A stretch of DNA of 38,555 nucleotides. Source: a candidate division Zixibacteria bacterium HGW-Zixibacteria-1. GTDB taxonomy: Bacteria; Zixibacteria; MSB-5A5; GN15; PGXB01. The stretch spans positions 1-38,555 of the forward strand of contig PGXB01000035.1 in the NCBI GenBank assembly GCA_002838945.1. Reading direction: 5' to 3'. Positions 1-38,555 of this stretch are shown here, one piece after another. The stretch's first letter is position 1. Each line of letters opens with the position of its first letter. Both the position numbers and the translations under genes were made by a program. The notes beneath the pieces were generated by a model. That model did no database searches. It had not been told where the DNA came from and saw only the letters and a list, made by a program, of their open reading frames with translations.

Positions 1-84
1 GTTATGAAAAAACTACTGATGATGATCCGGGCAATGTTGAAAAACAATTTACCCTTTAATCCTAACTATGCCCTTGACAGTTAA
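1..84 (+). CDS. IS110-family transposase, C-terminal fragment (contig edge)
   Basis: Frame 1 is open from the first base and ends at TAA 82-84, giving the tail VMKKLLMMIRAMLKNN followed by LPFNPNYALDS. The pattern V-M-(R/K)-K-L-L-x(5)-A-M-L-K-x-N is characteristic of the C-terminus of IS110/IS1111 (transposase_20) DEDD transposases, which normally end with this helix and a short 'ALD...' tail. Only the last 27 residues are present; the rest lies off the contig. The same sequence occurs inverted at the other contig end. Family assignment is by motif recall on a short fragment, so it is moderately sure. Confidence 0.6.
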   Translation, partial: VMKKLLMMIRAMLKNNLPFNPNYALDS

Positions 85-96
85 GACGGTATCTAC
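2..96. repeat. 95-bp terminal repeat, left copy (inverted relative to right end)
   Basis: Positions 2-96 are a base-for-base reverse complement of 38461-38555. Identity stops exactly at position 97. The shared block is the transposase tail plus 12 bases after its stop codon, so base 96 probably marks the 3' boundary of the insertion sequence. The bases next to the two copies differ, which is what two independent insertions would give. IS110 elements lack terminal inverted repeats, so this is read as two copies of one element and not as the two ends of a transposon. Confidence 0.9.
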
Positions 97-113
97 AAGT
101 TTTTATATGTTGA

Positions 114-1118
114 TTATTTCTTGAACCCGAACTTGATGGCGTCCTGGTCGCAGGCTTTGAGACATTCGCCGCAGGAGGTGCAGTCCGGGGCCGCTTTGGT
201 GGTCTCATCGATCAGCCGCGCGATGGTCGGACAGGGGGAGGCGTCAACACAGGTCATGCACAGCGTGCAGGCTTCATGATCGACCCGCACCCGTCCGGGA
301 GCGATTTTCTCCGCCAGCCAGGTCAGGGCGCCGATCGGGCATATCAGGTAGCAGAACGGGCGGTATAATATCAGACTGGCAAGCACCAGAATGGCGAACA
401 TGATAATCCAGGACGCGTTGATATTCCAGTGCAACAGTTCGAAAAAGTTGATCGAGTCATAGAGACTGAAAGCCGAAAAGGCGGTCCAGATCTCGGCGGT
501 GATATCGCCGCCGACATTCTCGGCCAGAAGGGTGATCTGGTCCTTGACGGCGAAAAAGGTTAAAACGAACAGCACCAGAAGGCTCATCCGAACCGTATTG
601 AAAGCGGTAAAATTGAACTGCTTATATTTGAATTTATGCGGAATCTTGTTGATCAGCTCCTGGAGTGCCCCGAGCGGGCAAACCCACCCGCAAAACAGTT
701 TCCTTCCGATCAGGCTGGGGATAAAAATAGCCAGAAAAAGGGCGATAAAGCCGGCAAAAAAGGCCCCGTAGAGAAATTTGAACATGAACAGGTTGATAAT
801 ACCGCACATCGGGCTGGGATGCAGCGGATAGAAAAGCTCCAGGCCGAACAGGACAAACGCGACCGCCATCATGCCAATCCGCACCCAGCGGTTAATCCAG
901 CGGCCCAGAAGAAGCGCCAGCCCCACCAGAGCCATTATTAGAAACAGAAGATATTTACCGTTGAACAGGAAATAGGCCACGCCCGGTTCTTCATCGGCCT
1001 GCTCGTCAACCATCCGGTCGGTCGGAACCGTGCTTACATCGGCCGTCTGCGCCATTAACGAGACAGTGAGAAGCGAAAACAGGCAAAGAGAGAGCAGTAG
1101 TGCAACTGTAAATTTCAT
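114..1118 (-). CDS. NapH-type membrane polyferredoxin (4Fe-4S)
   Basis: 334 aa. A cleavable or anchoring hydrophobic N-terminus (residues 1-23) precedes an exported loop and about five membrane segments. Two CxxxCP motifs, FCGWVCPLGAL (C143, C147) and CYLICPIGAL (C256, C260), are the hallmark of the NapH/NosR/RdxA polyferredoxin family. A C-terminal ferredoxin-like domain follows, with cysteines at 284, 287, 290, 296 and 313, 316, 319, 323, enough for two 4Fe-4S clusters, although the first set is irregular (CTLCMTCVDASPCP). Members pass electrons between the quinone pool and periplasmic reductases. No catalytic partner is adjacent, so the acceptor is unknown. Upstream on its strand is the anion permease, in the same orientation with 65 bases between them. 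Confidence 0.8.
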   Translation of the reverse strand: MKFTVALLLSLCLFSLLTVSLMAQTADVSTVPTDRMVDEQADEEPGVAYFLFNGKYLLFLIMALVGLALLLGRWINRWVRIGMMAVAFVLFGLELFYPLHPSPMCGIINLFMFKFLYGAFFAGFIALFLAIFIPSLIGRKLFCGWVCPLGALQELINKIPHKFKYKQFNFTAFNTVRMSLLVLFVLTFFAVKDQITLLAENVGGDITAEIWTAFSAFSLYDSINFFELLHWNINASWIIMFAILVLASLILYRPFCYLICPIGALTWLAEKIAPGRVRVDHEACTLCMTCVDASPCPTIARLIDETTKAAPDCTSCGECLKACDQDAIKFGFKK

Positions 1119-1126
1119 ACCGGTCT

Positions 1127-1154
1127 AAGATATGAAAACAATTGATTTTGTCAA
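1127..1154 (-). promoter_or_regulatory. Putative sigma70-type promoter for the NapH-like gene
   Basis: On the minus strand TTGACA (1154-1149), a 16-base spacer and TATCTT (1132-1127) lie just before the ATG at 1118. The predicted transcription start would fall almost on the start codon, so the message would be nearly leaderless, which fits the absence of a good Shine-Dalgarno. This is inferred from consensus only. Confidence 0.35.
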
Positions 1155-1183
1155 TAACCTTTGTCGATATAGCGAGTCAATGG

Positions 1184-2398
1184 TCATAACATTCTTATCC
1201 AGAGCCAGACTCCGGCCACGGCCAGGGTGGCCAGAGTGACCGGGATGCCGATTCGCGCGTGCTCGCGCCAGCTTATGTGGATACCGAGCCGGGAAGCCTG
1301 ATCAATCACGATTATGTTGGCAATCGAGCCGACAATGAAAAGGTTGCCGGCCAGAGTCGATGACAGCGCCAGGACCGATCCAGCCATCAGGTGATGGGAT
1401 GTCGGCAGTAACAGCATGACGGCCGGAACATTGGAAACGATGTTGGAAAGGACTACGCTTATTCCGAAAAGGGCAGCCGGATGGTCGGGATTGACCCCGC
1501 CCGATACAAGAGTATTTTTCAGACCGTCGAGGTAACCCGCGGCGCTGAAAGCATAATTCACCACAAACAGGGATATAAACAGCACCAGCAACTGCCAGTC
1601 AACCAGACCGAGCATCTCGCGCGAACGCATGCGGCGCGAGCATAGAAGAATTCCCGCGGCGGCCAGGGCAATAATTTCGCGCGGCCATGGTGATGCCAGA
1701 AACATGACCACCAGAATCATAACAATTATCAACCCTTTGGAAGTCTGCCAGTTACTATGCGGCGGCGATTCGACCGGCCGGGTTTTTCTTACCAGATGCC
1801 ATTTCCCGGCGGTAAAGCGATTGATTATAAGCCAGACTAGCGCCAGCCCGAGCACCGAAGGAATTAACGCATCCCACAAATAGCCTGAAAAAGACAGATG
1901 CAGTATCTGCCCGATAAGAATGTTCTGTGGATTGCCGATCAAGGTCGCGGCCGAGCCGACATTGGCGGCACAGGCCAGTGCCAACAGAAATGGTTTGGGA
2001 TCGAGCTGCCGCCGATCGCAGGCCTCGATCAGCACCGGCGCTACCGCCAGACAGACGATATCATTAGCCAGAACCGCCGAGAGAAGACCGACGGCGCCGA
2101 TAATGAGAGCCAGAAGTGTCGGAGGGGATAGTTCTGTTTTGGCGATATGGCGGATTAGATGTGAATAAAAGCCGCTCAACCGGAATTGGGCCGAGATGAC
2201 CATCAGGCCGAACAATAGCATGATGGTCGGCATATCGACGGCGGCGGCAAAATGAGTCAGGCTGACCCTTCCGGCGATAACCAGGCCGATGGCGCCCAGA
2301 AGCGCCAGCCCCGTGCGGTCGAGCGCCAGTCCGGGGATTCTTCCCAGAATCATCCCCAGATAGACAAAACAGAAAATGACGAGAACCAGAATGTCCAA
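1184..2398 (-). CDS. SLC13/ArsB-like (IT superfamily) anion permease
   Basis: 404 aa, almost wholly hydrophobic with about 10-11 membrane segments. Two family-type motifs are visible: ANDIVCLAVAPVL near residue 111 and NVGSAATLIGNPQNILIG near 145, the substrate-site hairpin signatures of the ion-transporter superfamily (ArsB, YbiR, CitMHS, SLC13). A second repeat near residues 310-360 (SNIVSNVPAVMLLLP, then LAGNLFIVGSIANIIV) completes the inverted-repeat fold. The start is TTG at 2398, preceded by GGAGG (2407-2403 on the minus strand). Substrate cannot be read from sequence. No arsR or arsC is nearby, so an arsenite role has no support from context. Confidence 0.8.
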   Translation of the reverse strand: MDILVLVIFCFVYLGMILGRIPGLALDRTGLALLGAIGLVIAGRVSLTHFAAAVDMPTIMLLFGLMVISAQFRLSGFYSHLIRHIAKTELSPPTLLALIIGAVGLLSAVLANDIVCLAVAPVLIEACDRRQLDPKPFLLALACAANVGSAATLIGNPQNILIGQILHLSFSGYLWDALIPSVLGLALVWLIINRFTAGKWHLVRKTRPVESPPHSNWQTSKGLIIVMILVVMFLASPWPREIIALAAAGILLCSRRMRSREMLGLVDWQLLVLFISLFVVNYAFSAAGYLDGLKNTLVSGGVNPDHPAALFGISVVLSNIVSNVPAVMLLLPTSHHLMAGSVLALSSTLAGNLFIVGSIANIIVIDQASRLGIHISWREHARIGIPVTLATLAVAGVWLWIRML

Positions 2399-2520
2399 TC
2401 CGCCTCCGATAGTGTCATATCAGGGATTGAATATAAAGGCGGGAATTATTTAATGCAAGACAGTAAAAAATCGAGCCGCTCCCGTAATTGTGAAGCGGCC
2501 CGTCAATGGTAATTATTTAA

Positions 2521-2823
2521 TTAGACATACTCCGGTTCATAGTAAACCGGCTCACCCATCTCGGAAAACGAGAAATTGTAGAAGACATTGTGCCCGTTGT
2601 AATCCAGCACCCGTAAGTCATCGGTCTGTTTGACATCATTCATAACCGCCGTAAAATGCGCCCCGTATTTCGATCGAACCAGTTCCTGGTCCAGTTCACA
2701 GGCGATGAATTTCTTGATCCCCTTTGATTCCAGTTTTTCGACCAGACCGGGATCGGTCAGCGAAGCATAGCTGGTGATTATAAGAATGGGGCCGGAACCG
2801 GTAAAGATAATACTGGTTTTCAT
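2521..2823 (-). CDS. Small conserved cytosolic protein
   Basis: 100 aa with no signal peptide or membrane segment. It starts MKTSIIFTGSGPILIITSYA and contains an acidic mixed alpha/beta middle (KGIKKFIACELD, TDDLRVLDYNGHNVFYNF) ending GEPVYYEPEYV. An unusually strong ribosome site, AGGAGGGG, stands about 5 bases before ATG 2823, which suggests real and possibly high expression. It resembles short uncharacterised 'cytosolic proteins' found in assorted anaerobes. I cannot assign a biochemical function. It is monocistronic as far as can be seen, followed by the permease gene. Confidence 0.6.
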   Translation of the reverse strand: MKTSIIFTGSGPILIITSYASLTDPGLVEKLESKGIKKFIACELDQELVRSKYGAHFTAVMNDVKQTDDLRVLDYNGHNVFYNFSFSEMGEPVYYEPEYV

Positions 2824-3025
2824 GACACCCCTCCTGCTAAAATGATCAGGTCAGAAACAACGACACTCTCCAACGGTTCTACGTTTTTTAAGGCGCCTAT
2901 TTGAACGAAAATAGATATTATGGTCATGTTAATTGCAGTGGCTGACTTGTCCATCCATTAAAAGGCTAAAACAAACGATTCGTTCAATACGTCAGATATA
3001 ACGGGCAGCCGAGGCGGTAAATAAT

Positions 3026-4150
3026 ATGATTTTTTTAATGAAAAAATGCAGGATCCGCAGATTCACCGATCTCCCCCTGATAATTATCCTGCTGTTAAGT
3101 ATCTTCTGCGGTGTCAACTCCGGCGAAAAAACAGCCGGCGATTGGAAGGTGGCGTCGCCGCGATCCCAGGGTCTGGATATCGTTATTCTTTCGGGTCTTG
3201 ATGACAAAATACTCGCCGGGGAATATGGCGAGATTCACAGTCTGCTGGTTATCCGTAACGGGTTTCTTGTCTTCGAAAGATATTACCGCGGCTATGATGT
3301 CAACCGATTGCACCGAATCTACTCGGTCACCAAAAGTTTTACATCGGCACTGGTCGGAATCGCCATGGAGCAGGGATATGTCGACAGCCTCGATCATAAT
3401 GTCCTGAGTTTTTTCCCGGAGTACGACAGTTATGCCAATCTGGATGCCGACAAGGAAGCCATCGTTCTCCGGAACATTCTGACGATGCGGATGGGAACGC
3501 ATTGGGATGAATTCACCTATCCGTTCGATGATTCCCGCAATTCCATTTACCAGATAAGAAACAGTGCTGACTGGGTGAAATATGTTCTCGATCAGCCGAT
3601 GGTGGAGCCACCGGGAACCAGGTTTCGGTACAACACCGGGGCGACGATGGTGCTCTCGGGGATACTGCGCAATCAGATCGGTATGCAGGCACAGGAATTT
3701 GCCGATGAGGTTTTGATGAAACCGCTTGGAATCGAGAATTACCAATGGGAAGCCGGTGCGCAGGATTTGACCAATACGGGCTGGGGATTATGGCTGCGGC
3801 CAAGAGATATGGCGCGTTTCGGGCAGATGTACCTTGACGGCGGCAAATGGAACAAAAAGCAGGTTGTCCCGGCTGATTGGGTGGCCGCTTCGACGCATAA
3901 TCATGTACGGATCAACAGTACTTTCAGTTATGGTTACCAGTGGTGGATGATGCCGCTGGAAAATGTCCCCGGTCATATTCCCGCGCCGGATGATATCAAG
4001 ATTTGCTGGGGATACGCGGATCAATTTATTTTTGTAATTCCTGAGTTGAATATGGTGGTGGTTTCGACCGGCGAAAATATTACCGATGAAAGTGATGATG
4101 CGGCTATTGAATTCGTGCCGGAGTATATTGTAAGGGCGGTTATAAAATAG
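3026..4150 (+). CDS. Exported serine hydrolase, class C beta-lactamase/CubicO family
   Basis: 374 aa. A basic N-terminus and hydrophobic stretch (about residues 15-30) form a signal peptide; Cys28 sits near the cleavage zone but the lipobox is poor. The catalytic SxxK is SVTK (S100-K103). The tyrosine general-base motif is FRYNTGA (Y202), preceded by the usual PPGT. The third motif region reads CWGYADQFIFVIPELNMVVV, matching the GGQFIFVxP segment of PF00144 proteins. Such enzymes act on peptides or esters in the periplasm, and sequence does not distinguish esterase, peptidase or beta-lactamase activity. ATG 3026 has GAGGCGG upstream; ATG 3038 is an alternative. It converges with the next gene, with 2 bases between the stops. 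Confidence 0.85.
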   Translation: MIFLMKKCRIRRFTDLPLIIILLLSIFCGVNSGEKTAGDWKVASPRSQGLDIVILSGLDDKILAGEYGEIHSLLVIRNGFLVFERYYRGYDVNRLHRIYSVTKSFTSALVGIAMEQGYVDSLDHNVLSFFPEYDSYANLDADKEAIVLRNILTMRMGTHWDEFTYPFDDSRNSIYQIRNSADWVKYVLDQPMVEPPGTRFRYNTGATMVLSGILRNQIGMQAQEFADEVLMKPLGIENYQWEAGAQDLTNTGWGLWLRPRDMARFGQMYLDGGKWNKKQVVPADWVAASTHNHVRINSTFSYGYQWWMMPLENVPGHIPAPDDIKICWGYADQFIFVIPELNMVVVSTGENITDESDDAAIEFVPEYIVRAVIK

Positions 4151-4152
4151 AA

Positions 4153-4530
4153 TCAGGCATTGACGGTTTGATCGGTTTTCACCCAGGGCAGATTGACCGT
4201 AATTTCTTTGGCGGTGGTGATATGCCGCCGGACCATCGGCTTCAGCTTTTTGGACAGGTACACTTCGATACCGTCGCGATGCTCCTTCGCCGCTTTCGCC
4301 CAGGTCACGTACAGCCCCAGTTCCTTGTAGGCTTGTATTTCCCAGTCGTTTTTGTGGTGGGTCAGACGGTCGCGGATATTCCCCTGACCGACCCTGACAA
4401 CTGCCGGCTTTTTGCCCCCGTGCCAGATTATGTAGACACCTTCAAAGTCGTCGAAGTGAGGGCTGCGCAAATCAAGCGAATTCAACGGGCACCATTTACC
4501 GCTGTTGTACTTGATCCAGTTAAGCTGCAT
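4153..4530 (-). CDS. GIY-YIG-like small nuclease-fold protein
   Basis: 125 aa, soluble. The core GVYIIWHGG, then VVRVGQGNIRDRLTHH, then IEVYLSKKL follows the GIY...YIG...R...H...E order of GIY-YIG endonuclease domains. The first motif is GVY, the second is RVG instead of YIG, the IRDR arginine is present, and Glu of GIEVYL is the candidate metal ligand. The tail, with VNLPW near the end, is typical of stand-alone short members. The altered second motif leaves catalytic activity uncertain. It is convergent with the serine hydrolase and has no functional neighbours. Confidence 0.5.
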   Translation of the reverse strand: MQLNWIKYNSGKWCPLNSLDLRSPHFDDFEGVYIIWHGGKKPAVVRVGQGNIRDRLTHHKNDWEIQAYKELGLYVTWAKAAKEHRDGIEVYLSKKLKPMVRRHITTAKEITVNLPWVKTDQTVNA

Positions 4531-4721
4531 TGCCGCACCTCCGGCATAACCAATTAAGTGAACTTCATTGAATCAAAATGCCCGGGATCGGAACGGATGG
4601 ATTGTTTTAGCCCGGGCCTACCGAACCGGCTCAGGGTCCAATCTGATATAATATGTGTAAAACCGCCCGATCTGTCAATATTTAGCAGCCAAAAAAATGG
4701 GCCCTTGAAATACTTGCCCGA

Positions 4722-4749
4722 TTGACCGCTTTTGGAGTATATTTATAAA
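4722..4749 (+). promoter_or_regulatory. Putative sigma70-type promoter of the first molbindin gene
   Basis: TTGACC at 4722-4727 and TATAAA at 4744-4749 are separated by 16 bases. The gene start is at 4808, with AGGAGG at 4797-4802. Consensus-based inference. Confidence 0.45.
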
Positions 4750-4807
4750 GAATGGTTTTCTGAATTATCTCAGCCGTTATAATAATTATCAAATCAGGAG
4801 GCTTGTC

Positions 4808-5017
4808 ATGAAATATGGAGCCCGTAACCAGTTGGTCGGCAAGGTCACCGAGATCAAAAGAGGCATGGTGATGAGCCAGGTTAAATTCACCATCCCTGAA
4901 GGGGCGCGGATGAGTTCCGTGATAACCGTCGAGTCGCTCGACGATCTGGGCATCAAGGAAGGCGACACGGTCAGGGTTATTATCAAAGCCATTAGTGTGC
5001 TTCTGGTTAAAGAGTAA
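4808..5017 (+). CDS. Molbindin (Mop/TOBE-domain molybdate-binding protein)
   Basis: 69 aa, a single Mop domain. It begins with the family-typical MKYGARNQLVGKVTEIKRG and continues with a VMSQVKFTI strand and EGARMSSVITVESLDDLGI before GDTVRVIIKAISVLLVKE. Molbindins are small cytoplasmic proteins that oligomerise to store or buffer molybdate or tungstate for pterin cofactor synthesis. A strong AGGAGG stands 5 bases before the ATG and a rho-independent terminator follows. All but the first 30 bases of the gene, plus the downstream region, are copied at 10230-10536. Sitting just upstream of a multihaem cytochrome gene, it may belong to an anaerobic-respiration locus, but it has its own promoter and terminator. 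Confidence 0.85.
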   Translation: MKYGARNQLVGKVTEIKRGMVMSQVKFTIPEGARMSSVITVESLDDLGIKEGDTVRVIIKAISVLLVKE

Positions 5018-5144
5018 GTATTGATTTTAATGGCGCCGTTTTCGATAAACGGCGTTATTTTTTGAATTAGAAAAAAGTGCTGACTTGGACTCAATAATTT
5101 CATATTCACCCGTATTTAATGTAGTAATTTTGACTTAAGTCAAA
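4838..5144 (+). repeat. 307-bp direct repeat, copy 1 (molbindin body + terminator + operator)
   Basis: Bases 4838-5144 match 10230-10536 without gaps (constant offset 5,392) with about ten substitutions. Five of these cluster at 5073-5078, between the terminator and the operator. The repeat begins at the GGCAAGGTCACC codons of the Mop domain and ends exactly at the right edge of the TTTGACTTAAGTCAAA palindrome. The two copies bracket the cytochrome and both lipoprotein genes. Confidence 0.92.
5034..5063 (+). terminator. Rho-independent terminator after molbindin
   Basis: The stem CGCCGTTT / AAACGGCG (5034-5041 with 5047-5054) has a five-base loop and is followed by TTATTTTTT. It lies 17 bases past the molbindin stop. 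It separates molbindin transcription from the cytochrome promoter. Confidence 0.8.
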
Positions 5145-5171
5145 GAGCGGGACCATAAAAAATGCTATCAT
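5129..5171 (+). promoter_or_regulatory. CRP/FNR-type operator and -10 box driving the octahaem cytochrome
   Basis: A perfect 16-bp palindrome TTTGACTTAAGTCAAA lies at 5129-5144, with half-sites TTGAC-N4-GTCAA as used by FNR/DNR/NnrR/HcpR-type regulators. A good -10 hexamer TATCAT lies at 5166-5171. If transcription starts 7 bases later (about 5178), the palindrome is centred at -41.5, the classic class II activator position. This predicts induction by anaerobiosis or nitrogen oxides. The regulator gene is not in the window. Confidence 0.6.
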
Positions 5172-5232
5172 TTCCAAGACAATTTTTTGTTGAAAGCCAT
5201 ATACTTAACAGATACAAACTCAGGAGGAGAGT

Positions 5233-6468
5233 ATGCGTAAAATGCTAATGGCTCTGCTGGGGGTGATTTTTATCGCGGCCTCATCGCCCGCCACGACCTG
5301 TGTCGACTGCCATAAGGAGGTCACTCCGAACATCGTCAAGGACTGGCAGTTCAGCAAACACAGCGAAAATGAAATCGGCTGTTCGACCTGTCACGGCGAG
5401 GGGCATCAAACCGCCGCCGATTTCGCCAAAGCCGATATTCCGACACCGACCGTCTGCGCCGACTGCCATGACACCCAGGTGGCACAGTTCAGCAAGGGCA
5501 AGCATGCCGCGGCCTGGGCATCGATGAAAGCGATGCCGACCACGCACATGCTTCCCTATGCCCTCAGCGATGGGATGAAGGGTTGCGGCGGATGTCACAA
5601 GCTGGGCCTGAAGACGGAAGATGAAATCAAGGTACTGAAAGAACAGGGGCATGGCTTTGGGACCGCTTCGTGCGATGCCTGCCATACGCGGCACACTTTC
5701 TCGGTCAAGGAAGCCCAGCAGCCGCAGGCCTGCCAGACCTGCCACATGGGTTTCGATCATCCGCAGTGGGAGATGTACTCATCATCAAAGCATGGTGTCA
5801 GGTATCTTCTCAAGCAGAACGGCACGTTGCATGAAGAAACAGTTGCGCCCACATGCCAGACCTGCCACATGGTTGACGGCAATCACGAAGTGAGGACACC
5901 GTGGGGATTTCTGGCGGTGCGGCTGCCGCTTCCCGAGGATCCGGAATGGAAAGCCGACCAGATTACGATTCTTCAGGCGCTTGGTGTTCTCGACATGGAC
6001 GGCAACCCGACCGAGCGGCTGGATGTGGTGAAGGCGGCCGATGTGGCCCGGCTCGACCAGGAATCATTCGATCGCGAACGCAATAAAATTATCGACGTCT
6101 GTTCGAAGTGTCATTCGAAGAATTTTGCCGTCGGCGAAATCAAAAAGGGTGACGACATGATCAAAGCGGCGGATCATCTGCTGGCCGAAGGCATCCGCAT
6201 CATTGCGGGGTTGTATCAGGACGGCACCCTGGCCAAACCGGAGAGTTATGCCTATCCGTTCCCGGACCTGCTCACGTTCCATGACGCCCCGACCATCATC
6301 GAGCAGACCCTGTTCGAGATGCATCTCAAGCACCGTATGCGTGCTTTCCAGGGCGTGTTCCATGCCAACCCGGATTATGCTCTGTGGTACGGATGGAGCG
6401 AGATGGTGCGGGATTTACAGGAAATCAAGGAACTGGCCGCCGATTTGCGTTTCAAGCACGGGAAGTGA
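5233..6468 (+). CDS. Octahaem cytochrome c, hydroxylamine oxidoreductase (HAO) family
   Basis: 411 aa. A short signal peptide (1-20) is followed by eight CxxCH haem sites at C23, C50, C75, C118, C147, C167, C208 and C290, with a long haem-free stretch between the seventh and eighth and a helical C-terminal tail. This spacing and the tail motif FHANPDYALWYGWSEM fit HAO-like octahaem proteins. Family members oxidise hydroxylamine or hydrazine, or, in the subgroup lacking the tyrosine cross-link, reduce nitrite or hydroxylamine. Tyrosines are present in the tail, but whether one aligns with the P460 cross-link cannot be settled by eye. The gene has AGGAGG upstream and an FNR-type promoter, which favours a reductive nitrogen role. 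No membrane quinol partner is adjacent; the NapH-like gene at 0.1 kb is a conceivable one. Confidence 0.8.
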   Translation: MRKMLMALLGVIFIAASSPATTCVDCHKEVTPNIVKDWQFSKHSENEIGCSTCHGEGHQTAADFAKADIPTPTVCADCHDTQVAQFSKGKHAAAWASMKAMPTTHMLPYALSDGMKGCGGCHKLGLKTEDEIKVLKEQGHGFGTASCDACHTRHTFSVKEAQQPQACQTCHMGFDHPQWEMYSSSKHGVRYLLKQNGTLHEETVAPTCQTCHMVDGNHEVRTPWGFLAVRLPLPEDPEWKADQITILQALGVLDMDGNPTERLDVVKAADVARLDQESFDRERNKIIDVCSKCHSKNFAVGEIKKGDDMIKAADHLLAEGIRIIAGLYQDGTLAKPESYAYPFPDLLTFHDAPTIIEQTLFEMHLKHRMRAFQGVFHANPDYALWYGWSEMVRDLQEIKELAADLRFKHGK

Positions 6469-7012
6469 TTACTGCAAACATTTTGCTGACAAGAAATTTC
6501 GAAAGTTATGCCGGGCGGGTATTTATTCCCGCCGGCCGAAATTTTCAGGGGTAATTATCATTACTACCTGATAACCAGGGAAAGACGGTATTTGCCAGAC
6601 ATTTGCAATATTGTGTTTAAATTAAGGAATTTGCCACCGTGGAGCCGGGCCGCATCCCGGATTATCTTCTGCAAAAATATGCCAATTTTTGACAAAGATT
6701 TTCATTGACAGCTTAGTATAAAAATTACTATAAACAAAATGACGATTTTGACGACAAATATAATATATAATGGAGTATTATTCATATTTTAAGTTAAAAA
6801 AGCGCTTGACAAATAATGGCTTGATAGTTAAGTTTTAAAGGTTGTCGGGCCAACTTTGATATGCAACTTGACAGAATGCCCCATTTTGATAACCAAAATT
6901 ATCATAATAAGGATGATCAATCACGGATGATCCTGAATCTGAAGAATAAAATTCACCAATAGAGATCTGACTCGCCGGAGCCAATTTACTACGGCGTTTA
7001 AAGAGGAGTTGC
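6469..7012. other. 544-bp AT-rich intergenic region
   Basis: No coding sequence is supported. An imperfect GC hairpin (GCCGGGCGGG at 6510-6519 with CCCGCCGGC at 6528-6536) just after the cytochrome gene could end its transcript or be a dispersed repeat. The following 300 bases are AT-rich and carry promoter-like elements. Nothing else is recognised. Confidence 0.6.
6705..6734 (+). promoter_or_regulatory. Possible promoter upstream of the first lipoprotein gene
   Basis: TTGACA at 6705-6710 and TATAAA at 6729-6734 are separated by 18 bases, about 280 bases before the start codon. A second TTGACA at 6806-6811 has no convincing -10. Weak support in an AT-rich stretch. Confidence 0.3.
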
Positions 7013-8140
7013 ATGTCTTCAACAGCCAGAAAAAGGTATTATGTATGGCTGTTATTAATGGCACCATTGATCATTCTTACTTGCAGTAATAACAGCATCG
7101 AACCAATCCCTGCTTCGGCATCAGACTATGATCTGATCTATTTCCCGGGCGGCGGTGGCGGCGCAAGTCCTTATTTATCATTGACTTACTCTACAAGGAC
7201 AGGTGTGGTCCTGGATACGTGCCTGACACCATATTACATTAATGATATGAAATTTATTTCTGACGGCAGCATGGTAATTTACTCTGGAGTTTTATCAGTA
7301 CCACCAACCAACCAGGAATGTGCCATTTGGATCAATAATAATCTTACAGGAGAGACATTGTTTTCCAGTGGGGATTGCCCGGGTGAGCGGCTGGTGCTGG
7401 CGCCGGGCGAGGATTATGTGTTGTCAACGGGCGAAGCTTTTCGACTTTACAGTTTTCCGGCACTCGTTCCAATTTATACGCCGGCTTCAAACCAGGCGAC
7501 CGGCGGAGGCTTTTTGACCTCACCCGGCAAAGCCTATTATTTTTATGACAACAGAGATACTCTTTATACCATCGATTTCAGCAACGCTGCTTTGATTGTC
7601 GAGACGGCCATACCATTAAGAATGAATGGAAATCCTTTTTATCCCAGCAATGCGGCGTTGCATGCTTCCGGGAAAAAACTTGTTTTTATTGAAGGCGATC
7701 CGGCGGGTACTACCGACATTATGATTTTAGATTCCGACAATCTGGGTTTTATAGAGGGCGCCCACGCCGATTGGTGGTACCGGGATATCGAGATTCATCC
7801 CGACGGGAATCGAGTCTTTCTCAGTTGTTATTGGAGCCTATTGGATGATGAATCCAGAAATCGGGTGGATATCTATAATATAGGCTCAGGTCAATTTACT
7901 TCATTCCTTGGCGTTCATGACATCGAGGGGGAAACTGCCTTCCAGCCGCAGCAGATGGTCATAACGCCCGATGGCGGGATGATTTATTTTCGTTCAGGTT
8001 TATATACCGGCGGCATGACGATAACATCCGAATTTACCGCTCTTGGTATAAGCGTCGCATCGCGCCAGCTAATAAATCGGATAAAACCGGAAAATCCTGT
8101 GGCGAGTTTGATAGCGATTGATCCGACAAGGCATGAATGA
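7013..8140 (+). CDS. Putative lipoprotein, beta-propeller-like, paralogue 1
   Basis: 375 aa. The N-terminus has a basic start, a hydrophobic segment and ILTCSNN, a plausible lipobox (Cys near residue 25). The mature part is beta-rich with repeated surface-loop patterns: DGSMVIYSG, PGEDYVLSTG, HPDGNRVFLS and TPDGGMIYFR. These resemble the blades of YncE/WD40-like propellers (x-PDG-x-hydrophobic-hydrophobic-hydrophobic). It is clearly paralogous to the gene at 8712: both start MSSTAR, share DLIYFP/GLIYFPxGGGG, GVHDI and QMVITPDGGM. GAGGAG precedes the ATG. Function unknown; it is probably an outer-membrane or periplasmic surface protein. Confidence 0.65.
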   Translation: MSSTARKRYYVWLLLMAPLIILTCSNNSIEPIPASASDYDLIYFPGGGGGASPYLSLTYSTRTGVVLDTCLTPYYINDMKFISDGSMVIYSGVLSVPPTNQECAIWINNNLTGETLFSSGDCPGERLVLAPGEDYVLSTGEAFRLYSFPALVPIYTPASNQATGGGFLTSPGKAYYFYDNRDTLYTIDFSNAALIVETAIPLRMNGNPFYPSNAALHASGKKLVFIEGDPAGTTDIMILDSDNLGFIEGAHADWWYRDIEIHPDGNRVFLSCYWSLLDDESRNRVDIYNIGSGQFTSFLGVHDIEGETAFQPQQMVITPDGGMIYFRSGLYTGGMTITSEFTALGISVASRQLINRIKPENPVASLIAIDPTRHE

Positions 8141-8711
8141 GAAGTGCAAAATTATTAAGGAGATTGTAGAAATGCAGTCCGATAATTGAATTGAGGGCTG
8201 TTCGGGAGGCTGTGGCGGAAGTGTTAACGAAGCGGAAGTCGTTGTAGCACAGCGCATTACGACCGCACCAACATCAATGTGTAAGTGATGATATTTTTGT
8301 AATGAAGGGATATATTAAAACAGGCCTCATATAATGGATGGCTCTGGTCGACTTCAAGATTGCAATAATTGGCATAATAAGAGATTTTTCTTTCACATGT
8401 GAGAGATTAACATTTGTTTTTAAGAACTAATATCAATGAGGTTTTCGGCCGAAAATAGAGATGGGATTAATATGGACAAGAGTTTTTACATTAAGATATA
8501 AAATTATCTTGACTTTTGAAAAAAATATTATTGATTAAATTGGTTCTTCGAGGTCAGACCTCTTTGAAAATTACATCCTTACCTGAGCATAACCGGGTTC
8601 AAAGAATCATGGATGTTGCATTAGACATTCAACCTGATCAAGAATTCAAAATGAATTTGAAATAAATGAGCCGCATTGCCCGCTCAGGTGTAAAGGTTCA
8701 TGAGGAGTTAT
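8141..8711. other. 571-bp intergenic region between paralogues
   Basis: I see no supported gene. A short perfect palindrome TCACATGTGA lies at 8393-8402 and an AT-rich stretch lies at about 8460-8545. The minus-strand open frame at the left edge mostly overlaps the upstream gene and has no family resemblance. The last 40 bases resemble the leader of the first paralogue (GAGGAGTT then ATGTCTTCAAC). Confidence 0.5.
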
Positions 8712-9863
8712 ATGTCTTCAACGGCCAGGAATTCAAGGGTGTTATGGCTGTTTTTGATGGCATCATTGACTTTCTTCACATGCAGCGAAAATGTCACCAA
8801 CCCGGATAAAAACACAATCCCCGAGTACGGATTAATTTATTTCCCCGCCGGAGGCGGCGGTGAATCACCGATGATTGAGTTGACTTTCAGTTCAAAAAAT
8901 GGGCAGGTAATCGACACGACGTTATCAAATTGCTACTATTATTCAATGGAATTTACCGATGATGGGGCGATGGCGATTTATGTCGGGGGCTACGCCGTTC
9001 CGCCGGAGCAGCGAAATGAGATGGCTTGGGTGGTTAATCAATTCACAGGAGATACCCTGTCCAAATATATTGGATGGACCGGCATTAAACCGGTTTTAGG
9101 TCCGGATAAAAGCCGGTTATTAATAACTGGGGCGGGATTCATGCTGTTTGATTTCCCCAGTCTGAATTTAGTCCATGACATTGTTTTTGAACCCGGTTCA
9201 AATTGGCCGATTGATGGCGGATTTATGACCGCCGGTAATAAGCTTTTCTATTTTTGTGAAAGTAAGGACACCATCTTTGTTCTGGACTTTACCAATCCCG
9301 GGTCAGTATCGGAAACCGCCGCCCCGATTTCATTTGACGGCCAACCGGTTTTCCCGACATCATCGCTGGTCGATTATCGGAACGAACATATCATTCTGAT
9401 TGCGACCAATATGTCAGGCAAGAAGGATATCGTCGTTTTCGGCTCTGATGATTTGAGTTTTATCAAAGGAATACATACAGATCATTATTACAGTCACCTT
9501 GTAGAGCATCCCGACGGCAACAGGATTTTTCTTGGCGCCATTGCCGCTTATACTGTTTCTCCAGATGAAAACAGGATCGACATCTATGATATCAGCCAAA
9601 ATGTGATAAATTCCTTTGTCGGGGTTCATGACATTGACAGCATGTCTTATTTTCAGCCGGATCAAATGGTTATTACGCCTGACGGTGGGATGTTGTATGT
9701 CCGGGCAACTGAGTATTATGATGGTTCCGACGCTTTCACCATTAATTGGCCGGCGGTCGGTATACGAATTTCAGACAGGGCTCCGGTTCAGTATTTAAAT
9801 CCGGCCGTGGCTCACTCGACAACTATATCCGTCAATCCGATTATGATCAGCGAAGCGGATTAG
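8712..9863 (+). CDS. Putative lipoprotein, beta-propeller-like, paralogue 2
   Basis: 383 aa from ATG 8712; an in-frame ATG at 8700 overlaps the GAGGAG ribosome site, so 8712 is preferred and aligns with its paralogue's MSSTAR start. The signal peptide ends in TFFTCSEN, a possible lipobox. The beta-rich body has blade-like motifs DGAMAIYVG, HPDGNRIFLG, DENRIDIYD and TPDGGMLYVR, parallel to the gene at 7013. The two genes stand in tandem with large AT-rich leaders and no shared operon with other functions. They most likely arose by duplication and diverged strongly at the protein level. Role unknown. Confidence 0.65.
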   Translation: MSSTARNSRVLWLFLMASLTFFTCSENVTNPDKNTIPEYGLIYFPAGGGGESPMIELTFSSKNGQVIDTTLSNCYYYSMEFTDDGAMAIYVGGYAVPPEQRNEMAWVVNQFTGDTLSKYIGWTGIKPVLGPDKSRLLITGAGFMLFDFPSLNLVHDIVFEPGSNWPIDGGFMTAGNKLFYFCESKDTIFVLDFTNPGSVSETAAPISFDGQPVFPTSSLVDYRNEHIILIATNMSGKKDIVVFGSDDLSFIKGIHTDHYYSHLVEHPDGNRIFLGAIAAYTVSPDENRIDIYDISQNVINSFVGVHDIDSMSYFQPDQMVITPDGGMLYVRATEYYDGSDAFTINWPAVGIRISDRAPVQYLNPAVAHSTTISVNPIMISEAD

Positions 9864-9953
9864 ATATATTGAATTGTCGGTTGTGGTGAAAATCATTTGA
9901 CTCTTTTTCGGCGCCACCGATTGCAAAAACGCCAAAGAAAGCGGTGGCATGGG

Positions 9954-9976
9954 GATAACAGGATGATCCTGTTATC
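9954..9976 (+). other. Perfect hairpin with 10-bp arms
   Basis: GATAACAGGA (9954-9963) pairs with TCCTGTTATC (9967-9976) across a three-base loop, flanked by G runs. An outer pair GCCACCG / CGGTGGC occurs just upstream (9914-9949 region). There is no T run, so it is a poor intrinsic terminator. It could be a terminator-like stop for the lipoprotein transcript or part of a structured leader for the molbindin gene at 10107. Confidence 0.5.
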
Positions 9977-10106
9977 GGGGTCCGCATCATTGATTCAGAC
10001 ATCTCCAGAAAATAAAGATCAGAGCACTCCCAGGCCATAGGCAACTGCCACACTCCTATATTGGACGGATTTGTAGGAGGCAACACTTTACATAGGAGGT
10101 ATGTGT

Positions 10107-10409
10107 ATGGTTTCCCGACTGGCCGGAGGATTATTGCTATTATTAATCCTGGCCCTACCTTCACTTTCGCCCGCATCGGAATTCTTTTACTACACTTATG
10201 GTTCAAAATCCGTTATGGCAATCGACTCAGGCAAGGTCACCGAGATCAAAAGAGGCATGGTGATGAGCCAGGTTAAATTCACCATCCCTGAAGGGGCGCG
10301 GATGAGTTCCGTGATAACCGTGGAGTCGCTCGACGATCTGGGCATCAAGGAAGGCGACACGGTCAGGGTTATTATCAAAGCCGTTAGTGTGCTTCTGGTT
10401 AAAGAGTAA
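10107..10409 (+). CDS. Chimeric molbindin with an added signal peptide
   Basis: 100 aa from ATG 10107; the ATG at 10101 touches AGGAGGT (10095-10100) and is too close to it. Residues 1-24 are a textbook signal peptide (MVSRLAGG, then LLLLLILALPSLSPAS), followed by EFFYYTYGSKSVMAIDS. The remaining 60 residues are the Mop domain of the gene at 4808, differing only by Ile to Val near the C-terminus. The canonical Mop start (MKYGARNQLV) is missing and replaced by new sequence. Molbindins are cytoplasmic, so an exported one is odd: either a periplasmic molybdate or tungstate binder, or a recombination by-product. The intact frame and strong ribosome site argue that it is translated. Confidence 0.65.
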   Translation: MVSRLAGGLLLLLILALPSLSPASEFFYYTYGSKSVMAIDSGKVTEIKRGMVMSQVKFTIPEGARMSSVITVESLDDLGIKEGDTVRVIIKAVSVLLVKE

Positions 10410-10536
10410 GTATTGATTTTAATGGCGCCGTTTTTGATAAACGGCGTTATTTTTTGAATTAGAAAAAAGTGCCTGCCCGGACTCAATAATTTCATATTCA
10501 CCCGTATTTAATATAGTAATTCTGACTTAAGTCAAA
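10230..10536 (+). repeat. 307-bp direct repeat, copy 2
   Basis: Gap-free match to 4838-5144 with about ten substitutions. In this copy the operator palindrome has lost its left half-site (TCTGAC instead of TTTGAC), and no -10 hexamer equivalent to TATCAT follows. Confidence 0.92.
10426..10455 (+). terminator. Rho-independent terminator after chimeric molbindin
   Basis: Same hairpin as at 5034, with one base change inside the loop (TTGAT instead of TCGAT), so the stem and T run are preserved. Confidence 0.8.
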
Positions 10537-10601
10537 AACCGGCATGCTTTCCACCCCGAACTTCCGCCTTTTTTTTATATAAACTTATCCATTTTGGCAT
10601 A

Positions 10602-10630
10602 TTGACGTTGCAAACCGGCTTTTTTATATT
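10602..10630 (+). promoter_or_regulatory. Putative promoter of the Trypco1/STAND operon
   Basis: TTGACG (10602-10607), a 17-base spacer and TATATT (10625-10630) lie about 120 bases before the Trypco1 start. A hairpin AGCGGCC / GGCCGCT (10687-10693 with 10701-10707) lies in the predicted leader. It is followed only by TTTG, so it is a weak terminator or possible attenuator. Confidence 0.45.
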
Positions 10631-10753
10631 AAATATATAACAGGCTGTCGGGATTCGATTTTCCAATTAACTGACAGTAAGAATATAGCGGCCGTTTTGA
10701 GGCCGCTTTGAATCCTTGTGCTGGAATATAATCTTTAACGGGAGGGCTTTCAC

Positions 10754-11089
10754 ATGCCCGAATTTAAGATCGAAGATGATACTCCGGTGTTATTTGAGTT
10801 TACAACCGGATCTGATGTCCAAAATGTTGGACTGTTCAGTATTTTTGCAACCAAAACCGAAGAATTCAAAGAAAAATCGGCTATAGGTCTGGAAAGAGCC
10901 ATGAATGCAATCCAGACTATGGCCCAGCGAATCGGCCAGTTGCATGATAAGATTCCTGTGGAATTTTCTCAGGTCGAGGTCGAATTTGGCATCAAGCTTG
11001 ATTGGGAATTCGGGCCGGTTATAACAAAAGCCGGAGTCGAGAGCCATATCAATGTAAAATTGGTCTGGGATCGAAAGGACAAAAAGTGA
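10754..11089 (+). CDS. Trypsin-co-occurring domain (Trypco1-like) protein
   Basis: 111 aa, soluble. The N-terminal beta strands (VLFEFTTGSD) lead to a helix rich in Ala/Glu and then the diagnostic C-terminal pattern VEVEFGIKLDWEFGPVITKAG followed by VESHINVKLVWDRKD. This matches the CU044_2847/Trypco1 family, small proteins encoded next to trypsin-like proteases in predicted conflict systems. The next gene is exactly such a protease fused to a STAND NTPase, and its GTG start overlaps this stop (GTGA), so the two are translationally coupled. GGGAGGG precedes ATG 10754. The family's molecular role is not established; a partner, inhibitor or sensor for the protease is the usual proposal. Confidence 0.75.
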   Translation: MPEFKIEDDTPVLFEFTTGSDVQNVGLFSIFATKTEEFKEKSAIGLERAMNAIQTMAQRIGQLHDKIPVEFSQVEVEFGIKLDWEFGPVITKAGVESHINVKLVWDRKDKK

Positions 11090-13620
11090 GCAAAGAAGAG
11101 CCGGTTCTTCAGAATATTCGTAACTTCACTGTCCAGATAAGGCGAATCGAAGACGACCGAATCGTGGGTACCGGTATCGCCGTATCGGAAAAAGGTAAAA
11201 TTATTACCTGTGAGCATGTTGTTGAAGCTGTATTGGGCGTAAAACCATGCGATGCCGACGGTAAAGAAATCGGGATATATTTTCCACAAATCCCGGAATC
11301 TCGTCGGGCCAGAGTGAGTACCCTTTTAACCGAATTCGAGGATGATATTGTCGAATTGGAACTGTGCGACGGCCTCATGCCGCTGGGTTCGGAAAAAATC
11401 GCAAAACTTGGAGGTGCCGAAAATTCCGAGGGGCATAAATTTCGCAGTTACGGCTATAGCCCTACCGGGGAGCACCCGTCCACATGGGCCCACGGCATAA
11501 TACTGGGTTCTGTGGAGACCACTCATATTAAAAAATTGCAGGTTGACCCGGTTCAATTAAGCTCAAGGCAGATTGATCGCGGTATGAGCGGCGCCGCGGT
11601 CCTGGATGATGAACTAAATGCGGTCGTTGGTATTATTTCGGCACGCTATTTTCCAAAGAGCGCGGTCAAGGATGATATTGGTTATGCGGTTGATAATTAT
11701 GTGCTCACATTCAATCCATTCAATTATACACTCGAGAATAAAGTAGCAAAACTCCCGGCCCCGGAGCCGAAGACCGATCAGGAAAAAGTGAGGACAGCCG
11801 GGAAACCGAAAGAGGCCGTCATTCTCAACAACGCGCCGACTTCGCTGGATGAATGGGTCGGGCGGGCGGAGTTGCTCGGGCAGATTACCGAAGATTGTCT
11901 GAGTCAGAAAATACATATGACCGGGCTGATCGGGTTCGGCGGTGAGGGCAAAAGCAGTCTGGCGCGAAGGTGGCTGGACAACATGCTCGAAGGTATGCCC
12001 GACTGCCCCAAACCGGATGGTGTTTTCTGGTGGGGATTTTATGACCGGCCCGGAGTGGATGAGTTTTTCGAGGCGGCGCTTGAGTATATCAGTGGCGGGA
12101 CTATAAAAGCTTCAGAACTGCCTTCTTCGACGGCCAAAGCGCACTTCATTGCCGCCATGCTGTCCAGAAGCAAATATATTTTTGTACTGGACGGGCTGGA
12201 AGTGCTTCAGGAGCAGGACGGGGACAAATACGGCCTTCTGCGCAGCCGTGACTTGAGAGATTTTCTGCACTTTTTCGCCGGACCGGGGCATGATTCATTT
12301 TGCCTTGTCACCAGCCGGGCGCCGTTATTCGATCTGATTGAATATAACACTTATTCCAATCGTGATGTCATGCGGATGAGTGAAAGCGACGGCCGGGATT
12401 TGCTGCGCAGATATGGTGTAAAAAACGGCACGGAGGCCGAACTCGATAAGATTGTCCGCGAGTGGGACGGCCACGCTCTTACCTTGAGCCTTATCGGAAC
12501 ATATTTGGCGGAAAAATATGACGGCGATATTCACAAAGCCGATAAAATTGAACCGCCGACAGCGGATGAACCGCGTTATGAGCGGGTGCATCGGGTTCTG
12601 CGCCGCTATGACGAGCATCTGACCGAGGCCGAACGCGCCTTTATGATTATATTCAGCGTCTTCCGCACCCCGGTCAAAGAGGAAGCTTTCCCCAAAGTAT
12701 TTCGAACCGCAACCGGCAAGACCGCCATAAATGCGCCTATAACAAGACTGAATAATACAGAATTCGGGGCAATGCTTGAGCTCCTTAAAAAATATCGTAT
12801 TCTCCGCTATGACGCCCGCGAAAGACATTACACCACTCATCCTCTTATTCGCAGACATTACAGTGCTATATTGGTAAAGGGAGGAATAGAAGAAAACAAA
12901 GAAGCAATAGAGATTCACAGGCAAATCAAGGATTATTATCTTGCCACTGCCGGTGACGCGCCGCGCTATCCTACTCTTGAAGACCTGAAACCATTTATCG
13001 AAGTCGTCCACCATCTCTGCAAAGCGGGAGCCTATGATGAGGCATTTAATATTGTCTGGAATCAACTTTTTAGGAATGTTGAATTTGTCATTTCCCGGAA
13101 GCTTTCCGCATGGGATACGGTATGGGATTTGATGCTGGAATTTTTTGCGGATCGTGACACCACCGGTGAACCGCTGGTCAGCGAACCTTCCGGCAAAGGC
13201 TGGATATTAAACGAGTCTGGCCTATGCCTGATGTGTCTCGGGCGGCTGGCCGAAGCGGTTTCTTTTTATGATAGAGGAAATAAAATTGATGTGGATATAC
13301 TGAAGGCTTGGCGGTTTGGCAGTACCGATTTTCAAAACTTATCTGAACTACATTGCCATCTTGGCTCTCTGAAAGAAGCCGAAAAAGCGGCGAAGCAGGC
13401 GCTTGAATATGCCCGCCGCGCCGAGGATGAAGGGGAAAAGCGCGTTTCGCTGACCTCTTTGGGATGGGTCGCCCATCTAAATGGCGATATAAAAAAAGCC
13501 GGGGAATTGTTTAAAAAGGCTGAGAAACTCGAAAAAGAAATCGATCCAGCTAGTCAATATCTATACAGCCTTCGTGGTATCCAGCATGCCGAATATCTCC
13601 TCAAAACCGGCGATATTTAA
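11086..13620 (+). CDS. Trypsin-like protease - STAND (NB-ARC) NTPase - TPR effector
   Basis: 844 aa from GTG 11086, chosen because it overlaps the upstream stop and has AAGGA before it; open frame further upstream is Trypco1 overlap. Residues 1-210 are a trypsin-like domain with an intact triad: TCEHVV (H44), EFEDDIVELEL (D87) and RGMSGAAV (S168). There is no signal peptide, so it acts in the cytoplasm. Residues 255-530 form an NB-ARC-type STAND module: GFGGEGKSS P-loop (K289), FVLDGLEVLQ Walker B, LVTSRAP sensor and GHALTLSLIGTYL GxP-like motif. A winged-helix-like part (HYTTHPLIRRHY) and TPR-like helices follow. By analogy with Avs/NLR systems, a sensed trigger would release the protease. 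The frame ends at TAA 13618-13620 inside the TPR region and resumes at once. Confidence 0.85.
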   Translation: MSKEEPVLQNIRNFTVQIRRIEDDRIVGTGIAVSEKGKIITCEHVVEAVLGVKPCDADGKEIGIYFPQIPESRRARVSTLLTEFEDDIVELELCDGLMPLGSEKIAKLGGAENSEGHKFRSYGYSPTGEHPSTWAHGIILGSVETTHIKKLQVDPVQLSSRQIDRGMSGAAVLDDELNAVVGIISARYFPKSAVKDDIGYAVDNYVLTFNPFNYTLENKVAKLPAPEPKTDQEKVRTAGKPKEAVILNNAPTSLDEWVGRAELLGQITEDCLSQKIHMTGLIGFGGEGKSSLARRWLDNMLEGMPDCPKPDGVFWWGFYDRPGVDEFFEAALEYISGGTIKASELPSSTAKAHFIAAMLSRSKYIFVLDGLEVLQEQDGDKYGLLRSRDLRDFLHFFAGPGHDSFCLVTSRAPLFDLIEYNTYSNRDVMRMSESDGRDLLRRYGVKNGTEAELDKIVREWDGHALTLSLIGTYLAEKYDGDIHKADKIEPPTADEPRYERVHRVLRRYDEHLTEAERAFMIIFSVFRTPVKEEAFPKVFRTATGKTAINAPITRLNNTEFGAMLELLKKYRILRYDARERHYTTHPLIRRHYSAILVKGGIEENKEAIEIHRQIKDYYLATAGDAPRYPTLEDLKPFIEVVHHLCKAGAYDEAFNIVWNQLFRNVEFVISRKLSAWDTVWDLMLEFFADRDTTGEPLVSEPSGKGWILNESGLCLMCLGRLAEAVSFYDRGNKIDVDILKAWRFGSTDFQNLSELHCHLGSLKEAEKAAKQALEYARRAEDEGEKRVSLTSLGWVAHLNGDIKKAGELFKKAEKLEKEIDPASQYLYSLRGIQHAEYLLKTGDI

Positions 13621-14100
13621 TATTCCAAATTGATTACTGAAGATAATCTAAAAATATGCGAAGAATATCATTGGCAGGATGATTCAAGTAAATGCCATAG
13701 AGTGCTTGGCGATCTTGATGCTGACAGCGGGAAACATGTTTCGGCCCGCAAGCATTATGATGAAGCGATGCGCATTGCCCGGAGTATTTCCAATAGGACT
13801 GTTCTTATCGAAGCTCTTCTTGCCCGCGGCAGGTGGTATGGGAAATTCATGAAGGATGCGAATGCGGCATTCAGTGATCTCAATGAAGTGCTCGGTTATG
13901 CCACCGATGGCGGCTACCGGATATATGAAGCCGATATTCGCATTGCGCTGGCCTGGGCGCACCTGGCCGACAATGAAAAGCCAATTGAAGAACGTAAGAA
14001 ATTTGCCCAAAATGAGGCCGACCGCGCCAGAAATATGAGCGAGCAGATGGGGTATTATTGGGGTAAAATCGACGCCGCCGAGGTGATCGCGAAAATGTAA
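13621..14100 (+). pseudogene. C-terminal TPR part of the STAND effector, cut off by one in-frame TAA
   Basis: The codons after TAA 13618-13620 stay in the same frame and give 159 residues with TPR-like helices (DLDADSGKHVSARKHYDEAM, then LARGRWYG, YRIYEADIRIALAWAHLA). The junction reads TGDI-stop-YSKLITEDNLKICE, a continuous helix in which the stop replaces one residue. A possible TTG start at 13630 has no ribosome site. Removing the stop would give a protein of 1,004 residues. Either the gene has a nonsense mutation, or it is read through, or the assembly has an error. Translation as a separate subunit is possible but unsupported. Confidence 0.7.
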
Positions 14101-14111
14101 GTTGACCGTAG

Positions 14112-14133
14112 GGTCGGACCCATGTGTCCGACC
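14112..14133. terminator. Hairpin between convergent genes, possible REP-like element
   Basis: GGTCGGAC / GTCCGACC (14112-14119 with 14126-14133) with a six-base loop, followed by TTGTTATAT. A second GC-rich imperfect repeat follows at about 14147-14173 (GCGGGCTGACACGCGGGTCGG). It may terminate both convergent transcripts or belong to a dispersed palindromic repeat family. Confidence 0.5.
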
Positions 14134-14221
14134 TTGTTATATAAACGCGGGCTGACACGCGGGTCGGCCCCCACAAGAAATCATCGGTGGCGAGAACGGG
14201 CGTATGTCTTATATGCCCTGC

Positions 14222-15475
14222 TCAGAATACCAACTGGAACTGGGAGCGGATGGAGACGTCCTTGCGGCTGTCGTTCCTGACATAACCATGCCGCGTCCAC
14301 GTGAAATCATTCTGTATCTTGAGCTGATGACCGATTAATTTATAAACCATGCCGACCGTATATTCATCTTCGGAATCCAGCTTACCGACCGAGCCGTACT
14401 GTTTCTGGATACTTTCGATATAATCGGGGCCGAGGCCGATTGGATATTCATAATAATAGGCACTGGCCGCGGCAATAATACTGTCGGCCCGGTTGTGGGC
14501 ATCATCAAGAATGTAGTCCCTGATGTCCAGACGCGAATAGCGGGCGGAAAGGTCGATACGCTCATTCACTTTGACGGTCAGTTCAAGCAGGAGTCCGGTG
14601 ACGCTCAGTCTCGTGATTTCGGGATCGAGAAAATCGACAAAGCCGAGATAGCCGATACCGTTGAACTTGAATCTGTTATAATCCATCACTAATTCAGGGG
14701 CCAGCCTGATGGAGAAATCCTGATAGTCGGCCGGTTCGATATCCCAGGCGCCGCTGAAAGCGGCTTTGACATTCAATTCGGAATTTTCCGGCTTATAATA
14801 GTAAGTCCCTTTGGCAAACAGCTCCGGATGGAACTCCGCTTTCGAGCCGGGGTCGGCCAGATCGGACGGGTTGGGGCGCTCTTCGCCATAGATCATCGGC
14901 ACGCCGATGCCATGCGAAGCGCGCGCGTTGACGCCGGTGAAGACACCTAATACATAGCCCCACCCTTCGACATCGCGGTAGCCGTTATGCACCGCGAAAC
15001 CCATCTGCCGCTCGGCGCCGAAATATTTGGTCAAAATCGACCAGTCGGCCATGACCAGATTTCCGAAGGACTCCTGCCGATACTCGGTGAAGGGGACCTT
15101 GAATTGCCCGAAGCGGAACTGCGAGCAGGGGCAATAAGAGTAATTGCCATAAATATCCATCAGTTCCAGTGAATTGGGGGCAAAACTCAACTGCGAGCCA
15201 TATGACAGATTGGGCGTGCCCAGGACACCACTGAGGCTTAACCGGATGCGGCGCGCCTCCATGGTCAGTTTGTCCTCTCGTTCCTTGCTGCCGCCCATAT
15301 CCTTGTTGAAATATTCCATCCGCAACTGGGCGGTGAACTGGATTTTCATGGTGGCGGTTTTATCCTTGTTGCTGATTTCAAACGGCCCGATACCGGCCCT
15401 CGAAATCACCGCGAATCCGATGATGAAAATTGACAGGAGAAGTGCGAAGCAGATACGATTCAGCCTTACTTTCAT
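14222..15475 (-). CDS. Phosphate-selective porin O/P-type outer-membrane protein
   Basis: 417 aa from ATG 15475, which has GGGAG 8 bases before it; a GTG at 15502 lacks a ribosome site. The signal peptide ends near ISRAG. The rest is alternating beta strands (KIQFTAQLRMEYFN, EARRIRLSLSG, FRFGQFKVPFTEYRQES, ARYSRLDIRDY) and ends in terminal Phe (SQFQLVF), the outer-membrane insertion signal. The RFGQFKVPF segment and overall length match the OprO/OprP (PF07396) family. Substrate specificity cannot be read, and no pho genes are near. It is divergent from the corrinoid operon, sharing a 225-base promoter region, so it could supply that pathway's substrate. Confidence 0.8.
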   Translation of the reverse strand: MKVRLNRICFALLLSIFIIGFAVISRAGIGPFEISNKDKTATMKIQFTAQLRMEYFNKDMGGSKEREDKLTMEARRIRLSLSGVLGTPNLSYGSQLSFAPNSLELMDIYGNYSYCPCSQFRFGQFKVPFTEYRQESFGNLVMADWSILTKYFGAERQMGFAVHNGYRDVEGWGYVLGVFTGVNARASHGIGVPMIYGEERPNPSDLADPGSKAEFHPELFAKGTYYYKPENSELNVKAAFSGAWDIEPADYQDFSIRLAPELVMDYNRFKFNGIGYLGFVDFLDPEITRLSVTGLLLELTVKVNERIDLSARYSRLDIRDYILDDAHNRADSIIAAASAYYYEYPIGLGPDYIESIQKQYGSVGKLDSEDEYTVGMVYKLIGHQLKIQNDFTWTRHGYVRNDSRKDVSIRSQFQLVF

Positions 15476-15512
15476 AGTCCAACTCCCATAATTAAATTTC
15501 ACAAGTCCAATA

Positions 15513-15526
15513 ACCCGAAATCGGGT
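15513..15526. promoter_or_regulatory. Palindrome in the divergent porin/MttB promoter region
   Basis: ACCCGAAATCGGGT has 6-bp arms around AA, 38 bases upstream of the porin ATG. A second perfect 12-bp palindrome, CCTGATATCAGG, lies at 15615-15626 on the MttB side. Either could be an operator; no regulator gene is adjacent. Confidence 0.35.
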
Positions 15527-15700
15527 CCAGAGTACCAGATTAATTAATCAATTTGATAGAAAGACGCAATAGCGGGAAACATAATTTAGCCCGATTTATG
15601 AAGACAAAAATCATCCTGATATCAGGTCGTTATGGCGAATTGGCTTTCATATTATTATATTGGCTCAAGGCCGTTAATCATAAACTTAATGAGGTTGCCG

Positions 15701-17161
15701 ATGAGACCGGTTGTCAGATTTCTTGAAAAGGAGTTAATCGAGAGGATTATAGCCGAGGCGCGGGATATCCTGTGCCATCTGGGAGTGACGATTCACAATG
15801 ACGGCCTGCTGTCGCTTCTTTCGGATTCCGGGGCCGAAGTCGATAAGAACAAGCAACATGTTCGCTTCACGGAAGATATAATCGACAAAGCCATCAAAGA
15901 CGCGCCGTCCGGTTTTAAGCTTTATGACGCGCTCGGGCATCAGCAGTGTGATTTTTCCGGCGACAAGGTTCATTTCACACCCGGTTCGGCCGCCATTTAT
16001 ATTATTGATGCCGGGGCGAAAGATGTCCGCAAGGCGACCGTGGCGGATTATATTGCATACACGAAACTGGTCAGCCGGATGAAATATATCGCTTCGCAGA
16101 GCACGGCGATGGTGCCATCGGATGTGCCGCAGGAAATCGCCGACAGTATCCGGCTTTATCTCAGCCTGATGCTGTGCGAGAAACCGGTGGTGACCGGGGC
16201 GTTCAAGATAGTATCATTCGAAGTGATGAAAAATTTGCAGGTGGCCATTCGCGGTTCGGAAGAGGAATTAAGAAATAAGCCGCTGACCGTTTTTTCATGC
16301 TGTCCGACCTCACCATTGAGCTGGTCCGATGTCACTTCGCAAAATCTGGTCGATTGCGCGCGTTATGGAATCCCGGTCGAATATGTGGCGATGCCGTTGA
16401 GCGGGTTTGTGGCTCCGGTGACGCTGGTCGGGACGCTGGTGCAGCATACGGCCGAGACATTATCCGGCGTGGTGCTGACACAATTGACCAGTCCCGGCGC
16501 GCCGGCGCTCTATGGCGGTTCACCGGCAATTTTTGATATCCGCTATGAAACGACGCCGATGGGGGCGGTGGAGACGGAGATGATCGACTGCGCCTACAAT
16601 GAAATCGGCAAATACCTGGGGCTTCCGACGCAGGCGTATATCGGTTTGAGTGATGCCAAGCATCTCGATGCCCAGGCCGGATTGGAGACGTCGATGGGCG
16701 CGACCCTGGCGGCGCTTTCGGGGATCAATAGTATCTCGGGGCCGGGAATGATCGATTTCGAAAACTGTTTCAGCCATGAGAAGCTGGTGGTGGATAATGA
16801 GATTTGCGGGATGGTAATGCGGCTGATAAGCGGTATCGAGCCGAAAGAAGACTTTCCGGCGCGGCCGCATTTCGAGGAGCTTCTCAGGGAAAAACATCTC
16901 CTGATAGCGGATCATTCGCGGAAATATCTTCGCAGTGAGCATCATTTCCCGGGTGCCGTTATCGAGCGGGCCAACCGGGCGCGCTGGCGCGAGGAAGGCG
17001 GGAAGACACTTATGGAGAAGGCCCGGGGGGAAGTCGCTCGGATGGTTGATGAATACGAGCCGACAGGATTGCCGGGCGATGTAAAAACAGAATTGAGCCG
17101 TATTATGGGTGTCGAGGCGCGGAAATACGGTATGGATAAATTGCCAGTGCTGGAAATATGA
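15701..17161 (+). CDS. MttB-family (non-pyrrolysine) methylamine/betaine:corrinoid methyltransferase
   Basis: 486 aa from ATG 15701 (GAGGT 5 bases before; the frame is open back to 15632). It matches COG5598/MttB throughout: LSDSGAEVD and HFTPGSAAIYIIDA in the N-terminal half, then TSPGAPALYGGSPAIFDIRY and SMGATLAALSGINSISGPGM in the TIM barrel. Archaeal MttB uses pyrrolysine at an in-frame UAG; here no in-frame TAG exists and the gene ends in TGA. It therefore belongs to the larger non-Pyl group, whose characterised members (MtgB, MtpB, MtcB) demethylate quaternary amines such as glycine betaine onto a corrinoid protein. The ATGA overlap with the next gene and the corrinoid protein downstream support that role. 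The actual substrate is unknown. Confidence 0.85.
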   Translation: MRPVVRFLEKELIERIIAEARDILCHLGVTIHNDGLLSLLSDSGAEVDKNKQHVRFTEDIIDKAIKDAPSGFKLYDALGHQQCDFSGDKVHFTPGSAAIYIIDAGAKDVRKATVADYIAYTKLVSRMKYIASQSTAMVPSDVPQEIADSIRLYLSLMLCEKPVVTGAFKIVSFEVMKNLQVAIRGSEEELRNKPLTVFSCCPTSPLSWSDVTSQNLVDCARYGIPVEYVAMPLSGFVAPVTLVGTLVQHTAETLSGVVLTQLTSPGAPALYGGSPAIFDIRYETTPMGAVETEMIDCAYNEIGKYLGLPTQAYIGLSDAKHLDAQAGLETSMGATLAALSGINSISGPGMIDFENCFSHEKLVVDNEICGMVMRLISGIEPKEDFPARPHFEELLREKHLLIADHSRKYLRSEHHFPGAVIERANRARWREEGGKTLMEKARGEVARMVDEYEPTGLPGDVKTELSRIMGVEARKYGMDKLPVLEI

Positions 17162-17871
17162 GGCAGATTATAAATTTCGAAATAGAAGAATTGATTCCGC
17201 CCAGGGAGAATGTGCTGAAGAGCCAGGGCATTCCGCCCGGGGCCGAAGTGCCGGAGAAAATTCTGGAACTGGCCGATGAAGCGCTCGAGATATTCAGCGA
17301 ATTGTGCGAGCCGATCGGAGTCATTGCCGATGTTTCGATTGCACAATTTCGGGCCATCTACAACGGGTCAGGGAAAAACGAGCAGTTGACACCGGTGGCC
17401 AAAATTTATCCGGTGGCCGATCATCTGGCGCTGTTTGCCATCACGGTCGGCGGCGCGGTCAGCCATGAAATAAACAGTCTTTTTGAGGCCAATGAATTCG
17501 CCCTGGCCTCGATGCTGGATACGGCCGCTTCGGAAGCGACCGAACTGGCCGGGCATTCCACCGAGATGGCTTATTTCGAGCAATTGATGGAGGATGGAGA
17601 AGTTTCCCGCGAAAGTTATATAATGCGGTACAGTCCGGGATACTGCGGCTGGCATATAAGCGGGCAGAGAAAGCTGTTCGAGTATTTGAATCCGGAGGAG
17701 GTCGGTATCCACCTGACCGACAGTTTTATGATGGAGCCGATCAAGTCCATATCGGGAGTGATGCTGGTCGGCCCGGCTAAAATACATATGTTCGATATCG
17801 CTTATTCGTTTTGCGATCAATGCATGGACCGGGGCTGCCGGGCAAGAATCAACGGGATCAGGAAAAAATAG
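17158..17871 (+). CDS. Stand-alone MetH activation-domain protein (corrinoid reactivation)
   Basis: 237 aa, soluble, overlapping the MttB stop by ATGA. The C-terminal half matches the AdoMet-binding reactivation domain of MetH: RYSPGYCGWHISGQ (157-170, MetH has RxxPGYPACPxH) followed by LFEYLNPEEVGIHLTDSFMM and PIKSISGVMLVG. In MetH this domain remethylates inactive cob(II)alamin using AdoMet and reduced flavodoxin. As a separate protein beside a corrinoid subunit it would replace RamA-type activators. The tail has three cysteines (C219, C222, C227), a CxxC-x4-C arrangement absent from E. coli MetH and possibly metal-binding. Confidence 0.8.
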   Translation: MRQIINFEIEELIPPRENVLKSQGIPPGAEVPEKILELADEALEIFSELCEPIGVIADVSIAQFRAIYNGSGKNEQLTPVAKIYPVADHLALFAITVGGAVSHEINSLFEANEFALASMLDTAASEATELAGHSTEMAYFEQLMEDGEVSRESYIMRYSPGYCGWHISGQRKLFEYLNPEEVGIHLTDSFMMEPIKSISGVMLVGPAKIHMFDIAYSFCDQCMDRGCRARINGIRKK

Positions 17872-17896
17872 TTTCCCGCAATACAGGGGTGTAAAT

Positions 17897-18535
17897 TTGG
17901 AGATACTAAAACATATTTCGGAGAGCCTGGAACGCGGCGAGGACAAAAAAGTGGCCGAATTAACAGTGCAGGCGATCGAGGCAAAATTGGCGGCCAAACA
18001 GATACTCGATGACGGTCTGATTACCGGAATGACGGTGGTCGGGAAGAAATTCAAGGCGCACGAGATATTTCTTCCCGATGTTCTGCTGGCGGCTAAAGCG
18101 ATGTATGCCGGGCTCGATTTGCTCAAGCCGCTGCTCTTGAAGGAAAAAGTGCCGACGATCGGCAAGGTCGTTATCGGGACAGTGCATGGTGACATGCATG
18201 ATATCGGCAAAAATCTGGTCGGGATCATGCTCAAGGGAAATGGGTTCGATATAATCGATCTGGGTCATGATGTTCCCCCGGAGAAGTTTGTCGATACGGC
18301 GGTGGCCGAGGGGGCCTCGGTGATCGGCATGTCGGCGCTTCTGACGACAACCATGCCGAACATGAAACTGGTGGTCGATCTGATCAAAGAGCGCGGGCTG
18401 CAGAGCAAAATAAAAACCATCATCGGCGGGGCGCCGGTATCGGATGATTTTGCGCGTGAAATCGGCGCCGATGCTTATGCCTTCGACGGTATCAACTCGA
18501 TTGAGAAGATCAAGAACATGCTGGGACTGAACTGA
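17897..18535 (+). CDS. Corrinoid (B12-binding) methyl-carrier protein, MtbC/MttC type
   Basis: 212 aa, starting at TTG 17897. Residues 1-85 form the helical cap domain (MetH-like B12-binding module 1). Residues 88-212 are the Rossmann-like cobalamin domain with the base-off signature GDMHDIGKNLV (D99-x-H101-xx-G104), SALLTTTMPNM and IIGGAPV. His101 would be the lower cobalt ligand. Size and layout match MtbC/MttC/MtqC corrinoid proteins and MetH residues of the same module. It sits between the activation-domain gene and the homocysteine methyltransferase gene (1 base gap), so it is the predicted methyl shuttle of the operon. Confidence 0.9.
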   Translation: MEILKHISESLERGEDKKVAELTVQAIEAKLAAKQILDDGLITGMTVVGKKFKAHEIFLPDVLLAAKAMYAGLDLLKPLLLKEKVPTIGKVVIGTVHGDMHDIGKNLVGIMLKGNGFDIIDLGHDVPPEKFVDTAVAEGASVIGMSALLTTTMPNMKLVVDLIKERGLQSKIKTIIGGAPVSDDFAREIGADAYAFDGINSIEKIKNMLGLN

Positions 18536-18536
18536 T

Positions 18537-19430
18537 ATGAAAGATTTTCTGGAGAGGATAAAGGCGGGCGAGACGCTGATCGGCGACGGCGCCCTGGGGA
18601 CGATGCTGTTCGAGCGCGGCGTCAATATCAGTTATTGCCCGGAAAGAGTGAATCTTGGTCAGCAGGAGATTCTGCAGGAAATTGCGGCCGCATATTTGAA
18701 AGCCGGGGCCGACATCGTCGAGACAAACACGTTCGGGGCCTCGCCGCTGAAACTGGCGGTGTATGGCCTTCATGACAAGACCGAAGAAATAATCGGCAAC
18801 GCGGTCGAGGCAGTCAGGAAAGCGGTCGGGCGGCGGGCCTATATTTCGGGCTCGGTCGGGCCGTGCGGCAAAATCCTCAAACCGTATGGTGATGCCGACC
18901 CGAAAGCGGTGCTGGAGAGTTTCGAGCGGCAGATTAAGGCTCTTGCCGAGCACGGGGTGCATATAATTTGTATCGAAACCATGACCGATCTGGCCGAGGC
19001 CAAACTGGCTATTCAGGCGGCTAAGACGATGGCGCCGAATCTGCCGGTGATGGCGACCATGACCTTCGATCCGACCCCGCGCGGTTATTTTACTATAATG
19101 GGGACGGATATAAAAGCGGCGGCGGCCGGACTGGAAGAAGCGGGGGCCGATCTTATCGGTTCCAATTGCGGCAACGGGATCGAAAAAATGGTCGAAATCG
19201 CTCAGGGTTTCAGGATGTGCAGCCGGATGCCGCTGATAATTCAGTCCAATGCCGGGCTGCCCAGGATGGAAAAAGGAAAGGCCATTTATCTGGAAACACC
19301 GGAATTTATGGCGGAGAAAGGGCGCGCCCTGGCGGCGATCGGGGTGTCGGTTATCGGGGGCTGCTGCGGGACGACGCCGGCCCATATAAAGGCCATGAAA
19401 AAGATGGTCAATTACGTGCGGACTCATTGA
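18537..19430 (+). CDS. Homocysteine S-methyltransferase (MetH N-terminal module-like)
   Basis: 297 aa. It begins with the family motif GETLIGDGALGTMLFERGV, has GADIVETNTFGAS and carries the three zinc-binding cysteines: C211 in GSNCGNG and C276-C277 in GGCCGTTP. This equals the first domain of cobalamin-dependent methionine synthase, which activates homocysteine as a zinc thiolate. No folate-binding (pterin) domain is fused or encoded next to it. In this operon the methyl group would come from the MttB-loaded corrinoid protein instead of methyl-tetrahydrofolate. S-methylmethionine or betaine use without corrinoid is an alternative but less likely given the neighbours. Confidence 0.85.
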   Translation: MKDFLERIKAGETLIGDGALGTMLFERGVNISYCPERVNLGQQEILQEIAAAYLKAGADIVETNTFGASPLKLAVYGLHDKTEEIIGNAVEAVRKAVGRRAYISGSVGPCGKILKPYGDADPKAVLESFERQIKALAEHGVHIICIETMTDLAEAKLAIQAAKTMAPNLPVMATMTFDPTPRGYFTIMGTDIKAAAAGLEEAGADLIGSNCGNGIEKMVEIAQGFRMCSRMPLIIQSNAGLPRMEKGKAIYLETPEFMAEKGRALAAIGVSVIGGCCGTTPAHIKAMKKMVNYVRTH

Positions 19431-19558
19431 TTTGACGACCGGAGTTGACAATCGGGACAAAATTATATTCATTGGGCGGCAAAGAAAATATTAAGCGTAT
19501 TTATTTTTACAAGATGGAAGCCGGTTACCGGTTTTGATGATTTGGGGAGAATAAGAAA

Positions 19559-21415
19559 GTGAAAATAGACAGTATCGCCATTCTTGATTGCGGCGCGCAA
19601 TATACCAAGGTAATCGACCGCCGGGTGCGGGAATTATCGGTTCGTTCCGAAGTGTTTCCATTGAAAGTGGAGGCGGAGAAACTGAAAGGATTCGACGGGA
19701 TCATTCTTTCGGGCGGCCCGAAATCTGTCTGGGATGACGACCGGCTCGAATACGATGAAGATATTTTTTCCCTGGGCGTGCCGATTCTCGGAATCTGCTA
19801 CGGGATGCATCTGATCAACAAGCATTTCGGCGGCGTTGTCTCTCCCGGAGTCAAGAATGAATACGGCGAAACCGATATCGAGGTGGATCCAGGATGCCCG
19901 CTGTTCGACGGTCTGGATGAGAGCCAGCGGGTTTTGATGAGTCATGGCGATTCGGTGGAGATTCTGGCCGACGGTTTCAAAAGCTGCGCGGTATCGGAGC
20001 ATATCTGTGCGGCCATGCAGGACGATAAGCGGAAGGTGTACGGGGTGCAGTTTCATCCCGAAGTTGATCTGACGGTCAACGGGGTGGCCATGCTGCGAAA
20101 TTTCCTGTCTAAAATTTGCGAATTGAGCGGCAATTATATTCTCGAAGACAGAATCGACGCCGCTATCGAGAAGATCAAGAAGCAGGTCGGTGACGGCCAG
20201 GTGCTGGTGCTGGTCAGCGGCGGGGTGGATTCGGCGGTGAGCGCCGCCCTGCTGAGCCGGGCGCTTGACCCGGACAAGATATATGCCATTCATGTCGATC
20301 ACGGGTTGATGCGCAAGGATGAGAGCGATATTATCTGCGAGCAGTTGAAGCAACTGGGGCTGAAACACCTGATAAGAGAAAATGCCGAGAAAAAGTTTTT
20401 TAACACGGTGGTAACGCTCGACGGCACAGAAATCGGGCCATTGACAGCCACGATCGATCCCGAAGAAAAGCGAAATATAATCGGGGAAGTCTTTGTCAGG
20501 GTCATTCAGGATGTTTCGGCACGTCTGCGGCTGAAGCCGGATAAAACTTTCTGGGCGCAGGGGACATTGCGCCCGGACCTGATTGAAAGCGGCAATCCCG
20601 ACGTGAGCGCCACGGCGCACAAGATAAAGACGCATCATAATGATGTCGAAATGATCCGCCTGGCGCGCGCCAGGGGAATGGTGATCGAGACCAACTGGGA
20701 CTGGCACAAGGATGAAGTTCGCCGGGTGGCGCGAAAACTGGGTATTGCCGAGAGTATTGCCTCGCGGCAGCCGTTTCCCGGACCGGGCCTGGCCATCAGG
20801 ACCATCTGTTATGACGGACGGGGGAGTGTCGATCGGGAAGTTTTTAACGGTTTCGGCAAAGTGCTCAGCGAATCGGGCGGCGGGTATAAGGGCAATGTCC
20901 TGCCGATCAGGTCGGTCGGCGTGCAGGGCGACCTTCGCAGCTACCGGCATCTGAGCCTGCTCTGGGGCAAAGGGATCGATCTTGACTGGAATCATATTTA
21001 CCGCCTGGGAAACGGCATTCCCAACAAAGTGAAAGGGATCAACCGGGTAGCTTATGTTCTCAACAAAAAAGAGATCGATCAGCAGGTAAAGTGTACCGAG
21101 TTTTATCTGAGTCATGATTCAGTGGCGCTGCTTCAGGAGCTTGATCATGTCGTGACGGAAAAGCTGAATAAACCGCCGATGAGCCAGGTTCTGGCGGTGC
21201 TTCTGCCGATCGGTCTGGAGAAAAAATTCTCCGTGGCCATCAGGACCTTTATCACGAATGATTATATGACCGGGCGACCGGCCTTCATCGGTCAGGATGT
21301 ATCCAAAGAGACAATAGCCGAATTGGTCGATGAACTCGAGAGCCAGTTCGATGAGATCGATCTGATCCTTTATGATGTCACCAGTAAGCCCCCGGCGACG
21401 GTTGAATGGCAATAG
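19559..21415 (+). CDS. guaA: GMP synthase (glutamine-hydrolysing), long form
   Basis: 618 aa, GTG start with GGGGAG upstream. Residues 1-190 are a class I glutamine amidotransferase with catalytic C80 (LGICYGMH), H166 and E168 (VQFHPE). Residues 195-430 are the PP-loop ATP pyrophosphatase with SGGVDSA (220-226). The C-terminal dimerisation part contains QPFPGPGLAIR and continues to a PPATVEWQ ending equivalent to PPxTIEWE. It converts XMP, ATP and glutamine to GMP in the cytoplasm. It is about 90 residues longer than the E. coli enzyme (525 aa), with extra sequence in the C-terminal region (around residues 470-560), as in the eukaryotic-type long form. It appears monocistronic. Confidence 0.95.
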   Translation: MKIDSIAILDCGAQYTKVIDRRVRELSVRSEVFPLKVEAEKLKGFDGIILSGGPKSVWDDDRLEYDEDIFSLGVPILGICYGMHLINKHFGGVVSPGVKNEYGETDIEVDPGCPLFDGLDESQRVLMSHGDSVEILADGFKSCAVSEHICAAMQDDKRKVYGVQFHPEVDLTVNGVAMLRNFLSKICELSGNYILEDRIDAAIEKIKKQVGDGQVLVLVSGGVDSAVSAALLSRALDPDKIYAIHVDHGLMRKDESDIICEQLKQLGLKHLIRENAEKKFFNTVVTLDGTEIGPLTATIDPEEKRNIIGEVFVRVIQDVSARLRLKPDKTFWAQGTLRPDLIESGNPDVSATAHKIKTHHNDVEMIRLARARGMVIETNWDWHKDEVRRVARKLGIAESIASRQPFPGPGLAIRTICYDGRGSVDREVFNGFGKVLSESGGGYKGNVLPIRSVGVQGDLRSYRHLSLLWGKGIDLDWNHIYRLGNGIPNKVKGINRVAYVLNKKEIDQQVKCTEFYLSHDSVALLQELDHVVTEKLNKPPMSQVLAVLLPIGLEKKFSVAIRTFITNDYMTGRPAFIGQDVSKETIAELVDELESQFDEIDLILYDVTSKPPATVEWQ

Positions 21416-21994
21416 ATTAGTCGAAAAGTTTCAAGGTACAAGCCTGTCTTTCAATAATATACCATTTTCCGGTAAGTTCTTGTAACACAGCCTATTGACA
21501 TTGTCTGTCCCTGTTTTTATATTGTCCGCTGATTTTGCGCAAGCAATTAGTGGTGATGTGATTTTTTTTATATGCCGAGAATAGGCATGATGTTTCAGGA
21601 GGGGATAGCGAGCTCGTGAGAACCAACCAGTCGCCGCCTGACGGAGCCGAACAGGGACGGAAATTTTATCTTATTGCGGTTTATGCCATTCTAATGTCCC
21701 ATCCATTACTGTCATCAATTAAGATTCCTTTTTTAATGCATTATTATAATAAGCAATATATCATTAACATGAAACCATGCTAATTATGAGGGGGATTGAC
21801 TTAATATATTTTGGGAGAATATCTTGATAAGAGAGAGCGCCGGAGAATATAAATTTTCATGATATATATCTCCTGTCGTATCTCAGACGGCCATACTTAA
21901 TATAGTCGTGCTTTTGAGGAAATTGTCGCCGGGAGCGGTCCCAAGATGAAATGACCGTCAGGCATCAAAATGCAGCGCGATTTGGGGAGCAAAG
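21416..21994. other. 579-bp intergenic region upstream of the DASS transporter
   Basis: No gene is supported. It contains a structured stretch at about 21571-21660 and a promoter-like pair (TTGACT 21796-21801, TATCTT 21820-21825, 18-base spacer) before the transporter. The remainder is AT-rich without recognisable features. Confidence 0.6.
21571..21641 (+). ncRNA. Candidate structured RNA or leader element (unassigned)
   Basis: Two adjacent stems can be drawn: ATGCC / GGCAT (21572-21576 with 21584-21588) and TCAGGAGG / CCGCCTGA (21595-21602 with 21634-21641, one mismatch). The second encloses a smaller CGAG / CTCG helix and the purine-rich GTGAGAACCAACC. It does not match a riboswitch consensus I can recall. 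It may be degraded sequence or an intergenic repeat. Confidence 0.25.
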
Positions 21995-23530
21995 ATGACC
22001 GAGCAAGACAGGGACTTAGAAAACGGGGGCGGCAAAACTCAATCGGAGCAGGAGAAACATGAACACCGCTTGCGGAATTTTCTTGATAAGATAGATAAGA
22101 AGAGGGCATTTTTTATTTTTCTGGGGTTGGGATTATTTTTTCTCTTATATTTTCTACCATCCTTTCCCGATGCGGTCGATCCGTCCGGTGAGCATTTTGT
22201 CCTGACCCGTGAGGGCAAAGCGGCCCTGGGATTGTTTTTGCTGGCGGCGGTCTGGTGGGTTTTCGAAGTTATCCCGATCGGTGTTACCAGTATTGCCATC
22301 GGTGTCGTTCAGTCATTGTTTTTGATACGTACAACCCAGGTTGCCCTGACCGATTTTCTCGATCCGTCGGTATGGTTTATTATCGGTTCCATTGTGATTG
22401 GCATGGCTTTCGCCCGCACCGGCCTGACGAGGCGCATGGCCTATAAAATGTTGTTGCTGGTCGGAGAAAAGACCAGCAAGATATATCTCGGCAGCTTTGT
22501 CATGACCGCTCTGCTGACCCTGATCATGGCCCACACGGCGGTGGCGGCGGCAGTATTCCCGCTTCTTATGGCCATTTATTCGCTGTACGACGAAGACAAC
22601 AAGCCAACCAAATTCGGCAAGGGGTTGTTTATCGGGATGGCTTTCGTGGCCGGCGCCGGTAGTATTATCACGCTGCTGGGTGCGGCACGCGGCGCGGTGG
22701 CGATCGGATTTTTCAAGGATATTGTCGGAAAAGAGATCACCTTCTTCCAGCTTTCGGAGTACATGTTACCGGTCGGCGTAGTGATGGTTATTTTAATCTG
22801 GATCTTGATAATGACAGTCTTCAAACCGGAGCACAAAACCATTCCCGGTCTTCGGAAAAGAGTCGAACTGCTGAATGAACATCTGGGGCCGATAACAAAA
22901 ACGGAAATATTAACGCTTGCCATAGTCTTTACGACCATTGCGGTGATGAGTCTGCGGTCCTTTATTCCATTTCTGGAAAGTCTCAACAAGAGTGCGGTGA
23001 TCCTGGTGGCGACGATTCTATTTTTCCTGTTTCGGATTCTCAAGATCGAGGATCTCGAGGAAGTACCCTGGAACATCGTGCTTCTTTTCGGCGGGGCCAT
23101 GAGTATCGGTTTCTGTCTCTGGCAGACCGGTGCCGCCAGCTGGCTGGCCATAAACTGGCTGGGGGTGCTTCAGCATGCCAACTGGTTTATTTTTGTTATG
23201 GGCATAGCGTTGTTTATTCTCATTATGACCAATCTAATCATGAATGTCGCGGCGATTGCCATATCGCTTCCGGTGGCGCTGGTTATCGCGCCGTATCTTA
23301 ATGTAGCGCCCGAAGTAGTATTTTTCTCATCGTTGGTTGTGGCCGGTATGCCGTTTCTGCTTCTGGTCGGCGCGGCGCCGAATGCCATCGCCTACGAAAG
23401 CAAGCAATTCACCAGCGGCGAATTCTTCATGGCGGGCATTCCGGCCAGTATTGTTCTCCTGGTTGTTCTGGCTCTATTTGTCTGGTTGATCTGGCCGATG
23501 ATGGGTATGCCGGTAACGCTGGCAGGCTGA
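21995..23530 (+). CDS. DASS/SLC13-family sodium:anion symporter
   Basis: 511 aa. A charged cytoplasmic N-terminus (1-35) precedes about 12 membrane helices. DASS signatures are present: WWVFEVIPIGVTSI near residue 86, FLDPSVWFIIGSIVIGMAF, the first hairpin region TLIMAHTAVAAAVFPL (SNT replaced by AHT), the second TNLIMNVAAIAISLPVAL (SNxAT equivalent MNVAA), and the C-terminal LLVGAAPNAIAYESKQFTSGEFFMAGIPAS. Members import di- or tricarboxylates or sulfate with sodium. The altered SNT motifs leave the substrate open. GGGGAG precedes the ATG and a strong terminator follows, so it is a single-gene unit. Confidence 0.85.
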   Translation: MTEQDRDLENGGGKTQSEQEKHEHRLRNFLDKIDKKRAFFIFLGLGLFFLLYFLPSFPDAVDPSGEHFVLTREGKAALGLFLLAAVWWVFEVIPIGVTSIAIGVVQSLFLIRTTQVALTDFLDPSVWFIIGSIVIGMAFARTGLTRRMAYKMLLLVGEKTSKIYLGSFVMTALLTLIMAHTAVAAAVFPLLMAIYSLYDEDNKPTKFGKGLFIGMAFVAGAGSIITLLGAARGAVAIGFFKDIVGKEITFFQLSEYMLPVGVVMVILIWILIMTVFKPEHKTIPGLRKRVELLNEHLGPITKTEILTLAIVFTTIAVMSLRSFIPFLESLNKSAVILVATILFFLFRILKIEDLEEVPWNIVLLFGGAMSIGFCLWQTGAASWLAINWLGVLQHANWFIFVMGIALFILIMTNLIMNVAAIAISLPVALVIAPYLNVAPEVVFFSSLVVAGMPFLLLVGAAPNAIAYESKQFTSGEFFMAGIPASIVLLVVLALFVWLIWPMMGMPVTLAG

Positions 23531-23556
23531 CATTTATTAAAATTTCTGATAAATAG

Positions 23557-23582
23557 CCCCGGTTTTTCAACCGGGGTTTTTT
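23557..23582 (+). terminator. Rho-independent terminator after the DASS symporter
   Basis: CCCCGGTT (23557-23564), loop TTTC, AACCGGGG (23569-23576), then six T. Confidence 0.92.
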
Positions 23583-23748
23583 ATTTGTATTCGACCCAAC
23601 GAAAATATCCAAACTTTTCATATAATTCGCAGCATAATTAACAGTCCGGCCCATTGAATTATGAGGACTTTGGTTATATATTAGACTTTTAAGGTTGATT
23701 GATTGTCTAAGATTCGGCATAGGTTAATGAAAACTAAACGGGAAAATT

Positions 23749-24963
23749 ATGAGTATGAATTCGACAGATAACGGAAAAAATCGCGGCAGAAAAAAGCGGG
23801 GAATAATCGGTGTCTTATTCCTGGTAATAGTCGCCGTTGTGGTTGTGATTTTCTACTTCAGCAGGGGAACGAGCGAGGATCAGGCAGGGGGGCCCGGATT
23901 CAAGGAATATACCGCCGAACTCGGGACCTTCAAAATAATGGTCTCGGCTAATGGCATTGTCAAGCCAATCGACCGGGTGGAAATCAAGTCAAAGGCCAGC
24001 GGGCGGATAGAAGATTTGCCGGTTGAAGTGGGCGATTTTGTCGGAAAAAACGCCCTGATTGCGCGGCTGGACCAGACCGATGTCAAGGCTGAACTTGACC
24101 AGGCGAAGGCCGATATCGATATCGCCACGGCCGAATTGAAGCAGGCCACCGACAATCATTTCCGGCGCCAGCAGCTTTTCGAGAAAAAGCTTATTTCCGA
24201 GGAGGAGCTGGACCAGGCGGTTCTGGCTTTGGCGCAGGCCAAGGGAAAAATGATCAGGGCGCAGACTGTCTATGACCGGTCGAAGATTCAATTTGATGAG
24301 ACTATTGTCAGGGCGCCGATCAGCGGAATTATCCTGCAGAAATATGTCGAAGAAGGGCAGATTATTGCTTCGGGTATCAGCAATGTCAGCGGCGGAACCC
24401 CGATCGCAGATATTGCCGACATGAAATCGGTTTATATCGAAGCCGGTATTGACGAAATCGATGTCGGCAAGGTGGGGGTGGGCCAGGCGGCGATGGTCAT
24501 TGCGGAAGCTTACCCACAGATGAGATTCAGGGGTAAAATCGTGCGCATTGCGCCGGAGGCACGGATCGATCAAAATGTGACCCTTTTTGATGTTATTATA
24601 GAGGTGGAAAATAAAGAGAGCAAACTTAAGTCGGGGATGAATACCACGGTCGAAATCACAATTACCGAAGAGAACAATGTCTTGCTGGTTCCGACCATGG
24701 TCCTGGATATGCCGCGCGAGGGGTCAGACAAGCGTAATGCCAGGATGGTGATGCTTAAAGAAGGTGATTCCTTAGTGCCGCGGCAGGTGGAAATCGGGTT
24801 ATCCGATTTCAAGCAGACAATTATCACCAGCGGTCTGAAGGAAGGTGACATCTTAGGTGTGCCGATGACATCGCGGCTGAAAGATGAAAACGACCAGATG
24901 CAGGAAAGAATCAGGAACAGTCGGAGTTTCGGCACCAGTAATACGCAGACCGGGGGCCGTTGA
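23749..24963 (+). CDS. MacA/HlyD-type periplasmic membrane-fusion protein
   Basis: 404 aa. A basic cytoplasmic start is followed by one membrane anchor (about 24-41). A barrel-sandwich lipoyl half (NGIVKPIDRVEIKSKASGRIEDLPVEVGDFV pattern) is split by a coiled-coil hairpin (residues 100-180, QAKADIDIATAELKQA... QLFEKKLISEEELDQAV), then the second lipoyl half (VRAPISGIILQKYVEEGQII) and beta-barrel domains. It would link an inner-membrane transporter to an outer-membrane exit duct. The next gene is its likely partner permease, 40 bases downstream. Confidence 0.9.
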   Translation: MSMNSTDNGKNRGRKKRGIIGVLFLVIVAVVVVIFYFSRGTSEDQAGGPGFKEYTAELGTFKIMVSANGIVKPIDRVEIKSKASGRIEDLPVEVGDFVGKNALIARLDQTDVKAELDQAKADIDIATAELKQATDNHFRRQQLFEKKLISEEELDQAVLALAQAKGKMIRAQTVYDRSKIQFDETIVRAPISGIILQKYVEEGQIIASGISNVSGGTPIADIADMKSVYIEAGIDEIDVGKVGVGQAAMVIAEAYPQMRFRGKIVRIAPEARIDQNVTLFDVIIEVENKESKLKSGMNTTVEITITEENNVLLVPTMVLDMPREGSDKRNARMVMLKEGDSLVPRQVEIGLSDFKQTIITSGLKEGDILGVPMTSRLKDENDQMQERIRNSRSFGTSNTQTGGR

Positions 24964-25003
24964 AGCTGACCGCATCGCCTTATAATATGGTAATCTGAAA
25001 AAT

Positions 25004-26203
25004 ATGCTGGTTTTCGAAAATATCAAGATGGCGCTGCAGAGCCTGCGGGCGAATCCTCTCAGGTCGATACTGACTCTGATCGGGGTAGCGGTGGGTATCG
25101 CGGCGGTTTTGTATGTGGTCATTCTCGGAGAAATCACCAAGGCGAATATCGCCAAACAGCTCGAATCGCTGGGCTCCAATGTTCTTATGATTCGTCCGGC
25201 ACACGGGCATCACCGCGGTATTGCGACTTCCGGCAATGTCATTAATTTGACCGAGGCCGATGCCGAGGAAATTGAGCGAGTTTCGGAAGTCATCACGACC
25301 ACCGTGCCCAGTTTTTCGGGCAATGCCCCGGTCGAATATCTGGACAATAATTTGAGTTGCCGGATAACCGGGACAATTCCGGAATTCAAGACAGTCAACA
25401 ATGAGAAGCTGACGGAGGGTGAATTTTTCAATGAGAGTCATCTGGCGGAACGGTCGCGGGTATGTGTTATCGGAGCTACCATTCACCAGAAACTGTTTGG
25501 CGAGCAGCCGGCCGTCGGCGAGGCGATATATATCAGGGCAAAGCGGTTTGAAGTGATCGGTGTTCTGAAAGCCAAGGGTGAGTCATGGTTCAGTCCCGAT
25601 GAGCAGGTTTTTGTCCCGATGACCACCGCCCAGGAGCGACTGTTTGGCGTGGATCACCTGGACCAGATACTGGCGCAGCTCAAGGATGCCGGAAGTTATG
25701 ACGAAGCTTTGTTCGATATCGAGACAATTCTCCGGCGCAATCACCGCCTCCGGCCCGATCAGGACAATGATTTCGACGTCAGGCGACAGGATTTCTTTCT
25801 CTCCACGATTCAGGAAACCAACGTTGCACTGGCCAATTTTATAATCCTGATTGCCCTGGTGTCGCTGGTTGTCGGGGGAATCGGTATTGCCAATATGATG
25901 CTGGTGGCGGTCACCGAGCGGACGCGGGAGATCGGCCTGCGCCGGGCCATCGGCGCCCGGCGGCGCGTGGTGATATTTCAATTTCTGATCGAGGCCGCGG
26001 TGCTTGGGATTATCGGCGGACTGATCGGAATCGCCGGCGGACTGGGCGTCAACCGCGCCATGATGGGTGAGGCGATGATTATTCCCTGGGAGTGGGTGAT
26101 ATACAGCCTCGTGATTTGCACCAGTATCGGGGTCATGGCGGGACTTTACCCGGCCTACCGGGCCGCGAACGTTAATGTCATCGATGCCCTCCGTTATGAG
26201 TAA
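25004..26203 (+). CDS. MacB-like ABC transporter permease (FtsX/MacB_PCD)
   Basis: 399 aa. The N-terminal membrane helix with the family start (ENIKMALQSLRANPLRSILTLIGVAVGIAAV) is followed by a large periplasmic MacB_PCD domain (about residues 45-265) and three C-terminal helices. These include the FtsX signature ANMMLVAVTERTREIGLRRAIGARR and end in LYPAYRAANVNVIDALRYE. It is a permease without a fused nucleotide-binding domain, whereas E. coli MacB has an N-terminal ATPase. No LolD/MacB-type ATPase gene lies on either side, so the ATPase must be encoded elsewhere. It likely forms a mechanotransmission exporter with the upstream MacA-like protein. Confidence 0.9.
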   Translation: MLVFENIKMALQSLRANPLRSILTLIGVAVGIAAVLYVVILGEITKANIAKQLESLGSNVLMIRPAHGHHRGIATSGNVINLTEADAEEIERVSEVITTTVPSFSGNAPVEYLDNNLSCRITGTIPEFKTVNNEKLTEGEFFNESHLAERSRVCVIGATIHQKLFGEQPAVGEAIYIRAKRFEVIGVLKAKGESWFSPDEQVFVPMTTAQERLFGVDHLDQILAQLKDAGSYDEALFDIETILRRNHRLRPDQDNDFDVRRQDFFLSTIQETNVALANFIILIALVSLVVGGIGIANMMLVAVTERTREIGLRRAIGARRRVVIFQFLIEAAVLGIIGGLIGIAGGLGVNRAMMGEAMIIPWEWVIYSLVICTSIGVMAGLYPAYRAANVNVIDALRYE

Positions 26204-26224
26204 TTAACTGATCATAAAAAAATA

Positions 26225-26254
26225 AAAAAGGACAGCCGGATGGCTGTCCTTTTT
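26225..26254. terminator. Bidirectional rho-independent terminator
   Basis: A 13-bp stem, AAAAAGGACAGCC (26225-26237) with GGCTGTCCTTTTT (26242-26254) and loop GGAT. It ends both the permease transcript (plus) and the convergent peptidase transcript (minus). Confidence 0.92.
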
Positions 26255-26269
26255 GTTTCTATGTGCCTG

Positions 26270-29161
26270 TCACGGGCAAACCGGCATCGGACCCTCTTTG
26301 TACAAATAATTAATCAGGTATGTTATATCGAGGATATTCGTTAGGCCGTTGCCGTCAGGATCGCCGGCTTCCGGCGGTACCGGTTCCGGGCCCGATTTAT
26401 ATATGTAATTGATCAGATAGGTTATATCCAGCAGATTGACACTTTCGTCATCATTGGCATCACCGCAAACGTATGAAGGGGCAATGAACAGGTGCACGGT
26501 CTTTTCATCGGCGGCCTCGACAGCATCGGTCGCCTGAACGACGAAATTAATGTCCGCCCAAAACGCCGGTGTTCCGGAAATCAGCCCTGACGCTGAAAGG
26601 CTGAGACCGCTTCCATCCAGATAATTATTCAGGTCCGTCCAGATCATGGCTCCGGTTCCGCCGGTAGCGGTCAGTTGATATGAATAGGCCACGCCGTCCA
26701 TACCGTCGGGCAGAGTTTCCGAGGTAATCACGATTTCGGGATTTATCTGACAGGTCAATAATTGTTCATCGCTGTTCAGGCTCTCATCGGTCACCATGGC
26801 GGTAAATGAGATGGGGCCGGAGGATGTCGGTGTCCCCGAAAGCAGGCCCGCATCAGAGAGGGTCAGACCGCTCCCAAGAAGGTCGCCGTATTTATCAGCC
26901 CAGGTAAGATTACCGGTTCCGCCGCCCGCAGTCAATTGCTCCGAGTAGGGTTGCCCGGAGGTCCAGTCGGGTATCGATGCGGTGGTAATGACCGGTGCGC
27001 TGTAGCCGCAGCGGTAGGCGTAAATCTCGACATCATCGATATTCCAGCCGCAGTAGATCCAGGAGCCGTCGGTGGTCCCCATGGTGAAGCGAAGGTACAC
27101 GACCGGCTGGTTGTCGGCCAGCGAAGAGATATCGTATTCAAGTCCTGTCCAGACATTATCGGCCACCTCGGCCGTGTTGCTCCAGATGGTTGTCCAGGTG
27201 GTGCCGTTGGTGCTGAGCCTGATATAAGCATGATCGTACGACGGCTGCTCGACCCCGAGCCAGCGCCGGAATTTCAGTTTCACACCGGACATATCGGAGC
27301 AATCGATGGCCGGGCTGGTCAGATATCTTTCCGGCATGCTGTTGGTGTAATCGCCGCCGAGATTGTAGCCGAAGACATTGGCTCCTGAAAAAGCACCGGA
27401 CGGATCGGGTCCGCCGTGTTCGCCGCCGCCACCGGTGGGAGTGCCGCGCGCCCACAAACCGCCCGAGACGGTCCACCCCTTATCGGTTTCGAAATCATCC
27501 GCGAACGCCACAATTGTTTCGGTTGCGACGACGGCCGAGTAAAAACCGGGTGCCGGTGGATCATACATTGTTCCGGTGGTCGCTTCATCGGCGCTGAACC
27601 AGTATTCCACTCGTGCGGCTTCGCACTGATGGGCCGGTATGACTGCTTCATATAGATTATCGCCGATCAGGGTCATGGGCGTCGAAGACGTCGCCTGGCC
27701 GACCGGGCGGTAGTACAACATGCCGCTTCCCGAAACCGGATCGCCGCCGGACGAGCCGATCACCTGCACCTGAATGGTCTCATCAACTCCCGGGGTAATG
27801 GTCGATGGCAGGCCGTCGGGATAGACGAATTCCAGTCCGGGCTCGGGGACATAAGTATTGTTTATTTCATATCCTGCCGCCAGCATGCCCCTGACAATCC
27901 GGGCCATGTAGCTGAAGTCCATGTAGCTGGTGCTGTCATGAGATGTATGGTAAACGCTCGAAAAATTATACTCGATTGAAAAAACAACATCATAGCCGTT
28001 CTGCTGGAAAGGATAATGATCGGAGGCGGCGGAGGTCCCGGCCAGATGACCGGTCAGGTTGACGGCCGCCAGGGAATCGGCCAGATCGATCCAGAGATTG
28101 GCAAAGGTGACATCGGAACCGTGGTACAGGGTGACATCGTTGGTATTGCCCATGTAGCCGATCATGTCCATATTGAGCATGACCACAATACTGTCGCCGG
28201 CCGCTTCGGCCGCATTGGCATAGTGCCAGGCGCCGTTTAGTCCTTGCTCTTCGCCGTCGAAGAGAATAAAGATAAAGGTCATTTTGGTGTCGATGTCCTT
28301 GAGAATGCGGGCGATTTCGAGTACGCCGGCGGTTCCTGAGGCGTTATCGTCGGCCCCGGGCGACGCCGAGACGGCATCCTTGTGGGCCCCGATGACGACA
28401 TAATGATCGGGATAGAGAGTCCCCGGTTTGACCGCGATGATATTGTGCACCTGCGCTGATGAATAAGTAAAAGTATCCAGCATTAGCGAATCATAACCGA
28501 ACTTGACGAACTTGTTGTAGATCCAGTCCCGGGAATCATAATCGGACTGGCTTCCGGTCACCCGTGGGGGAAAGGCCTGAAGCGCCTGAACATACGATTG
28601 CAGCGAATCGCCCCTGATCAGACCGATAAGAGAATCAAGACCGACCACATCTTCGGGAAGCAGTCCCTTGAGCGCTCGGGGTTCTTTATAGATAATTTTG
28701 AGATTTTCGGTCAGGAGCGGCGAAAGGCCCGGGGATTCTCCCGGCTGATAGATATCATCCGGGTTGACATCGAGGATTCTGACCCCGCCTTCTTCGAAAA
28801 CAACCGGGTATTTTTCCACATTTACATTATCGCGGCGGATATCAATGGCCAGGCGACTGCGATCGACGGCAGCGCGGACCAGAGTAAATTTCAGACCGGA
28901 ATCGGCGAGAGTTTTCACGCCGCCGCTCTTAACCAGAACCAGATAGCCGTCGGCGATCCTGAGAACAGGATCGGCCCCCGACAAAATCAGCCGGTCGGCA
29001 TCGCCCGAGCTTTCGACCATGACTTTATAAAGGTCGGGAAGATAGTTAGAATCGGACGTCAGGGCGCCGCTTTCGGCAAACAGATTGGCCGAATTGAACA
29101 GACAGAAAATGAACCAGATGGCAGCCCCATAATAGACATATTGCGGTATCTTTTTGAACAT
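26270..29161 (-). CDS. Secreted M28-family metallopeptidase with jelly-roll, Ig-like and dockerin modules
   Basis: 963 aa. Signal peptide about 1-29 (ending NLFAES). Residues about 185-430 are the M28 catalytic domain with metal ligands H260 (VIGAHKDA), D271 (GADDNASG), E304/E305 (FDGEEQG), D332 (NMDMIGY) and H405 (VYHTSHDS). A linker beta domain, a MAM/jelly-roll-like module (FADDFETDKGW ... GWNIDDVEI), two putative-Ig (He_PIG) repeats with GLxLSxxGLxSGTP, and two EF-hand-like dockerin repeats (GDANDDESVNLLDITYLINY, DPDGNGLTNILDITYLINY) follow. It is a zinc amino- or carboxypeptidase outside the cell. The dockerin pair probably serves surface attachment or sorting. GAGGT precedes the ATG. 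Confidence 0.9.
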   Translation of the reverse strand: MFKKIPQYVYYGAAIWFIFCLFNSANLFAESGALTSDSNYLPDLYKVMVESSGDADRLILSGADPVLRIADGYLVLVKSGGVKTLADSGLKFTLVRAAVDRSRLAIDIRRDNVNVEKYPVVFEEGGVRILDVNPDDIYQPGESPGLSPLLTENLKIIYKEPRALKGLLPEDVVGLDSLIGLIRGDSLQSYVQALQAFPPRVTGSQSDYDSRDWIYNKFVKFGYDSLMLDTFTYSSAQVHNIIAVKPGTLYPDHYVVIGAHKDAVSASPGADDNASGTAGVLEIARILKDIDTKMTFIFILFDGEEQGLNGAWHYANAAEAAGDSIVVMLNMDMIGYMGNTNDVTLYHGSDVTFANLWIDLADSLAAVNLTGHLAGTSAASDHYPFQQNGYDVVFSIEYNFSSVYHTSHDSTSYMDFSYMARIVRGMLAAGYEINNTYVPEPGLEFVYPDGLPSTITPGVDETIQVQVIGSSGGDPVSGSGMLYYRPVGQATSSTPMTLIGDNLYEAVIPAHQCEAARVEYWFSADEATTGTMYDPPAPGFYSAVVATETIVAFADDFETDKGWTVSGGLWARGTPTGGGGEHGGPDPSGAFSGANVFGYNLGGDYTNSMPERYLTSPAIDCSDMSGVKLKFRRWLGVEQPSYDHAYIRLSTNGTTWTTIWSNTAEVADNVWTGLEYDISSLADNQPVVYLRFTMGTTDGSWIYCGWNIDDVEIYAYRCGYSAPVITTASIPDWTSGQPYSEQLTAGGGTGNLTWADKYGDLLGSGLTLSDAGLLSGTPTSSGPISFTAMVTDESLNSDEQLLTCQINPEIVITSETLPDGMDGVAYSYQLTATGGTGAMIWTDLNNYLDGSGLSLSASGLISGTPAFWADINFVVQATDAVEAADEKTVHLFIAPSYVCGDANDDESVNLLDITYLINYIYKSGPEPVPPEAGDPDGNGLTNILDITYLINYLYKEGPMPVCP

Positions 29162-29487
29162 TTTTACCTCATCGGCAAGAAAGTCTCTCTCAGTGGTTTG
29201 TTATTTTAATCTACCCAAAAATGCCTGTTTGTCAAGAATTTAGATTTCCGGCCCGGAATCCGGCAGGCGTTTGTCGGATTATGGATATAGTCACTGTATG
29301 ATAACTATACTATTTTGTCGAGATTAGACTAAATAGACCTATATTATATTAATTATTGCTTGTCTTCAGGGGCATAATATAATATTTTGTCGGCGCAGTA
29401 ATAGAGGTGTGTGAAAATTATTAAGGGGCTTTGCATGTTCATATCAAAAGGCCTTCCTCAGGCCGACCGTGATAGGGAGTCTTTACC
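29162..29487. other. 326-bp divergent promoter region (peptidase / redox operon)
   Basis: AT-rich, no gene seen. A weak promoter-like pair toward the redox operon is TTGCTT (29356-29361) and TATAAT (29378-29383) with a 16-base spacer. GGGAG precedes the ATG at 29488. Confidence 0.5.
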
Positions 29488-30390
29488 ATGAAAATAAAGA
29501 GACGTGATTTTTTTAAGGCGGCCGCCTTTGGTGCCGCCGCGGTGACGGCCGGTGGGACCCTCGGCCGGGCGGAAACGGTGGAAACGGAGTGCGGCGTCTC
29601 GTTCGGTGTCCTGGTCGATACAACCGTCTGCATCGGCTGCCGCAAATGTGAATGGGCCTGCAGCCGGGCCAACAGTACTTCGAATCGACCGCGAGAAGAG
29701 TACGATGACATGTCGGTATATGAAAAACATCGCCGTCCCGACTATTCGGCCTTTACGGTCGTCAACCGTTTCGATGGTCCGGGAATCGGGGACAGGAAAT
29801 ATACCATGAAAGTGCAATGTATGCATTGCGTTGATCCCGCCTGTGCCTCCGCCTGCATTGTCGGGGCCCTGCACAAAGATAAACGCGGCCCGGTCGTTTA
29901 CGATGCCTGGAAATGTATCGGCTGCCGGTACTGCATGGTGGCCTGTCCGTTCCAGGTTCCGGCCTATGAGTACCATAATCCGGTCGATCCGCAGGTCAGA
30001 AAATGCACGTTCTGCTATGAGCGGACGATTGAGCAGGGGCTCCCGCCGGCCTGCGTGGCGATTTGCCCGAACGAGGCGCTGACATACGGCAAGCGGGAAG
30101 ACCTGATTGATGCGGCTTATATCCGGATAAAGAATAATCCTGGCCGTTATTTCAAGCATCTCTACGGAGAATTCGAAATCGGCGGGACGAGCTGGATGTA
30201 TCTGGCGCCGGTCGATTTCAAATATACCGAACTGCCCAGGCTCGATAAAGAACCGGTTCCGCACGTGACCGAGACCATACAGCACGGTATATTCAAGTCT
30301 TTTGTGCCGCCGCTGGCTCTCTATGGACTGCTGGGACTGGTGATGCATTCGCTCAATGGTGAGAAAGAGAAGGCGGAGGAGGACGAATGA
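29488..30390 (+). CDS. Tat-exported four-cluster ferredoxin subunit (HybA/DmsB/DsrO-like)
   Basis: 300 aa. It starts MKIKRRDFFKAAAFG, a twin-arginine (RRDFFK) signal. Sixteen cysteines follow in the standard 4x[4Fe-4S] pattern: CIGCRKCEWAC, CMHCVDPACASAC, CIGCRYCMVAC and CTFCYE...CVAIC. A C-terminal hydrophobic segment (SFVPPLALYGLLGLVMHSL) anchors it as in HybA. It would move electrons between a periplasmic partner and the NrfD-type membrane subunit encoded next, with which it overlaps by ATGA. No molybdopterin or hydrogenase catalytic gene is in the operon. Confidence 0.9.
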   Translation: MKIKRRDFFKAAAFGAAAVTAGGTLGRAETVETECGVSFGVLVDTTVCIGCRKCEWACSRANSTSNRPREEYDDMSVYEKHRRPDYSAFTVVNRFDGPGIGDRKYTMKVQCMHCVDPACASACIVGALHKDKRGPVVYDAWKCIGCRYCMVACPFQVPAYEYHNPVDPQVRKCTFCYERTIEQGLPPACVAICPNEALTYGKREDLIDAAYIRIKNNPGRYFKHLYGEFEIGGTSWMYLAPVDFKYTELPRLDKEPVPHVTETIQHGIFKSFVPPLALYGLLGLVMHSLNGEKEKAEEDE

Positions 30391-31661
30391 GTACTCATGA
30401 AACCCGGGCTCCCATGAAGACCCGCTTTTTCACCAAAGGGACAACTATTCTCGCGGCTATTGCCGGGCTGGGCATTCTCAGCTATGTGTACCGGTTGATT
30501 TTCGGCCTTGGGGCGGCCACCAACCTCGATGATCAGTATCCCTGGGGTATCTGGATCGCCATCGATGTCGCCTCGGGTGTGGCCCTGGCCGCCGGCGGTT
30601 TTACGACCGCGGCCCTGGCCGATATTTTTCACAAGGACAAGTACCATGCTATCACCAGACCGGCCCTCTTGACGGCCATGCTGGGTTACACATTTGTGGT
30701 TATCGGCCTGCTGGCCGACCTCGGACGCTACTACAATGTCTGGCATCCGATGATCCCGAGCATGTGGCAGGGCAACTCGGTTCTTTTTGAAGTCGGTTTG
30801 TGCGTCATGTGTTACCTGACCATCCTTTACATCGAGTTTTTGCCGATCGTGGCCGAGCGGTTTATGGGGCGGGTGGCACTGCCCGGGCCGTTGCGCGTTT
30901 TTAGCAAACTGATCGATTCCTGGCTGACGGTCTGCTATAAATATCTGACCCGTTTTATTTCGCTGTTCATCATTGCCGGGGTGGTGCTCTCCTGTTTGCA
31001 TCAGTCCTCGCTGGGGACGCTTATGATTATTGCGCCGGACAAGGTTCACCCGCTCTGGTATACTTCGGTATCGCCGCTGATGTTTCTTCTTTCTGCCATA
31101 GCGGTTGGATTTCCGATGGTCATATTCGAGTCGATCCTGTCATCGCGATCATTCAAGCTCAAGCCGGAACTGGGCATTCTGTCGTCGATTGCCCGCTACA
31201 CACCGATCCTGCTCGGAGTATACCTTGCCGTGAAAGTGGCCGATCTGACGATTCGCGACGCCTGGCCGTACCTGTTTGAGGGTTCGGTCCAGTCGGCGAT
31301 GTTTTTAATCGAGATAATCGGCGGCGTGGTTATACCGATCCTCATGTTGAGCACACCCAAAATACGGAAATCGGTCAAGGGACTGTTTATATCGGCGACA
31401 CTGGTGATTGTCCTCGGCGTGGCCCTAAACCGGATCAATGTTTTTCTAGTCGGCTATACGCCGCTTTATGCCGACGGCATTTATTTCCCGTCGGTTTTTG
31501 AAATCCTGGTTACAGCCGGGTTGATAGCCCTGCTGGTGCTCGTTTACCGGTTTCTGGTCTTGAACCTGCCGATCATTTCGGTTCCCAACGGCGAGAATGT
31601 GCCGGTCGGGCCGGAAAGCTCAAAGCTGGTTTTAAATCTTAATCGAGATAAGGTGAAATGA
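30387..31661 (+). CDS. NrfD/HybB-family quinone-interacting membrane subunit
   Basis: 424 aa with about ten membrane helices. The HybB-like features include QYPWGIWIAIDVASGVALAAGGFTTAAL near residue 50 and LADLGRYYNVWHPMIPSMWQGNSVLFEVGLCVMCYL near 110. These lie in the region that forms the quinone pocket and proton path in NrfD/PsrC proteins, and suggest a menaquinone oxidoreductase. It overlaps both neighbours by ATGA, so the three subunits are translationally coupled. Confidence 0.9.
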   Translation: MSTHETRAPMKTRFFTKGTTILAAIAGLGILSYVYRLIFGLGAATNLDDQYPWGIWIAIDVASGVALAAGGFTTAALADIFHKDKYHAITRPALLTAMLGYTFVVIGLLADLGRYYNVWHPMIPSMWQGNSVLFEVGLCVMCYLTILYIEFLPIVAERFMGRVALPGPLRVFSKLIDSWLTVCYKYLTRFISLFIIAGVVLSCLHQSSLGTLMIIAPDKVHPLWYTSVSPLMFLLSAIAVGFPMVIFESILSSRSFKLKPELGILSSIARYTPILLGVYLAVKVADLTIRDAWPYLFEGSVQSAMFLIEIIGGVVIPILMLSTPKIRKSVKGLFISATLVIVLGVALNRINVFLVGYTPLYADGIYFPSVFEILVTAGLIALLVLVYRFLVLNLPIISVPNGENVPVGPESSKLVLNLNRDKVK

Positions 31662-32590
31662 AAATATATATAAGTCTAAGGGTCCTCATTCTGATATTGC
31701 TGATCCAGGCCGCCGGTTTTTTTATGCCGCCTGTCTTTGCCCAGAGTACCCGCAAGAGTGCCTCATCGGAATTGAATTGCACCGATTGTCATACGTGTGA
31801 AGTTCCGACGGCCCGCGTCCCCTGTTTGAAATCGTGCCCGCGTACGGTCATGGTGCATCAAACCAGCAAGCACAATATCGGTGAGGCTCCGGATAAAATT
31901 CTTCTTGACAATCTGGTCGATATTTATAAGTCGGTGCATTTCGACCACAGGCTTCATGCCCAGATGGCGGAGATGGGCGGCGATTGCGCCGCCTGCCATC
32001 ACTACAGCCCGCCGGGGCACATTCCGCCGTGCAGCGAATGTCACAGCCCGGTTTCGGAATCGACCGATTTGCAGAAGCCGAACCTCAAAGGGGCCTATCA
32101 TCGCCAGTGCCTGGCGTGCCATGTCGAATGGAGTCATGAGACCAAATGTGTTGTCTGCCATGTCGTCAATGAAACGGGCGGCGTCCCTGAAGGTTCGGCG
32201 GACCCGACCGATATCATGGGTAAATCGCACCCGGTGATCACGGTTCCCATGAAACGGGTCTATTACACCGATGAAAAAGCCGGGCCGGTCGTGACTTTCC
32301 AGCACAAGGAGCATATTGATCTGTTCGGTTTCCGTTGTGTCGATTGCCACCGCAAGGAGAACTGCAGCAACTGTCATGATCTGCAGCAATCCTCGCGCAT
32401 TGCGAAGACGCAGGAGGAGGTTCACGCCATCTGCAACGACTGTCATGCGGGCGATCAGTGCACCAAGTGTCACGATACCAAAGAGCGCCCCGGTTTTACG
32501 CATAACAAGACCGCTGGCCGCTCAACCCATATCACAACAAGCTCGATTGCTGGGCCTGCCATCCGACCGGAAAGCGGATATCGAAAATAA
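31658..32590 (+). CDS. Multihaem cytochrome c, N-terminal part (frameshifted)
   Basis: The frame encodes a signal peptide (1-28, ending VFAQS) and nine CxxCH sites (CTDCH, CAACH, CSECH, CLACH, CVVCH, CVDCH, CSNCH, CNDCH, CTKCH), typical of class III/Hmc-like cytochromes. After HNKTA, at about 32515, the frame turns into haem-free sequence and stops at 32590. The -1 frame continues with WPLNPYHNKLDCWACH and four further haem sites. Reading GCT then TGG with the T shared restores one protein of about 384 residues with 13 haems. So the last 25 residues here are out of frame. A lost base in the assembly or a real mutation are both possible. It is the periplasmic electron carrier of the Fe-S/NrfD operon. 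Confidence 0.8.
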   Translation: MKIYISLRVLILILLIQAAGFFMPPVFAQSTRKSASSELNCTDCHTCEVPTARVPCLKSCPRTVMVHQTSKHNIGEAPDKILLDNLVDIYKSVHFDHRLHAQMAEMGGDCAACHHYSPPGHIPPCSECHSPVSESTDLQKPNLKGAYHRQCLACHVEWSHETKCVVCHVVNETGGVPEGSADPTDIMGKSHPVITVPMKRVYYTDEKAGPVVTFQHKEHIDLFGFRCVDCHRKENCSNCHDLQQSSRIAKTQEEVHAICNDCHAGDQCTKCHDTKERPGFTHNKTAGRSTHITTSSIAGPAIRPESGYRK

Positions 32591-32811
32591 GCCGGATGTG
32601 CGAGAACTGTCACCAGGGGTGGAACCGGGAGAATTTCCGTCATGCCGTGACCGGTCTCAAACTCGATGAGATGCACTCCGAACTGGATTGCGAGGATTGT
32701 CATGCCGGTCGCAAATTTAATGAAGATCCCAAATGCGATGACTGTCATGATGACGGCCGGACCGCGCTCAGCGCCCCGCCCGGCATGAAAGTAAAACACA
32801 GCGGCAGTTGA
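32515..32811 (+). pseudogene. Multihaem cytochrome c, C-terminal part after a -1 frameshift
   Basis: 98 residues in the other frame: WPLNPYHNKLDCWACH, then CENCH, CEDCH and CDDCH, ending GMKVKHSGS. The first CWACH lies before the only possible internal ATG (32596), so independent initiation would lose a haem and the signal peptide. This is strong evidence that it is the displaced end of the upstream gene. Confidence 0.8.
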
Positions 32812-32845
32812 ATTCCCTGAATTTCTCTGAAATGCTGCTCAGAAG

Positions 32846-32871
32846 AAAGCCGGCGGATATCCGCCGGCTTT
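32846..32871. terminator. Bidirectional terminator
   Basis: An 11-bp stem AAAGCCGGCGG / CCGCCGGCTTT with loop ATAT, followed by T (plus) and preceded by A-rich sequence (minus). It lies between the convergent cytochrome and beta-helix genes. Confidence 0.88.
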
Positions 32872-32920
32872 TTCACTCAACCCTGTATAGATAAAGTCCC
32901 TGCCAATAAAATCTTTCCAT

Positions 32921-34231
32921 TTAATGATGATACAGTGGGCAATTAGTATCCGGCCCGCCTTTGTAGAAATAGGCGATCAGGTAAACGATATCGAGAATAT
33001 TGGTGGCACCGTTGTCATTGACATCGGCGATCCCGTCGATAATCGGCGGCGGGCCGTCACGGTATAAAAAATTTATGATAAAGGTAACGTCGAGAATATT
33101 AACACTCCGGCTATAGTCGGCGTCGCCGCACAGGAATTCGCAGGCGTTGCCGATGCCGTCACTATCCCAGTCATTCTGGTTGGTATTAACAACGTCAGGG
33201 CAGTTATCAAAGTCGTCCGGAATGGCATCCTGATCGAAATCCGGGGCGGCCATAAGCGGCAGGATATCTTCGCAGGAGCCACCGTCAAGAATGTACGGCG
33301 TGTCGCCGTAACCGTCGCTGTTATTATCTTCACCGTCATAATCCGACCAGAAGTTTTCGGACCATAAATCAGACGGCTGAGTTTCGGCCAGAAAACAGAA
33401 CGAATGAACATTGCCGTTATAGTTGTTGATAAAGGTGTTAAGCCTGATTTGATTACTGCCGCCCTCGCTGTATCCCTCGAATTCATATATTGCGTATTGA
33501 ATGCACCAGTTGAAACAATTGCCAGTGATATCATTATCCTGTGCGCTTCGCATTGACAGGCCCTGCATGTTATAAACGAAATAGTTATTCTGAATTACAT
33601 TGTTCTGATGAAGGCCGTCACCCTGGGCAAGCATGATCCCTGACACATGATTGTAAATAATGTCATTATCGAAAACATAATTCCCGGTACTGTTGTGAAT
33701 TTGACCATAGCCATCCTGTCCGGAATAGAAATAGATGCCGGCCTGGTTGTTGATAATCATATTATGCGTAATCTGAGTATAATTCGAGCCCTCGATGACC
33801 AACCCTGCGGCATTGGCAAGAAATCTGCAGGAGTCAATAATACAGGAATCAGCATATTTGATTTTGATCCCGGCGTCCCATGTGCCAATGGCCGGTTGGG
33901 AATTGCCGCTTCCGTAAATCTTCAATTTTTTGATAAGGCAGTTTCCGGCAGTGATCAGTATGACATCGCCTGATTTTAATCCGCCGACAATACCTCCCGC
34001 TCCTATCAGAGCAATTCGTTTGTTGACAACAAGTTGCTCGAAATAAGGCAAATTATAAAAATTTGGCAGGTTGTTTTTTCCTATTATGACCGTGTCGCCC
34101 GGTGAGGCGGCGTCGATGGCCGATTGGATTGTGGCATAATCAGCAGGAACCATAAGAATGGCGGCTGACAAACTGCCGGAAAAGAGTGTGGCGGCAAGCA
34201 TTATGGTTAAATAGACGACATTTTTCGACAT
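32921..34231 (-). CDS. Secreted right-handed beta-helix protein with TSP3 and dockerin modules
   Basis: 436 aa. Signal peptide about 1-23 (LSAAI). The opening PADYATIQSAIDAASPGDTV is the NosD/pectate-lyase-like parallel beta-helix entry motif, followed by rungs with Asn ladders (NNQAGIYFYSG, NVIQNNYFVYNMQGLSM, IRLNTFINNYNG). Near residue 330 a thrombospondin type 3-like calcium loop appears (DFDQDAIPDDFDNCPD, DWDSDGIGNACE). The end has two dockerin-like repeats (CGDADYSRSVNILDVTFIINF, DVNDNGATNILDIVYLIAY). No catalytic residues are evident; it is probably a surface carbohydrate-binding or structural protein. GGAGGG precedes the ATG. Confidence 0.85.
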   Translation of the reverse strand: MSKNVVYLTIMLAATLFSGSLSAAILMVPADYATIQSAIDAASPGDTVIIGKNNLPNFYNLPYFEQLVVNKRIALIGAGGIVGGLKSGDVILITAGNCLIKKLKIYGSGNSQPAIGTWDAGIKIKYADSCIIDSCRFLANAAGLVIEGSNYTQITHNMIINNQAGIYFYSGQDGYGQIHNSTGNYVFDNDIIYNHVSGIMLAQGDGLHQNNVIQNNYFVYNMQGLSMRSAQDNDITGNCFNWCIQYAIYEFEGYSEGGSNQIRLNTFINNYNGNVHSFCFLAETQPSDLWSENFWSDYDGEDNNSDGYGDTPYILDGGSCEDILPLMAAPDFDQDAIPDDFDNCPDVVNTNQNDWDSDGIGNACEFLCGDADYSRSVNILDVTFIINFLYRDGPPPIIDGIADVNDNGATNILDIVYLIAYFYKGGPDTNCPLYHH

Positions 34232-34607
34232 GATTTCCCTCCATGACTATAAGATATTACATTTTATTAAGCTTGCCAATTATTATTTTGGTGAATCGTC
34301 TAATTCTTACATAGAGATTCCGGTAATTCAGCTGCAATTAATCCAGAATAAGTCGGGTTTTGTCCTCTAATTACGGTCTGCTAAATGTTGAAATTGAAGG
34401 GATCGGCCTCGTATAGATTTTGATATTCTTAATATGTCGGTCCGCATGAATTTCAGGAAGAGGAATGATTACTGATTTCCACGATAATTGCTGATAAGAT
34501 ATTAAAAACGGATGATATTTGTCGAAAATACCGGGTAGGCGCGTAAAATTTGACATTGAGACATTACAAAACTATTGCCAAAAGGCAAGATAATCATATT
34601 TTGCTAT
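34232..34607. other. 376-bp intergenic region (divergent promoters)
   Basis: AT-rich; no gene, repeat or clear promoter is recognised. The upstream ends of both divergent genes must lie here. Confidence 0.5.
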
Positions 34608-35660
34608 ATGAGTTACAGGATTGACAAAATCCACATCCTTGACGACGAATCAAGAATAGTAAGATTCTGGGCGGCCAATTTCCCCGGGTGGCAAAAGGAA
34701 AAATATTCATGGTTCTACAAAAAAAATCCATCGGGAACCACTCTTGGCTGGCTGGCAAATAACGATGGTGAAGAGAATTTGCTTGGCCTGGTCGTTGTCT
34801 TTCCCCGGATCATGTATGTCAATAATGAAAGATTGAGAGCGGGGGTGGTTGGGGATTTTGCCTTTGCCGAAAAGGGGCGGACATTTTGGCCCGCTTTCAT
34901 GCTGCAGAAAAACGTTCTTTCGTCGGTCAAAGAAGGTCATCTGGATTTCATATATGGTTTGCCCAATGAAAACGCCGACCAGTTGATGGTCAGGACCGGC
35001 TATATCAAAATCGGTCAATGCATCCGTTTTGTCAAAAAGATCAGGTCGCACGGTTATTTAAGAAATCGGCTCAAGAATAAATCCTGGGCAAGGATATTAT
35101 CATATCTGGTCGATGCTGCGATTTTTCTGACTGCTCCGGAGACTTATAAATCGCTGCTGAATCGAAAGAGCATCTTTGAGCTGGGCAGTTCCTTTGATGC
35201 CAGATTCGATTGTCTTTGGGAAAAAGCTTCCGGCCGGTACAGCCTGATCGGGGAAAGGAATTCGGCCTATTTGAACTGGCGGTTCCGGGAGTGTCCCTAT
35301 ATCGAATATAAGTTTTTCGCCGGTACCGATAAAAAGACCAACGAGATGTACGGCTATATAGTCTATTCGATTCTGGATGGTGAGTTATACATAGCCGATT
35401 TTTTTGTTCTGGATATTGACAAATATTTCGATCGGCTGATGACGGCTTTTTTGAACCACGGCCGGACTCTAAATATCAATTCGGTAGTTTTCCATTTTTA
35501 TGGATCCGGGCAAATTAACCGGAAGATAATGAAGTATCGTTTTTATGTCCGGAAGAAGTACCGTAATTTTGTCATTTATGCCAATAAGGATACCATTGAG
35601 AAGTATGGATTGACTGATCCTGAAAAATGGTATTTTATGGAAAGCGATAATGATATTTAG
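34608..35660 (+). CDS. GNAT-fold acetyltransferase-like protein
   Basis: 350 aa from ATG 34608; an in-frame TTG at 34575 lacks a ribosome site. Two GNAT-like halves are visible: residues 1-140 (RFWAANFPGWQKEKYSWFYKKNPSG entry, then VGDFAFAEKGRTFWPAFMLQKNV and YGLPNENADQLMVRTGY) and a C-terminal one with LNWRFRECP and YGYIVYSILDGELYIADFFVLD. This pattern occurs in proteins of polysaccharide or exopolysaccharide loci (FemAB/GNAT-type). The substrate is unknown. It has no operon partners here. Confidence 0.6.
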   Translation: MSYRIDKIHILDDESRIVRFWAANFPGWQKEKYSWFYKKNPSGTTLGWLANNDGEENLLGLVVVFPRIMYVNNERLRAGVVGDFAFAEKGRTFWPAFMLQKNVLSSVKEGHLDFIYGLPNENADQLMVRTGYIKIGQCIRFVKKIRSHGYLRNRLKNKSWARILSYLVDAAIFLTAPETYKSLLNRKSIFELGSSFDARFDCLWEKASGRYSLIGERNSAYLNWRFRECPYIEYKFFAGTDKKTNEMYGYIVYSILDGELYIADFFVLDIDKYFDRLMTAFLNHGRTLNINSVVFHFYGSGQINRKIMKYRFYVRKKYRNFVIYANKDTIEKYGLTDPEKWYFMESDNDI

Positions 35661-35733
35661 TTCAACGTTCTGATTTTTCCCGACCGTATCTTTTATCCAC
35701 CCCCAAATCATAGATGGCCCGAAAAATAAATTA

Positions 35734-35763
35734 AAAGCCGGCGGCTAAGTTACCGCTGGCTTT
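35734..35763 (-). terminator. Terminator of the tRNA-Glu transcript
   Basis: On the minus strand AAAGCCAGCGG pairs with CCGCCGGCTTT (35753-35763 with 35734-35744, one G-T pair), followed by TAATTTATTT. It lies 5 bases past the tRNA 3' end and could also stop the convergent GNAT transcript. Confidence 0.75.
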
Positions 35764-35768
35764 GTATT

Positions 35769-35844
35769 TGGTAGCGGTACGGGGAATCGAACCCCGGTTT
35801 GAGGACTGAGAATCCCCCGTCCTGGGCCACTAGACGATACCGCC
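35769..35844 (-). tRNA. tRNA-Glu (anticodon CTC)
   Basis: A 76-nt cloverleaf. Acceptor GGCGGTA pairs with TACCGCT, discriminator A, CCA encoded. The D-arm region reads TCGTCTAGTGGCCCAGGAC as in bacterial tRNA-Glu. The anticodon loop is TTCTCAG, giving CTC (reads GAG). The T arm is GGGG-TTCGATT-CCCC. All stems form with only one G-T pair in the acceptor and one in the anticodon stem. Confidence 0.95.
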
Positions 35845-35952
35845 ATCCCGTCAATTTTGCCCAATATAATATCTATAAACCAATTGTCAAGATATCTTGT
35901 TTCCTGCAAAAAAAGAGTTATATTTGCTGAAATCATAAATTCAGGAGGAATC

Positions 35953-38442
35953 ATGGCCCCCAAGAAGTCAAATGAATTGAAATACACTGACCTGACCGCG
36001 AATATTGACTTGAAAAAGTATAAAATCAGATCTTCCGACGATGTCAAACCCTGCACCAATATCATCAGCCAGGAACGCGCCATCAAAGCCATTAAATTGG
36101 GTCTGAAAGTCAAGAGCCGCGGTTATAATATATTCGTAACCGGTCTGACCGGAACCGGCCGAACGACGACTATTAAAAAGCTTCTTGATGACCTTGACGG
36201 GCAGGAGCCGGAATTAAATGACTATTGCTATGTGAACAATTTCAGGGACTCTGATCAGCCGATTGCACTGGTTTTCAAGGCCGGCGAGGGGGGCACTTTT
36301 AAGCATCTGGTCGGCCTGATGATAAATACTCTTCGAAAATCAATACCGAAAATTTTCAACAGCGAGGATTACAAGGCCAAGCGCAACCGGATTGCCGCCG
36401 ATTTCGAGGCGCGGCAGAAAAGCCTGCTGCAGGATTTCGAAAAGAAAATGAATGAGGCCGGATTTGTGATGATCCAGTACCAGGTCGGCGGCGGGCTCAG
36501 GAATGAATTACAGCCGCTGATCGACAATGAGCCGCAGTCGCTCGATAAACTCGAACGGCTGGCCAATGAGGGCAAGTTCCAGAAGGCGAGGCTCGAGGAT
36601 CTAATCGGCAAACGCGAAAAGCTGAGACGCGAAATGAGCCTGGTGGAGATGGAATCCAAGAAGATGCTCGAGAAACTGGATGCCGCCCTGGAGAAACTTG
36701 ATTTTTCCATGATCGCGCCGCTTATTCAGGACAAAATCAATGTCCTCAAGAAGAAATTTCCCGCCGAAAAGGTCTGCCGTTATCTGGACGATGCCGAGAA
36801 GGCGCTCTCGGAGAATCTCGACCGCTTCAAAGAGGCCCGCCCGAGGCGCGGCGAGGAAGAACCGCCCGCTTTCAGAAAGCAGGAGCCGTTCGAAGAATTC
36901 GCGGTCAACCTCGTTCTGGACAATTCCGAGACCAAAAAGGCGCCGGTGATTATCGAAAATTCGCCCGCCTATCGCAATATTTTCGGAACCGTGGAGCGGG
37001 TGGTGGACCGGTTCGGCTACTGGCGCACCGATTTTTCGCGGATCAATGCCGGGTCGCTTCTGAAGGCGGCCGGCGGCTATCTGATTATCAATGCGCTCGA
37101 TCTATTTTCCGAAGCCGGCTCATGGCAGGCGCTCAAGCGCTACCTTATGAGCGGCGAGTTTTCCATCACCGGTTATGATCCCTTCTATATGATGGCCGGA
37201 TCATCGCTTAAACCGGAGCCGATCCCGCTCAATGTCAAGGTGGTTTTGATCGGCGAACGACGCATTTACAATGTCCTTTACAGCCACGAAGAAGATTTCA
37301 AGAAAATATTCAAAATCAAGGCCGAGTTCGATTTTGTCATGGAGCTCAATGAGTGCCATCTCAAGGAATATGTTGCTTTTATAAGAAAAATTGCAACCGA
37401 TGATAAACTGGTGCCGTTCGATACCGGCGCCCTCGAGGAGGTCGCCGCTTACGGTGTCCGGCTGGCCGGCCGCAGGAACAAGCTTTCGACACGGTTCACC
37501 AATATCGCCGATATCGTCCGGGAAGCGGCCATCTGCGCTATGGAGAAGAAGGGCAAGATGGTGAGGCGCGAGGATGTCCGCGAAGCCATCGATGCGCGGC
37601 GCGAGCGGGTCAGTATGATGGAGGACAAGATTCAGGAGATGTATGTCGAGGAATCTATCATGGTCAAAACGACCGGCAAGACGGTCGGGCAGATCAACGG
37701 CCTCGCGGTATATGATACCGGCGAGCATGCTTTCGGGAAACCGGCGAAAATCACGGTGCGCACTTCGGTCGGCCGCTCGGGGGTCATCAATATCGAGCGC
37801 GAGTCGGACCTCTCCGGCCCGGTTCACAATAAGGGCGTTCTCGTCCTGACCGGGTTCCTGCGCGGCAAGTTCGCCATGAACAAACCGCTGGTGATGTCGG
37901 CCTCGATCTGTTTCGAGCAGTCATACGGCGGTATCGACGGCGACTCGGCTTCATCGACCGAAGTTTATGTAATCCTCTCGGCGCTCTCCGGGGTGCCGAT
38001 CGACCAGAGCCTTGCGGTCACCGGGTCGGTCAACCAGTACGGCGAGATTCAACCGATCGGCGGTGTCAATGAAAAGGTCGAGGGCTTTTATGATGTCTGC
38101 AAGGCGAAGAAGCTGACCGGCAAGCAGGGCGTGATGATTCCGATCCAGAATGTTCCCGATTTGCAGCTCAAACCGGAAGTGGTCGAGGCAGTCAAAGCGG
38201 GCAAGTTCCATATTTATCCGGTGACGACAATCGACGAGGGTATCGAGATCCTGACCGGCAAACCGGCCGGCAAAGAGCTCAAGAGCGGCGGTTTCACGAA
38301 GGGGAGTATCTACGACCTAGTCGATAAGGAACTGGACCGCCTGGCACGACAGTTTAAAACCTCACAGGATGATGACAAGAAGAAAGACGCCGGCAACAAC
38401 AACGACGACGAAGACAAAAAGCCAAAGAAGAAAAAGAAGTAG
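35953..38442 (+). CDS. Lon-family ATP-dependent protease (AAA_32 / LonC-YcbZ-like)
   Basis: 829 aa from ATG 35953, which has AGGAGG 4 bases before it; the open frame runs back to 35857. An AAA module has Walker A GLTGTGRTTT (64-73, Arg70 replacing Lys, as is usual in this family), a helical insertion (about 140-310, coiled-coil-rich) and the ATPase core (YLIINALDLFSE Walker B). The C-terminal Lon domain has catalytic Ser665 (DGDSASS) and Lys708 (GGVNEKVEG), 43 residues apart as in E. coli Lon. The tail is a highly charged Lys/Asp run. It degrades or processes cytoplasmic proteins. There is no N-terminal LAN substrate domain. Confidence 0.92.
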   Translation: MAPKKSNELKYTDLTANIDLKKYKIRSSDDVKPCTNIISQERAIKAIKLGLKVKSRGYNIFVTGLTGTGRTTTIKKLLDDLDGQEPELNDYCYVNNFRDSDQPIALVFKAGEGGTFKHLVGLMINTLRKSIPKIFNSEDYKAKRNRIAADFEARQKSLLQDFEKKMNEAGFVMIQYQVGGGLRNELQPLIDNEPQSLDKLERLANEGKFQKARLEDLIGKREKLRREMSLVEMESKKMLEKLDAALEKLDFSMIAPLIQDKINVLKKKFPAEKVCRYLDDAEKALSENLDRFKEARPRRGEEEPPAFRKQEPFEEFAVNLVLDNSETKKAPVIIENSPAYRNIFGTVERVVDRFGYWRTDFSRINAGSLLKAAGGYLIINALDLFSEAGSWQALKRYLMSGEFSITGYDPFYMMAGSSLKPEPIPLNVKVVLIGERRIYNVLYSHEEDFKKIFKIKAEFDFVMELNECHLKEYVAFIRKIATDDKLVPFDTGALEEVAAYGVRLAGRRNKLSTRFTNIADIVREAAICAMEKKGKMVRREDVREAIDARRERVSMMEDKIQEMYVEESIMVKTTGKTVGQINGLAVYDTGEHAFGKPAKITVRTSVGRSGVINIERESDLSGPVHNKGVLVLTGFLRGKFAMNKPLVMSASICFEQSYGGIDGDSASSTEVYVILSALSGVPIDQSLAVTGSVNQYGEIQPIGGVNEKVEGFYDVCKAKKLTGKQGVMIPIQNVPDLQLKPEVVEAVKAGKFHIYPVTTIDEGIEILTGKPAGKELKSGGFTKGSIYDLVDKELDRLARQFKTSQDDDKKKDAGNNNDDEDKKPKKKKK

Positions 38443-38460
38443 ATATTGGTTAGATTTTTA

Positions 38461-38555
38461 GTAGATACCGTCTTAACTGTCAAGGGCATAGTTAGGATTA
38501 AAGGGTAAATTGTTTTTCAACATTGCCCGGATCATCATCAGTAGTTTTTTCATAA
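38461..38555. repeat. 95-bp terminal repeat, right copy
   Basis: Exact reverse complement of 2-96, beginning 18 bases after the Lon-like stop codon. It carries the 3' end of the IS110-like element, so this insertion sits immediately behind the protease gene. Confidence 0.9.
38473..38555 (-). CDS. IS110-family transposase, C-terminal fragment (contig edge)
   Basis: Minus-strand frame identical to the left-end fragment: the last 26 residues from MKKLLMMIRAML and the TAA at 38475-38473. The body of the gene lies beyond the contig. Confidence 0.6.
   Translation of the reverse strand, partial: MKKLLMMIRAMLKNNLPFNPNYALDS

Follow-up and report, generated by a model that had tools for sequence, protein, structure and literature searches.

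Methyl-folate is the methyl source of known methionine synthases, except in the MetE-type Mes families, which draw on other corrinoid proteins; the activation domain of MetH methylates cobalamin from AdoMet. For MesA-C, the methyl source is probably methyl-corrinoid proteins (PMC7857596). Members of the MttB superfamily use amine donors and reach tetrahydrofolate (THF) through a separate protein (PMC8604678, PMC12155760), and in the corrinoid amine methyltransferases at large such a protein passes the methyl group to THF or CoM, while RamA/RamQ carry out reactivation (PMC9842639, PMC8604678, PMC12155760). In Ruegeria, where amine demethylation and methionine synthesis are coupled, the pterin protein MtgD is essential for both functions, the methyl group travels via H4F, and reactivation involves RamA-like and DUF1638 proteins with no PF02965 protein (PMC12478193); systems of this type may include up to seven MttB paralogues, and their genes are scattered (PMC12478193, PMC5764234).

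The window analysed here, a 38,555-nucleotide stretch from a Zixibacteria MAG (96.7% complete, 82 contigs), contains at 15701-19430 a tightly packed four-gene cassette on the forward strand which, as judged from its sequence and distribution, probably encodes a folate-independent, B12-dependent, four-subunit methionine synthase in which the methyl group would pass from an MttB-type protein to a corrinoid protein and on to homocysteine. The genes encode, in order, a non-pyrrolysine MttB-superfamily methyltransferase (mttB, 15701..17161; Pfam MTTB, 1.9e-76), a stand-alone MetH-type reactivation protein (17158..17871; Met_synt_B12, 2.4e-13), a corrinoid (B12-binding) protein with a TTG start (17897..18535; B12-binding, 1e-26, and B12-binding_2, 1.7e-19) and a MetH-type zinc homocysteine S-methyltransferase that forms the acceptor module (18537..19430; S-methyl_trans, 2.1e-67). 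They are spaced by -4, 25 and 1 bp, the ATG of the activation gene overlapping the TGA of mttB as ATGA, and the Pfam matches confirm this layout as given in the original prediction. An alternative ATG for mttB lies upstream at 15632, but the conserved start is that at 15701, because the consensus sequence of 16 orthologues begins with 'MRPxVRFL'. Searches with Rfam detected no SAM or cobalamin riboswitch in the window or in 16 cassette loci.

This gene order is not a chance arrangement, since it recurs in 37 loci of relatives, where the three successive gaps measure approximately -4 or -1, 25 and 1 bp, and all four genes stand in order in 48 of 80 further named loci, many of the remaining ones stopping at a contig edge or an N gap. 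Bacteria from sediment and groundwater, belonging to 12 phyla or more, share the cassette, and all its named members are MAGs; closed genomes with the cassette come from Planctomycetota, Gemmatimonadota and WOR-3. Three genomes (G005, G055 and G056) carry the activation, corrinoid and homocysteine genes with no adjacent MttB; a reading of these as cases of a swapped donor was dropped, because N gaps lie just upstream in G005 and G055 and a contig edge in G056. Among recurrent neighbours, guaA, a porin, a thiouracil desulfurase-like gene and a DUF362 gene were each seen in two to four genomes only.

The acceptor end of the cassette resembles MetH, and its donor and corrinoid proteins resemble MttBC. 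For the homocysteine subunit, the nearest solved chain is the homocysteine/folate fragment of Thermotoga maritima MetH (1q7m, 3.4e-64), and an identity as BHMT was rejected, as BHMT ranks behind the MetH chains (1e-29). Its C211, C276 and C277 are invariant in 16 orthologues and are, as expected for this family, the predicted zinc ligands. The earlier proposal that homocysteine is the acceptor is supported. The cassette holds the zinc homocysteine module of MetH (PF02574), whereas the pterin-binding module (PF00809) is absent from it. The corrinoid protein consists of a cap and a Rossmann domain, both B12-binding domains being present, with an invariant DxHDxG motif (D99, H101, D102, G104); its nearest solved chains are 1y80 and MttC (7xcn).

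The activation protein adopts a MetH-type fold in its AlphaFold model (pLDDT 94.4), which aligns with MetH reactivation domains at VIA-align Z scores of about 15-17 and, over residues 1-205, with TM0269 at 19.7. The residue equivalent to Arg1134, which binds AdoMet in MetH, is an arginine in just 35 of the 63 activation proteins compared, whereas four cysteines (C163, C219, C222 and C227) are invariant in 63/63, which suggests that these form a metal or Fe-S site. Of the anticipated replacement of RamA by MetH-style reactivation with AdoMet, the absence of RamA holds (no PF14574 match in the source genome) but the AdoMet chemistry is uncertain. No stand-alone activation protein was found on plasmids.

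The MttB-type protein, a proposed donor:corrinoid methyltransferase, has Leu316 at the pyrrolysine position and is therefore a non-Pyl MttB; there is no in-frame TAG at that position of mttB, and PYLIS_3 matches, of marginal score and located inside the coding sequence, reflect coding homology. It scores 367 bits against TIGR02369, below the trimethylamine methyltransferase cut-off of 525. Among solved structures, MttB of M. barkeri and MtgB of D. hafniense come nearest to it, and it has only 22-26% identity to alphaproteobacterial and MtgB proteins; in a tree the cassette MttBs form a clade; on plasmids no close MttB was found, the best match having about 27% identity over most of the query. 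Of the enzyme subunits of the cassette, MttB is the best conserved between phyla (about 65-70% identity, versus 52-64% for the homocysteine subunit). The glycine betaine pocket of MtgB has been proposed from docking to comprise Y94, N199, R309 and H345 (PMC6855144). These residues are replaced by S96, C201, Q311 and S346 in 75-80 of the 80 cassette MttBs, which weakens the case for glycine betaine as donor, and in the neighbourhoods of relatives' loci no betaine transporter or demethylation gene, nor any other uptake or downstream catabolic gene, is consistently linked to the cassette. The quaternary or tertiary amine donor that had been proposed is accordingly put less firmly here, as one candidate.

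Family searches of the source genome revealed no other known route by which homocysteine could be methylated. The single PF02574 protein is the cassette homocysteine methyltransferase, the single PF06253 protein is the cassette MttB, and the only PF00809 protein is the dihydropteroate synthase FolP, so the folate module is missing genome-wide as well as locally, as anticipated. A full MetH, the catalytic domain of MetE and Mes (PF01717) and MetF (PF02219) were not found, which answers the question, raised with the original prediction, of whether the genome has a complete MetH or MetE. A pterin methyltransferase linked to the cassette in relatives would have spoken against that prediction, and no PF00809-type gene occurs in the 80 named loci (about 1.0 Mb) or in 60 further regions of relatives, in a search that did detect MetH domains. 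As PF01053-type (transsulfuration/sulfhydrylation) matches in the source genome are weak (best 1.9e-7), de novo homocysteine synthesis is not supported and the genome may instead recycle homocysteine; the claim that the operon makes methionine directly may therefore mean recycling.

The comparison was extended to 117 relatives. MetF is present in 42 of the 45 that have MetH or MetE, versus 2 of the 30 that have MttB but lack both (Fisher 5e-15); these two exceptions are only 69% and 74% complete. Across all 117, the presence of MttB and that of MetF are not anticorrelated (p = 0.56), because many of these genomes lack any methionine synthase, and the informative comparison is thus that within synthase-bearing genomes. 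Indeed, 41/117 have none of the MttB-, MetH- or MetE-type synthases, indicating that methionine auxotrophy or other routes are common among relatives.

From these features we infer the direction of methyl flow, the nature of the donor and the means of reactivation. The MttB-type protein would demethylate a methylated compound, probably supplied from outside the cell, and place the methyl group on the cob(I)alamin of the corrinoid protein, from whose methylcobalamin the zinc homocysteine methyltransferase would transfer it to homocysteine, yielding methionine. Cob(II)alamin formed by accidental oxidation would be returned to the cycle by the activation protein, which may use AdoMet, as MetH does, or rely on a metal or Fe-S site built from the four cysteines.

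It could be argued that MttB draws on a universal intracellular donor, such as 5-methyl-THF from an unrecognised reductase, so that an MttB-type barrel would have replaced the pterin domain of a synthase that is still folate-dependent. The stronger conservation of MttB relative to the homocysteine subunit fits one fixed substrate of this kind, as do the lost glycine-betaine residues and the lack of linked uptake genes. However, 28 of the 30 genomes with MttB and neither MetH nor MetE, the source genome included, are without MetF, and we know of no MttB-superfamily member that binds folate, which makes this explanation unlikely. Quite unlikely, too, is a catabolic or reversed cassette, in which AdoMet would charge the corrinoid by way of the activation protein and MttB would methylate a metabolite, or homocysteine would serve solely as a methyl sink for the detoxification of a methylated compound. 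That MetH-type activation domains can methylate cobalamin from AdoMet is in keeping with such a role, as are the occurrence of the cassette beside MetH or MetE in some genomes and the failure to find homocysteine synthesis genes in the source genome by the PF01053-type search. Nevertheless, AdoMet would be wasted if methionine or AdoMet were used to methylate an amine, the arginine that binds AdoMet in MetH is not conserved, linked catabolic genes are absent, and the joint absence of MetF, MetH and MetE would be left unexplained.

A dual system of the MtgBCDE type, like that of Ruegeria pomeroyi, in which MtgD would be encoded away from the cassette and the methyl group still be routed through folate, would combine modules of the kinds seen here, and in that system the genes frequently lie apart (PMC12478193). 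It is nonetheless highly improbable here, being contradicted in the source genome by FolP as the only PF00809 protein and by the absence of RamA; moreover, the PF00809 proteins listed for cassette-only relatives have, apart from a few short fragments, the size of FolP (about 260-380 aa), and MttB is distant from the alphaproteobacterial and MtgB proteins. Least probable of all is that a folate-dependent synthase is present in a MAG of 82 contigs at 96.7% completeness and simply unassembled, as the same absence recurs in 28 genomes, of which 18 combine a completeness of 90% or more with a contamination of 5% or less (rounded figures), and in the single-contig genome G044, which carries the cassette and lacks MetH, MetE and MetF.

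If the preferred reading of a folate-independent synthase is correct, it would account for homocysteine methylation in many uncultured bacteria that lack MetH, MetE and MetF, and would couple methylated compounds of sediments to the supply of methionine; the activation protein with its four cysteines would represent a new means of keeping B12 enzymes reduced. Predictors that search for MetH, MetE and Mes alone would call cassette genomes methionine auxotrophs. The wider claim is evenly balanced, namely that this is a widespread, undescribed MetH-type folate-independent synthase with a new type of activation protein bearing an Fe-S or metal site, that it is the only methionine synthase in many uncultured bacteria, and that it couples their methionine supply to an environmental methylated compound.

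No account of this cassette was found in the openly readable literature, and the nearest published system is MtgBCDE of Ruegeria (PMC12478193). As in the cassette, the synthase of Ruegeria pomeroyi and Phaeobacter inhibens is split into separate MttB-type, corrinoid and homocysteine modules (PMC12478193, PMC5764234), and one corrinoid protein joins demethylation to methionine synthesis; the cassette differs in lacking a pterin protein and RamA and in having one MttB, a PF02965 protein and a compact operon. The split MetH of T. maritima (TM0268/TM0269) shares the MetH-type homocysteine module and a separate activation protein of the TM0269 fold, although the four invariant cysteines and the C-terminal tail of the cassette protein are missing in TM0269, and in contrast to MetH the cassette has no folate-binding domain and its corrinoid protein resembles MttC/MtgC. 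MttB/MttC, MtgBC, MtpB, MtcB, MtyB and MthBC share the MttB family and a small corrinoid partner (PMC9842639, PMC8604678, PMC12155760), but the cassette has a homocysteine methyltransferase as its acceptor module and a different MttB pocket. Finally, MesA-MesD likewise make methionine without methyl-folate, as proposed here for the cassette, yet they are MetE-type enzymes (PF01717), whereas the cassette is MetH-type (PF02574) with a dedicated donor enzyme (PMC7857596).

Within the window, mttB, encoding an MttB-type methyltransferase (15701-17161), overlaps through ATGA with a gene for a MetH-activation-like protein (17158-17871), which is followed after 25 bp by the gene for a corrinoid protein (17897-18535) and after a further 1 bp by that for a zinc homocysteine methyltransferase (18537-19430), as the original prediction had stated. 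Start conservation among orthologues places the MttB start at the ATG at 15701 and not at 15632, while the catalytic residues to be expected, DxHDxG in the corrinoid protein and C211, C276 and C277 in the homocysteine subunit, are invariant across orthologues. Judged from its sequence, the cassette consists of MttBC-like donor parts joined to MetH-like acceptor and activation parts, and it is proposed to be a folate-independent, MetH-type methionine synthase. This proposal rests on the observed gene content, conservation and lack of alternatives, and it covers function, donor and reactivation chemistry as predictions.

The genome to which the window belongs as one contig, a 3.83 Mb MAG of 82 contigs and 96.7% completeness, encodes one PF02574 (homocysteine methyltransferase module) protein and one MttB, both cassette members, and family searches of this genome returned no PF01717 (MetE/Mes), PF02219 (MetF) or RamA-type PF14574 protein. 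The question of whether a full MetH or MetE is missing is thereby answered in the affirmative. Its sole PF00809 (pterin-binding) protein, encoded between folE and a cdaA-like gene, is a dihydropteroate synthase (TIGR01496, 333 bits versus a cut-off of 163), which, together with the absence of PF02219, indicates that both a methyl-THF-forming enzyme and a methyl-THF-binding methyltransferase of known type are missing. Elsewhere in the window, 5233-6468 encodes a multihaem c-type cytochrome (Multi-haem_cyto, 2.1e-25), and the product of 11002-13620, which resembles signalling or defence proteins, combines a trypsin-like domain with TPR repeats and what looks like a nucleotide-binding region.

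Across 117 genomes from the same class, the presence of MttB (46 genomes) was crossed with that of MetF, PF02574, PF00809 and PF01717; MetF was found in 42 of the 45 relatives with MetH or MetE versus 2 of the 30 with MttB but neither (Fisher 5e-15), these two being only 69% and 74% complete; MttB alone showed no anticorrelation with MetF over the 117 (p = 0.56). The MttB type is the only methionine synthase found, with MetF missing, in 28 relatives, 18 of them with a completeness of at least 90%, and one (G044) a single contig. None of these synthases occurs in 41 of the 117, suggesting that auxotrophy or other routes are common in the class. A second layout (e.g. G080, G087 and G094) comprises two PF01717 proteins of ~330-400 aa and a fusion of homocysteine methyltransferase with MetF (~610-650 aa), the genes frequently sharing a contig. 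Solitary cassette-like homocysteine methyltransferases are seen at L080 8590-9489, L081 7615-8514 and L082 8088-9002; the genomes with such solitary genes (G020, G036 and G064) have no MttB, MetH, MetE or MetF.

All four genes stand in order at 37 loci of relatives, mostly with near-identical gaps, and form a stand-alone unit whose flanks have little in common outside close relatives. A divergent porin-like gene without a Pfam match (14222-15502) adjoins the cassette here and in two relatives (G001, of the same genus, and G009). More widely, one scan of named genomes gave 264 MttB relatives, from which 80 loci were retained, all from MAGs going by title, in Zixibacteria, WOR-3, Stahlbacteria, Fermentibacteria, Cloacimonadota, Planctomycetota, Gemmatimonadota, Neomarinimicrobiota, Acidobacteriota, Aminicenantes, Ignavibacteriae, TA06, Myxococcota and Eisenbacteria. 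The complete ordered set is present at 48 of the 80, many others stopping at a contig edge, and a few are without the activation gene or the homocysteine gene. A search of these loci (1.0 Mb) and of the regions from relatives, in which MetH domains served as positive control, detected no pterin-binding methyltransferase, so the linked pterin gene that would have told against the original prediction is missing from these regions.

In a quick tree with long outgroup branches, the cassette MttBs form one clade, separate from MtgB, pyrrolysine MttB and alphaproteobacterial homologues; plasmid-borne MttBs are at best ~27% identical over most of the query. Beside this clade stands a rearranged sister type (corrinoid, homocysteine, activation, MttB; L072 4576-8472, L074 8509-12214, L076 745-4690), of which L129 2-2232 shows only the activation-MttB end. 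Its MttB is 46-49% identical to that of the window, and its genomes additionally carry MetH or MetE-type enzymes, plus MetF.

The AlphaFold model of the second protein (pLDDT 94.4) shows the reactivation fold of MetH, aligning with the stand-alone activation protein TM0269 of T. maritima (VIA-align Z 19.7, rmsd 2.3, 192 aligned) and with MetH domains (Z about 15-17). Arg at the equivalent of E. coli MetH Arg1134, the AdoMet-binding residue, is found in only 35 of 63 activation proteins. All 63 share four invariant cysteines: C163 lies in the PGYCGW loop, the other three (C219, C222 and C227) in a C-terminal tail past the portion aligning with TM0269. The sister type keeps the tail cysteines but not C163, its loop reading PGYGGW or PGYGAW. 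A metal or Fe-S site is a reasonable prediction and would accord with the absence of RamA from the genome. The suggestion that AdoMet-dependent reactivation replaces RamA agrees with the fold and the missing PF14574, but the patchy arginine and invariant cysteines make it uncertain.

Regarding the donor, the window MttB shares about 30% identity with pyrrolysine MttB and 26% with MtgB, and has Leu316 at the pyrrolysine position. The residues proposed by docking to bind glycine betaine in MtgB, Y94, N199, R309 and H345 (PMC6855144), correspond to S96, C201, Q311 and S346 in almost every one of the 80 cassette MttBs, so that the carboxylate-side Arg and His, mostly retained in alphaproteobacterial homologues, are missing. 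From the sequence, we infer that glycine betaine is unlikely to be held as in MtgB and that a carboxylate-less compound or a non-amine is the first candidate; this weakens the prediction of a quaternary or tertiary amine as donor. A marginal match to PYLIS_3 (Rfam pyrrolysine insertion element) falls within the non-pyrrolysine mttB of the window at 16646-16745, with similar ones in several relatives, and looks like coding homology. Single in-frame TAGs occur in the MttB frames of L128 9604-10896 (genome G095) and G059:C285; the former ends at ~codon 430, away from the pyrrolysine position, making a frameshift, error or pseudogene likely.

With respect to homocysteine supply, PF01053-type enzymes (MetB/MetC/MetY) give only weak matches in the window's genome (best 1.9e-7), and MttB is enriched among relatives with this lack (20 of 33 versus 26 of 84 others; p = 0.006). 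The cassette may therefore recycle homocysteine left by AdoMet use, or operate alongside the DUF39 pathway described in sulfate reducers (PMC5764234).

Among published systems, MtgBCDE of Ruegeria, together with the split MetH of Phaeobacter, comes closest; there a pterin protein is essential, methyl groups travel via folate and RamA-like proteins carry out the reactivation (PMC12478193, PMC5764234). The cassette departs from each compared system in a defining criterion: unlike the former, it contains no pterin protein, and its genome no RamA; the Mes families are folate-independent (PMC7857596), as is proposed for the cassette, but they are MetE-type, whereas the homocysteine methyltransferase of the cassette is MetH-type.
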